Shown: positions 1 to 64,000 of the stretch, one piece after another
Numbering within the stretch: position 1 is the stretch's first letter
Layout of the letters: every line of letters starts with the position of its first letter
Source: Theileria orientalis strain Shintoku
Lineage: Eukaryota; Apicomplexa; Aconoidasida; Piroplasmida; Theileriidae
Assembly (NCBI RefSeq): GCF_000740895.1
Contig: NC_025260.1
Coordinates: 558,001-622,000 of the forward strand
DNA length: 64,000 nt
Direction: 5' to 3'
The notes under the pieces: model-generated
Seen by the model: only the letters and a program-made list of their open reading frames with translations
Database searches by the model: none
Told to the model about the DNA's origin: nothing
Translations under genes and position numbers: made by a program

Positions 1-2221
1 CTGGCACATCAAAACTTAATCTTCTTCCTAGCTCCAGTTTACTGTCAACATCCTCTTTAGTTTTTACACCCATTTTAAACCTGTTTTGGTCTTCAGGATC
101 TTCAGGCGATGCATCCTTTTCACTATTCGACCCTTTATCCCCTCTCGTAATCTTACTTCCAAAGTCCAATATTGATTCCAGACTTGACATTTTTGGCTTA
201 TCCTGCGAACCTCCTGAGGAATGCTTTACAGTGTCCTTTTCCCGATTATTTTCCTCGTCCTTCGCGTACTCCTTTGATGATTCCTTCACTATACCCTTGA
301 GTGGTTCCTTCGGTTCCTTCGGTTCCTTTGTTTCACCTTTTGCTGATTCTGATCCTGTTTCCTTTTCTTCTGACTTGGGTTCCCATCCTAGCCTCTTCGC
401 TAAGTCAAATCCCAACTCCTTACTCGTCTTATATCCCAGGTCCAACAGAGTTTCCTTTTCAGACTTATTCTTTTCTTCTGCGGGCTTAACTAAACTTTTA
501 CTCTCCTTCGCGTAATCCTTTTTATCCAGGCCAAACAGAGTCTCAAACTTCTGTCCACTCTTATCTTCTTCTTTCTTCTCCTTTTCTTTTTCATTGTGAT
601 TCTTGTTTTTGTCTTCTTTTTCTTTACCATTCTCATTTTCCTTTTCTTTATTCTTCTCATCCTTCTCCTTTTTATTTTCTTCCTCTTCTTCTCCAAACCA
701 ACTTTTCTTAAGATTTAATTCACTAAACATTCCAAATAACTTATTTTCCTGTTTATTTTTTTCTTCTTCGTCTGCTCCCTTTTTATTCTTGTCTTCAACG
801 TCCATTAGTGAGAAAACCTTAGTCTTTGTGGTCTGTGGACTTGCATCACACGATCCTGAGCCTGCCTTCGTTGCGGTCTCCTTCGGCGTCGTCTCTTCAC
901 TCTTTCCTGGCGTCGCCTCAAAGTTAAAGAAATCGAATGGTTTAAATTCGCTTTTCTTCGTAGCGGCTCCTTGTGCTGTTTTCGTGGGCACTGGTTCAAA
1001 ATTCAAGAAGTCTAGCTCCTTTGTGGTACTAATCTTCGTAGTCGGCTCTGGTCCTTTCTTCTTTGGCGAACTAAGGTCCGGCGGATCCACGTCCTTTCCT
1101 AACGCCCTCTCCTTCGACTCAGGCTTTACTTCTGTAGTCAGTTTATTTGTTGCAGAGTCCAAGAAGTCCAGGGCCTTAGCTCCTGTCTCCTTCAACGTCT
1201 TCAGTGGTCCCCGTGCGGCCGTGGGCGGTGGCGTTCTTGGGTCAAAGTAGGTTGCGCCTTGCTTTTTCCCTGGGTCCTTCCTGAGTGTTTCGTTTATCAT
1301 GTTAAGCAGACTTCCGTACGTTTCAACCTTTTCTGTGAACTGGAGTACGTAGCTCGTTCCGTAGAGCACGTTTCCTGACGCGGTTGGCAACACAAAGTGA
1401 ACAAAGTCCACCAACGAATCCTTCTTCTGCGACCCGAACGCCAGACCTGGCAGCAGGTGTAATGCCGACTGCAACTCTGAGGTGTGATCTCTTTCTGCTG
1501 TGTATGATTCTGAACTCTACAAATTATAATGTGCACTCTAACTTACGTATGTTGCCTTAAGCACATCGTCGTTCCCTGGCCTCCTCGGGTCCAGGTTCTG
1601 CGGGTGCTTGAGGATGAATTCGTTTCTCGAGTCCTTGTTGCGCAGTATAAACGCTCCCACCACTGGCGGCCCGTGCAGGCTCGTATAGTACATATTGTCG
1701 TAGAACTTCCCGAACTCGTTTTTAACTTCTGCCGACTCTTCTTTCGGCTTCTCTAAAGGTGGCGGCACTTTTCCGGTTTGTGTTCTCGGTCCGTCCAGCT
1801 CCAGGTTCAGGTATGCCACTGAATCCAGCGAATCTCTCGTGATGTGCTCCTTAAACGTCGCAGATTCAAAGTTTGAGTAGTTAACTGTCTCTGATGACTG
1901 TGATTGCTTTGACGCGGGCGTCGATGTGTCCGATTCCAGGGAGGTCGACTTCGGTGTGTTTTCTGACAAGTCCATCGGTTTCGCGTCCAATTTAATCTCC
2001 TTAAACTGCGCACTGAAAATCTGATCATCTGTTAGGAAGACCTGACTTTCTGAGGCTTTTTCTGCATCTTCTTTATTCTCCTCATTCCGATCAGAGGCTG
2101 AACTTATGAGATTCAGGTCCAGTATGTTTTCTGCTGGGAGCACAAACGCAGGTTCTGGCTCTTTATTTGGGTCGGATTTGTTTATTTGGTCAAACATTTC
2201 ATCAAATGATCGTTCTCCCAT
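1..2221 (-). CDS. DENN/AVL9-like protein, 5' part only (runs off window)
   Basis: Two exons are visible. Exon 1 (2221 to 1547) starts at the ATG at 2221; a 30-nt intron (1546-1517, GTAAGT...TTTGTAG) leads to exon 2, open from 1516 to base 1 with no stop. Residues about 185-300 resemble the upstream part of DENN domains of the AVL9/DENND6 type: a VVGAFILRNKDSRNEF strand, then LLPGLAF, then FVHFVLPTASGNVLYGTSY, comparable to the family's LPFLALPDG...FFHLP...YGISCYRQ. DENN proteins act on Rab GTPases or in late secretory traffic. The rest is charged low-complexity sequence, at first spaced (K)xxDFLNFE/FDFFNFE-like motifs and then long Lys/Glu-rich tracts near 530-760. The C-terminal DENN parts would lie outside the window. 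The DENN call rests on short motifs; a Theileria-specific hypothetical protein is the alternative. Confidence 0.5.
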
Positions 2222-2891
2222 TCTCTAAATTTACACAAATTTGATAATCAAATTCAAAATGAAAATTAAAAATAAGAACGATTCAGCTTTACAATGCGAT
2301 AAAATCACTCAATACTTCTTCCAATACACTATGTTACAAAATATGTCTGATTATACAATATAAGTGCTCTAAAAACATGTAAATTCAACAATATTCTAGA
2401 TTTGAGAATAAGAATGTTAGGTAAGGGTCACCTTATTCCGAGAATTAAATATAATATTCCATATTAATTTCTTATGTTGAAATTTGTAAAAATCTATATT
2501 ACATAAAATGATATTATACACTTTAGTTAGTAAAATATGATACAGCTATAAAATATTATGACAAACGGAATCAGAATTGAGATAGCGATAATCGGAAATC
2601 ATACTATATTGCATAATAATGAAGACTATAAAAAATGTAAACAATGTGTATAATAAATCAGTACAAGTTTTACACCTAAAAAATATCAATCCCCCATAGA
2701 ATGGTCGTTTTTTTATAATACAATATATTTAGCAGTTTACTATCTAAATATTGTAAAAATATTTTTGTTTTATTTAACAAACTTATTTTTATTAATCTCT
2801 TTAGATTCTTTCTTTGCTTTTGAGTTTTACCTCTTTTCTCGTTCTTCTTACACAAAATTTCATTATCAATTCATAAACACACAGATTTAAA
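2222..2891. other. AT-rich divergent intergenic region
   Basis: 670 bp between the start codons of the DENN-like gene (minus) and TCTP (plus), so it must hold both promoters. It is very AT-rich with poly-T and poly-A runs near 2710 and 2760-2800. I see no ORF, RNA gene or clear repeat. Confidence 0.6.
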
Positions 2892-3538
2892 ATGAAGGTC
2901 TACAAAGACTTATATTCTGAAGATGAGGTCTGCTCAGATGCCTACGATCATTTAGATCCTTTTGAGAATTCCGAACTTGCATCAGGTTTGTCATTTTTTT
3001 ATATCGCACAATCTTGCCTTATTTCAACAATTTACACATTTCACCGGTATTTAAGACATACATATGTTTAGTTGCTTTCGAGGTTAAAACTTCAAAGGTT
3101 GCAAAGGGAGAGGAGGACTATGGGATCGGCTACAAGTATGTCTCCCTTGTGTTTATAGCCTAATTTTAATTTAGCGATGAGGAAGGGGGCGACGGCGGTC
3201 AGCCAGACCCCAATGTCGAGATGGTTGTCGACATTGTCGATAAATTTGGTCTACAATCACTCCAGCTGACCAAGAAGGATTACACCTCGTACATTAAGAA
3301 GTACATCCAGAGGTTGGCTGCAACACTGCAAGAAAAAAACCCTGATCGTGTCGATACCTTCAAAACAGGTGTTTCTGAGTTTGTTAAGTACGTTCTCGCC
3401 CATTTCGACGATTTCGAGTTTTATGTTGGAGAATCTTTGGATTACGAGGCCGGTTTGGTCTACGCATACTACAAGGGCGAAGAAGTTTCTCCTAGACTTG
3501 TTTTCCTCAAGGATGGCTTGACGGAAGAACGCTACTAA
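2892..3538 (+). CDS. TCTP: Translationally controlled tumour protein (TCTP)
   Basis: Three exons: 2892-2985, 3072-3135 and 3175-3538, with GT...AG introns of 86 and 39 nt. The spliced frame is 522 nt, 173 residues, the normal TCTP size. The start is the first ATG and gives the classical N-terminus MKVYKDLYSEDEVCSDAY. The loop region (EDYGIGYNDEEGG), the helical part (YTSYIKKYIQRL) and the C-terminal FYVGESLDYEAGLVYAYY match the family. TCTP is an abundant cytosolic protein linked to growth, calcium binding and stress; apicomplexan forms can be secreted and act as histamine-releasing factors (family knowledge). No signal peptide is visible. The next gene on the same strand begins 188 bp downstream. 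Confidence 0.95.
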
Positions 3539-3726
3539 GCTAGTTAATCTCCTTCATCTATGTGTACTATGTGCTCAACTTCTTTATCCGAGGGAACTCG
3601 GATTTTGCCCATTTATGCGTCTTAAATTAGATTGGAGCTGAATGTGCCAGTGTTGGTTAATTTTAATCACGTTTATGATGGTACCTAACATTCTTGGATC
3701 CCTAACACATATCACTATTTATAATT

Positions 3727-4739
3727 ATGGATACCATAGGAGATGTCGTTCATAAAAAATTCACATACATCTATGTTTCTTCGGACATCAATACTCCAGT
3801 TAAAGCGCTTGAGTTTTCGGGAAAAGAGAATGATTTTAGGGATTTGCTGACAGGACACTTCACGCGACACCACTTGCTGCCCGAGGAGCGGCAAAACTTC
3901 GAAAAATACCTCGTTAAAGAGTACGAGGAGAACAAAAACAAAAATAAGGCCGAAGAAGGTTCTTCCAACTCGTTTAAGCTCACACCGGACTTCCTGAGTA
4001 ACACAATCGACACCGCTGGCTCAAACTACCAGGTATTTTGGGCATAACTGCGCCTTTACACACACACTCAACTCAGATCATTCCTCTAACTCTACCCAGC
4101 GATAAAACAAACTATCTCGGCATCAACTGTTATATTGACAGCATCGGCAGGGTGAAGAACCTTCCGAGCAACTCCAGGATGACTCGCATCTGTTCAACCG
4201 GTACCCTCAGACTCCCACTCAATTCTTCAGACATTCGCGGAGACTGCTTCATCTCGAGGACCTACGACGACGAGGACGTGTTCAAGCGGGTCGACTTCAC
4301 GATGGACGACTACAACGAGCTTCTGGAGAACCCTCCGTCCGCCGAGGGAAGGTTAGTCTCAGATTCGCCATGTGACCTTAGGTGGGACGCCTCGAAGGCG
4401 TTTTCGAACGCCCTCACGCAGAGCTCCGCGACTGCTAGTGCGAAGGAAGAGGTGAAGAACTCGTGCGAAAACTGCAAGAAGGTACGTCACTGTAGCTGCT
4501 ATTACTGGTGTTACTTGTGTTACTGGTACTACTGCTGTTACTGGTGTTACTTGTGTTACTGGTATTACTGGTACTACTGGTGTCAATCTATTACTGGCAA
4601 TTCTGGCGCCAACGCTGTTTAGGAGGGCGGCGATGCTGCAGGCCTGAAGCTGTGTTCTGGCTGCAAGAAGGTCAAGTACTGCTCCGTGCAGTGCCAGAAG
4701 GACGACTGGCGCTTCCATCGTAGAATCTGTAAAGTATGA
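3727..4739 (+). CDS. MYND zinc-finger protein
   Basis: Three exons, 3727-4032, 4077-4481 and 4623-4739, all joined in phase 0, give 275 residues. The last about 40 residues form a MYND finger: CENCKK in exon 2, then [16 protein letters not shown] and WRFHRRIC in exon 3, with the Cys/His pattern C-x2-C...C-x2-C...C-x3-C...H-x3-C complete. The intron therefore splits the zinc finger. MYND domains bind proline-rich peptides and usually recruit partners. The N-terminal 230 residues show no family I recognise. Intron 2 (4482-4622) is filled with a TTACTGGTGTTAC-type repeat. The stop codon lies only 2 bp from the stop of EF-G on the other strand, so the 3' UTRs must overlap. Confidence 0.85.
4494..4605. 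repeat. Short tandem repeat inside MYND-gene intron 2
   Basis: Imperfect repeats of TTACTGGTGTTACTTG and TTACTGGTACTAC fill most of the 141-nt intron. The run stays clear of both splice sites. It is one of several intronic minisatellites in the window. Confidence 0.8.
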
Positions 4740-4741
4740 CA

Positions 4742-7702
4742 TTAATCTTTTCTCGTCGACACTATTTGATCCTGGACCTCGCGCGGCACCGGCTCGTAGT
4801 GCGACATTTCCATGGTGTAGAAGCCGCGGCCCTGGCTCAACGAGCGCAGCTTCGATATGTACCCGGTCATTTCCTTCAGAGGCGCCACCGCCTCGATCTC
4901 CTTCACGGAGCCGTGTCCGTCCCTGTTGCTCTTAATTTTCCCGCGCCTCTTCGACAGGTCTGAAATAACTTCTCCGAAGTTCACCGTCGGACACACTATT
5001 CGCACCTTCATGATCGGCTCGAGCAGCCTCATTCCCGAGAGGCGGGCTGCCTCCCTGATGCCTCTCGAGGTCGCCATCTTGAACGCGAACTCCGAGCTGT
5101 CGACCTCGTGGAAGGAGCCGTTGACCAGCGTTACGAGCACGTCGGTCACTGGGTAGTTCGCCAGCAGTCCCGTGTTCAGCTCCTCCCGCAGCGCCTGCTC
5201 TATGTACGGCACGAACTCCTTCGGGATTGCTCCTCCGAATATCTTGCTTTCAAACTTGACTCCGCTCCCCTGCTCCAGCGGAAGCACGTGAAAGTTCACG
5301 TGGCCGTACTGTCCGTGTCCTCCGGTCTGTTTGATGAACCTGTTTCACGGTTATTAGAGGCGCAATGTGATATCGATTCAACTTACTTTCCTTCCGCCTG
5401 GACCTCCTTCACGAACGTTTCCTTGAACGCCACCTGCGGGTCTCCCGTCTTCAACTCCAGCTTGTGCTCCCTCTTGATTCTGTCCAGGACCACCTCCAGG
5501 TGCAGCTCGCCCATTCCGCTTATTAGTGTCTGGCCGGTTTCCTTGTTCTAAAGAGTGGGTGTGACTAACTTCCCGATGGTCAACTTACTCTGTGCATCTT
5601 GAATGACGGGTCCTCGTCCATGTACTTCTCCAGCACTGGGTACAGTCTCACGTCGTCCCCCGAGTATATTATGTCCACTGAGCGGCTTATCACTGGTTCC
5701 GGGAACTCCATGGACTCTAGTACTATCGGCTCCTTTTCCGAGCACAGTGTGTCTCCCGTTATCGCCTTCACTCCCACCTACGTTTACCATTTTTAAAAAC
5801 ACTTTTCTCTCACCAGACACACTATGTCCCCTGCGTGTGCTTCCTTTATTTGCTTTCTTGTATCTGAGTGTACGAAGAGTATTTTCTGCACTCTCTGCGA
5901 TTTCTTCATCCTCGGGTTATATACGCTATCTCCCACCTTTACTGTCCCTCTGTATATCCTTACGAACGACTGTTTTCCCAAATTCGAGTCAAATGCCAAC
6001 TGAAAAAAAGATTAAGTCTTCTCATGCCCTACCTTAAAGACCAATGCTGCAAACGGCTGTGAGAAGTCCCTTACGTCGAAGTACGCATCGTTTCCTAATT
6101 CAAGTCTCATTTAATGCCAAACTAACTTTTATCATCGTCCTCCTCTGTGAGTTGTTGTTCTGGCTGCTTTCCTCCTTCTACATCTTCTTGTTGATCTTTT
6201 TCTTCCGATTCCTTTTCTAATTCACTGCTCTTAATCGACTCCAAAAATAACTTGTTTGTTTCACATGGTGATGGTAGGAAATCCAATACCATGTCCAATA
6301 TTCCTAGTATTTTTCTTACACAATTTCATAACTTACCTTGTATGTTTTTATTCTTTAGTGAACTCCCGCAGGCCAGTGGTACTACTTTGTTTGCCAATGT
6401 TAGTGTTCTCAGCATATCTCTTATTTCCTGTTCCGTTATCGGTTCTAAGTTATGTTTAAGGCACGATAAAGCCACCTCACCTTGTGCAAAATATTTTTCC
6501 ATTAGTTCTTCTGACTCCTGTGCCACTGTCTCCACCAACAACTCTCTTATTATCAATTAAATTTCTTTTTACTTACCTATATTTTTCATAACTTTCCTTC
6601 ATTTTCTTTGGTATTTCCAGTTCCTCGTAGTTGAAGTTGTTCTTCTCCTTTGAGAACTTATAAAATTTACTCCTACGTTCCGTTATCATCCTCTCAATTA
6701 CCTTATTACGTCTATTACTCCTTCGAAGTCACTATGCACTCCCACTGGTATAAATACTGGTATTGGAAACGCTCCCAGTTTTTCCTTCATTTCGTTAATA
6801 CACTTTTCAAAGTCCGCTCCTATTCTGTCCATCTTATTCACGTATGCTATTCTCGGAATCTAAAGTCCTTGTGCTACCTTGAACGCACCTTGTATCTGTC
6901 CGCCTGCCTCCACACTGTTTCTGATTGTGGCTCCACTCCTGCTACTCCGTCGAAAACCACAATCCCTCCGTCCAGCACTCTCAGTGACCTTTCCACCTAC
7001 AGCGGTTTCATCTTACTCCAACTTTACCTCGACTGTGAAATCAACGTGACCCGGCGTGTCAATAATGTTTATGCGATGTATTGGTATTTTGCGATATCCT
7101 CCTCTCCAGTAGCACGTCGTTGCTGCTGAGGTTATGGTTATTCCTCTCTCCTTCTCTTGCGGAAGGTAGTCCATTACTGCCTGGCCTGCAGATGTGTCAG
7201 TTTTCAATACACTTACCCTCATGCACTTCTCCCATTTTATAGGTAACTCCTGTCAAATAAAGTATTCTTTCTGTTGTTGTAGTCTTTCCAGCATCAATGT
7301 GTGCCATGATTCCTATACAACATTAAAGTTGTTTTTCGAAGGATAACTTCCATCAAACCCACCTATATTCCTATATCTTTCCAGTTTTACTTCTGTTATT
7401 TGAAAATCATTGCTGAGAGAAGCCAAATTAGGGGACAATTTACTCCTTTTATAAAAGGGTGTAACGTAATGGTTCAAAAAACTGTTGTTTTTACTTTGTA
7501 TTGGAGTCACATTATTGCGATTTATAAAGAAATATGGTTTCACATTAATGTTTGAACCATTTTTGCAAAATTTTCTGCAAAAATTTAAGTAATTATGCGA
7601 ATATGATAATTTGACATATGTGTAAAACAAAAGAATAAAGAAAAGCAGAATAGAGCTACATTTTAACATTTCAAGTAAAAATACAAATAAAATACTATAC
7701 AA
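4742..7702 (-). CDS. fusA: Organellar (likely apicoplast) elongation factor G
   Basis: A multi-exon gene with stop at 4744-4742. Exon 1 is 7702-7363 and exon 2 is 7312-7217; introns are very short (the 31-nt one at 7216-7186 is an example). EF-G catalyses GTP-driven ribosome translocation. The G1 motif [16 protein letters not shown]2 [12 protein letters not shown]3 DTPGHVDF and G4 NKMD are visible in order, followed by EF-G domains II-V down to the C-terminus (exon 5299-4742, e.g. [17 protein letters not shown] and [16 protein letters not shown]). The first about 110 residues precede the GTPase domain and hold a hydrophobic stretch ([15 protein letters not shown]) then a basic Asn/Lys-rich region, as in signal plus transit peptides of apicoplast proteins. 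A second Met at codon 12 is an alternative start. Bacterial-type rather than eEF2. Mitochondrial targeting is the alternative. Confidence 0.9.
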
Positions 7703-7990
7703 ATTGGGATTTAACCTTTTAAACTGATCATAACTTATAAAATTCGGTTTTCTATGATAAATTTATAGTTATGTGGATAATCACTATTTATTGATATTCT
7801 CAGATTTATTTTTTAATACTAATACATAAACTTTAAAATTTTATTACCCAGCACTGGATTCCTATATATTTTATCAATTTATTAGATGTTTTAAGCATTT
7901 TTTTGCTGGAGTCCAGACAATTATTTAAATTAGTAATTCAGTCATATATATATTTTATCAAAATCATATGATTTTAGTTGTATATTAAAA

Positions 7991-9340
7991 ATGTCGATTT
8001 ATCAGAAGATAGCTGATATTGAGGCCGAAATGGCCAGAACCCAGAAGAACAAAGCCACTAACTTTCACTTGGGTTTGCTCAAGGCCAAGTTATCTAAACT
8101 AAGAGCCCAGCTTATAGAAGGTTAGTATTTTTTTAAAACAAATAACCAATTTTTCTAGGAGGTGGAAGCAAGGGTGGCGGAGCTGGAGAAGGTTTCGATG
8201 TTTCGAAAACCGGAGATGCTCGTGTTGGACTGGTCGGATTCCCCTCTGTAGGAAAGTCCACACTTCTAAATAAGCTTACCGGCACCTTTTCTGAGGTCGC
8301 CGATTACGAATTCACAACTCTCACGTGCGTTCCCGGCGTGATAAAGTACAAGGGCTCAAAGATCCAACTGCTGGATCTCCCGGGAATCATTGAGGGAGCC
8401 AAGGACGGAAAGGGTCGAGGAAAACAAGTTATTGCTGTTGCGAGAACTTGCACTCTGATCCTGGTCGTGCTGGATTCTTCCAAGTCAATGCATCATAAGA
8501 AGCTGTTAGAAAAGGAAATGGAAGGCTTTGGCATTAGGCTAAACAGGTCGCCTCCTAACATAACCTTCACCAGAAAGGATAAAGGTTAGTAAATACATAT
8601 AGGCTATATCTGCATGGTTACGCCATTATTTAGAGTTGCAATACCAATAGTAACAACTTCAATAGTAGCAATAGCCAATGATGTATAGGCGGCGTTTCAA
8701 TCACACACACCGTCCCTTTGACCAACATTGACGAGGATATGATTAAGTCTATCTGCCACGAGTATCGCATAAGCAACGCCTCCTTTGTTATCAGGTGTGA
8801 TCCCACTGTGGATGACATCATTGACGTGATCGAGGGAAATCGGATTTACATCCCCTGTTTGTACGTAATGAACAAAATCGATCAAATAACGATCCCAGAA
8901 CTGGATATACTCTCTCAAGTTCCACATTACGTTCCAATATCGGCACATCACGAGGTACTTTTGCCGACGCATATCGACTGCGTCACACACACACACGCAT
9001 TGCATATATACGTTCCATATATTGACTATATTAAAAATAAAGCCATAAATAACTGTTTTAGTGGAATCTGGACACTTTGCTGGAAATGATTTGGAAGTAC
9101 TTGGACTTGATAAGGATATACACTAAGCCGAGGGGGAAGATTCCGGACTACGAGGCGCCCGTGATTCTGAAGCGAAGCAACTCGCGCGTCGAGGACTTCT
9201 GCGTGAGGATTCACAAGTCGCTGCTCTCGCAGTTCAAGTACGCCCTCGTTTGGGGCAAGTCGGCCAAACACAACCCGCAGAAGGTCGGCAAGGACCACTT
9301 TCTGGCCGACCAGGACATTGTCCAAATAGTGAAGAAGTAG
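7991..9340 (+). CDS. DRG1: Developmentally regulated GTP-binding protein 1 (DRG1/Rbg1)
   Basis: Four exons (7991-8120, 8159-8584, 8689-8954, 9062-9340) splice to 1,101 nt, 366 residues, matching the usual DRG1 length of 367. The N-terminus ([17 protein letters not shown]) is the DRG1 signature. The Obg/HflX-type G domain has G1 [17 protein letters not shown]3 DLPGIIEGA, and G4 NKID, followed by the TGS-type C-terminus ending in [20 protein letters not shown]1 associates with translating ribosomes together with DFRP1-type partners and relieves stalls (family knowledge). It acts in the cytosol. The first three exons are AT-rich and the last is distinctly GC-rich. The start is preceded by an A-rich context (AAAAATG). 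Confidence 0.96.
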
Positions 9341-9539
9341 CCTCCACCGTTCGGATTCGCCGAGAATCATTAGTGTTAATTTTATCGTTTTGCGTGCCTA
9401 CTCTCCTATTAGCAGTCCCTTTTCCTTTTCAGGCTCTGCGGTCATGGGGAGGTCAGTCCCCTTCAGGGAGCAGTATTTATTTTTTAGCTTATTTGTGCTT
9501 TTTAATTTCCCCTATCTCTTTTGTATGTCGGCCTTTTAA

Positions 9540-9937
9540 ATGCGTTCCGGGAATGGTAACGCCCCCAATATCGATATCGATGTTGTAAAGGGCCTCAGTC
9601 AGCCTTCGGCTCTTTACGACGAGCTCGTTCGTTACATTCTGTCGACAGTTGGATGCAAGCTGCAGAACGAGTCCACTTTGCGGCTCGTTTCTCACGCCGC
9701 TCAGATCTCTCTCGAGAAGGTGCGTCGTTCCCTTGTAATTTTTTTTAGCTTTTCGAGGAGGCCAAGAGCGTTCAGGTTTCAAAACGTCTGAGCCGCGGCG
9801 ACCATGAGGCCAAGCCCGCTCTGTTGAAGGAGGACGTTAAGGAGCTCGAGTTCCCTGCTGTTTGTGAGACTCTGCAGAAGACTGACCCCAATGTTCACAA
9901 CTACAATATATTTTTAGAGCCTAACGAGAACATTTAA
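9540..9937 (+). CDS. Small TAF10-like histone-fold protein
   Basis: Two exons (9540-9719 and 9749-9937) with a 29-nt intron in phase 0 give 122 residues. Residues about 28-68 (LYDELVRYILSTVGCKLQNE then LRLVSHAAQISLEKLFEEA) have the layout of the TAF10 histone fold, in particular the family's RL(I/V)S.AAQ helix. A short charged linker and ALLKEDVKELEF follow, in the place of TAF10's LT.EDL segment. TAF10 is a subunit of TFIID and SAGA. The family usually ends nearer the fold; here a further 20 residues follow. Similarity is short, so another histone-fold protein is possible. The stop lies 27 bp from that of the SET8-like gene on the opposite strand. Confidence 0.5.
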
Positions 9938-9964
9938 GCTAATATATTATTTGTGGTTTACTTT

Positions 9965-12900
9965 TTAGTCCAGTAGCCAGGGGTTTTCCCTGATTACGTT
10001 TGGGTCCCTCTCTCCGTAGTCCACCAGCAGCTCCTCTCCGCTACGTTTTTTTTTCTGACTTTGAACTCACCTGTCTATGTCTCTCTTTGCTATGAATATT
10101 AGTCTCGGGTAGTTATTACTCAGCATTGTTTTCGCCACTATGTTTGCCTTCTTTCTTGAGTGATTAACTAGCCTTGCCGGTCCGAAACTAATATCCTCCT
10201 CCGTGGCGTCTATTCCGTACCTCACTCCGTTGTGTTTGAAAAAGAATATAAACGACCTGCACATTACAGTAATTACAGTTATTTCAGTTATAATTACTAC
10301 AGTAGTAGGTAATACAGCTATTCCTATCTATAATTACTATAGTAGTAGTTATTACAGTTATTTCTGTTATAGTTTTAGCAGTTACAATTAATACTTGTAT
10401 TTTGTTATACTTATCTATAGTTTTATATCGTGATCGTAGTTATCAATTGTTATAATATCTGTTATGTTTATTGTAAATATCCTTATTACTAGTATATTTT
10501 TCTAGTTTCTACTGCTTACCCTTTGTACTTTTTTGACTTGTTGTACTTGTTGTTTCTAAATTTTGCTACCTTCTCCGTTATCAGCTCTCCCTTATACTCT
10601 GTTACATTTATTAATTATACATATTTATGTCTTCTCCTTTCATATCTATCACTTAAATCATCTATGTTTATGTTTTGACTATCAGTTAAATCATCTATGT
10701 TTATGTTTTGACTATCACTTAAATCATCTATGTTTATACTGTAAAGCTAACCCATTAGGAAATCCTCCTTGTTTATTTTATATGCTGCAAACACTCCTCT
10801 TCCCTTGTTTGGGTCGAACTTGATATGCACTGGCACATAAAAGTTTCTCCTCATGCACTCGTTGTAGACTATGTTTTTCTGCTTCTCCGAGAGCACACTT
10901 GTTGTTTTCCTAAAAATTAGCATTCTTAGTTGGTGCTTACCTGACGAATCCGTTTTCGTCGATCAGCGCCTTCACCAGGTCCTCGTCTTCTGCGTGCTTG
11001 TTTATCACCACTCTCGGCGTTCTTCCTCCTGCGTTTTGCTGGTCGTTCTCCAACAGCTTCTTTATCTTCTCCTCCGCGTCTCTCTTGAACATGTTCTGCA
11101 TGATCGTGAAGTTGTTGTCCAGGTATCCCAGTGCGTCCGTCGCGTTTTTCGTTCTCGTCCTCGGGTTTTCGCTGTTCACCGTCCTCTTTCTTCTGTAGAG
11201 CGACCTCAGGACCTCCGGGTCCAGCTCTATTATTGCACTCTCGATGTCTCCCACCAGTGCCAGGTTCCAGAATATATTCGGGCAGAACTGCGCCAGCTTG
11301 TTGATGTTAATGCTCAGGCTTTCTGCCGTCTGCACGATCTTAATGAAGTTGAAGCACGAGCGCAGCGTCGCGTCCGAGTGCAGCGTCACGTAGTCATACT
11401 CGAAGTGCCTCGAGTATATCGTCGGGAACTCTATCTTCAGGTGCTGCCCCTCCACGAACTCCATCCCCCCTGATCTGTAGAGCACTCCTTCTTCGTCGTT
11501 CACCTTCACCAGGTTTTCCAGCACCTCCTTGCTCAGTGGGACTCCTGATCCGTCGTCCAGGTACACTGCGAAGTTTTTCTTGATTACTGACTCTGATCTA
11601 TAGTTCGCTATGGAGTCTGGGTGTCCTGAGTTTTTTCCTGAGTTATCTACTCCCACCAGCAGCCTACACTCATCGAACAACTCATCTGGCAGATCCATTT
11701 CCTCGTTGTTTTGCAGTGAGTTTTCGAACTGCGACTCCGAGTCACTCGAGTACGAATCCCTCTGCTCCTGGTTTTCCTCTTTCTCCTGCTCATTTTGTAA
11801 ATCCTCCGACTTTAACGAGTTGAGCGTTATGTAATTCGTCCCAGATAGCGAGTCCCTAATAATTATTAGTTTTGTTTTTATAGGTATTGCTTTTGTTGTT
11901 GTTATTACTGTTATCATATCCATTACATTTATTAATATAGCTATTGTTATTATAATTGTTCACACTTACCTGTTGCTGTTCAATGACAGGTAGCGCCTGT
12001 CGAAACTTGTCTTACTCGACGGGTGCACAAACACTCTCACTCTGTTCGGATCCGAGTCTTCGTCCTTCCCGTAGAGGTAACTTCTGTAGAAGACGTAACT
12101 CGCGTCGTCCCCTTCTGAACTCGATGACCTTGCTGAGGTCGAATCGAACGACAGGCAGTCCTCTATGTCCTTCGAGCACTTGTTTAATGAGACCATGCTT
12201 ACGTCATCTATCTTCCTCCGTACTACTTTAAAATACATACTCTTGAGGTTATACGAGTATATAATTATAAATGGCGTGTACTCATCTCTCGGTTCAACTG
12301 TTTTCAGGTGCTACAATATTTAGTCATTTTAGGTCACATAGTTCCCTACTATCTATAACTTGTCAAATATCTACTTGTTTACACACTGTTGCACTTACTG
12401 TCACGTCCTGTATTATGTCTATGCTGTAGTCCGTGAACACCATGTAAATCTTCTCCGAGTTCGTGTGCTCGTTCGTGAGGCTCGAGAGCGACGGCACCTT
12501 CATCAGCCCGCTCAGCTCCGAGTTGTGCAGCCAGAAGAGCTTCAGCGGCTGGTGCTCGTGGACGTACTTGTAAGGCTCCACTCCGAAGAGGCTGTCCACG
12601 TACGAGGTCAGGATGCTGTCCACGTTCTGGTCCGAGTAGGTGTGATTGTACGAGCCGACCGCCTCCCTCTTCGAGACTTCTGGCGTGCTAATTTCCACGT
12701 TGTTCGCGATGATTCCGTTTTTAGTGCTTCTTTCCTTTTTCACGTACCTCACCTGCTTCGGCGTCTGGGATGCTGGCGCATTTTGCGGGCTAATTGCTGC
12801 GTCCAGCGGGTCCGGGTTGCACGGCCCTATGCTCAGCTTCCTTCTCTTGTGCTTGTCGGTCGAATTGTTGTACTCCCCGTTTAGCGATGACCCTGTTGAG

Positions 12901-13169
12901 TTCCTCTTGTACCTTTGCACTCGTACTGGCGTGCAGTTTATCGATGACTGTGATGGCGGCGACGGCGAGTTGTTGTTGAACTCCGTGAGGTCATCCTTGT
13001 ACACCGACTCGTCGGAATCTGATGAAAAGCAGTGTAGGTACGTGTTCCCTCTCGCGCTGGAGTTTCCGGACTTATTGTTGTAGTCGAATCTGTTGGTCAT
13101 TTTGTCTTTGTCCAGCTGCCTCCTGCTCGTATTTGTATAATATGGTTTACTGTAGGGATTTGCGATCAT
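9965..13169 (-). CDS. SET8: SET8-like histone H4K20 methyltransferase
   Basis: About seven or more exons; start ATG at 13169, stop 9967-9965. The C-terminal 150 residues form a SET domain of the SET8/PR-Set7 type: GRGVFAAYKINKEDF (about 10810-10760), EYKGELITEKVAKFRNNKY (about 10600-10540), then GIDATEEDISFGPARLVNHS and LIFIAKRDIDRGEELLVDYG, closing with ENPWLLD. The NHS and DYG.R motifs that form the S-adenosylmethionine and active site are intact. SET8 enzymes monomethylate histone H4 Lys20. The 700-residue N-terminal part is Ser/Asn-rich with KHKRRKLS-type basic patches, probably nuclear targeting, and has no domain I recognise. Introns near 10265-10540 and 10605-10745 carry tandem repeats. 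Apicomplexan SET8 proteins are known to be larger than animal ones. Confidence 0.88.
10648..10740. repeat. 33-bp tandem repeat in SET8-gene intron
   Basis: Copies begin at 10648, 10681 and 10714, nearly identical; the unit starts ATCACTTAAATCATCTATG and the third copy is partial. It sits in an intron between two SET-domain exons. A second, less regular run of ATTACAGTTATT-type repeats occupies about 10265-10400 in the next intron. Confidence 0.85.
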
Positions 13170-13592
13170 ATCACAAAATATGATTTTTTTGTGGCAAATA
13201 TTATACAGGCTTTATATTTATGCAGAATTGTACTCAAAAATCTCAATGTGTAATAAAAAATAACGTGCGAGTTGATAATTTTTAGAGCATGGTGAATATT
13301 AAATGATGATTATCTTTATTGCTTAGATCCACTAAAGCGGTATATTTTTCACGTAATAGGGTATGTATAAAAACTGATATCTGTTTAATGTGTAGTTGTT
13401 TTATTATAAAAACGACATCGATGATGGGGTGAGTGTATCCTACAACGTATCTTTCGACCACTCATTATTTTCTTTTTTCACAAAATTTTCGCTTAAGCTT
13501 ATACACTTTATCTACCATTTATATTGTAACTTTATTTACCCTTTTAGTTAGTTCAGATATTGAGTACATATGCATAATCTTGCCTTAACAAA
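13170..13592. other. AT-rich intergenic region
   Basis: Lies upstream of the SET8-like gene and downstream of the signal-peptide gene; both genes are on the minus strand. No ORF or RNA gene is seen. Confidence 0.5.
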
Positions 13593-14413
13593 TTATATAC
13601 AGTACGCTTTAAATGTGGACACCACTGGTCTGAACATACGCTTAGGCAGCCATTTGTTGCTTGATCTGTCTTTGAATACGACACCCCGCCTCATGTACGG
13701 CCTCCGGTCCAGCTTATTTACGTAGAACTGAATTTTAATTTTGGCTTCCCTCTTACCTGTGCGCTAAAATACACGTACTTCTCCTCTTTGCTTTTCACTG
13801 GGAATTTCCACACCAGATCTCCGTAGTCTGTCCACCAGGTTCCTGCACCCGTTTAGACATTATGTGTGTTACCTTTCAGCCCCGAGGACGTTACTACCGT
13901 TCCCTCGTCGAAAAACTGCATCTTCTCCCTCGCGTTATTTCTGCAAATTTCCGATTTTTTATTTACTTTCTTACAGGCCCTCTACTTCCGGGTCTTTTTT
14001 GAATTCCACGACCCACGTGTTTCCGACTAGCGGATAGTTAGAAGACTGAGTGGATTCCTTTGTTTCTTTATTATTTTGCGTATATTTTGTGTGCTTACCT
14101 TGTTTCTGCTAAACAGGCGGTTGAAGTCCTCGTAAAGTTCCCTCTTGATCTGGTTTAGGTAGTACCTTATCATCATGTTGTTGAGCTTTATGTATATCCT
14201 CAGCATGAGGCTCTTCAGCTTAAGTCTGTATATGTCAAAAGACGCTGTCTTCCATCTGTTTTCCGGCTCCCTTTTTCTCTCCACTGCCGGCGGTTCATTC
14301 TTGCTACACATCAGCTGCGCTCCTATATATTTTGTGTGTTGGCTCCCGTGATTCTCCAACTTTATGCTACACACTAGCTTTACTAAAATTATGTATACAC
14401 ATATTACTCTCAT
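13593..14413 (-). CDS. Conserved-looking signal-peptide protein, possible apicoplast protein
   Basis: About five exons; start ATG at 14413, stop at 13595-13593. I do not recognise the family. Residues 1-16 (MRVICVYIILVKLVCS) form a classic signal peptide. A basic helical region follows (RLKLKSLMLRIYIKLNNMM), then, after an intron at 14098-14048, a beta-rich domain: YPLVGNTWVVEFKKDPE, EGTVVTSSGLKGTWWTDYGD, LVWKFPVKS, YVYFSAQFYVN, then RPYMRRGVVFKDRSS and WLPKRMFRPVVSTF. Three short introns (30-35 nt) all join in frame. The spaced Trp and Tyr strands suggest a small beta-barrel. The signal peptide plus basic stretch would suit the apicoplast; secretion is the alternative. Evidence for the gene is good because the frame is held over all junctions; the function is unknown. 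Confidence 0.75.
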
Positions 14414-14469
14414 TTTACTTTTACATAGAATAATTACTCTGATTTGTGGAATCCCAATAAATTAGTCCG

Positions 14470-17400
14470 TTACAGTAACTTTGCGATAATTTTCAACTGC
14501 ATTTGTAGTCTTTTGGACAGCGAGGGCGCCAGCTGCTTCAGGAACTCCTGTCCCAGGTGTTTCATCAGTTGTATGATCTGCTTGTTCAGTTCTTCTGAGG
14601 ACAGGTCCGTTTCGTATATCGAGATGAATATTTTCGCCAGCTGTGCCAGGTTCGCGTTATCAGGTCCCAGTATTGTTGGATTTTTCTACGAAATTTTTAT
14701 ATCGTCTGTTTACATAGTTGTGTGTTATATAGTTGTGTGTTATATAGTTGTGTGTTAATTAGCCGTGTGTTATATAGTTGTGTGTTATATAGTTGTGTGT
14801 TATATAGTCGTGTGTTATATAGTAGTGTGTTATATAGCTGTGTGTCACACTGCTAGTTATGTGTTATATAGCTGTGTGTCACACTGCTAGTTGTGTGTTA
14901 ATTAGCCGTGTGTTAATTAGCTGTGTATGGTAAATACAGTAACTATCTATCTTCGTGGATTGTATTGCTTACGCTTATCACCAGCTCCATCAGCTCCTTG
15001 TGGACTCTCCTGCCCTCCGTCTCGTCCTGCTTCAGCGGCAGGCTCTTCAGCCACAGGTTCAGGTAGTTGCTCGCGTCCACCAGGTTCGCGCCCTGGTACT
15101 TGATCAGGTCTCCCAGCGCCGCCACTGCGTTGTCGTTCGCCGTCTGCTGGTTTTTCGCCGAGGCTGGGAACTTCATCCTCATTGCCGACGCCAGTTTCGT
15201 CGCCGCCTCGTTTGCCAGGTACGAGAACTCTGGGATTTTTGCCAGCTGGCTCACTCCGTAGCACGCCGACTGCCTCAGGTTTGCGTCTCTGCTTTCCACG
15301 TGCTTCAGTATGTGCGGGAGGAACTTTTCCCAGAATGAGACCACTCTCTGACCCAGGTACTCCACCATGTCGTCGCACAGGTACAGTGCCAGCGCCACGT
15401 CGTCCTCCACGTTTTTTTCCAGGTTTGCTGTTGCGAACGCCAAACACATTCCCTGGCAGCTCACCATGAACTCCTCCGGGTGGTGCTTCATGATCACTGC
15501 GAACAGGTCCAGCAGTGAGGATCTAAACGTCTGCTCCTCCTCCTCGTCTTCCTCCAGTGCCAGCACTTCGTCCTGGTCCAGTCCTTTGTCTTCTCTGCAC
15601 TTTCTGTAGACTGCTTTTATTTTTGACGACGTTTCCATGATCTCCAGCAGCTTCTTCGACAGCACTGTCAGCACATTTGTGTTTAGTATTCCTGGTCCTG
15701 CGCAGTCCAGGCACTTGTACAGCCCGCCTGCTTCTGCTGACAGTATATCCACTGGTATTGTTCCCATTGAGTCCAATTTCCTCGACTTTTCCAGGTCTGT
15801 CAGCACTGTGTTCATTGTGTTGAGCACCAGGTCGAGCAGCATTTCTCTTCCTCCTCCTCTCTTGTCCAACGCCATTTTTTTCGCTTCGATCATGTTCGCC
15901 ATTGCTGAGAGTGCTCTCTGCTTCATATCTGACGTCAGCACGTACGTCAGCAGCGGCAACACTGCTTGTGCTGTCGACGGTATGTATTCTTCGTACAGGT
16001 CCTTCAGCTCCTCCACTATGTTCGATATCAGGTTCAGCGTCATCTCCAGATCATCCACCATTGACGTCTTCAGCCCTCCTGCTCCTTCCAGTCCCATTGC
16101 CAGTGTCATATCCTACGTATTCCATCAGTTATCTCCTTTTGTGTATATCTATTATCTCGTTTTGTGTATATCTATTATCTCGTTGTGTATATTTCAATAT
16201 CTGATTTTGTATTTAACTATATATCTATTATCTCATTTTGTGTATATCTATTATCTCGTTTTGTATATTTCAATATCTGATTTTGTATTTAACTATATAT
16301 CTATTATCTCATTTTGTATATATCTATTATCTCGTTTAGTAAATAGCTATCTTCTTTTTTATATAACTCTATCGCATTTTGTAATTACCAATCAATCTCG
16401 TTTTGTAAATATCTATTATCTCTGCTTTGGTATTTAACTATATATCTATTATCTACTTTTGCATATACCAATCTATCTCTTTCCTTTTGCATATATATAT
16501 GTATTTAACTATTATCTCTTACCTCGTCTTCGTTCACTGACTTTGCGCAGTTCGTCAACTCTCTCAGCAGCGTTGGCACTATTTTTGGCAGGAACGGCAC
16601 GAAGTTTACTCCGAGTGCCGTACAGAAGCGTCCCAATGCTTCTCCCACGTAATCCTTCACTGGATCATCTGGATCCGTCGGCTGATCCATAATCTGAATC
16701 AGTGCGTTCATACACTCAATTCCATCGTTCAAAAACACATCTTTACCTAAATATTTGCGTTTAGTAATATTTATAAGTTTGCAGTTAGTGTTGTTTATCA
16801 GTTTGCAGTTAGTAATGTTTACTTGTTATAGTATCTATATTGCTATACTGCCTAATAATTTGCTTATTGTTCTACTAGTTAATAATTTGCTTATTGTTCT
16901 ACTAGTTAATAGTTGCTTATTGTTCTACTAGTTAATAGTTGCTTATTGTTCTACTAGTTAATAGTTGCTTATTGTTTTACTAGTTAATAGTTGCTTATTG
17001 TTTTACTAGTTAATATTTGCTTATTGTTCTACAAGCTACTAATTTATATTGTTATTGCGTTTACATAACTGTCATCTTTTTATATTTGTTAATACCCATA
17101 TATAGCGCTACGTAGCTGTGTAACATTGCTGGGGTGCAACATCCTCCTACCTATGCTCATTCCTATGATCGATATGCACTCTATCGCTTTCCCTCTGCAC
17201 GTCCTCTCCTCAGGCTTCACGCAGTTCGCTATGATCTCCTTCATGAGCGGGATTATGGTGTTGTAGTACTTGATGAAGTGCTCCTCGAGCACCCCTGCTA
17301 TCACTGCTATCGAGGTCACTGCCTGCTCTCGCACTTGGCGGTTCGTGTGCATGTTAATTTTCAGCAGGATGCGCTGCACGACCACGTCTGCGAAGGGCAG

Positions 17401-18879
17401 CAGGTGCTCCTTCTGCACCTCCTCCGCGAAGTTGACGAATGCTGAGAGCGCGTGCGACTGCACTCGCGGCGAGGCGTCGTCGAATGCCGTGATCAGGCTC
17501 GGGAGCACCTCCTCGTAGAAGTTGAGCTGCACGTAGGGCTGGTGGTCCAGTGCGATCTGCCCTATTGTCTGACACACTGCGAACCTGATCCTGAAGTCCG
17601 GGTCCATCAGCTTCTCCAGCATGATTTTGACGATGGAGGGCATTCTGTCCTCCACTTCCTCGTCCGTCAGGAACTCTACCGTCTGTGAGATCGCCATGAT
17701 TCCCACGAACTTGTGCTGCCAGTGCGGCGTCTGTATGTACTGCGAGGCAGTAGACAGCACCCAGTCCATCAGCGGGCAGTTGTCCAGGTTTTGCAGTGCT
17801 CTTCCCAGGCGGTCCAGGCCCTCCTCTCCTGCGTCGTAGAGGCGCTGTTCGTCTTCCATTTCCTCTCCCTTCTCCAGCCACTCCGAGTACGCTTCGTCCT
17901 GCACATCGAGCATGCACGTCATGAGGCAGTTGACCATTCTGATTCCGAAGTTCGGAATCGAGAGTGCCATTTTCGGCTTTTTTTCCGGCAGCGTCACCAG
18001 CGCCTCCAGTGCCATGCACCTCAGCTCCTGGTCCAGGTTTTGTGCAGGTCCTTCTCCCAGCGCCAGCTCCATCATCCTTGCGAAGAATAGCTGTATGTGC
18101 TGCTTCAGTATTTTGGCGTTGTTGTCCACTATCATGATGATTCCTGCCAGTGATCTTTCCAGCTCGTCTCTAGAGGTCGGGTCCGGTGACGAGAGCAGCT
18201 GCCTCAGGCTCTCCAGTATCAGCGGCACTGTATCTGCCAGTTTTGACGTCAGATTAATTAGATCCGACTCTATTGCTATTGATATTGAGCACAGTGCTTC
18301 TGTTCTCACTGATGCGTCTGCGTTCATCAGACTCGACTTGATGAGCTGTGCTACTATGTCCACGTGGTTCGCCAGTTCATCCACGAAGTAGTTGAAGCAT
18401 TCTCCCAGCAGCTTCAGTCCCGACTTTTTGTACACTGGGTTATTGTTTTCGACCAGGCGGATTGTAATTGTCAGCAGCTCCGGCCACTCGTTGTACTCCA
18501 AGCTCGATGCACACAGGTCCGCTATTGTGTCGCACACGTTTCTTCTTATTGATTTCTGAGTTTCCGACTCCAGTGACTTTAGTAGCGACGACTTAAGGAG
18601 TGCTTTCACTTCCGTCGTCACTGAGTTCCACGTCTTTTTGGGCGTATCTCCTGACTTGCTCAGGTCTAGCAGAATTCTCACCAGCACTATCGATTGTAAT
18701 CTTCTCTCATCGTTCGGCTCCGTCAACATTACGTTTAGTGTTAGCCTCAGAATCCCGTTTAAATCGTGCTTCTTTAGTGTATTTATCTTTGCATCTGCGT
18801 CCGACCTTGCGGCGCTGTCCGTGGAAGATAATGCTTCTAACAGAGAAACAAAAACCTCGCTATTTATATTTTGCGACAT
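14470..18879 (-). CDS. IPO5: Importin-5 / karyopherin beta-3
   Basis: Four exons: about 18879-17105, 16738-16522, 16109-14970 and 14695-14470. The start at 18879 gives an importin-beta-type N-terminus (FVSLLEALSSTDSAARSDAD). HEAT-repeat helices follow throughout; diagnostic IPO5 stretches include SIRRNVCDTIADLCA, QFCP-free repeats such as FRIRFAVCQTIGQIALDH, AFVNFAEEV and EYLGQRVVSFWEKFLPHIL. IPO5 carries ribosomal proteins, histones and other cargo into the nucleus and is regulated by Ran-GTP. The length (about 1,100 residues) is that of the family. All three introns (14696-14969, 16110-16521 and 16739-17104, approximate limits) are filled with different tandem repeats, while the exons are GC-richer than the introns and free of repeats. 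Confidence 0.93.
14715..14926. repeat. 15-bp tandem repeat in importin-5 intron 3
   Basis: Unit TTGTGTGTTATATAG, repeated about a dozen times with variants (AATTAGCC, ATATAGCTG). A longer duplicated block containing GTCACACTGCTAG occurs at about 14840-14895. Confidence 0.9.
16124..16510. repeat. Tandem repeat in importin-5 intron 2
   Basis: Repeats based on ATCTATTATCTCGTTTTGTG alternate with a longer variant containing TTTCAATATCTGATTTTG. They degenerate toward 16510. Confidence 0.88.
16860..17030. repeat. 25-bp tandem repeat in importin-5 intron 1
   Basis: About seven copies of a unit containing TTGCTTATTGTTCTACTAG, with internal C/T variants (GTTTTAC). A shorter GTTTGCAGTTAGT repeat lies just beside it at about 16780-16820. 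Confidence 0.88.
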
Positions 18880-19343
18880 TTGGTATGATGAGTTATTAAA
18901 ATGTTAAAATCATAATAGTTTACAAATGAAACAATTTATAAATTTGAAATTTGAACTTGGTATTTGGGTGTAACTTAAAAGGCTTTGAAAAAATACACAA
19001 TTTTTGTACCTGTTTTTAAAATAAAATGATGTGATATATTACACTGGATAGTAACTTAATAGCTTCAGTCTGACTCTCTTTGGGGCTACCCCATGGTAGC
19101 TATACAAAAATTCGCTTTATGGTTACCAAAATCCACCTTCTATACACATTTTGTTTAAAAACATTATGTGTGCTTATATGACCAAGTTTATAAGGCTAAA
19201 AGGGTTTATTTATTGATTTTAACTAATTTATCCCTATATTATTCTGCCTAAACCCTTGTTTGATGTTATATAGTTTTTAAAATTATTTATTTGTATTATA
19301 TTTTTAATGTTTTATGCACCTACTCTTTGTAATTAATTAGATT
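18880..19343. other. Divergent intergenic region
   Basis: Promoter space between importin-5 (minus) and the WD40-like gene (plus). Mostly AT-rich, but 19075-19105 contains an out-of-character GGGGCTACCCCATGGTAGC segment with a short GGGG/CCCC inverted repeat. No ORF. Confidence 0.5.
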
Positions 19344-21398
19344 ATGTCTGGAGATGACGATAATCTTCATTTCAATTTGGAATCTTCACCTACCAAATCA
19401 TTGGTTTCCATTCCAGATACCGATGATAAATTAAATATTTCATTCTTTTACGTACGTATCTTACTGTATTTTATATCCTCCTCTATATATTTGTAACTTT
19501 ACTCTTTATTTTTCATTAATTGAGTCATAATCTTTTTAGGCAGTTGATGATTCTACCGAGCTTAAGAGTAAATTTGCCTTGAGTCAATATGAAATATTTT
19601 CACACAGTCACGCATATTCCAAAAAGAACTTCTCAGGCTACTCCCATGACTTCTTCGCAAACTGCGGGTCTCAAATCAGTTGCATCGACTTCATCCAAAA
19701 TGACCTGTATCCCAGCCTGGGAGACTCCATTTTAATACTGGTTGGCACGAGCTCCATCAACCAATACCTGGAAAGTGTCGGAGAGTATCACACCTATGTT
19801 CATTTGTACGTGCTAAATTTCTGTGCCAGTGATCCGAAACCAGATCAGCCCATTGTTGATTTAAGTTTTCTGTGTCTGACCCCAATCAAGGTAAACTCCA
19901 GTTCTTATCTGATGTCTTTAGAACGACGACTGCGTTAGACTGAAGTGGGTCAAGATTAACTATGTAACGGGATACCTCTTCGCCGTAATATTGCTGAAAG
20001 GCGGATGTGTAAAACTGTGTAGATTCAATGTTGCGAGTCTGAGCAAGTTGCTCAAATCCGACGAACCAGCGAGTAAAAGGTATTAAAACCATAAGTCACA
20101 GATTTTCTTCAGAGTCTTGGAGCCCGATTACTTGTGGCAATTTGACCGTGGCGCGTCCGGGCCCAGGCGCTTCACCTGCTTCGACATTTCCTATAACGGT
20201 ACGCGAGCAGGCTCACCAATGATTTAGTCAATGACGCACTGATAACACTGGCCTGCGGAAGCAACGACGGATTCGTTGATCTCTGGAATTTCAACCTCAG
20301 CCTGTTTCAGAGTTTCTCGTCTGAGTCCGCCGACAGTGAATACATTCCATCACATAAAAAGATCCAGATTCTCTACGGAATGACCAGCAACCTTTTAACG
20401 GTAAGATTTAGCTGCTAAAACAGTGAACTTTAGAGGGAGATCACTGAAATATCGTTCCTTCCCCTTCCAAACTCGTATGTGCTCGCAGTGGGAACCTTTT
20501 TGAAGGGCCTGATCTTGTGGTATTTTCTTTGACTGATCGATTAACATTGACATTCAGGGACACCCGCTTCTCCCAGTTAGAGGGTGAGATACGGACCTAC
20601 AACATCGGCAAGCCTATAACCTGCGTCACCTGGACGCCTAACAGCCAGTACGTGCTGGTCGGAGCCTCCACAGGCATGCTGCTGGAGTGGCAGACTAGGC
20701 ATAACACAATTATAGTGTCCTACGAGAAACTGACCAAGAGCAAGTCATCGAATCTCCTCGACAACATTTGCTGGAGTGCGCACGCCTCCGAAGATGCTGT
20801 GTACTTCGCGTTCGACAGCGGCGAGTTAGTGTTAACTTGAGTGACTCATTTTTTCAGGACCATTGAAATAAAGACTAGTAACGTGCTCAGGAAGAGCATA
20901 AAGGAAGACGCTATGATCTTTAAGTGGAAACTGGACGTTGAAGGTACCAGTAACTACTTAGCTGGCTGATGATCCCCTACCACTACCCTATCGCCTGGTC
21001 GTTAGTCAACTTGCAGCAATAATCACCTAAACTCTCCCGTAATTTCAATTTTCAGAGCCACCGGACGAATTCCCGCCTTACAAGACTTCACCATCTCACA
21101 TAGAATCGATAAACAACGCCATCACAGCGAAGTTCCTACAAGACTGGTCGAACGCGAAGAAGTACGGAGTCACCGTCACCAAGTGCTTCGAGGGAGTTAC
21201 TGTGGATGAGCCTCAGACGCATGTGCGCAATAAGGTTTTCGCGCTCACGACGTTAGTCAGGAGTCTGCTAATGTGACGTTTAGAATCAAGTCTTTGTATA
21301 CTGATGTATTGGATTACAAAATAAAATTAATGGCCTACGGAGGCAACCTAGGCGTGTTACACGTATTCCTAACTGTGGCCGATCTTCTTCGGAAGTAG
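19344..21398 (+). CDS. WD40-like repeat protein
   Basis: About eight exons beginning MSGDDDNLHFNLESSP at 19344 and ending VADLLRK at a TAG (21396-21398). The protein shows WD-type blades: SYNDALITLACGSNDGFVDL followed by W, and GKPITCVTWTPNSQYVLVGA then LLEWQTR. A further blade-like segment with LILWDTRF is formed across the intron at about 20515-20560. An acidic N-terminus precedes the first blade. The nearest thought is a TFIIIC-type or chromatin WD protein, but nothing in the sequence fixes this. Its last 30 bases are also coding on the opposite strand, for the end of the RRM protein gene. Exon limits in the middle (20090-20230) are approximate. Confidence 0.7.
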
Positions 21399-22218
21399 CT
21401 CCTTGGCGTAATTTAAGCCAAAAATCTGTATATCGCTAATGTAGTTGGAACAACGACAAACATAATAATTAGAGTGTATTTACCTCGTCCTCCCGCTCCT
21501 TGTCTATTAATTTGCGATCGTACGACTTCGGTTCATTTGAGTGCAGAGCCCAGAAACACGAGATTGTCTAAGCACTTTGATTACTCGTAAACTTACGCAT
21601 TTCCCCGTGTTCCAGCTGTCCATGTGACACAGGAACCCTAGTGCGAACTCCCTCCTCTTAAAGTTTACGAAACAGTATTTCTGAGAGAATTAAAGGGACT
21701 TTAACTTACCCGGTCAGTGACCATGTTGATTGACTCAACGTCCCCAAAGCGCTTCGCCAAGTCCATCACCTCCTCCTTGGTCGTGTCGTCGCTTAAGTTG
21801 CTCACGTGGACCGTGGTGTTAGTTGTGGACTGCGGCTGCTCATTATCGAAGGACGAAGTGTAGTTGGAGGTGGATCTTACTACCAGGGGAAACCCCTTGG
21901 CGTACACTCCTTGCATGAGAATTATGGCCTCGTCGGAGGAGTGGTGGTCAGTATACTGCACAAACCCGTATCCCAGGTGCGTGCTGGAGCTCTGGCTCCT
22001 CACAATCTGAAAATCGGTGGTTATCATGGGAGAATACCTTCGAACAAACTACATTGGTTGAAAAACATTTAGCTAAGGTTAGAAATTCCTCATCTCCAAT
22101 TGCTGAAAACACATTAATTTACTGAACTGGTAGGAAGGCACGAGTTTTTTAGCTTTAACTTACAGTGGTGAAGACATCCAATGTAACATTGGTAGTTATC
22201 AATTGAACTATCAGTCAT
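21369..22218 (-). CDS. RNA-binding protein with RRM domains
   Basis: Six short exons. The start ATG is at 22218; the first intron (about 22165-22105) and a 31-nt intron near 22030 join in frame. RRM 1 runs from YQCYIGCLHH through KIVRSQSSSTHLGYGFVQYT to GFPLVVRSTS. RRM 2 runs from TTVHVSNLSDDTTKEEVMDL through KYCFVNFKRREFALGFL. RNP2 (CYIGCL, VHVSNL) and RNP1 (GYGFVQYT, KYCFVNFK) are present. Such proteins bind single-stranded RNA in splicing or mRNA control. The C-terminus (AKELLPKKIGHS) ends at a TAG at 21371-21369. That places its stop inside the last exon of the convergent WD40-like gene, a 30-bp coding overlap. The exact target is unknown. Confidence 0.8.
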
Positions 22219-22572
22219 GGTTTATTTTTAGAGTTATTTGATACCAATTTAAACCATAAATAAAACTCATCATTTAAAATTAGAACTTACTATATTTTAT
22301 AGAAATAAAAGAACTTCAGGGCGATTACCACACCTGTTTTGCTGGCAGCACCATTAATAGGAATAAAAGGAAATTAATCATTTTAATTTTGTTTTGTTCT
22401 GACCAAAATGACAAATTTTTGTATTTGTTTGTAAAATATTGCCTTGTTTGTTTTGTCATTTTTTAGATTCTTTAACTTTAATGCAACATCAACTTACACA
22501 CCTATTTTTATTATTTTGACAATATTTCTCACGGCCCTAGAAAGTCAATAGAGCATAAACACACATATACAA
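22219..22572. promoter_or_regulatory. Divergent promoter region with an 11-bp inverted repeat
   Basis: Region between the RRM gene (minus) and SMC1 (plus). AAAATGACAAA at 22405-22415 is matched by its exact reverse complement TTTGTCATTTT at 22452-22462, 36 bp apart. This could be a paired binding site or hairpin. No ORF. Confidence 0.35.
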
Positions 22573-25500
22573 ATGGACATAGATAGCGATTCGTTTTCAT
22601 CTCTATCCGATGACATTCCTGATAATATCACAGAGGTTGTGGATCCCGAGCCTTCCCAGTCGGTTGATGACGTTCTGATAAACCTGAGCACCGAAAGATA
22701 TGAATTAAACACCTTTCCCCTCGATTCAGACCATAGGTTGAAGAGGGGAGCAATTCATTCAATAGAACTGCACAATTTCAAGAGCTACTACGGGACCGTA
22801 GTCATAAATAAGCTGTCCTCGTTCAACGCAATCATTGGTCCTAACGGATCAGGTATTTTCCGGACCCTTAACACTCACGTCCTTTAGGAAAATCCAACTT
22901 AATGGATGCAATATCGTTCGTTCTGTGCATAAGGGCGTCCACATTGAGGGGGAGTAACCTGAGGGACCTGATCAACAAGAACCCGGATAAATCTGATCCT
23001 ATTGAAAGTAGATACGCATACGTAGCGTTGACACTAAAGGGGGACACGGGATACTCGGTTTTCAAAAGAGCTATCAACAGCAAGGGGAACATAAGTTACA
23101 TATACAACAACAACGTTAGTTTGGGAACTTTAAAGTATTGTTAGGTCATAACCTTCAAGGGATACACAGAGGCGTTGAACGAGTACAAAATTAACACCTT
23201 GGGATCGACAGGGCTGATATTCCAGGGCTCGGTGAACGACATGATATCGAGGTCGCCATCGGAGCTGACGAAGCTGTTTGAAAACATAAGTGGATCGTAA
23301 GTTATATGAACGCGCTTTAGTAAACAAGTCGTTATAGGTCCCTGTACGAAAAGCCTTACAACTACATAAAGGAGAAGCTGGAACTGACCCGGTCGGATTA
23401 CAAAAACGTTCTGTCCAAGAAGAAGCAGCTAAACAACGAACTGAAGCAGTTCAGAACGATTAAGTCGTCAAACAGAAAGTACCAACAGCAGCTGGAAGAA
23501 TATGTTAGTTTGTGAGCCTAATAAACTTCGTTTTAGAACCAAACACAGTTGGACTCGTACACATGTCAGTTTAACATTCTGGCAAGCAAGTTCAGCCACT
23601 CGAGTTTAAGATATAAGAAGCTGACGTGAGTATTAGGCACCGCAGAGTTATTAGTGCACATTTTACCACTTCTGGTGTTTTTGGATGTGTTGCCGTTTTA
23701 ACTGAATATTTAGGAACGACTACAAAGATCTGGTTCAAAAGTTTGAAAAATCGACGAAGAGAAAGAACGAATTGGAGGAAAAAATTGCAAATCTGTACTA
23801 TAACCAGGGGAAGGTAAATAGAGCAATTCAGCAGAAGACACAAACACTGAACGAAAAGAGGACCTCAATGAAGGAATTCTTCGCAAGGAAAGCGTCGCTG
23901 GAGAGTCAAATTGAAAACATCGTTTCGATGAAACGTAGCGCAGAAAATGACGCAATAAGTTTGAGGAAACAATACGAAAAATATAGGAAGAGCAGAGGCG
24001 ACGCAGCAGACGAGATGAGTAGGATAAGGAAGGAGATGGACCTGGCACAAGGTGATGCGGTTATGCTGACAGAAGGACAAACGGAAGAATTTAACAAGTA
24101 TTTGAAGGAATTCAAGAACTTGACGTGCTCAATCAACGTAAACATCAACGTAGTGAAGACGAGTATGAATCAGTATAAGTCTGAGAATAAACAGGTAACT
24201 TAACGGCCAGATGGTTATATAATTGTGTGATTCTATGGCTAGGTAATTAGATAGGTAGGTGTTTAATCGTTGATATTGTCACACGAAGATTAATAAAACT
24301 ATATAAGTATGTGTGTATGCTAAAATTAACACATATGTATGCGTTTTCGGATAAATAAATATATGGATTCCTATGCGGATAAATATGAGTGTGCACATGA
24401 TTTTTTGTGCTTATATACAAGTATTTGTCGATATATATGTATATCTGAGACTATATAAGTGTGAATACATGAAATGGTAAAATAAGTAGCCTCAAATCAA
24501 TTTAGGTTGCTGGAAGATTGAAGGGGTTGGAATCCCAGATGGAACTAGTAGACGAAAGTATCCAAAAGCACGGACAGTTGATAGATAGTCTTGAGTCGAA
24601 GCTAGTGGATTATAAAGATGAGCTGGAAACACTGCAAATCACAGTGCATAAGATGGAAAATGAAAAAAGTGAATTGCTGGAAGAGAGAGAGGAGTTGTCG
24701 ACGAAGAGAGAAAGGTACGATGAAAAAATAAAGTCACTGGGAGTACTGAAGTACGAACACAACTACATGTTTAAGAAGTCGCTGGTCAACAGTGAAATGA
24801 GTAAAGCAGTAGACAGAGTGCACGGAGAAGTGATGGCGCTGTTCGAAGTGAGTAACAGCTCGTACGTCAAGCCAGTGATGAGCGCACTGGGAAGTAGAGT
24901 GCACACAATCGTGGCGGGAGACTACAAGGCAATCACGGAGTGCATACAGTTCCTGAAGGAGAAGAAGGCAGGAAGAAGAGAATTCTTGGCGTTAGATACG
25001 CTGAATCACGACAAGTCTGCAGCGAGGAGAGCAATAAGTCAGCACCTGCGAAGAGTGCCGAAGCTGGAGTACGTCTTCGTAATAGACTCCATAGACTTCG
25101 AGGACAGGTTTAGGCCGCTGTTTGAGTACCTGGTGGGAGACACGCTGATAGTGCCGACGCTGGACGACGCAGAAAGAGTGGTGAAGATAAATATGCAACT
25201 AAGCAGTAGTGAGAGGACACTAAGAGGATCGGGACCGTCAAGTACATCAGACGCATTTACAGCAACCACAAACTCGTCAACAATGTCTAAAACAGCCACA
25301 ACTTCAGCATCTAAAACAGCCACAACTTCAGCATCTAAAACAGCACCTAAAACGTTAAAAAATAGAAATGACAGTCAATTGAGTTTCAACGTAGTAACAC
25401 ACAGCGGGCAGTTGATAACAAGGGATAAGACGATAGTGATAGGGTCGACAATCGCAGCGAGTAACAGCGAAGTGGAGTCGGAAATAGCGAAGTTTAACAA

Positions 25501-27493
25501 GTACGTTAACCTGTTGAACGAAGTGGAGAAGCAGCTGACGGCGAGCGTCAACAGAGAGAAGACGCTGAACGATGAAATACAAAACAAGAGCACGAAGCTG
25601 GAAAAGTATAGGAGAATGATACAGCTGACGACCATGAAGGCGGACCTGCTGAAAAAACAAAAGGAATCGGTGAAGATGCAGCAAAGTGAGTTGTCAGAAG
25701 AGATAGGGAAGTTGACGAAGCAGTCGAAGACGCTGGAGAGGTCAATAACGAACCTGACCGCAGATTTGACGAAGGAAAACAATAGGCTGGAGAGACTGAA
25801 GATGGAGCACTTTGGACCGTTGAACAAGAAGTTCGGCGTCGAGGACGTGTATAGCCTGATGAAGACGAGAGATGATAAGGTGGACACTCTGAATAACGCG
25901 CTGAGTGAGAAGAGAAGCACAGTCTCAAGGTACGACAGCGACTTGAAGGACCTGGAGACGAAGATGGAAGCGAGTAAAAACAAGATGGGAGAGTTGGAAA
26001 GGCAGCTGACGAAGTGCAGAAAGGAGCTGGAGAAGCTTAAGGAGTCTAACGCTAACGTGTGTGAAGAAATGGAGAGGCTGCAGAAGGAAATAGAGGACTA
26101 CAGGGCGATATCGAACGAGTACGTGAGCAAGATAGAGCGCTGCAACGCGGAGATGAGCAGCCTGCGCCCGGACTACGACACGTACGGGCCGGACGGCAGA
26201 GTCAACGTGATGGAGGAGATCAGCTCCCTGAGGAACGAACTGAAGAGGATATACGCGGAGGCGGTGGGCCTCTCGGAGACGTGCAAAGTGAAGAACGTGC
26301 CTCTTGAAATAAGAGTCCCGAGCAGTTTTATGGATTCGGAGGCGCCATTGGAAGACAACTCGCCCAGCAGCAGTGGCCGTGAGTTTAGTGGTAGCAATTA
26401 TAGCGGTGGTGTTAATGGTATGAATGGTATGAATGGTAACCTTGGTATGAATGGTATGAATGGCAGCAATGGCAGCCGTGTTAATAATGGTAGCAACTGT
26501 AGCGTTGGTGTTAATGGCGACACCAACAGAAGTAATAGCGACACCAACAGAAGTAATAGCGACACCAACAGAAGTAATAGCGACACTGACAACAGTGCTC
26601 ACGATGCCCATGGTAGCACTGACAAAAGTGGAGGCGTCGGCCCAGCTTCGGTTAACCTTAATAAGATCGACGACGTGGACTACGCGCAGATGAGCTTCCC
26701 AAAGCTTATTGGACCAGACGGCGACGAAGTCAAGGGAAGCGGCCCAGTAAAGGCGGAAGATATGGCGACGCGGGAGAAGTACGAACTGGCAATTTCAAAC
26801 CTGGAGAAGAAGAACGAGTCGTACCAGAGGACGCTGAAGGAGCTGAAGAAGTCGCTGGCCTCGTGGAGGTCCTACAACAACGTCGACGACAGGCTCGAAG
26901 TCACGGGCGAGGAGCTGAAAATGGTCGACAGGGAGCTCGAGGCGCTGCGAAGTCAGCTGGCGAAGCTGGAGTCGGACTTCGAGAACATCAGGCGCGAGCG
27001 CGCGGGGCTCTTCCTGCACTGCTTCCAGGCAGTGAAGGAGAGCGTAGGACCCATCTACAGCAGGCTCTCCGCGGTCGACGGCGCCGAGGGCCAGGCCTTC
27101 CTGAGTCTCGACGAGGCGGCCGGCCTCGACCCGGAGCCGTTCAACTGCAGCATCCGCTACAACACCATGCCGCCGCTCAAGAAGTACCTCGACCTGAACC
27201 TGCAGAGCGGCGGCGAGAAGGCGCTCTCCTCGATCGCGCTCCTGCTCGCGCTCCACAACTACCGCGAGTCGCCGTTCGTGGTCCTCGACGAGGTCGACGC
27301 GAACATCGACGCGCTCAAGCTCAGGAACCTCACCGACTTCCTGAGCGAGAGCGCATTCCAGGTTATCATCATCTCCCTCAAGGAGCGGCTCTTTTCGAGC
27401 GCTCAGCGCCTGATTGGCGTGTACCGGCACCACCCGAGCTTCACGTCGAGGTGCCTCGTCCTCAACCTCGAGGAGTACGAGCGGGAGGAGTAG
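22573..27493 (+). CDS. SMC1: Cohesin subunit SMC1
   Basis: At least eight exons; the last (24506-27493) is the largest. SMC1 pairs with SMC3 in the cohesin ring, which holds sister chromatids together. The N-terminal head has Walker A GPNGSGKSNLMDAISFVL, followed by STLRGSNLRDLI and GLIFQGSVNDMISRSPSEL, the SMC1-type sequence. The hinge (about 24760-25460) includes ECIQFLKEKKAGRREFLALD. The C-terminal head has the signature NLQSGGEK, Walker B FVVLDEVDANIDAL and VIIISLKERLFSSAQRLIGV, again SMC1 rather than SMC3 or SMC4. Unusual points: the first intron splits Walker A; a Ser/Thr/Ala-rich repeat lies in the hinge; a Gly/Asn/Met-rich insert interrupts the second coiled coil; and the 3' 700 bp are much GC-richer than the 5' exons. 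Confidence 0.93.
26398..26590 (+). repeat. Coding low-complexity tandem repeats in SMC1
   Basis: Two adjoining coding repeats: GMN/NGMNGMNG-type units (about 26400-26470) and a 21-bp unit encoding DTNRSNS three times (about 26518-26585). Both stay in frame. A third repeat, 24 bp encoding TATTSASK, is in the hinge at about 25285-25340. Confidence 0.9.
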
Positions 27494-27623
27494 CACACAG
27501 ATGTTAATTTTATGCCAATCGGCCCTGTGTGCTGGCCACTATATGTATAAATAGCGCTTCTTAGCGAGTTAAGCAGGTAGATATGTTCGTATGAGGGTAG
27601 ATGCTTCACAAATTATACTTATT

Positions 27624-28049
27624 TTACACGGTGCATTTTCCGACTCTATCTCGCGGAATCAGCCTCAGGTTTGAGCCGAATTTGAGGAAGACCGAGCCTG
27701 CGTTCTCCATTTTCAAGTGGAACTAACCTGCTGTCTGGGCCGGGTTCACTCCCACGCCCTCGTTGGTGATGATTGCGCAGGTCGCCGGGTTCAGCTTGAA
27801 CTAAGGCACATATATCTGGCTATTCGCTCACCTCTTCCGCCGCGAACTTGATCACTGCTGAAAACGGCGCAGATTCTGGGACTGAGAGGCTAAACATCGT
27901 TTATATGACGCTTTTGTTCCGTTCACTTACACTTTATATGGTTGGTTAGAATCCGATGCCAATACGATTTTAAATGTGACCTTCCTAGATTAATTTTCAT
28001 GAAATCGCGTTTACCTCGTCGCTTACCCTTCGGAAGCCTTTTCTGCCAT
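27624..28049 (-). CDS. UFM1: Ubiquitin-fold modifier 1 (UFM1)
   Basis: A five-exon gene: 28049-28027, 27984-27931, 27889-27832, 27800-27728 and 27697-27624. Introns are 30-42 nt and all have GT...AG ends; total 282 nt, 93 residues. The spliced protein follows UFM1 along its whole length: KVTFKIVLASDSNQPYKVLS, then VPESAPFSAVIKFAAEEFKL, NPATCAIITNEGVGVNPAQT and VFLKFGSNLRLIPRDRVG, with a C-terminal tail KCTV after the Gly. UFM1 is conjugated to ribosomal and ER proteins by UBA5, UFC1 and UFL1. The Gly is followed by four residues, so, as in other species, a UFSP protease would have to expose it. The gene lies tail-to-tail with SMC1 (130 bp apart) and 139 bp downstream of the COG2-like gene. 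No exon is long enough to appear as an ORF of note. Confidence 0.93.
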
Positions 28050-28188
28050 TATTTTTGGGGAACAACAACTAATACATTCTGCACGTACACAAATAATAGT
28101 GCTGCGGCTAAACACGTATTCGTTTACCAGTAAATTTACAAATGTGTTACACAGTCTATTGCTGTTCCGTTTCAGCCCTCGGTGGCGA

Positions 28189-31100
28189 CTATTCTGCATA
28201 TTCCAGGAGATTTTTGAGAGAGCCACACTCGTCCTTCGTAACTGCGAACTTCTGAACGCAGACTCCGTAGAACTCCTCCACGTCCTAAGCGTTAAATCAG
28301 TTATGTATGTGCGCCCTCACCTTCTTTATTTGCCTTCTCAGCATTCCCATGTCGACTATTAGGAAGCTCTCCGAGTACTCGTTCAGCGACGCGTTCTTCG
28401 GGTTCATCAGTGACGAGTTCAAGTTCTCCACCGACTTCACCAGACTCGATATCTACAATCTACTTAAACTTCGGTGCTCTTACGTGACTGACGTAGTCCG
28501 TCGACACCAGCTCTATTGTTTTCTTCATCAGGCTCTTCAAGAGTTCCTTCGGTCGTTATTAGTTCTCAAAAGTACCTGTGGAATAATGTCCTGCGTGAAC
28601 TCGTTGAACGACACCATCGGCGCCACCAGGAACTTGACGTAGTCGCTCACTTGATACGTGTCCTAAACAACACTCTCAGCTTCTACCAACTTACATTCTT
28701 GTTTGACGTTCTATATTTTGACGACAGCGACTGTATAAACTGCAAACTACACTTTGAGCTATTGTACAGTGAATTGACCAGGTATTGGTCCTAAACTCAG
28801 GGGATGTGTGCGTTACTTTTTCCCTTACCAGCTTATCCTTTACGAAGTTGATGTGATCCTGAATGTTCCCTATGAACTCGCAGATGAGCTGCATTGCTTT
28901 AATTGTGAACGCGAACAAGTTTTGTATGTCCCTCAGCTGCTCGTTATCCAGTTTCATCGGCTCTCCGCCTTCGTAGTACACTGACACGCAGTTCTTCCAC
29001 AAACTGGATATTTTCTCATCAAGGTCAGTGCTACTAGCATTACTGCTGCTGCTACTGTGGTAGGGGTTGCTACTAGCATTACTGCTACTGTGGTAGGCGT
29101 TGCCCCTAGTGCTAGTGTGTTTGCTGTAGTAGTGCGATAGGTATGTGCTCAGCGGCTTCTGTACTATTTTCAGGATGTGCTGGGCAATGCTCCCAAATCT
29201 CGCGTCTATTCGGATGGAGCGGTCCCCGTACTCTGCCGACCTCAGACTCCCCGTTTTCAGTGCGTCCAGCAGCTCCAGCAGGTCGTTCAGCACGTAGGTC
29301 GAGTATGCGAAGGAGAGCCCTGACGGCCACTTAACCTTTTCGTTAACGTCAGAGCTGTTGTTCGTCGACTCCATGTGTGCTATGAAGCCGTCCACGTGGC
29401 CGATGTACTCCCTGAACATCTCCCAGAGCCCCTTCAGGTACTGCGGGAGCAGGTGGTAGAAAAGGTCTCTTTCCGAGAGCAGGTCGTACGCCTGGCTGTA
29501 CACCACCAGCGAGGATGACTCGAAGAACCTCCTCTCTCCTGCCTTGTGGTAGTTCCCGTCGAGCTCGTGGTGCTTTTCAAACTCGCTCCTCACCCTAGCG
29601 TGCACTCTCTCGATGTGGTTGTCGCACATCACGCCCGTGCAGAAGCGCGTTGCGAAGTTGTACGGCAGACTCGTGCCTCGCCACTTCAGCAGGTTCCTCA
29701 GAGAGCTGTCCGAGTGCACCTCCAGCGCCGTCAGCAGCCTCTCAAACGATCTGTAGTTGTCCGCGTAGCACTCCGGGTATATTGGCGCGAATATTGAGGA
29801 GTAGCTCTCCTCCACTGCCTTCAGCACCGCCTTCGCCACCGGGCCCAGCACGCAGCTGCTCTTGAACTTTTCGTCGCCCATCGCCTCCGACAGGTCCTCC
29901 AGGAACCTCATCATGTAACTCTTTTTAGTGTTAAGTATTGTGCCTTCCACCGCCTCCACGAACTTCGGGAAGTTACTCGACTCCTCCTGCAGCGACAGGA
30001 AATTCCTCGAGCCTGAGTGCAACAACCCGCTGTTCGACTCCAGGAACGGCGTCAGGAACACCTCGTTGAAGATCTCCACAAGCTCCCTCGTGTTCCCTCT
30101 CCTCAGCTGACTCTGACCGCTTATTATTGACACCAGAGACGCCACGTACTTTCTGATCTCGTCTCTTATTCTGTTCTTCTCTATTGCGTCGTCGTTTTCC
30201 ACTATCGCGTCCATGTTTTTCGTGTTCAGGTCCGCGTAGAGCTTATGCAGTCTGCTGAACGCTATGTTTGCGCACACTTCCGTCAGCACTGTCAGCGACT
30301 TTACCAGGCTCTCCACCTCCCTTTCAAACTTCCCTATTGAGAACTCGTTCAATCTATCTGACGTCACTGGGTCCACTTTGCACTCCTTTTGTATCACCAG
30401 GTTCACGTTTCCGACATCCTGACAATCCACGTTCCCTGATTTATTAATTATGTATTTACTGCTTCTCGATTCTCTCAGCATTTCTCCTATCTTGCGGTCG
30501 TAGTACTTATACTTTTCTATCAGATTCGATATTCTTCTTATCTCCTTCGGCGCGAACTCCAACAATACCCAGTTCGACTCCAGGTTATAATCCGTGTTTA
30601 AATTTTGTATAAGTGTATTCATCTTATATACCTTCTGCGATATCAGCTCCACCAATGCGATTACGTGCGATATTTTTGAGTAGTACTTTCCGCTTATGTC
30701 CTCTACGTGCAGCGCTGAGAACGTCTCCACGATCTCATTGCACAAACTTTCAAAGTTGCTCCGCGCCTGCAGTATTGTCCTTATTGCCAACTTCGTGTAC
30801 GATATCACATACAGTCTGTTCAACCGACTGTGTGCTGCCTCGTTAATTTGTAACGAGTTATCCTTCACGTTCTTCCAGAAATTGTACGAATCCGAGACCT
30901 TATCTTTTACTGGCCACAGCGACATTATAATCTTCTTCAGGCTATCGTTGTACGACGTTGCTTTCGTGAACGCCGTTCTCAGCAGCGACGTTCCGTGCGA
31001 TTGACTCGAGAGCAGAAGAGCAGAAAACTCTCTGTGTAGCTGCTCCAGGGACACTGATTCCAGCCTTGTTGATATATAGTTTCCTGGCGACTTCATTTGC

Positions 31101-31207
31101 AGGTTCATTGAACGAATCCAGTCCAGGGACTCGTTATACAAATCCGCGCTTGTGGGCGAATCCGTTTTATCCTTAACAGACTTGGAATCCATTTCGTAAC
31201 TTAACAT
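28189..31207 (-). CDS. COG2: COG2-like conserved oligomeric Golgi complex subunit
   Basis: A large first exon (31207 to about 28800) and four or five short exons to the stop at 28191-28189; about 990 residues. COG2 belongs to the tethering complex for retrograde vesicles within the Golgi. The N-terminal 100 residues (SVSLEQLHREFSALLLSSQS) resemble the COG2 N-terminal helical domain, which starts with an LE.L..EL..Y pattern. The middle is helical. The C-terminal part resembles the COG2 C-terminal domain: YHLLPQYLKGLWEMFREYIG, ELVSTDYVSHVSSLVKSVEN and LIVDMGMLRRQIKKDVEEFY, the last comparable to the family's LDVEYLGEQIQKLG. Identity is low, so another helical tether is possible. A Ser/Asn/His repeat interrupts it at about 28995-29120. 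A second Met (MDSKSVKDK, 31192) is an alternative start. Confidence 0.6.
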
Positions 31208-31664
31208 ACTATAATTTTAAATCCAGAATCACCGAGAAATCACTCTTTGGTGCAAGGATATGTCCTTTAAACAATATACTTTTACAACACATTACAATGA
31301 AGAAATAAAATATGTTCAAATTAAAAAATAGATTACAAAGTTCTTTTTTGAATACAATAATATGAATTTCAAATGTGTATATAAATTACTCAATTACATT
31401 TTTGGAATATGCTCAGCACAATTTTTATGTGTACTATTTTTATACACTATACTTCTTTCACAATTTTTAATGTTAAAATAGGTTATTAAATTAATTTATT
31501 TCTAAACTATGTGATTAAATTTGTTTTATTAATTAATAATTTTTATTTATTTTTATTATAGTTATTTGTTTAATGTGTTTTTGTTGAATCACATTTTTGA
31601 TACATATTCTTCTTTTTTATACTCCCTAAAATTTTCATTCATTATTTTTTATAATTCTTAAGAA
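31208..31664. other. AT-rich divergent intergenic region
   Basis: 457 bp between the start codons of the COG2-like gene and Rpt5. Extremely AT-rich (for example 31480-31620). No ORF, repeat or RNA gene seen. Confidence 0.55.
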
Positions 31665-33684
<2,020 letters not shown>

Positions 33685-34014
33685 TTGATTCTTTCTAAAA
33701 TCAGACTAATATATTATCAGATAATTGTTAGTACTTGTGCATACTATAAGTAGTCGATGCGTGCATATATATCATGGTATGGTTTGTATGGTATTGTATA
33801 TACATTATGCCATGGTGTATTAAGTACCGTGGGATATATACATGGTATGGTATAGTTAGTGCGGTATGCCATATACACTATGATACAGTATATTAAGTAT
33901 GGTATATGGATAGGCGTATGAAGCATATGATATACATCACGTGATAAACACAGGCAACGTAAAATGTATAGTTTATGATACATTTAAATTATTTTAAAGT
34001 TACGATTGTGCGAT
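33685..34014. other. Convergent intergenic region with degenerate repeat
   Basis: Between the 3' ends of Rpt5 and the membrane-protein gene. About 33740-33960 holds imperfect repeats of ATGGTATGGTAT and TATATACA, including near-palindromic ATATAC/GTATAT blocks. No ORF of interest. Confidence 0.55.
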
Positions 34015-35396
34015 TTAGTCAACCAGGGGCGTAAATTGGTCTGGCTGTGCGCTGAGCTCATCGAGACAAGTGCACTTGTTCATCGCGAAAGTGAACGCGA
34101 CCCAGAAAGAATACATATAAAAGATTAAACACACTAACAGGAACGCGGAAGCGGCGAATTTGACAGCTATACGTTAATATAATTGGTGTTTAAATGGCGA
34201 TAATGGTATTGGCTGAATAAATAAATGAGTAGCTATTTGAACATAGTAACTGTTATGTTTATATTTGTATAGTAACTACAAGAGATTTGTTAGTGTGGAT
34301 AGTAGTGTTATCTATAGCATCTACTAAGTAGTGGACAAGTAAATGGACTTACATCTCTTTTGCATCTTGTACATCACGACCACCTCAGACTTGCCCTCAG
34401 GACTCAAGTCGTTTGTCTCGGGAGGAAACTCGTCCTTAGATACCTCCTCAGACTCACCCTCAGTCTCCCCAGGGTGCGGAAGGAAGGGAATGTGATCGTA
34501 GAGACTGTCGTCCTTGTCACCGCCACTCTGACTTGCAGGTTTATCGGGTGTCGCTGTAGGAGCACTGGTGGGGCTGGAGGTGGGATTATTATCAGGTGTA
34601 GTGGCAGTGGTAGGACTACTGCTAGGAGTTGCGCCGACAGGGTAAGCAGTATCCGAACGAGGACCGCTATTGTTGTCGGTAGAGTTTGTGGGATTGGAGT
34701 CGTTTAGCTTCTCCCTTAGCAATTTTTTGAGTTTATCCAGGTCATCCAGACCGGCGTCACCAGCACTGGTCGGCAGACCGGTTGTGCCGTCCATGTTCCC
34801 GTTGGGCGAGTTCGCGTCAAACGGCTCGTTGCTAATGGTTCCCGAGTATGAAACTATCGGGTTCTGAGGGTTGTGCAGGTCTATTTCAGTCACAGAATAC
34901 TTGGCGATGAGCTTTCCGTTACCCAAGTCCGACAGATCGGGCATGTTGTTCGTCAAAAATGGGTCTTTGTAGAAGTTAAACGGGAAGAGAACTTTAGAGT
35001 TTGGACTCTTGAACTTCGTAATAAGTGGCGTGTTAGTCTGAAACATGGAAAAGTCCTACATTCACAGTGGTTAGTGTACGTCGTATAGTTGCTACTTACG
35101 TGCATCTGAGGAGCCTTCGGGAGAAAGTGGACCAGCTCCGACATATCCAACGCGATCATTGCGACAAAAACCATAGACACGGCGTAAAAGACCATGTACG
35201 TGGCATGAAATCCCAGACTCCTCTTTAACGCCCCAACGAACCTACAGAGTTTTAAACATAAAAACACATACCCGAGGACGGCAACCAGAACGTGTAGCCC
35301 TAGTAAAAACCACGCCACTCCATGTAAACTAGGGTGTAGGTAGTGTAAAATACAATATAAAGCCACTCCAAACAGTAGTTGAGTAAACGAAGTCAC
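34015..35396 (-). CDS. Four-transmembrane protein with large Pro/Thr/Ser-rich loop
   Basis: Not a family I recognise. Start ATG at 35396, stop at 34017-34015, about four exons (one likely 30-nt intron near 35270-35241, a 45-nt intron near 35098-35055, and a longer one before the last exon). Three hydrophobic segments lie near the N-terminus: LLFGVALYCILHYL, AWFLLGLHVLVAVLG and MVFYAVSMVFVAMIAL. A soluble loop of about 240 residues follows, with a folded-looking part (ITKFKSPNSKVLFPF) and a low-complexity P/T/S/N part (TSSPTSAPTATPDKPAS). A final TM (AFLLVCLIFYMYSFWVAF) precedes a short tail containing CTC. The arrangement suggests a surface or endomembrane protein with one large exposed loop. 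There is no cleavable signal peptide; the first TM would serve as anchor. Confidence 0.7.
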
Positions 35397-36062
35397 AAAT
35401 ACCCCCTATTGAATCAATGTGTAAAATAAAAATGAGCAGTTAGATAGTGTGCTGTATTTTAATAAATTTATGTAGTCTATTTACACATCTCGTACATTTC
35501 GGATGCTTAGAAATCCTAGAAAATTTTTAGCCTTAAAGTGGCTAGAAAAATCTTTACCGAGTTCCATTTGTCAAATAAATTAAACCATCATGTCTATGTG
35601 TTAAATTACTAAAAACAATTAAAAATTGTTCAAAACACCAAATTACTTTAATGTGTAGACAAAAATATTTATTTTGAACTAATTAAAATAATAAACACAC
35701 AGTATGTGATGTCGTTCTTATAACAGAAGATGTATGGGGAAGAGATAAAAAATCAATCTAAACGAGTTCGTCAACTAGTTAATTTTAACACAGTTTACAT
35801 AACTTATCTTATGCTTTAAACACATAACACATAATGCTTAATTTTTTCTTAATATGACCCGTTATACATTCTCTTTTAATAATCTAAAATAAAACATTAA
35901 ACATACATACACATCTTCACATAACTATTCAATATACACTTTTACATATTTTTGATTATGGTTGTTGCTTTATTTTGATGAATATTCTTCATTCTTAACT
36001 TTTAACTTGCTCCATCTGGTGCTCCCTCCACGATTGTTTTTTTCATACTTTTATTTATACAT
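35397..36062. other. AT-rich divergent intergenic region
   Basis: 666 bp between the starts of the membrane-protein gene and glyoxalase II. AT-rich with poly-A and poly-T runs; no ORF, RNA gene or repeat seen. Confidence 0.55.
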
Positions 36063-37550
36063 ATGCCCTTATTAGATGAACAGGTTCATAAATTGCGCAC
36101 TATTCAGCTTTTGATAAATAGAGTATACTCCAGAATACTGAACGGACCTCTTTTTACCAACTTTAGCAATTTCAACTTTATTAGTAGATTCGACATGACT
36201 ACTTCCAAGACTCATAAACACTTTTCTCAATCCTCGTTAGATTATAACAAATCTGTTAAGGTAATCTCACTCTGATCTGCAATATTTTTAGAATCCTGTT
36301 GCTGAGGTTAAGGTGGTTCCTGTTTTACAGGATAACTTTTCCTACATTTTAATAGACCCAGAAAGCTCAAACGCGCTATGCGTTGACCCTGCTGAGCCTC
36401 AAAAGGTGCTTTCAGTGGCCCAAAGCTACGATTTAAAATTTAAGTTGTGTCTGTGCACACACAAACACTGGGATCACAGCGGTAAGATTGAATACATACA
36501 CACATTTGTTAGATATTCCATCCACAACTGCCTATTTACCCGTGTGTTCCCTTATTACGTGACTTCAGGCGGCAATGTTGAGATGAAGAGACTGGTTCCA
36601 GACCTTGACGTCGTCGGCTCATCCTACGAGAGCACTCCGGGCGTAACTTTGCCGGTCAAAGACGATGACACCCTATCATTCGGTATTTCCAAACTCATTT
36701 ATTATGACACTAATCAGGAAGTCTGAAGATCAGGTGCATTAAGGCCTCGTGCCATACCACCGGGCACATAATGTACTTTGTGTACTCTCCTGAAAAACCT
36801 GATTTACAACCCATTCTGTTCACCGGTACGTGCTATCATGCTTTCATACTGTATTTAATTCTAAATAAATTCATATGTATTAGCAAACATCCCATATTGC
36901 CTTACTTTACTCTCGTAGGTGATACTATATTTGTGGGTGGATGCGGTAGATTTTTTGAGGGCTCTGGCGAACTCATGCTCGGCATAATGAGGAGGGTTAA
37001 AACACTTCCCCCAAACACCCTCATCTACTGCGGCCATGAATACACTGTAAAGAATATGAAGTATGTTAACGAGCCATTTCAGCTACATAAGTTTAGTCAT
37101 TAACGGCTGCCTTTAACTACCCCTACTCATCATTAATTAACTGCATTACCCATTATTATCCTAACGTATCAGTTTATTCACTATTTTCACTCAGATTTGC
37201 CTACTACGTTGATCCAAGTCAACCTGTTGTTGATAAATTAAATTGGTCCCAGGATGTGATTTCTAAGGGCGGTGTTACCGTGCCTTCCCTTTTGTCTGAG
37301 GTTTGAACTACTCATTCAATAACCTTACAATTATTATACCTATCTATCTATCTATCTATCTATGTACTCACTTTCTTAACTTGACTTCTAAACCTCTTAA
37401 CCATTTCCTAACTTACTCCTCCACATCCTCTTATTTCAGGAAGTTCTTTACAACCCCTTTATGCGCACCAAGGACCTCATGTCATCTCTGGAAACAGCCT
37501 CTGAAGAGGCTGCCATGTCCAAGCTCAGGCAGATGAAGGATCGATTTTAA
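36063..37550 (+). CDS. GLO2: Hydroxyacylglutathione hydrolase (glyoxalase II)
   Basis: Five or six exons, stop TAA 37548-37550. The enzyme hydrolyses S-lactoylglutathione to lactate and glutathione, the second step of methylglyoxal detoxification. It is a metallo-beta-lactamase fold protein: the metal motif THKHWDHSGG (T-H-x-H-x-D-H) is formed across the intron at about 36483-36570, followed by SCHTTGHIMYFVYS, GDTIFVGGCGRFFEG and CGHEYTVKNMKF, which supply the other metal ligands. The C-terminus has VPSLLSEE and NPFMRT-type sequence typical of the glutathione-binding end. A roughly 65-residue N-terminal extension before VKVVPVLQDNFSYI could be a targeting peptide, with MTTSKTHK as a possible internal start for a cytosolic form. 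The intron near 37340 has a CTAT microsatellite. Confidence 0.93.
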
Positions 37551-37765
37551 CTGCCATACTTTATTGCGCCCTTTAAGTCACATTTCCACATCGGCTTCCT
37601 CATCTTGTTGTGCGTGTTACCTTTCATTCTACTTAACATACTCCTACTATACTTACCTCATTATACTGTACCTAACTCACACCTCTATGTTCTAGCATGT
37701 ATGATTGCACAGAATAGTATATACTCTTGTATGACTGTCATGTATTGTCAGTAAGGTTGAAGATA

Positions 37766-38002
37766 TTACTTTTTGTTAGTTACCACCTTCTTCTCCAGAC
37801 TGCTCGGTATTGTCGCCTCCACCTTGGCTGCCTTCACTTGGTTTGGGACTGAGAAGGTGTACAGGAACCTTGAGCATCTGACTTTGAACTTTGTGTTGAG
37901 CACTCCTCCCTTTCCTTTCTTCTTATAGACAACTACTGACTTTACGTCCGGTCTCTTTATCACCACCAGGTAATCTTTCAGGTCCTTCAGCTCCTTCGGC
38001 AT
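37766..38002 (-). CDS. RPL38: 60S ribosomal protein L38 (eL38)
   Basis: A single exon of 78 residues, [20 protein letters not shown] at the start and [12 protein letters not shown] at the end. Length and sequence match eL38, a small eukaryote- and archaea-type protein of the large subunit. The codon choice is typical of highly expressed genes here. It lies tail-to-tail with glyoxalase II, 215 bp apart. Confidence 0.96.
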
Positions 38003-38952
38003 CTTAAACTTCGACTTTTATTTAAACTGTAGGTTTTCTACTTTTAAATACCTTTTTACTGTGTAATTTTCTTTTTTGCTTATGAGGTATTCTAGATATG
38101 TCGTCCTCTAGATCCCTTTTTGTGAAATCACTGACTCTTATTTACGATATGTTACTTACGAATTAATTTAAGCTTATTAAACTATTACTTGTTAACAAAT
38201 ATTTATAGTAGCTTAAATATTCATGTGTTGTGCCCCACTCCTAGAATCTTTATAGGTATACACTTCCTTTTTACCACTTTGTTACCAACACATATTTACC
38301 ATTTAATTTCCACTATGGTTTACATATAGATACACTCTCTTTTATTCATTTTTTTTTTCAGATTTGCCATTTTTTATCTATGGAATCCATTTATTCTATC
38401 CACACAAACCATTATACTTCTCACCTCTCTTCTACTACTGCTACATAATTACAATACCAGCTATTCCAATCACACAATACACTCATATATACTCTATTCT
38501 ACCTATTTAAATTACTAATGGTGTGCACAAGGGCTGTACCAGCCCATGGTGACAGTGGTACTATTGGAGCGACTGCGGCACTGACTAACGCGACTATTAG
38601 CATAGTGTAAACATTGAGATCATAATATTAATTAGGAGCTCAGAATAAGGTGTTCATCAACTCGTAAATCAGCGGTAACTGCGAATGTTTAAGGTTGAAA
38701 TTTCATCATAGCCCCTTTACTTACAACTTCTAACTACCTCAATCTCTTCACAAAACAGACTTAAGTCCGTCTGCCATGATCCTGTAGATATGATAAGCTT
38801 CCGTGAGGTTGGGAGACAATTAGGAACAGTTTCAGAGTCATTAGCTATCAGCAGGATCATCAATGGCGATGACAGGATTGAATTCTAAACGAAGTGGGTC
38901 TTCAAGCAAACGCTGCCCTTGATCATAATTGATTCACGTCTGCTACTTTCGC
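38003..38952. other. Non-coding stretch between two ribosomal protein genes
   Basis: 950 bp with no credible ORF on either strand. 38003-38510 is AT-rich, fits the RPL38 promoter. From 38515 to about 38935 the composition changes to clearly less AT-rich, with GGGCT-gtacc-AGCCC hairpin potential at 38531-38545. This second half may be the RPLP0 3' region, or hold a structured RNA; see the separate entry. Confidence 0.6.
38515..38935. ncRNA. Candidate structured non-coding RNA (unassigned)
   Basis: A compositional island of about 420 bp in AT-rich flanks, without ORFs. It contains the perfect hairpin GGGCTGTACCAGCCC (38531-38545), an ACAGACTTAAGTCCGTCTG segment with short inverted repeats (38754-38773), and GCAGGATCATCAATGGCGATGACAGG (38851 onward; on the minus strand it includes a CATTGATGATC C-box-like motif). 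I compared it in mind with tRNA, U1-U6, U3, SRP and RNase P/MRP consensus and could not assign it. Strand unknown. Confidence 0.25.
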
Positions 38953-39894
38953 TTAGTCGAACAGAGAAAATCCCATGTCTTCGTCTTCCTCCTCTTCCTC
39001 CGGCTCCTCCTGTTTCACTTCAGCTGCTGCAGCGCTTGATGATGTGGTCACAGTTGCAGTTGCTGCCAGAGCTGCTTCTGGGTTCTCTAAAAAGTTCTTC
39101 AGAGCCTCCATTTGCGGGAAGACGTAGTCCGAGTCCACGACCAGCGCCATGCAGTTTTTGAAGCCCTCGAGCATCGAGTGGTCTACTGAGAGCACCGTCG
39201 GGTATCCCAGCTGGCGAGCCATTGCGTTAGCGTAGCTGACTCCCAGGTGCATCACGTCCAGGATCTCGTCGTCAGTCACGTCGAGGACGCTTGCGTCTGA
39301 TATTGCGCCGCTGTCGTAAATTTTTTCCACCTTCAGACCGTATGAGAAGGGCTTAATGTTGAGCTTCTGGAGCAGCGTTGCTCCTGAGGCCGTCACTTTG
39401 TCGTCCTTCTTGATCAGGTGCACTTCGTTCTGTATTTCAATCTGACCTTTGACGATCTTCGTCGATATTCCCAGAGCCTGGAAGAACGACGTCTGCGACG
39501 GGTCGAGGCCTGTTGAGCCTGCGGGTATATACACATCAGAGGGAGCGATTACGCCTTGGCGTGCTGGTGCTGGCACTCTGTTGTTCAGAATCACCTCGCG
39601 CACTTCCATCGGGTCTGCTTCGCAGAACACAAAGCCTGTGTTGAGCTTCATACACTGCGAAACCTTCTCCACGTCCGGCGAGTCCGGGAAGTTTTTCTGG
39701 AGCGCCGTCCTGATGACTGTGTTTTTACCCATAAGTATGGTGGCCATGCCTCTGAGTGAGTGGCGTACTGACGCCATCTGCCTCGATCCCACATGGTCCA
39801 CGCTCACTATTAAAATTTTAGGGTACGTCTTCACGAGGTTTGTGAGTTTTTCGAAGTACAACTTCTTCTTTTCGGCTTTCGATAGTTTCGCCAT
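38953..39894 (-). CDS. RPLP0: 60S acidic ribosomal protein P0 (uL10)
   Basis: A single exon of 313 residues, MAKLSKAEKKKLYFEKL to the acidic tail ending EDMGFSLFD. P0 anchors the P1/P2 stalk that recruits translation factors; the tail contacts them directly. The rRNA-binding region (HVGSRQMASVRHSLRG, MGKNTVIRTAL) and the P1/P2-binding helix region are intact, followed by an Ala-rich hinge (ALAATATVTTSSSAAAAEV). Length matches the family. GC is high for the window, as expected of a highly expressed gene. Confidence 0.98.
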   Translation of the reverse strand: MAKLSKAEKKKLYFEKLTNLVKTYPKILIVSVDHVGSRQMASVRHSLRGMATILMGKNTVIRTALQKNFPDSPDVEKVSQCMKLNTGFVFCEADPMEVREVILNNRVPAPARQGVIAPSDVYIPAGSTGLDPSQTSFFQALGISTKIVKGQIEIQNEVHLIKKDDKVTASGATLLQKLNIKPFSYGLKVEKIYDSGAISDASVLDVTDDEILDVMHLGVSYANAMARQLGYPTVLSVDHSMLEGFKNCMALVVDSDYVFPQMEALKNFLENPEAALAATATVTTSSSAAAAEVKQEEPEEEEEDEDMGFSLFD

Positions 39895-40595
39895 TTGAGA
39901 TCAACTTAAAGAGTTCCGATGTCAAAATTTATATTTCCTGAAAACAATTAGTGCAATTTATATATTTTATTTGTTAATTAGAGAATAACTTTTAAGTTGT
40001 TATATTATGTTATGGAATCACAGGCAATTCTTAAATAGTAATGCAAATTGCATATGTAAAACGTACCTTCCACCCAATGAGCTAAAATATGGTGGGAAAT
40101 AAATAATATGTGTCAATAAAAAAATATTACAATATAATAATGAAGGCGAGCCTATATTCAGTGGTGGGTGGCCTAAATTTCGATGGGGTGGTACATCTTA
40201 ACTTTAGGTTCAGATCTTCCAATTCACCCTTTAGACTAAACTTAACAAAATCGTTACTTAATCATGTAATGCACATTTGCGGTTCATCTTATGCTGTCTA
40301 TGTTTCGTTATAATATGTTTTTTGTTATTCATATGTCAACTTTGAGGTCGTATATGTTTGCACATTCTGATTGATTCTTTGCTGTGTTTTTAACATTTAC
40401 GTATTCTGTTATACATAAATCTATGAGTATATAGGATTCCAGTCAGATTCTTCGGTTCATAATCCACATATAACATTTCACTATATTTAGTTAAATAGTT
40501 ATTAATTATTTTGTGTACATTTTATTTTATGTCTTCTGTGTTAATTGTTTTAAAACATTTACAAATGGAATCTTTATTTATACATAATTTTAATT
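39895..40595. other. AT-rich divergent intergenic region
   Basis: 700 bp between the starts of RPLP0 and the PPP1R21-like gene. A 67-codon open frame at 40110-40313 has no recognisable content and I do not call it. A short upstream ATG (40565) stops before the gene's start. Confidence 0.5.
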
Positions 40596-43500
40596 ATGGA
40601 TGATCCTAAACACAGGACTCTCGAGTCTAAACATGGTATACTTTCGTGGCTACAATAGGCACATATACTCCATATTTCGCTTGTATATAATAAATATTTG
40701 TAGATTTACTCAAAGATGCATTTAAAAAGCTATATTGGGACTACGAGGCTTTAAAAACCGATTTGTCTTCAAAAATCGAAGAATACGCCAAATTACATGA
40801 GGAAAACACTCATTTGAAACACTCTTATGATTTACTGGCCAATGAAATATCGCAACAGAGTCAAGTATTGAATATTTTTGACATTAGTTATGTGTAACCA
40901 CTATCTTTATTTCTTCAACAATACCTTATTTTTAACAACTAACACATTACATATATATTTGGCAACATATTTATGATTAAAATATTAAGTGAATTAATGT
41001 TAAATGATAGAAAAACGTAAAACATGGACCTTCCTCTTGGACGAATCCCTTAACACTCATAAAAGGATCACAGTCAAATGAGTCTGAAAATTATCAAAAG
41101 CTAAACGAAGAAATAGCACAATTGAAACTGAAATTAGAGAATTCACTTAAAGAAAACGGTTAGTTTTCCTTTTATTAAGTACAGAGTGAATTGAGTTAGA
41201 TAATTAAGGCATAAAATGAAAACATGGTTACACACTAACTAGTGTGTCGTACGCCAACTTAGTAAAAATCGGAAATAATAAATGTTTAGAGGAGTTGAGT
41301 GTCAAAAATGTTCAAACGACGAGAGATTTGGAAGATAATAAGGCGAAGCATAACGTGATAGTTACAGAATTGAAGGATAGGCTGATAGCACTTGAAAGTA
41401 TACTGAAGGACTTGCAAGACCAACTGAACAATAACGAGAATAAGCTGTCACAGTACGCGAACGAGATTAAGCTGTTGAACACAGAAATCGACAACAAGTC
41501 ATCGGAGATAAATACGCTGAACAAGGGGTAAAAAGCATTTGATAATAATAATTATTAGAGTCGAGTCGTTGAAAAAGGAGCACTCGAAGGACTTAGAAGA
41601 ATGGAAGGTAAAATTGAACGAAAAGTTTAAATTTGACCTGAGAAGGAACAGCTATATTAATTTGAACAACATATATCAGAACGGAAGCGACGCACTTAAC
41701 CTGGTAGCTACAACTATATAGTTATGACTACAGCTGGTCGTTTATATAGACTAATTTAAATGATGCAGGACGTCCACTATTCATTGTCAAATTATGAGCT
41801 GGTTAACCTACTGGTAGGGTCATTCGGGTCGTTTTTCAGCTGCTGGAAGCTGGCGTTCAAGTTCATACAATGTTCACTGATAGCGAGTGACATGAATAGA
41901 AACTCGGTAGATGGAACACATGAATTTAATGACAGTGAAAGCTTGGATAACTTGGGCGGATTTAAAAGCTGGGATCCTTCTGATGAAACAGACATCAGGT
42001 ATTCGAATGTGTTCAGCAATGTGGATGTGAGAGTGTTGACAAACTTTGACAAACTAGTAAAGAAAGTAAGTATTGTTTATTTATTGGTATTGCCATGGTA
42101 GCAGTGAGAGTAATGGCTGCTAGCAGTAGTAACGCCATTATCTAAGAATTGATAGTATATGAGTTAGTAATGTGAAAATGGCCATAAGTTAGTAACTAAT
42201 AGTGATAACAGATTGACAATGAGTTGGTGATGGTGAACACTTATTTTGAAAAGATTATGTTGAGAGGTGGAACGTTTGACTCGGAACAGTTTAGTAACAT
42301 GACAAGTGCAGTCAAGGTAGATAATATATATGTTTAATGGGTAATAACAAGTGGTAATTAGTAAAGGAAACGATATTATTAACAACAATTTAGCATTTGA
42401 GTGAGTTTTTTAAACTACAAAGGATATACTTTTGCATCGAAGAGTATGTGTTACCACAAGGAACGAGCACAAAGGATAATAAAAAACACTCAACAAAATA
42501 TCTGATGTAAGCTATTGAATATTATTAGAACCATTATTAGTATTGCAAATCATTATTAGTTGGTATTACGAATGAGTAGTATTTGATATTAGAACCATAA
42601 TTAGTGTTTGATATTAAGCGATTATAATCATTTTTAGTAACTTGCTTGGTGACATTAAGAAGATAGTTCTGAGGTTTTATTGTAACGTTAAGTCAGCTCT
42701 GTGTAAGTTCAGTATTGATAATTAATGTTGTCACGGCGTAAACGTAAAATAAACGATAAATGTAGACCTGATTAACGATAAAAAGAGGAATCAGTCGAAG
42801 TTGTTATACACAGTGTTAACGAATGAGTGCGGAAGCAATAGCTGTGAGTCGCCAGAGGAGCCGAGAGAATTTTTTAATGTGGGATCGCAATCATCACTAG
42901 ATAGCACTCTGCAGTCGACCAGGTACGGAGAATCGTACAGAAACGCCTCTACAAAGTCAATAGAGCTGCAACACAGGAACCTCCACTACCTGATAAAGAG
43001 CCTATTCGCAACAGTCAATGACCTTAAGACGACTTTGAACGAGTTGAAAGAGTCGCTATCGCACAGGCTGTGTTACCCAAAGGTGCACAAAGGGTTCTTC
43101 CTGCCCTTCACAGGAGGCACGAATCAAATGGTGCAGCTGACGTCAAGTCTCTCGAAGCTGGAAAGTGATCTGACGAACATGACGGAAATGAGGATTAGGC
43201 TGTATCTGAACTACATGTACACCTCCCTGAAGTTTTATTCAGACTCGAACTACTTCAACTTTAAAAACTACAAAGTGAAGACGCACAGCACGATTGAGTA
43301 CGTCAGTAGGTGCAACGCGGCGCTGTCAGGGTCAAATCCGAGGATAAAACTGGCGAACCTGCAGAAGGATCTGAACCTGGCAAGGAGAAACGAGAATGAG
43401 TTGGCGGAATTGAAGCTGAAGTTCGCAAATATGCAGGAGTTGTTGGAAATAGCAACATACAGGTCAAAGAAGTACGAGGATGAGCTGGAGCGGCTGAAGA

Positions 43501-44186
43501 GGACAAACGAGTTGGAGGCAATATGCGAGAGAATATTCAGCAAGCTGCAACTTAAGTTTGCGAAAGCAAACGCTAACTATAGTCCATACGTGAGCGCAAA
43601 TAAGGTTGCGAACAGCGATAACATCACCTATAGCAACGGTGATAACAAAGATAAAAACAGTGACAACAGCAGTGCCCGCACAGTAGATACCACTGCGAGC
43701 ATTACAAGCAGTGGTGGGTTTGAAGGGGCCCAGAGCGATAACGAGGTAAATGGAGAAGGCTATGGGCACGTTGATGATGTTGTGACGGTCGGCGATAAGA
43801 ATGATGGCCGAGATGATGTGGTCACCGGCGGTATCGCAGTGGGCGGTAGCGCTCCTGAGAGGGACTACGATGAGTTGGATTCGTATAGGAAAATCAGGAA
43901 GCTCAACGCCCACGTCAAGTACCTGCTGAAGACAATAACGGCCCTGGAGGACTCAAACAAGCAGCTTAAGCTGGCGCTGGAGCTTAACAGAAGCCAGTAT
44001 CTGGCAGCAAAGGAGAACGAGGATTCGATTCACCTCAACTACAACGAGCAGCTGGTGCTGATGAGTGAGCACATAAGTGAGCTGAACAACGCGATCCTGA
44101 AGAGCGAGTACAAGATAGCGGAGTTGACGCAGACGAAGGTCTCGTGTCCATCCTGCGGATTCAACAACACGCTCGGTACGGAGTAG
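40596..44186 (+). CDS. PPP1R21/FERRY-like coiled-coil protein
   Basis: About eight exons from MDDPKHRTLESKH (40596) to TAG 44184-44186; the last exon (about 42785-44186) is largest. Coiled coil dominates: KKLYWDYEALKTDLSSKIEE at the N-terminus, LKDRLIALESILKDLQDQL in the middle. Then comes a helical block (YELVNLLVGSFGSFFSCWKL) and a C-terminal coil ending NEQLVLMSEHISELNNAILK. This order, and the final QL.LMSEH(I/L).(E/S)(L/M)N motif, resemble PPP1R21 (KLRAQ/TTKRSYEDQL protein; FERRY subunit Fy-2, an endosomal mRNA-tether component). Weak points: overall identity is low and a low-complexity Asp/Asn/Gly insert (43590-43860) breaks the coil. A terminal CPSCGFNN pair of cysteines is not, as far as I know, typical of the family. 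Confidence 0.5.
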
Positions 44187-44445
44187 TTAATTAGAACAGC
44201 CATCTTCCTGTGTACGATAGATATGTTGGACTAGGCAGACCGTGATACCTTATTAAATGTGCTGTGCAGGCTCAATGATGGGAGTGGACGACAAGGGAAG
44301 GTGCTCCTCATGTCGATGCATAGTAATATTTTCAAGCGACTGACCTAAATTTAATAAAGCGTATATGACTCGGTTGTAGTGTGTTTGAGTTGCCACTAGA
44401 AATCATTGGTATATATTTATAGCTGTGTGAGTAGTTTTATAAATA

Positions 44446-45081
44446 ATGGGTAAAAGGCCAGATTTTGACTTGAAAAAGGTAATCGATAATGATTCCTTTA
44501 AGAAAGTGGCTGAATTCTTGCCTAAGCTACGGGAATCGAATCAAAGGATAGAATCTGAGTTAAAACGCGGTTTAATTGGCCCCCTAGACTCCCAAATTGA
44601 GTTCTACAATGACAACCACCCTCCTGAAATCAAACTCGAGGAGGAAAAGGAGGAATCCATCCTATTGGGTATCAAATAGTTATTATAGCAGTCAGGAAGT
44701 TAATTTTCAATGAAATCAAATCTTTTAGTTATAAAATTCATTGTATTAATTGAAATGACTGGAAAATTAACTTAATACACACACACATTAATTGTACAGA
44801 TGTTGGACTTGGCGTGTTCGACGTGAAGGGCGAAACACCTTCAGATGAAGCACTAAAGAAAGCCGGAGTTTCAGTCGTTAACTTAAAAGAGGATTTGCCG
44901 GTAAGTCTAAGGATATCTGCACATATGTGTACACGTATATGAAATTTACTAGACTATTCATCATATAAATAAGTCTCATCTATTGGAATATATAAATGAC
45001 AGTTTTATTTCGATTTAGACTAAAAAGAGTGAGCCTTTAATTGTGGAAGTTAGTACAAAACGGAACTTGGACAAAACTTGA
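44446..45081 (+). CDS. Small conserved-looking protein (possible NOPCHAP1-like)
   Basis: Three exons: 44446 to about 44671, about 44803-44900, and about 45021-45081; the first donor lies inside an apparent stop-terminated reading (GGTATC), and splicing gives SILLDVGLGVFDVKGE. The protein is about 128 residues: MGKRPDFDLKKVIDND, then a helix VAEFLPKLRESNQRIESELK, an acidic EEEKEES stretch, and a C-terminal half ending STKRNLDKT. The FLPKLRESNQ helix followed by an acidic VxxN/D-type strand recalls the DUF4598 proteins (NOPCHAP1), snoRNP assembly helpers, but the match is weak. No signal peptide or TM. Confidence 0.6.
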
Positions 45082-45479
45082 TTTTATCGGCATTTCAGCT
45101 AAATCATGTGTGGTCGTGGCTTATGGGCAAATACACTGATTTTCCCCTCGCCATTTCGCGATTCCTCGTTTTTATTACCTGGTTTCTATTTTAAGGTCAA
45201 TTTACACATTTTAATCTGTATTATAGTCCCTGTCACTCCTTCAGAGTTAGAATCATCATACACACCAATGGTGCATTAGTAACTCACACTCTGCTTTGGT
45301 CAGCTTATCAGTAAATTCCACTGAATTTATTAACACATATATTTAAGTTGCAAATTCCTCCTCTTTAAAGTATTCAAGGGCTGTTCTTTTGAATATCACC
45401 TAGTTGTTAATCTAATTTTAACGAATTTTAACCATTTAATCATTTTAATCTACTCTTTTTTAATTCCCTTTTCGTAAAC
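45082..45479. other. Intergenic region
   Basis: Between two genes on the plus strand. AT-rich apart from a slightly GC-richer stretch at 45105-45150. No ORF or RNA gene recognised. Confidence 0.45.
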
Positions 45480-45878
45480 ATGGATTATTCCACTAAGTTG
45501 AGAAACGTGTTTTTGGTTATGGACACTAAGAAGGAGGGTGTGTTGAGTGAAGATATGGTATTGATGGCACTTCACTCTATTGGATTTGTGGTACCGGCTG
45601 ACGTTAAGGCTGAGCTCAAGCCCATGAACTGTCAAGAGTTTGTTGCCTTTGGCACCAACTTGGCCAAAAAGCTTCCTTCCGACGGTGGCCTCTCCGATTT
45701 GTACAAGTCCCTTGCCACTGGCAGGTCCAAGACTATGGACACTGGCGAATTGAAGCAGGTTATGGAAACTTTGAAGATTTCAAATCCAAATGACGTTGAA
45801 CATCTTTTAAACGTGTTAGATCCCAGGGGTGTGGGCCAGTTTGATTGCGATGCACTTTTACACGCTTTCAAAGCATAA
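45480..45878 (+). CDS. Calmodulin/myosin-light-chain-like protein
   Basis: A single exon of 132 residues with no signal peptide. The architecture is two EF-hand pairs, but the loops are degenerate: DTKKEGVLSEDM in the first hand and DPRGVGQFDCDA in the last lack the full set of acidic ligands, and the middle hands are barely visible. Such loss of calcium ligands with kept EF-hand helices is usual for myosin essential light chains. In apicomplexans, light-chain-like calmodulins serve class XIV myosins of the motility machinery. A calmodulin-like regulator of another target is the alternative. Convergent with the Obg gene 212 bp away; a GT/TA microsatellite lies at about 45955-46085 in between. 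Confidence 0.65.
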   Translation: MDYSTKLRNVFLVMDTKKEGVLSEDMVLMALHSIGFVVPADVKAELKPMNCQEFVAFGTNLAKKLPSDGGLSDLYKSLATGRSKTMDTGELKQVMETLKISNPNDVEHLLNVLDPRGVGQFDCDALLHAFKA

Positions 45879-46090
45879 CTGTTTGTTTTTTTATTCAACT
45901 AATTGAATGTAGTTTACTTTATAATTTACTTGAAAGTTACACTTCTGTATGTTTGTAGTCTGTGTGTATGTATTTGTTTGAACTTATATACGTATATGCT
46001 TACATACTCAGGTGTATGTACTTACATATGTGTGTGTATACTTATGTATGTATGTGTGTGTATATATACAGTGGTATACATATATTAACT

Positions 46091-48667
46091 TTAAATAAAA
46101 AATTCATCCGTCTGTACAGTGAATGATACATCTCCTATCTTTAAAACATCTCCTGGCTTCAAACCAAGCTTCACAAGCTTCCTTCTGATCTTATTCACCT
46201 TCAAGATGTGTCTGAACCTGTCCAATGTTTCTGGCAGGTCAAATCGCATCATTTTCACCTTCCTTTCCAAATACGGCGATTTTATTGTAAATATCCCGTC
46301 TTCATGTTCAATCTTAAACCTCCTGCTTAAATTCCTGAATTCGTCCAATTTATCTATGTTACACTCCTCTGGTTTAGTGGTACAATTATTACTCTCATCA
46401 GCACTCTCATTTTCACTTATGGTACTGCCATCACCATCCTCTTGATCATTGCTGGTGTTCCAATCATTATTTAATATAAATTCCGAGTATATTTGATTGA
46501 ACAACAGACTAATAAAGTCAACATTTTCCCTCGTTTTGGCTGCAAATTGATTATTATAACGTTGTAATACTAGCACACACATATACATTGGCTCCATGTT
46601 TACGTGTAAACTATCATTATAAGTACCAATTATTATTACCTGATAGGAAGTATATTCTATCGTGGTCACATTCCCTAATAAACGAGTTCATCAGCTCAAA
46701 TATTCTCTTGTTGTCTATTAGATCAATTTTGTTCAGCAGTATTATTTCCGGCTTTTTCAACAGGCTTGGGTCATACGTGCCAATTTCTTTCTTAACGTCC
46801 AGGTAATCGGAAAGCGGATCCTACAGCAGTCATTGTTACCGCCAACGTTGAACATCGTACCTGTACGTTTGAATCTACTACGTATGATATTATTTTACAC
46901 CGCTCAATGTGCCTTAGGAAGTCATGACCTAGGCCGCGACCTGAACTTGAGCCTGAAATCAATCCTGGAATATCCACAATCATCAAATTCTTAACAAAAC
47001 TGTTGTCTCCATCAGTCTTCGTGCTTTCCATCCCACCGTTCACATCGGCATCGTTTACACTGGCCATATCATCTTCCTCCTCATTTTTATTGTAATTGGC
47101 GTCTTCATTGTCATTCTCACTAAAATCTCCGTCTTCATCCTCCTGCTCGTGTTCATTATACAGGGAGTCTGTACTTTCAAAATCTCCTTCGAAGAAATCT
47201 TCATCTTCTGCCTCATCATAAGCTCCTCCCCTTTCTTCTTCTCCTTCACCTGGATCCTCCTAATCGCAGTTAATAACATTTTATGAATACCTTTTGAAAC
47301 TGGATCACCCCGTGTATTGGAAATTTCGTACTAAATGGGAAGTTTGCTACTCTCGGTTTAGCGTTTGTCAGTTGCTTAATTATTGAGCTCTTTCCTACAA
47401 TTTTCCATCAATACACATAACACACGCATATGCATGTCAATCTGACTTACCTGAATTCGGTTTACCAACCAATGCGATATCTGATGGCTTTTTAAATATT
47501 AGCCTAATTTTTCTCGAGATTCCTGCTTCTCCTCGTTCACACACTCTCGGGGCATTATTCCTTGACGTACATTAAACAAACACATTTACGAACTATACGC
47601 TACTTCTTATCCTTCTGACTACTATATAACTGACTAAGTTTACTTTGTCTATTATTCATACATTCTTGTTATGAAGTGGCGATTTCCCTTGCCGCCTCTT
47701 CCTCCTCTGGCTATTCTTATTTTTTCTCCTAATTCATTTATTTCCAATTTGTTTTACAAGTACGCACAAACTCCATTATCTATGACTTTTATCTATGCGT
47801 ACCATCGTTTAACAGTGTAGCGTACACTTCATTATTTTCTCCGTATATTACTGTGCCTGGTGGCACACACAGGCATAAATCCTTTCCTTTCCCCTTAAAA
47901 TATTTATTTATTTTGTTTAATTTATTCAATTTTATTTATTTATTCATTTATCAATCACCATTAACCATAATCTTTCATACTTATTCTACTCACCCCGTTT
48001 CTATTTGATCCTTTTCCGTTACTTCCCTTTTCTGCTTTATATATTTTATTGTAGTTGAAGTTCTTCAAATCGCTTACACTTAAATCACATTTAATCACTA
48101 CATCTCCGCCAGGCCCACCGTTTCCTCCGTTTGCTCCTCCCAATGGCACGTGCTTCTCTCTTCTGAATGATAAGCATCCGTCACCTCCGTCTCCTCCTGA
48201 CACTTGAATTTCACACAAATCCACCAGTCTATGGTCATTCCAGTCATCTATATTTGATTATTTTCATAATTTCTCTCTATTTTAATCATATTATGTTTTA
48301 TTTATTTAATTTAACATAATTTATCTACACTTGTGTAGACTATACCTAAGTCACTGAAGAATGGCTTTTCTACCTCCTTTTCAGTTAAAACTGAATTAAC
48401 AACATCATTCGCTCTGTTATATTCTACATTTAGTACTTTGCTGTTAACAAATGAATATCTTGTTGATCTTTTTACTCCTATTGATGCTCTATTCTTCTTA
48501 TTCTTTTCGTGTTTCCCATTTATTTTTTCCAAATTGTATTTGTGTTTTAACCTTTTTATATTTTGAGCATTTACTTCTGATATTATACACGGTTTATTTT
48601 CATTCAATATACATGTTTTATATAGTGTGTAAAAGATTCCTATTATTAAGATTCTACCTATATACAT
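46091..48667 (-). CDS. obg: Organellar (likely apicoplast) Obg GTPase
   Basis: Seven or so exons, start ATG 48667, stop 46093-46091. Obg proteins act late in assembly of the bacterial-type large ribosomal subunit. Residues 1-20 ([19 protein letters not shown]) form a signal anchor, followed by a Lys/Asn-rich leader of about 95 residues, the layout of apicoplast proteins. Then the Obg fold: [20 protein letters not shown] and the glycine-rich [20 protein letters not shown]. The G domain has G1 [19 protein letters not shown] with switch [12 protein letters not shown], and G3 [20 protein letters not shown]. Between these two motifs is a strongly acidic insert. The C-terminal region resembles the Obg-specific C-terminal (OCT-type) domain only loosely. 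Mitochondrial location is the alternative. Confidence 0.88.
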
Positions 48668-48915
48668 TAACTTATTTATTTATTTTCATCAAATACACAG
48701 TAACATTATCTAAAATTCTTAAATCACAATTAATTTAGTCAATGTAACTACATTTATACAATAAAGTAGTTTTATTTCCATCATAGTCAGGCAACTACTA
48801 CTTTTTCATTCATCACAACTGTTTTATCAAACATACCAAATTCAAATACTAACATTTAATACATATTTATTTTACTAAACAAATTATCATTTATATTGTA
48901 CAAGTGTGTTGTTTA

Positions 48916-50546
48916 CTACGTGTAGTATTCGTCGTAGGCCCACGGGTTCCTATTATTATTATTTGTTATTAAATCAAATAATTTACTTAATAACTATTTC
49001 AGTTTACTATCTAAATTTAATCCTAAACTACTATCAATTTTACACACTTTTCTAGAAAAGACTCCACGGCTTCCTTTAAATAGTAATTCGGATACAAATC
49101 TGACAGTTTGCACGGCTTCCTAAAAATTAATTGATAAATTCAATATTAGAGCTATAATCTAATCAATTATATCCAATAAGTAAATACCATTCTTCTAATC
49201 AATTATCTAATTTGACACATGTTTTATACCTTGTTACTGGGTCAAAGCTGCCATTACTCATAATGTGTTTTTCGATCAATTCTCTTTCGTATGTCTGCCC
49301 ACTTGGTGTGATTACTGGGTCTCGCATCAAACACTATATTAATTATCATTTTTGTTCCCTCTTTTTACTTAATTTGTAAAAAATACTCATAGTTGCTTTA
49401 CAATTTCCATCTTATAGTTGTGTAACTATGCTTATCTATAAGGTCATCATTTACTTGATACCATTGATATTTTACAACATAAATACTTTGGTATTTCTCT
49501 TTCTTGTGTTTTTTTCACATAATTGTTTATCATTTCTACTTGTTTTGTTCTTTCGGAGTATTCCTCTTCACTTAAAGCACCCTGATTATTTTCCCTTTCC
49601 AGAAGTTCCTATTATTATTATTATTTTATTAATGTTTATCCAAATACTACTACTACTATTACTAATGGCGCTTGTGCTAAAAATTCCTAGAACATCTATC
49701 TATCACGCTATATCCTTCTCTTTTCTTACCTTTACGAATGACGAGAGTGATACTACTGCATAATTTAACCTTTCTTCTTCTTCCAGGTACAGTTTCATCA
49801 TCGATCTCAATATCTCATTATTGATCTCTTCTGTGTGCACTGTCTTGTAATGCTCCGATAAACATTTTGCCTTTCTCAGCTTCTTCAGGCCCTCCTCTAC
49901 GTTCCCTGTATATCGTTAGCCATCAACAAAGCTCAAACCCTAACTATGTAATCTAAATATTCTATAATAACAAATACGTCTCTGCAACTACTCGTTTACC
50001 TAAATTCAGAAGTGCCTGTCCCAAAAAATAGTGTGCTTTTACCGAGTTTTCTTCCAGGTTCAGTGCTTGACGCACATCCGCTTCAACCTACACATCCGTT
50101 AGCTCCGTCATCAATATCAGCAACAAATATCCCTATTTACCAAAATGCTCTTGGCATCTTCTCTCGTGTTAATATGTTATGTTTACATTTTTTCTCGTTT
50201 CTCCACTTACCTTAAGCCAGTCTCCCTTTCTTTTGTAACACACTGCTCTGTTTGTGAAGAACTCGTGGTTTTTTGGGTACGTCGTTATTGCCTTTGTGTA
50301 ATATTCTATTGCTAGCTCTATAAATCCTCTTTTAAAACTTTCATTTCCCAGGTTACGGTAGTCTTCCGCCTTTTTTATTAAGTTGCGATCTTTTGGGAAC
50401 TCAACATTCGACGTTGCTGAGAATATTGCGTGGTCCAAGTCGTTGAATGATATATTATATGAGGAATCTGGCTTATTATACTCAATTGAGTCCAAAGTAT
50501 CCAACTCGCAACTTTGGACTTCTTTTTCATCCACCTTTTCCTCCAT
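48916..50546 (-). CDS. STUB1: CHIP/STUB1-type U-box E3 ubiquitin ligase
   Basis: Five to seven exons, start ATG 50546. CHIP binds Hsp70/Hsp90 by a TPR domain and ubiquitinates bound clients by a U-box. The TPR part is [20 protein letters not shown], then [20 protein letters not shown] with [10 protein letters not shown], and [21 protein letters not shown] helical linker follows. The U-box is [19 protein letters not shown], then [20 protein letters not shown] and a helix [10 protein letters not shown]. Reading a GTGTGT donor at about 49051 joins this to a last exon encoding [10 protein letters not shown] (stop 48918-48916), in the position of the animal GWVEDY end. An acidic N-terminal extension of about 55 residues precedes the TPRs. 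The last intron choice is inferred from that match. Confidence 0.88.
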
Positions 50547-50920
50547 TTATAAATTTTCCATTTTAAAATATTATTTCCTTTAAAAATTAAATCTTTTTAT
50601 TATGTTACACTAATTTACTTCTATCTGAAATCTGTTTTTTAACTGTAGATTCCCCATAGCTATTTACGAGATTAAACTATATTTATAAACTGGGCCACAA
50701 ATTTTATTATATATCCATATTTTTATCGAAAAACCATAAATTAATTTGTTAAGGACGAATATATATATAAATACACATATAATTCTTTGTTCAATGGACT
50801 TCCTCAAGCTCTTCCTTCTATAAATTTATTAGCCGTTTCATACCTTTTATGCCTAATTACACTTTATAAATAGCTTCTTTACTATATAAATAATATTCTA
50901 ATTATCTTTTTTTTAAATTT
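50547..50920. other. AT-rich intergenic region
   Basis: 374 bp upstream of the CHIP gene and downstream of glycerol-3-phosphate dehydrogenase. No ORF, RNA gene or repeat seen. Confidence 0.5.
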
Positions 50921-52468
50921 TCATATCAATTTTACCGATAGCGAGGCAATCAATTCCTTTGGGTTTAATCCTTCGAATGCTACTTTGTAGGTGACGTGGA
51001 AGAGTGGGAATTCTGCCAGTCTTCTGCATTCTTTAAGTACTTCGTACGTTTCTACACAAGTAGTCGTTCCCTATTTTATCATTAATTCCCTTATATTTAC
51101 TAATTTTTAGCTAATATTGGTCATGCTATCTCCTTTCTTTATTTGTTACCTCTCTTTATCTACTATCTTTTTACCTGTAGCTTTTGTCCATTTAAGAACT
51201 CCAATTCTATTTCGTTCCACGGGCGTTTTCCTTCCTTTGCTGCGAACTCTGCTGCGCAACGTACGTTTCTTCCTCCAATACAGGTCGTTATCAGGTCCGC
51301 GAGCCCGGCACTTTCAAACACGACTTTCTGCAAATTTCTTTTTATTACTGTTTACTGACAACCAATTTGTAACTAACTACCCTCGCGTCGCTGTTGTCAC
51401 TAATTCCTACCTCGTTGGTGCCTGGGAAGAAGTTCCTTGCAAAGGTGTGTATTTCGTTAAGTCCAATTCTCATCACTGCTGCTTTGGTGTTCGATCCCAG
51501 CCCCAGTCCGTCGCAGAACCCTGCTGCGAGCGCCACCACGTTCTTCAGCGCTCCGTACACTTGTATTCCTGCTACGTCGTCCAGGCAGCTGATTTTAAAA
51601 TATGGGCGGTCGAAGAGCCTCTGCCACAACCTTGCGTGCTCTTTGGTCGTATATCCAATTGTGGCTTCACTGAACTCCTCCCTCGCAATGCACTACACAT
51701 TCGCATTAGAACCTTCAGTATTAACAGTTTTTCCGATACATTCTTAGTACGAGGTGTACATTGTCCGTTGTTGACTTACGTTTGCTACGTTGGCTCCTGA
51801 CAGTGCTGAACATGGGACTCCGAGCTCACTCTCAACCAAGTCAGAGACCAGCACTGGCTTCTTGTCCACGATCATAATTCCCTTGACCAGTGAAATTGCC
51901 AGTGCTCCACTCTTCAGCTGTCCGCTGTTCTTCATCTTCTCCGCTGTGCCCTGAATAAATCGTCATTTTATCTGCACTTATTCATAATCACGCTTGTGAA
52001 TTACTCCTTTATACACACCTTGACGAATTGGTGAGGAATTACGAACACGAACAAATCTGTGTCCTTTACGCACTCTGCCAGGTCTGGAACTGCCAGAATA
52101 TTTTCTGGGAGCTTTATTCCTGGCAGATACTTCTTATTCTCGTGGTGCGTGTTAATCAGTTCACTCAGGTTAACGCCGTCTACCTTCTCTTCCAGCACCC
52201 ACATTCTAACCTGTTGAAGAATGAAATCAGAGTATGCGTTGACGATATCTATTTGGAATTAACTATCCACTATTCCTTACCGTATCATCGAAGAGGTCGT
52301 ATTTTTTGGTGTTTTCTGCTATCACCTTTGATGCTGCCGATCCCCAGTTACCGCAGCCAATAACAGTAACCTAACATATGAATAAGTTCAAAATTTTAAG
52401 ACTATTAAAAGGGGGGTATAGAATAAATAAACTATTTGGGAATTCCTTACCTTCTTTCCGAGTCCCAT
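50921..52468 (-). CDS. GPDH: NAD-dependent glycerol-3-phosphate dehydrogenase (cytosolic type)
   Basis: About seven exons; start ATG 52468, stop 50923-50921. The enzyme interconverts dihydroxyacetone phosphate and glycerol 3-phosphate with NAD(H), feeding lipid synthesis and redox balance. Exon 1 is only 18 nt (MGLGKK); exon 2 starts at 52370 with the dinucleotide motif [16 protein letters not shown]. Later motifs are [31 protein letters not shown], the catalytic-Lys segment [19 protein letters not shown] and [12 protein letters not shown], and the C-terminal [14 protein letters not shown] and [14 protein letters not shown]. The Arg-Asn substrate pair (GGRN) is present. No targeting peptide, so cytosolic. 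It starts 520 bp from the PRP4 kinase start on the opposite strand. Confidence 0.95.
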
Positions 52469-52988
52469 AATTAACGTGGTTCAAAATAAATACTAAAACA
52501 ATGTTTAAAAAACCTTAAAACTGTCAGAATCGAAAACACACTAATGGAGTGCGTTTAAATATTAGAAATCAAAAAAATATATTATTCTTAACGGATTAAT
52601 AGTTTTGTCTTCCAAGGACAAAACTTCGAATAGTTTAAAAAATAAAAATTACTTAGAATTTGCTGACCGGAGACAAAAAAGCGAATCTTCCTTCTAAACT
52701 TATAGCTTTTTAAATGTGTTCTGGCTTCCTAATTCCCCATCCCTTAATAATTAGAATCTGTCACCCCATGGGTTCTTCCTTAATAATAATAAGAATTTTT
52801 TGACAGGTTTAAATCATTTTGTTATTTCAATGGACCTTTTAGTTTTTATGTAACAAGATTCTAATTTAAACTAATAGGCTGCTAAATTCATTGTTTTAAG
52901 TGATTTATTGAAACACATTAAAATTTTTATAATTTGAATCCTTTATTGTCAACCCATTAATATTCGTAAGCACACATAAATATACTAA
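52469..52988. other. AT-rich divergent intergenic region
   Basis: 520 bp between the starts of GPDH and the PRP4 kinase. AT-rich with a short GC-richer patch (52720-52790, CCCCATGGGTTC). No ORF. Confidence 0.5.
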
Positions 52989-57016
<4,028 letters not shown>

Positions 57017-57358
57017 AAGGTAATATTTACAAATTGAAATACGTGCGATAATACGTGTACGTGTATTTATGAGTATGCGTATGGTTACGCAAGTTATTCA
57101 ATGCGTGGAGAAGCGTGGATGAGTAATTGATGATATTAGTTGATTAATCGTTATTTTTGTGACCGTTTAACAAGATTGTGCGAACGTTGGTTATGGTAGC
57201 AGTGGTTAGTTACGGTATGGGAGGGTGTGTTGAGGCATGTGTGGGAATATAATGGGTTCGCACAGCGATCAGTCGTCTGTATAATGTTTAACACACTGAA
57301 ACAGTAACAGAACTGCCGTTGTACACTAGTAGCCTGTGCTCAATAAAGTAACTCGTTT
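57017..57358. other. Intergenic region
   Basis: 342 bp between the PRP4 kinase and the Rieske-protein gene, both on the plus strand. No ORF or RNA gene seen. Less AT-rich than average; likely 3' UTR and promoter. Confidence 0.45.
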
Positions 57359-57916
57359 ATGGCTGAGGAGTTTCACCCGGTAGGCTCAGCGTCGTTGGTA
57401 GGTCGTTCTTATTTACACATTCAGTTTTTAGACAGACCCAAAAGAGTAGTAGTATCTGGAAGGAAGGGTAAGCGAGTAGACCTCTAGATTCCTTGCTTGT
57501 TCACCGCAAACGGTGTAACTGTTATGTAGTTGTCGTGTGGCATTACAAGGGACGCTTCTACGCAACCGACGCGAACTGTTACCACTCGGCCGGAGCGCTG
57601 GAGAGGGTACGTTGACAGCAGCAGTTTTATGCCAGTTTAGCACGAGGAAGACATTGAGGAGATTTGCAACCAGCCCTGCATTAGATGCCCACAGCACAAG
57701 TACATTATATCCATAACCACGGGCGAATCGTTCTACGAAGCGGTCGAAATCGTGGTGGACAAGGAAACAAACCGGCGGAAGATCCGGTCTCTGGGTTGGA
57801 AGTCCAAGGGGATCATGCAGCGCACCCATAGTGTGAAGGTGGAGAACGGCACTGTGTACGTCCAGTTGAGCGACCCTTCAGAGCCTCTTCCATCTGATAA
57901 ATACGCCTATCTGTGA
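57359..57916 (+). CDS. RFESD: Rieske [2Fe-2S] domain protein (RFESD-like)
   Basis: Three exons: 57359 to about 57467, about 57530-57607 and about 57642-57916, with introns of 62 and 34 nt; about 154 residues. The Rieske cluster motifs are CYHSAGAL (C-x-H form) and IRCPQHKYIISITTGE (C-x2-H). Flanking sequence matches the small animal protein RFESD: VVVWHYKGRFYATDANCYH, SLGWKSKGIMQRTHSVKVEN and TVYVQLSDP. Proteins of this group are soluble and their function is unknown; they probably act as electron carriers for an oxygenase or reductase. No signal peptide or TM, which excludes the bc1-complex Rieske protein. The N-terminal 35 residues may be read through or contain a small intron; reading through keeps the frame open. 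Confidence 0.85.
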
Positions 57917-58080
57917 CTGATAGTGGTATTTTGTAATATATTCATGGTTTAAACGCACATTCGTTACTTAAAAACCCTAATGGATGCTCAGTAAGCAGTG
58001 GCAAGTGTGTAGCGACCATGGCCATTTTTTATGTGAATATTCTATCAAATTTCTAAATGAATCAATACATAAACATAAAA

Positions 58081-58841
58081 TTAGTCCATTCTAGTGGTTG
58101 ATTCTTTAAGAACTTGCGGTTCAGCTTTAGCTTCATCGATTTTTGATACCTGGAGCCTCTCAAGGAGGTTCGTTTGTAGTGTCTAAACATTTGTTATGAA
58201 TTTTTAAGATACGTCTATTATTGATAGACTTTCGTCCAATTTCTCTCCCGACTTCAAATACTTATCCACTACGTTATCGTATAGCCATTCGTAAGGATTG
58301 GCGTACTCGTCAACTGCTCTACACATTTATTTTTCACAAAGCTGGTTAGGTGTGTATATTTATATCCACGCAGCCATTTTCACAAATATTAATTAACTCC
58401 ATAGTATCAAATGTTTACAATTTAATTTAATCTGTTTACTAACTTTACTAAACCCTTGATTACTATTCCTAGATCATATGATTGATTATTGCTATATTCT
58501 ATGATCTTCTGCAACTTTTTCAGCGTTTTTTCAAATTTGTATCTAAACGGCAATATTTTAAGTGCACAATACATGTATTTCATGAGATTTTTAACCGATT
58601 GAGCATCCGCCACATCATCTCCTTCACAGATGACACAAATTTTAGTCAAATATTCCACAACTAAAAATTTTAATTATTAGTTAGAGTTAGTTGTCATTTA
58701 ATTCCTATAATTTGGAGTACCTGATAGAAGAAGGCTAGAAATCAGCTCCTTGACATTCTCTTGTGTAAGATTCACTTTCGTTTTGGATTCTTCCCCGACC
58801 CGAGTTCCTTCATTACTACTAAAATCATCATCAGAATTCAT
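58081..58841 (-). CDS. Small hypothetical helical protein
   Basis: About four exons; start ATG 58841 (MNSDDDFSSNEGTRVGEES), stop TAA 58083-58081. No family recognised. It is mostly helical and charged: VNLTQENVKELISSLL, then CVICEGDDVADAQSVKNLMK and FEKTLKKLQKIIEYS in the middle exon (58660-58430), then ANPYEWLYDNVVDKYLKSGE and a C-terminal helix NLLERLQVSKIDEA. The reading frame is held across the first intron (about 58722-58661); the junction near 58430-58322 is not resolved because several donors fit. There is no signal peptide or TM. The pattern could be a mediator- or complex-subunit-like protein, but nothing supports a specific call. Confidence 0.6.
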
Positions 58842-59181
58842 TATTTACAAAATATTTTATTTTGATTGTAATCTGGTCGGATAATTATATGTTAAATGTG
58901 AAAAGTTATTGTAAATATATGTTAGAATTAAACAAATAATGGTTTAGAATATATTAAAATAACATTTTTATTCATTTTTGCTCTTAATATTAAACTACTG
59001 GTTAAATAATCATGATTATATACCAAGTTATGTAACACTATATACACATGTGTTCAATTATTATATTAAGGAAATTGGCAAATTTTAATTCATTTGTATT
59101 ATATTTTTTAATTTTGGTATATTAAAATGACCATGTTTGTGTTTAAATTGAGTATTTACCTAACTTTATGAATGCTTTACG
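58842..59181. other. AT-rich divergent intergenic region
   Basis: 340 bp between the hypothetical gene and the TRAPPC8-like gene. Very AT-rich; no ORF or RNA gene seen. Confidence 0.5.
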
Positions 59182-62100
59182 ATGTTTCAACACACACCCG
59201 GTCTAACTATCGCAGAATCGCTATTTACTGGAATTTATATTGTTGTCTCGAAAACTGAGACCGTTAAAGAGTCTGAATTTAATGAAATTCTCAATTTTCT
59301 GAACTCGGAGTTAAACATTTTCGATACGAACGATTTGGTCTCCGATTTCATCTCCAGTGGAGAATTTGATTGGTTTAAGGACCGGATTCACTTCTCATCG
59401 AAGTTAAGACTAGGTCCCACTCAAATATTGTGGAATTCTGAAGAGGAACCTATTGGTCACGAACACATACTAAACAGCAGCAAGGCCCTTACATCACTCA
59501 AAGAAGCCAACACATCAAGCTATTTTAGCGATTCCACACTTCAAATTAACTATATTAGTGAACAAAAGCACAAAGAGTCGGCAAACTTGTTTTATAAACA
59601 GAGTACTATCGCATCGCTGATTATCGATCGGCAATCGGACATTTTTAGTCTAGTTGACCTGTTTTACTCAAAAAAGGACAAATATAATGACGAGGTTCCT
59701 TTCCACTTCTTGTTGACGAGATCGGGGTTAGTACAAAGGTTGATAGATGAATTTGACAAGTACATAGTCAAGGAGAATTTGCACAAGTATCGTAAATATA
59801 ATGCAGAGGACGACGAATTTATACATGATTGTTTCGTGTTTGTAAAGGAGAGTGACAGTGGAAATGCTACAGACAGTAGCGACCATGACACGAATATACT
59901 CCATAGCGTACTGAAGGAAATTGTGTTAAACATACTTACTTCATTCTTATCGCAACTAGTAGCACGTTTCAGTAACGAGGCGTACTCGTTAGAGAGTATT
60001 AAGAAATATATTCTGAAGCAGATCACGCATTTGCATCTCGGTAAGCATAAAAAGAGTGGTTTGAAGGTGAATGAAGTGTATAATGGGACCAACGTGAGGC
60101 TTTACGGAGACTTGCATTTGGCGATTAACAAGAAGGAGATGGCAATGAACTATTACACACTGAGCAGTTACCTGTTTAAAGCAGAGGGGAGTGAGTTGGA
60201 ATACTGCAGAACACTGTTTGCACTGTCCATAGTAATATTTAAACACCACTTGAGTAAATTGGCAGCGGATGTGGCAATTGCAGTTAGTGAGCCGGTTGAA
60301 ATGCCAACGGGAAATACATCTATTGAATTGGACAGTGATAATTATCACGCGATTGGGACGGTAGGCATCGACGTAGCAAATGAAAGCATAGAAGAAAACG
60401 CAGAAGATCAACAGTCAAGTAGAACGTTGGAGAACACCGACGTGACCTCGGAGATTGACTTAAACAGAATAAAGATCAAGTATGATAAGTACGACAAGTA
60501 CAACATCGAAGGATTAATGAAGGACGTCGGAGAAAAGCCACTGAACTACCTGCTATTCTACCTGAATAAGTCGTATACGCTGTGGATGAGGACTTCCGAT
60601 CATTCCGTGGAAGTTGAGTTGTTGTTTGCATTTTACGTTAACGTACTGTTTAAAATAAAGTCGCCCTTCGTCACGAAGGTAATAAACTCGTTTATAATAT
60701 ACTCGAAGAGAGTGTGCAGTAAGGAGAAACAGTGTAGCATACTAAAGTATATCATCGGCCTGTTGAGTAAGTCGAAGTATAGGAGGAAGCTGTTGTTTTA
60801 CCAATATCTCTTGGAGGAATTGGTAAATGGCAGTAAAACAGTAGACACGGAACAGAGAGAATATAAGTACAAAGACATAAACTATGTGATATGTAACTTG
60901 GTGTCGGCGGTATATAATGGGTTGAAGGATAAAAGGTGTCATTCGTTGCTGGATGGGTTGAATTTTGTGGAATATGAGCACTGGTACCAGATCAAAAACA
61001 CAATAATAGAGAGTCAAATAGTTAAATTAGTTGGCGGTAACAGCAATGATAGTGATGGTATTGGCACAAATGGAGTTACGAGCACTACGGGAAATAATGG
61101 CATTGCCCGTAACAATGTTGAAGACGAGTGCGCGACTACGGCAAATGGCGGGAACGACAAGCAGGAGTTGAATAGGAAGGTAAACAAGCTGGTACTGATG
61201 AAGTACATGAACCTGTTTGACTATTTAATTGATTTGAAATACGCCGTTGACCTGAAGATGTTTGAAAGAATCAAAGGCGAGTTTGTGGCAAGCCCGAATC
61301 ATTTTATAATCACACACGTTATTCTGTTAAGTCGTTCTAATGGTGCTGATGCTAATGAAGCTACTGGTACCAGCACAGACAGGGTCGAAGCCGTTACCGT
61401 AAATAGAGACGATAAGCCTAATGATAGTAGTACTAAGGATGACACTGGTATTAGGGATGACAGCGGCATGAGTAATGATGCGCTTGCTCTTTTAAATAAG
61501 ATGAATAAGCGTGGATCGAGCGCACACTTCATCGGAGGGTTCGAAGAGCTGCAGTTTAATAACTTCCCTATCGTATACTCGATTAAACTGAAGCAAGACA
61601 ACTACAGTTACCAGCATTCGAACATTAAGAAGGTGGAACACGTGTACTCGAGTACGCGTAGGCGCAGTCGCTACAATATACTGGTCAAAGGCTCGTACAA
61701 GCACTTTAAAATTAAGCCAGTATACAGCGACCACGTGATAGAGCCGAGATGTGTCATAATGAATAAGAGACTGTGCATCATATACAGGTGTAAACTAAGA
61801 AAATATGACCCCAGTTATACCTCTAGAAAGAGATATAAAAGAACAAGCAGCAGTAGTGTCGGGGATTCCGACGGTGTCAACGCAGATAGTGATACGATTA
61901 ACGATAATAGTGTTACTGATGCGGGCGACGCCAGTGTTGACAATAGTGCGAGTGGCACCAGTGGCAATAAGAAGTACGTGGAGTACGTGTACGACAAGGT
62001 TGACAAGGTGGTCTACGTTGAAAAGGAATTGAGTGTTGAGATGAAGTTGGACAATCCACTGCCCGTCTGCCTGGTTTTGAAGAACGTGAGACTGATAACG

Positions 62101-64000
62101 ATCGGTGCAACCTTTGATAGTGAACTCACGGAAATAGAAGTTCCGCCCTTCAAAAGGAACTTTAAACACAACTTAAAGATCGTAATCGGAGAGCCAGGGG
62201 CACTTCACGTCATTGGAATCAGCTTCTTACTGTTTGATAAATTGCAGTGCTATCAGCTGATGTTTAAAGACTGCAATTTGTTGTCGCATCTGTTGACACG
62301 ATACGAGGCCGAAGACGCGTTTGAAGATAATTTAAAGAGCGACACAGGGCTGATGGATTTGCTAAAGTATTGTTTAAATAGTTAGCTAGAAAGCCACTTG
62401 GCAAATAATCACTAAGTGTACGCAGTAGTTAGCATTGGTAGCCGACGACAATAGTTTAATTAACCGTCTCTATTTGCAAATAATAAAAACGTTTAGGAAA
62501 AGCGCTGTGTTGGAGTTGAATGCAGTTAACAATTACAACAAGTCGAGACTGGACGTTTATTTCACGGATTTCAACAACTTTTACACGGACGCCAGGTTTG
62601 GCAACTTCTACTCGATAGGCTCGAGTAGGAGGACGACTAGTTCTTCGAGAGTGGCAGGTAAAATATCACTGAACACGAGCATATATGACTCCGCAAGAAG
62701 TAACATGAGTCGGATGACAAGGAGCATCAGTAGCACGAGCGGAGTTGTCGAACGTGCAAACAGGAGGACCAGTATTGGGAGTAGCAGTGCTAGGCTTAGC
62801 AGCATTAACACAGTAGCCACGAGTAACAATCCGAGCATCATTGACATTGACAGCATAAAAAGTGACATGGTTAGCTGGCTGAGGGTCCCAAAATCTGGAC
62901 AAGGGACAGTTTTGAAGCAGCTAAAGTTGTGTATGAGTTATTCGTGCAGCTACTGTAACATCTTCTACAGCTATTACGACTCACTGTTGGCGAGTGGCAG
63001 GGGTGATAGAGCGTCAATAAACGTGGCTTATGGCCACCAAGTCAATGCACAGTCGTGTAACGGTGCTAATGCCCATAATGTGGACACGGCTAACAATGCC
63101 AATGTTGACTCTAGTACCAGGACCAATATCTCTAATGTTGACCCTAGTACCAGGACCAATATCTCTAATGTTGACCCTAGTACCAGGACCAATATCTCTA
63201 ATGTTGACCCTAGTACCAGGACCAATAACGGTAATGCCGATAGCGGAGATAATATGGAGGTAGCTCGGCTAATTAACGGCGAAATAAAGCTGATATACGT
63301 CAGGCTGAAGAACGAGAATAAACATCACACCTTTACAAATGTTAAAATATCGGCACTGCCTTACTATACAGCTGAGTCAGCAGACCATGATGTTATCCAT
63401 AGATATAAGAACGAAGTGTACGGAGCGAAGAAGAGGAAAATAAAGAACATAACGATAGGCGGAGACTACGTGAAGGAAAAACTTAAGAAAAACAGACTTA
63501 AGAACATAAAACAGCAGTTCTACTCAAAGTTTATCATTATATTGAACGAACACTGCCAGCTGGTTAGAAGTGACCGCGTTGACTGCCACGATATAAGCGT
63601 GAATAACTACCATGAGCACACTGGTGGAGTGAGTGTTCCACCTAATGAGACACTGTATGTGCCAATAATTTACAAGTGCAACGACATCATAAACAACTTC
63701 AATGTCATACTGGATTACACGATTGTTAAGGTCGGAGATGGAGGCGCCAGTGACACAACTAATTCAACAGTTGGCGATGGCGCGAATAGCACTGAGAGGG
63801 GGTATGTGCACAGGAACGTGAAGGTGAAGGTTCAAAAGTCGTTGGAAATAAACAGCATTAAGTTCGAAAACATGGTATACTTCAATTTGAAGCACTTCAT
63901 ACACAACGCGGATGAGTTTGGCCACCTTTTTAAGCAGTCGACACTATCGTCGCTTAAAACGTACACGCCGATATTCGATCACAAGTGCGTAAGGGCTTTC
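59182..64000 (+). CDS. TRAPPC8: TRAPPC8/Trs85-like subunit, 5' part only (runs off window)
   Basis: Exon 1 (59182-62366) and exon 2 (62497 to beyond 64000) are joined by a 130-nt intron (GTATTG...TTTAG), chosen because it alone keeps the frame. About 1,060 residues lie in exon 1. Trs85/TRAPPC8 is the defining subunit of TRAPP III, which activates Rab1 in ER-Golgi traffic and autophagy. Matching features: a central VLKEIVLNILTSFLSQLVAR helix and the following ADLHFMLR-like YGDLHLAINKKEMAMNYYTL, then an Ig-like C-terminal region NPLPVCLVLKNVRLITIGAT and GEPGALHVIGISFLLF. The family similarity is partial, so confidence is moderate. Inserted Asn/Asp/Ser-rich tracts lie near 61030-61140, 61340-61500 and 61850-61970, and a 33-bp coding repeat at 63100-63225. 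The 3' end lies outside. Confidence 0.65.
63100..63225 (+). repeat. 33-bp coding tandem repeat in TRAPPC8-like gene
   Basis: About four copies of an 11-codon unit encoding NVDPSTRTNIS, in frame. Nucleotide identity between copies is nearly complete, indicating recent expansion. Confidence 0.92.

What the first reader, a model, noticed from the sequence alone, without database searches (positions are those of the whole stretch)
27624..28049. UFM1 hidden as five tiny exons between SMC1 and a COG2-like gene
The exons are 23-74 nt, so no ORF scan or short-exon-blind gene finder would report it, yet splicing five clean GT...AG junctions gives a full-length 93-residue UFM1 with the Gly-Lys-Cys C-terminus. 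UFMylation is reported as patchy in parasites and is not well studied in piroplasms. The presence of the modifier implies a working pathway (UBA5, UFC1, UFL1, UFSP, possibly DDRGK1) or an interesting relic.
Basis: partly seen in the sequence, partly recalled or inferred. Interest (0 to 1): 0.75.

Follow-up and report, generated by a model that had tools for sequence, protein, structure and literature searches.

The report
Complete UFM1 tagging system in Theileria
A cattle blood parasite's genome holds a small, heavily split gene for the protein tag UFM1 together with the main enzymes expected to attach and remove it; the gene is real but belongs to a known family already annotated in related parasites.

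Summary
On the minus strand, 28049->27624, five exons (23, 54, 58, 73, 74 nt) with four GT-AG introns encode a 93-residue UFM1 (Pfam Ufm1 136.5 bits, whole profile). The best of 729,728 splice models from other ATGs of the window scored 15.7 bits against 180.0. The genome is Theileria orientalis Shintoku. A relic is unlikely: the genome also encodes UBA5, UFC1, UFL1, DDRGK1, CDK5RAP3/C53 and a UFSP2-type protease with expected catalytic residues, and an L26 tail with a KGKY motif. Most likely it is a working UFM1 pathway acting on ER ribosomes; expression, activity and targets were not tested. C53 lacks shuffled ATG8-interacting motifs in 11 of 11 homologs found, as published for apicomplexans. 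'Hidden' is only partly right: UFM1 is annotated in T. parva, T. equi and several Babesia; the one T. orientalis entry seen, MACK_003226, is a 70-residue model starting inside intron 2. New member of a known kind; modest interest.

The parts
28027..28049 (-). UFM1 exon 1 (23 nt, start codon ATG at 28049-28047)
27985..28026 (-). intron 1, 42 nt, GT...AG
27931..27984 (-). UFM1 exon 2 (54 nt)
27890..27930 (-). intron 2, 41 nt, GT...AG; contains an ATG from which this sequence reads MFSLSVPES, the start of the deposited T. orientalis model MACK_003226 (P0043)
27832..27889 (-). UFM1 exon 3 (58 nt)
27801..27831 (-). intron 3, 31 nt, GT...AG
27728..27800 (-). UFM1 exon 4 (73 nt)
27698..27727 (-). intron 4, 30 nt, GT...AG
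27624..27697 (-). UFM1 exon 5 (74 nt incl. stop TAA); Gly89 is the residue expected to be exposed by trimming KCTV
24506..27493 (+). C-terminal part of SMC1 (open frame to stop), convergent neighbour, 130 nt from the UFM1 stop codon
   Evidence: SMC_hinge, SMC_N; best PDB match SMC1, 1.7e-42

Best explanation
The five exons are the UFM1 gene of Theileria orientalis and belong to a complete core UFMylation pathway. The precursor is expected to be trimmed after Gly89 by a UFSP2-type protease, activated on Cys203 of UBA5, passed to Cys117 of UFC1, and placed by the UFL1-DDRGK1-C53 ligase at the ER membrane on lysines of the C-terminal tail of ribosomal protein L26/uL24, to handle ribosomes at the ER translocon. 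Shown here: the gene, and genes for all these components with their motifs. Inferred from the known family: every enzymatic step, the target and the purpose. The link to autophagy through C53 is probably weak or absent, since C53 lacks the shuffled ATG8-interacting motifs.
For: UFM1: Pfam 1-75/75 at 136.5 bits; PDB UFM1 matches to 6.3e-38; 82% and 81% identity to T. parva and T. equi UFM1 in the alignment; 63 of 63 residues identical to MACK_003226 over exons 3-5. UFC1: 249.6 bits, 2-154/155, GGRICLDAHF aligned with GGKICLTDHF of a UFC1 chain. UBA5: PDB UBA5 chain 6.9e-104, best non-UBA5 chain 1.5e-20; VCTASLPTTMG, and ENEFEIEVV aligned to DNEWGIELV. UFSP: C78 176 bits, best PDB match Ufm1-specific protease 2 at 9.1e-47, DPHYTG kept, GWGC aligned with GWGS of that chain (which I recall as a Cys-to-Ser mutant). 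UFL1: 236.9 bits. DDRGK1: 163.2 bits; FVVESEG aligned with FVVEEEG. C53: 87.8 bits; my splice model equals a deposited Shintoku protein; its predicted fold has two PDB matches at E<=0.001, both C53 chains of UFL1-ligase-on-60S structures. L26 tail TKGKYTEHDVKV. RPL26/uL24 as main UFM1 target: PMC11354881 passages. Controls: UFC1, UFL1, C78 and CDK5RAP3 families rang in 0 of 14 control genomes.
Against: No transcript, protein or enzyme data were available. ODR4 and SAYSvFN gave no match, but nothing rang in the controls either, so absence is not shown. UFL1's C-terminal domain model PF23659 is under its cut-off (25.5 vs 27 bits). The DDRGK family also rang in 1 of 14 control genomes, Methanosarcina, over the cut-off. 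The KxK[YFW] tail motif is in 96 of 120 listed L26 homologs, so it is no specific proof of UFMylation.
Confidence: 0.9

Rival explanations
1. UFM1 is kept but the pathway works mainly elsewhere, as reported for Leishmania donovani, where UFM1 and its enzymes associate with the mitochondrion; L26 would not be the chief target.
For: PMC7600729 passages report mitochondrial UFMylation in Leishmania.
Against: The ER-type ligase parts UFL1, DDRGK1 and C53 are present, DDRGK1 reads with a long N-terminal hydrophobic stretch (read by eye, no prediction run), and the L26 tail has both lysines.
Confidence: 0.07
2. A decaying relic: modifier and enzymes persist without function.
For: Plasmodium, Gregarina and Perkinsus are reported to have lost the pathway, and UFL1 and DDRGK1 are often retained where UFM1 is lost (PMC10183829 passages).
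Against: Seven of the seven core proteins looked for were found with open splice models, and UFM1 is strongly conserved in protein sequence. dN/dS was not computed.
Confidence: 0.02
3. A chance assembly of short exons.
For: Very short exons and introns allow many splice combinations (3,656 models from this ATG).
Against: Best of 729,728 models from other ATGs 15.7 bits against 180.0; six-frame pieces alone reach 2.1e-10; introns of 30 and 32 nt also occur in the UFC1 model.
Confidence: 0.005

Closest known systems
UFM1 of Theileria parva (P0001), T. equi BEWA_031650 (P0002), Babesia ovis, B. microti, B. gibsoni and Toxoplasma gondii
   Same: UFM1, 68-82% identity to this one in the alignment...RDRVG at the C-terminus
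   Different: The tail after the Gly varies: KCTV here, FYY (T. parva), SI (T. equi), AI (B. ovis), KC (B. gibsoni), ASLP (T. gondii), none in the B. microti model
T. orientalis MACK_003226 (P0043)
   Same: 63 of 63 residues identical over exons 3-5
   Different: 70 aa; starts as this sequence reads from an ATG inside intron 2, so exons 1-2 are missing; C-terminus VGESIL instead of VGKCTV; its DNA was not seen
UFL1-DDRGK1-C53 ligase on the 60S ribosome (PDB 8ohd, 8qfc; human, recalled)
   Same: Homologs of all parts present; C53 fold matches
   Different: C53 here has no shuffled ATG8-interacting motif, and the variable region between helices is a short low-confidence stretch (272-289); UBA5 has Phe where the solved chain has the Trp of the LIR/UFIM motif
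Plasmodium
   Same: Apicomplexan
   Different: Reported to have lost UFM1 (PMC10183829 passages); an L26 chain that I recall as P. falciparum (3j79_Z) has 126 residues and aligns up to its residue 122 with residue 120 of my 135-residue query, leaving no room for the tail

Membership tests
UFM1 | Full Ufm1 domain | tested here: met
   PF03671 1-75/75, 136.5 bits vs cut-off 27
UFM1 | Conserved C-terminal Val-Gly followed by a removable tail | tested here: met
   RDRVG-KCTV, Gly89; removal itself not tested
UFM1 | Spliced transcript as predicted | not testable with these tools
   No RNA data held
UFMylation pathway | UBA5 (E1) with catalytic Cys and UFM1-binding motif | tested here: met
   PDB UBA5 chain 6.9e-104; Cys203; EFEIEVV
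UFMylation pathway | UFC1 (E2) with catalytic Cys and TAK motif | tested here: met
   249.6 bits; Cys117, KTAKMY; the name 'TAK motif' is recalled
UFMylation pathway | UFL1 (E3) | tested here: met
   PF09743 236.9 bits, one open frame of 719 aa; C-terminal model PF23659 below its cut-off
UFMylation pathway | DDRGK1/UFBP1 | tested here: met
   163.2 bits, 3-188/188; C-terminal end of the gene model unresolved
UFMylation pathway | CDK5RAP3/C53 | tested here: met
   87.8 bits; fold match to 8ohd_B 7.2e-10
UFMylation pathway | UFM1-specific protease with Cys-Asp-His | tested here: met
   C78 176 bits; Cys532, Asp657, His659; which residues are catalytic is recalled
UFMylation pathway | L26/uL24 tail with the two target lysines (K132/K134 in human, recalled) | tested here: met
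   TKGKYTEHDVKV
C53-ATG8 autophagy branch | Shuffled ATG8-interacting motifs (IDWD-like) in the C53 disordered region | tested here: not met
   0 of 11 homologs match [IVLM][DE][WFY][DEGS]; no Trp in the variable region
UFMylation pathway | Conjugates form in the cell | not testable with these tools
   No proteomic data held

The most novel reading that the evidence does not exclude
Piroplasms keep UFMylation purely as a ribosome-at-the-ER system, cut off from autophagy (C53 without sAIMs, UBA5 LIR/UFIM with Trp replaced by Phe), and the L26 tail is kept or altered together with UFM1 across alveolates: KxKY kept in named piroplasms and coccidia, shortened in Plasmodium, respaced in Vitrella and Perkinsus, which are reported to lack UFM1. 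If so, L26 tail state predicts UFM1 loss, and the ribosomal role is the one that selection keeps. (Probability lowered from 0.4 to 0.35 on recheck, because the Vitrella and Perkinsus tails still contain lysines and a Tyr.)
Probability: 0.35. Interest if true: 0.5.

Novelty: new member of a known kind. Interest (0 to 1): 0.35.

Why it matters
Theileria would be a parasite with the core UFM1 pathway in a phylum whose best-studied member, Plasmodium, is reported to have lost it, so the two can be compared to ask what UFMylation is for where its autophagy link is reduced. It also shows that the T. orientalis entry seen here lacks about a quarter of a conserved protein because the first two exons are only 23 and 54 nt.

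Tried and rejected
Searching for ODR4 and SAYSvFN/SAYSD1 gave nothing, but the controls were silent, so no absence is claimed. The COG2-like label of the neighbour was tried with Pfam and PDB without support. dN/dS was not possible, because I had no relative's DNA; only protein identity was used. UFSP intron 5 has two possible donors; I took the one whose product lacks a 10-residue insert and scored only that one. The end of the DDRGK1 gene is unresolved.

Literature. UFMylation+Apicomplexa gave 6 papers, UFM1+Theileria 2, UFM1+Babesia 4, UFMylation+Toxoplasma+Plasmodium 6, L26 tail+UFM1+Plasmodium 1. Among these listings I saw no experimental study of UFMylation in a piroplasm; most papers were seen as titles and abstract starts only. 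(ubiquitin-fold modifier with piroplasm terms, two of four required) was uninformative: 3,417 papers, and the 8 listed had zero hits of that term. Subscription papers are not held. Passages only were read of PMC10183829, PMC7600729, PMC3167272, PMC11354881 and PMC8304084. PMC3167272 names a Babesia bovis Ufm1-specific C78 peptidase, BBOV_III009030, so the protease was known in a piroplasm. PMC10183829 names neither Theileria nor Babesia in its main text (figures are not held). PMC9965338 has no hit for C78, UfSP or ubiquitin-fold.

Full report
What is there. The minus strand of 28049-27624 holds five exons (23, 54, 58, 73, 74 nt) separated by GT-AG introns of 42, 41, 31 and 30 nt. Joined, they give MAEKASEGKVTFKIVLASDSNQPYKVLSVPESAPFSAVIKFAAEEFKLNPATCAIITNEGVGVNPAQTAGSVFLKFGSNLRLIPRDRVGKCTV, 93 residues. 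Pfam Ufm1 matches over its whole length at 136.5 bits, and the 14 PDB sequences matched at E<=0.001 are UFM1, UFM1 fusions, or two entries named hypothetical protein that align over the same length. Exon GC is 0.52 and intron GC 0.40.

Chance. From this ATG 3,656 different proteins of 60-130 aa can be spliced with introns of 20-60 nt. With an HMM built from 119 of the 120 listed relatives (the T. orientalis entry left out) the proposed model scores 180.0; the single higher model, 180.9, adds an intron near the stop codon; the third scores 172.0. The same enumeration on 150 sampled ATGs elsewhere in the window gave 729,728 models from 89 starts, best 15.7 bits (capped at about 20,000 models per start, default HMMER filters, whereas the real set was scored with filters off). 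Short introns are not odd for this genome: the UFC1 model has introns of 30, 73 and 32 nt.

Source and annotation. A C53 gene that I spliced from the same genome is identical, 458 residues, to a 'conserved hypothetical protein' of Theileria orientalis strain Shintoku on a 2,746,313-base contig, the length of C1. UFM1 is already in databases for T. parva, T. equi, B. ovis, B. microti, B. gibsoni and T. gondii. The T. orientalis entry seen, MACK_003226, has 70 residues and begins MFSLSVPES, which is how the end of intron 2 plus exon 3 reads here from an intronic ATG; exons 1 and 2 are lost. No full-length T. orientalis UFM1 is among the 120 listed of 407 hits; lower-ranked hits and cluster members were not seen, so I cannot say what the Shintoku record itself holds.

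The pathway. Six-frame Pfam searches of the 9.01-Mb genome found one place each for UFM1, UFC1, UFL1, C78 protease, DDRGK and CDK5RAP3. Of 14 control genomes, UFC1, UFL1, C78 and CDK5RAP3 rang in 0; Ufm1 in 1, below cut-off; DDRGK in 1, over cut-off; ThiF in 12. Fifteen ThiF pieces include one gene whose spliced product matches a UBA5 chain at 6.9e-104, against 1.5e-20 for the best non-UBA5 chain. Spliced products scored: UFC1 249.6, DDRGK1 163.2, C53 87.8, protease 176, and the unspliced UFL1 frame 236.9 bits. Residues expected for catalysis (recalled from the families) are present: UBA5 Cys203, UFC1 Cys117, protease Cys532, Asp657 and His659 (alignments; the solved protease chain has Ser at the Cys place, recalled as an engineered mutant). 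UBA5 keeps a C-terminal ENEFEIEVV where the solved chain has DNEWGIELV; PMC8304084 (passages) describes this region as binding both UFM1 and GABARAP. DDRGK1 keeps FVVESEG where the solved chain has FVVEEEG.

Target. One L26/uL24 place was found; it ends TKGKYTEHDVKV. PMC11354881 (passages) calls RPL26/uL24 the primary UFM1 target; human K132 and K134 (recalled) correspond to the two lysines of KGKY. The pattern KxK[YFW] within the last 25 residues is in 96 of 120 listed L26 homologs. By the printed tails, named piroplasms have it in 4 of 4 (T. orientalis, T. parva, B. bigemina, B. duncani) and named coccidia in 4 of 4 (Cystoisospora, Cyclospora, two Eimeria). In lineages reported without UFM1 (PMC10183829 passages) the tail differs: Vitrella reads RKGGKYDRDV..., Perkinsus olseni GKKSYTEKDV..., both still with lysines; and the chain that I recall as P. 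falciparum (3j79_Z) is 126 residues long and aligned to its residue 122, leaving no room for the tail. This is a small, uncontrolled comparison: 24 of 120 homologs lack the pattern for reasons I did not examine.

C53 and autophagy. In 11 of 11 C53 homologs returned (T. orientalis three, T. annulata, T. parva, T. equi, Babesia two, three unnamed) no sAIM-like [IVLM][DE][WFY][DEGS] exists, and no Trp lies in the variable region between the helices. The AlphaFold model (mean pLDDT 84.5, pTM 0.63) has segments below pLDDT 50 only at 272-289 and 332-340, and Foldseek finds two PDB matches at E<=0.001, both C53 chains of UFL1-ligase-on-60S structures (TM-score 0.62 by query length, 15% identity). 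[quoted passage not shown] gondii and other apicomplexans, some of which keep UFM1. ATG8 itself is in the genome, its frame ending in a Gly.

Judgement. The gene is real, the core pathway is complete at the level of sequence, and the ordinary mechanism is by far the most likely. What is new is small: a corrected T. orientalis gene model, the list of pathway loci in one piroplasm, and a testable pairing of L26 tail and UFM1. Activity, expression and targets are inferred, not shown.

Noticed in passing
P0004 (Babesia microti UFM1): The deposited B. microti UFM1 ends exactly at ...RDRVG, i.e. in the mature form, so it may need no trimming by the protease; it could also be a gene-model error. One of the 120 listed homologs has such an empty tail.
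   Followed up: partly
L032 (C1:1646500-1651500) and P0122, P0123, P0130: C53 is only 82-83% identical between T. orientalis strains, while UFM1 exons 3-5 are 63 of 63 identical to MACK_003226. C53 of Babesia sp. Xinjiang is deposited as 752 residues, with an N-terminal part resembling frames that lie upstream of C53 here, so perhaps a fused model.
   Followed up: partly
L041 (C2 around 661688): The ATG8 frame ends ...SENTLG, a C-terminal Gly without tail.
   Followed up: no
window 34324-35055 minus: Open frame matching DUF2981 at 313 bits, a family of unknown function.
   Followed up: no
window 59164-62385 plus: 1073-residue open frame, the longest in the list, without any Pfam match at E<=0.5.
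   Followed up: no
window 14943-16112 minus and 17089-18903 minus; 38953-39900 minus: Importin-type HEAT repeat frames, and a ribosomal protein L10/P0-like frame.
   Followed up: no
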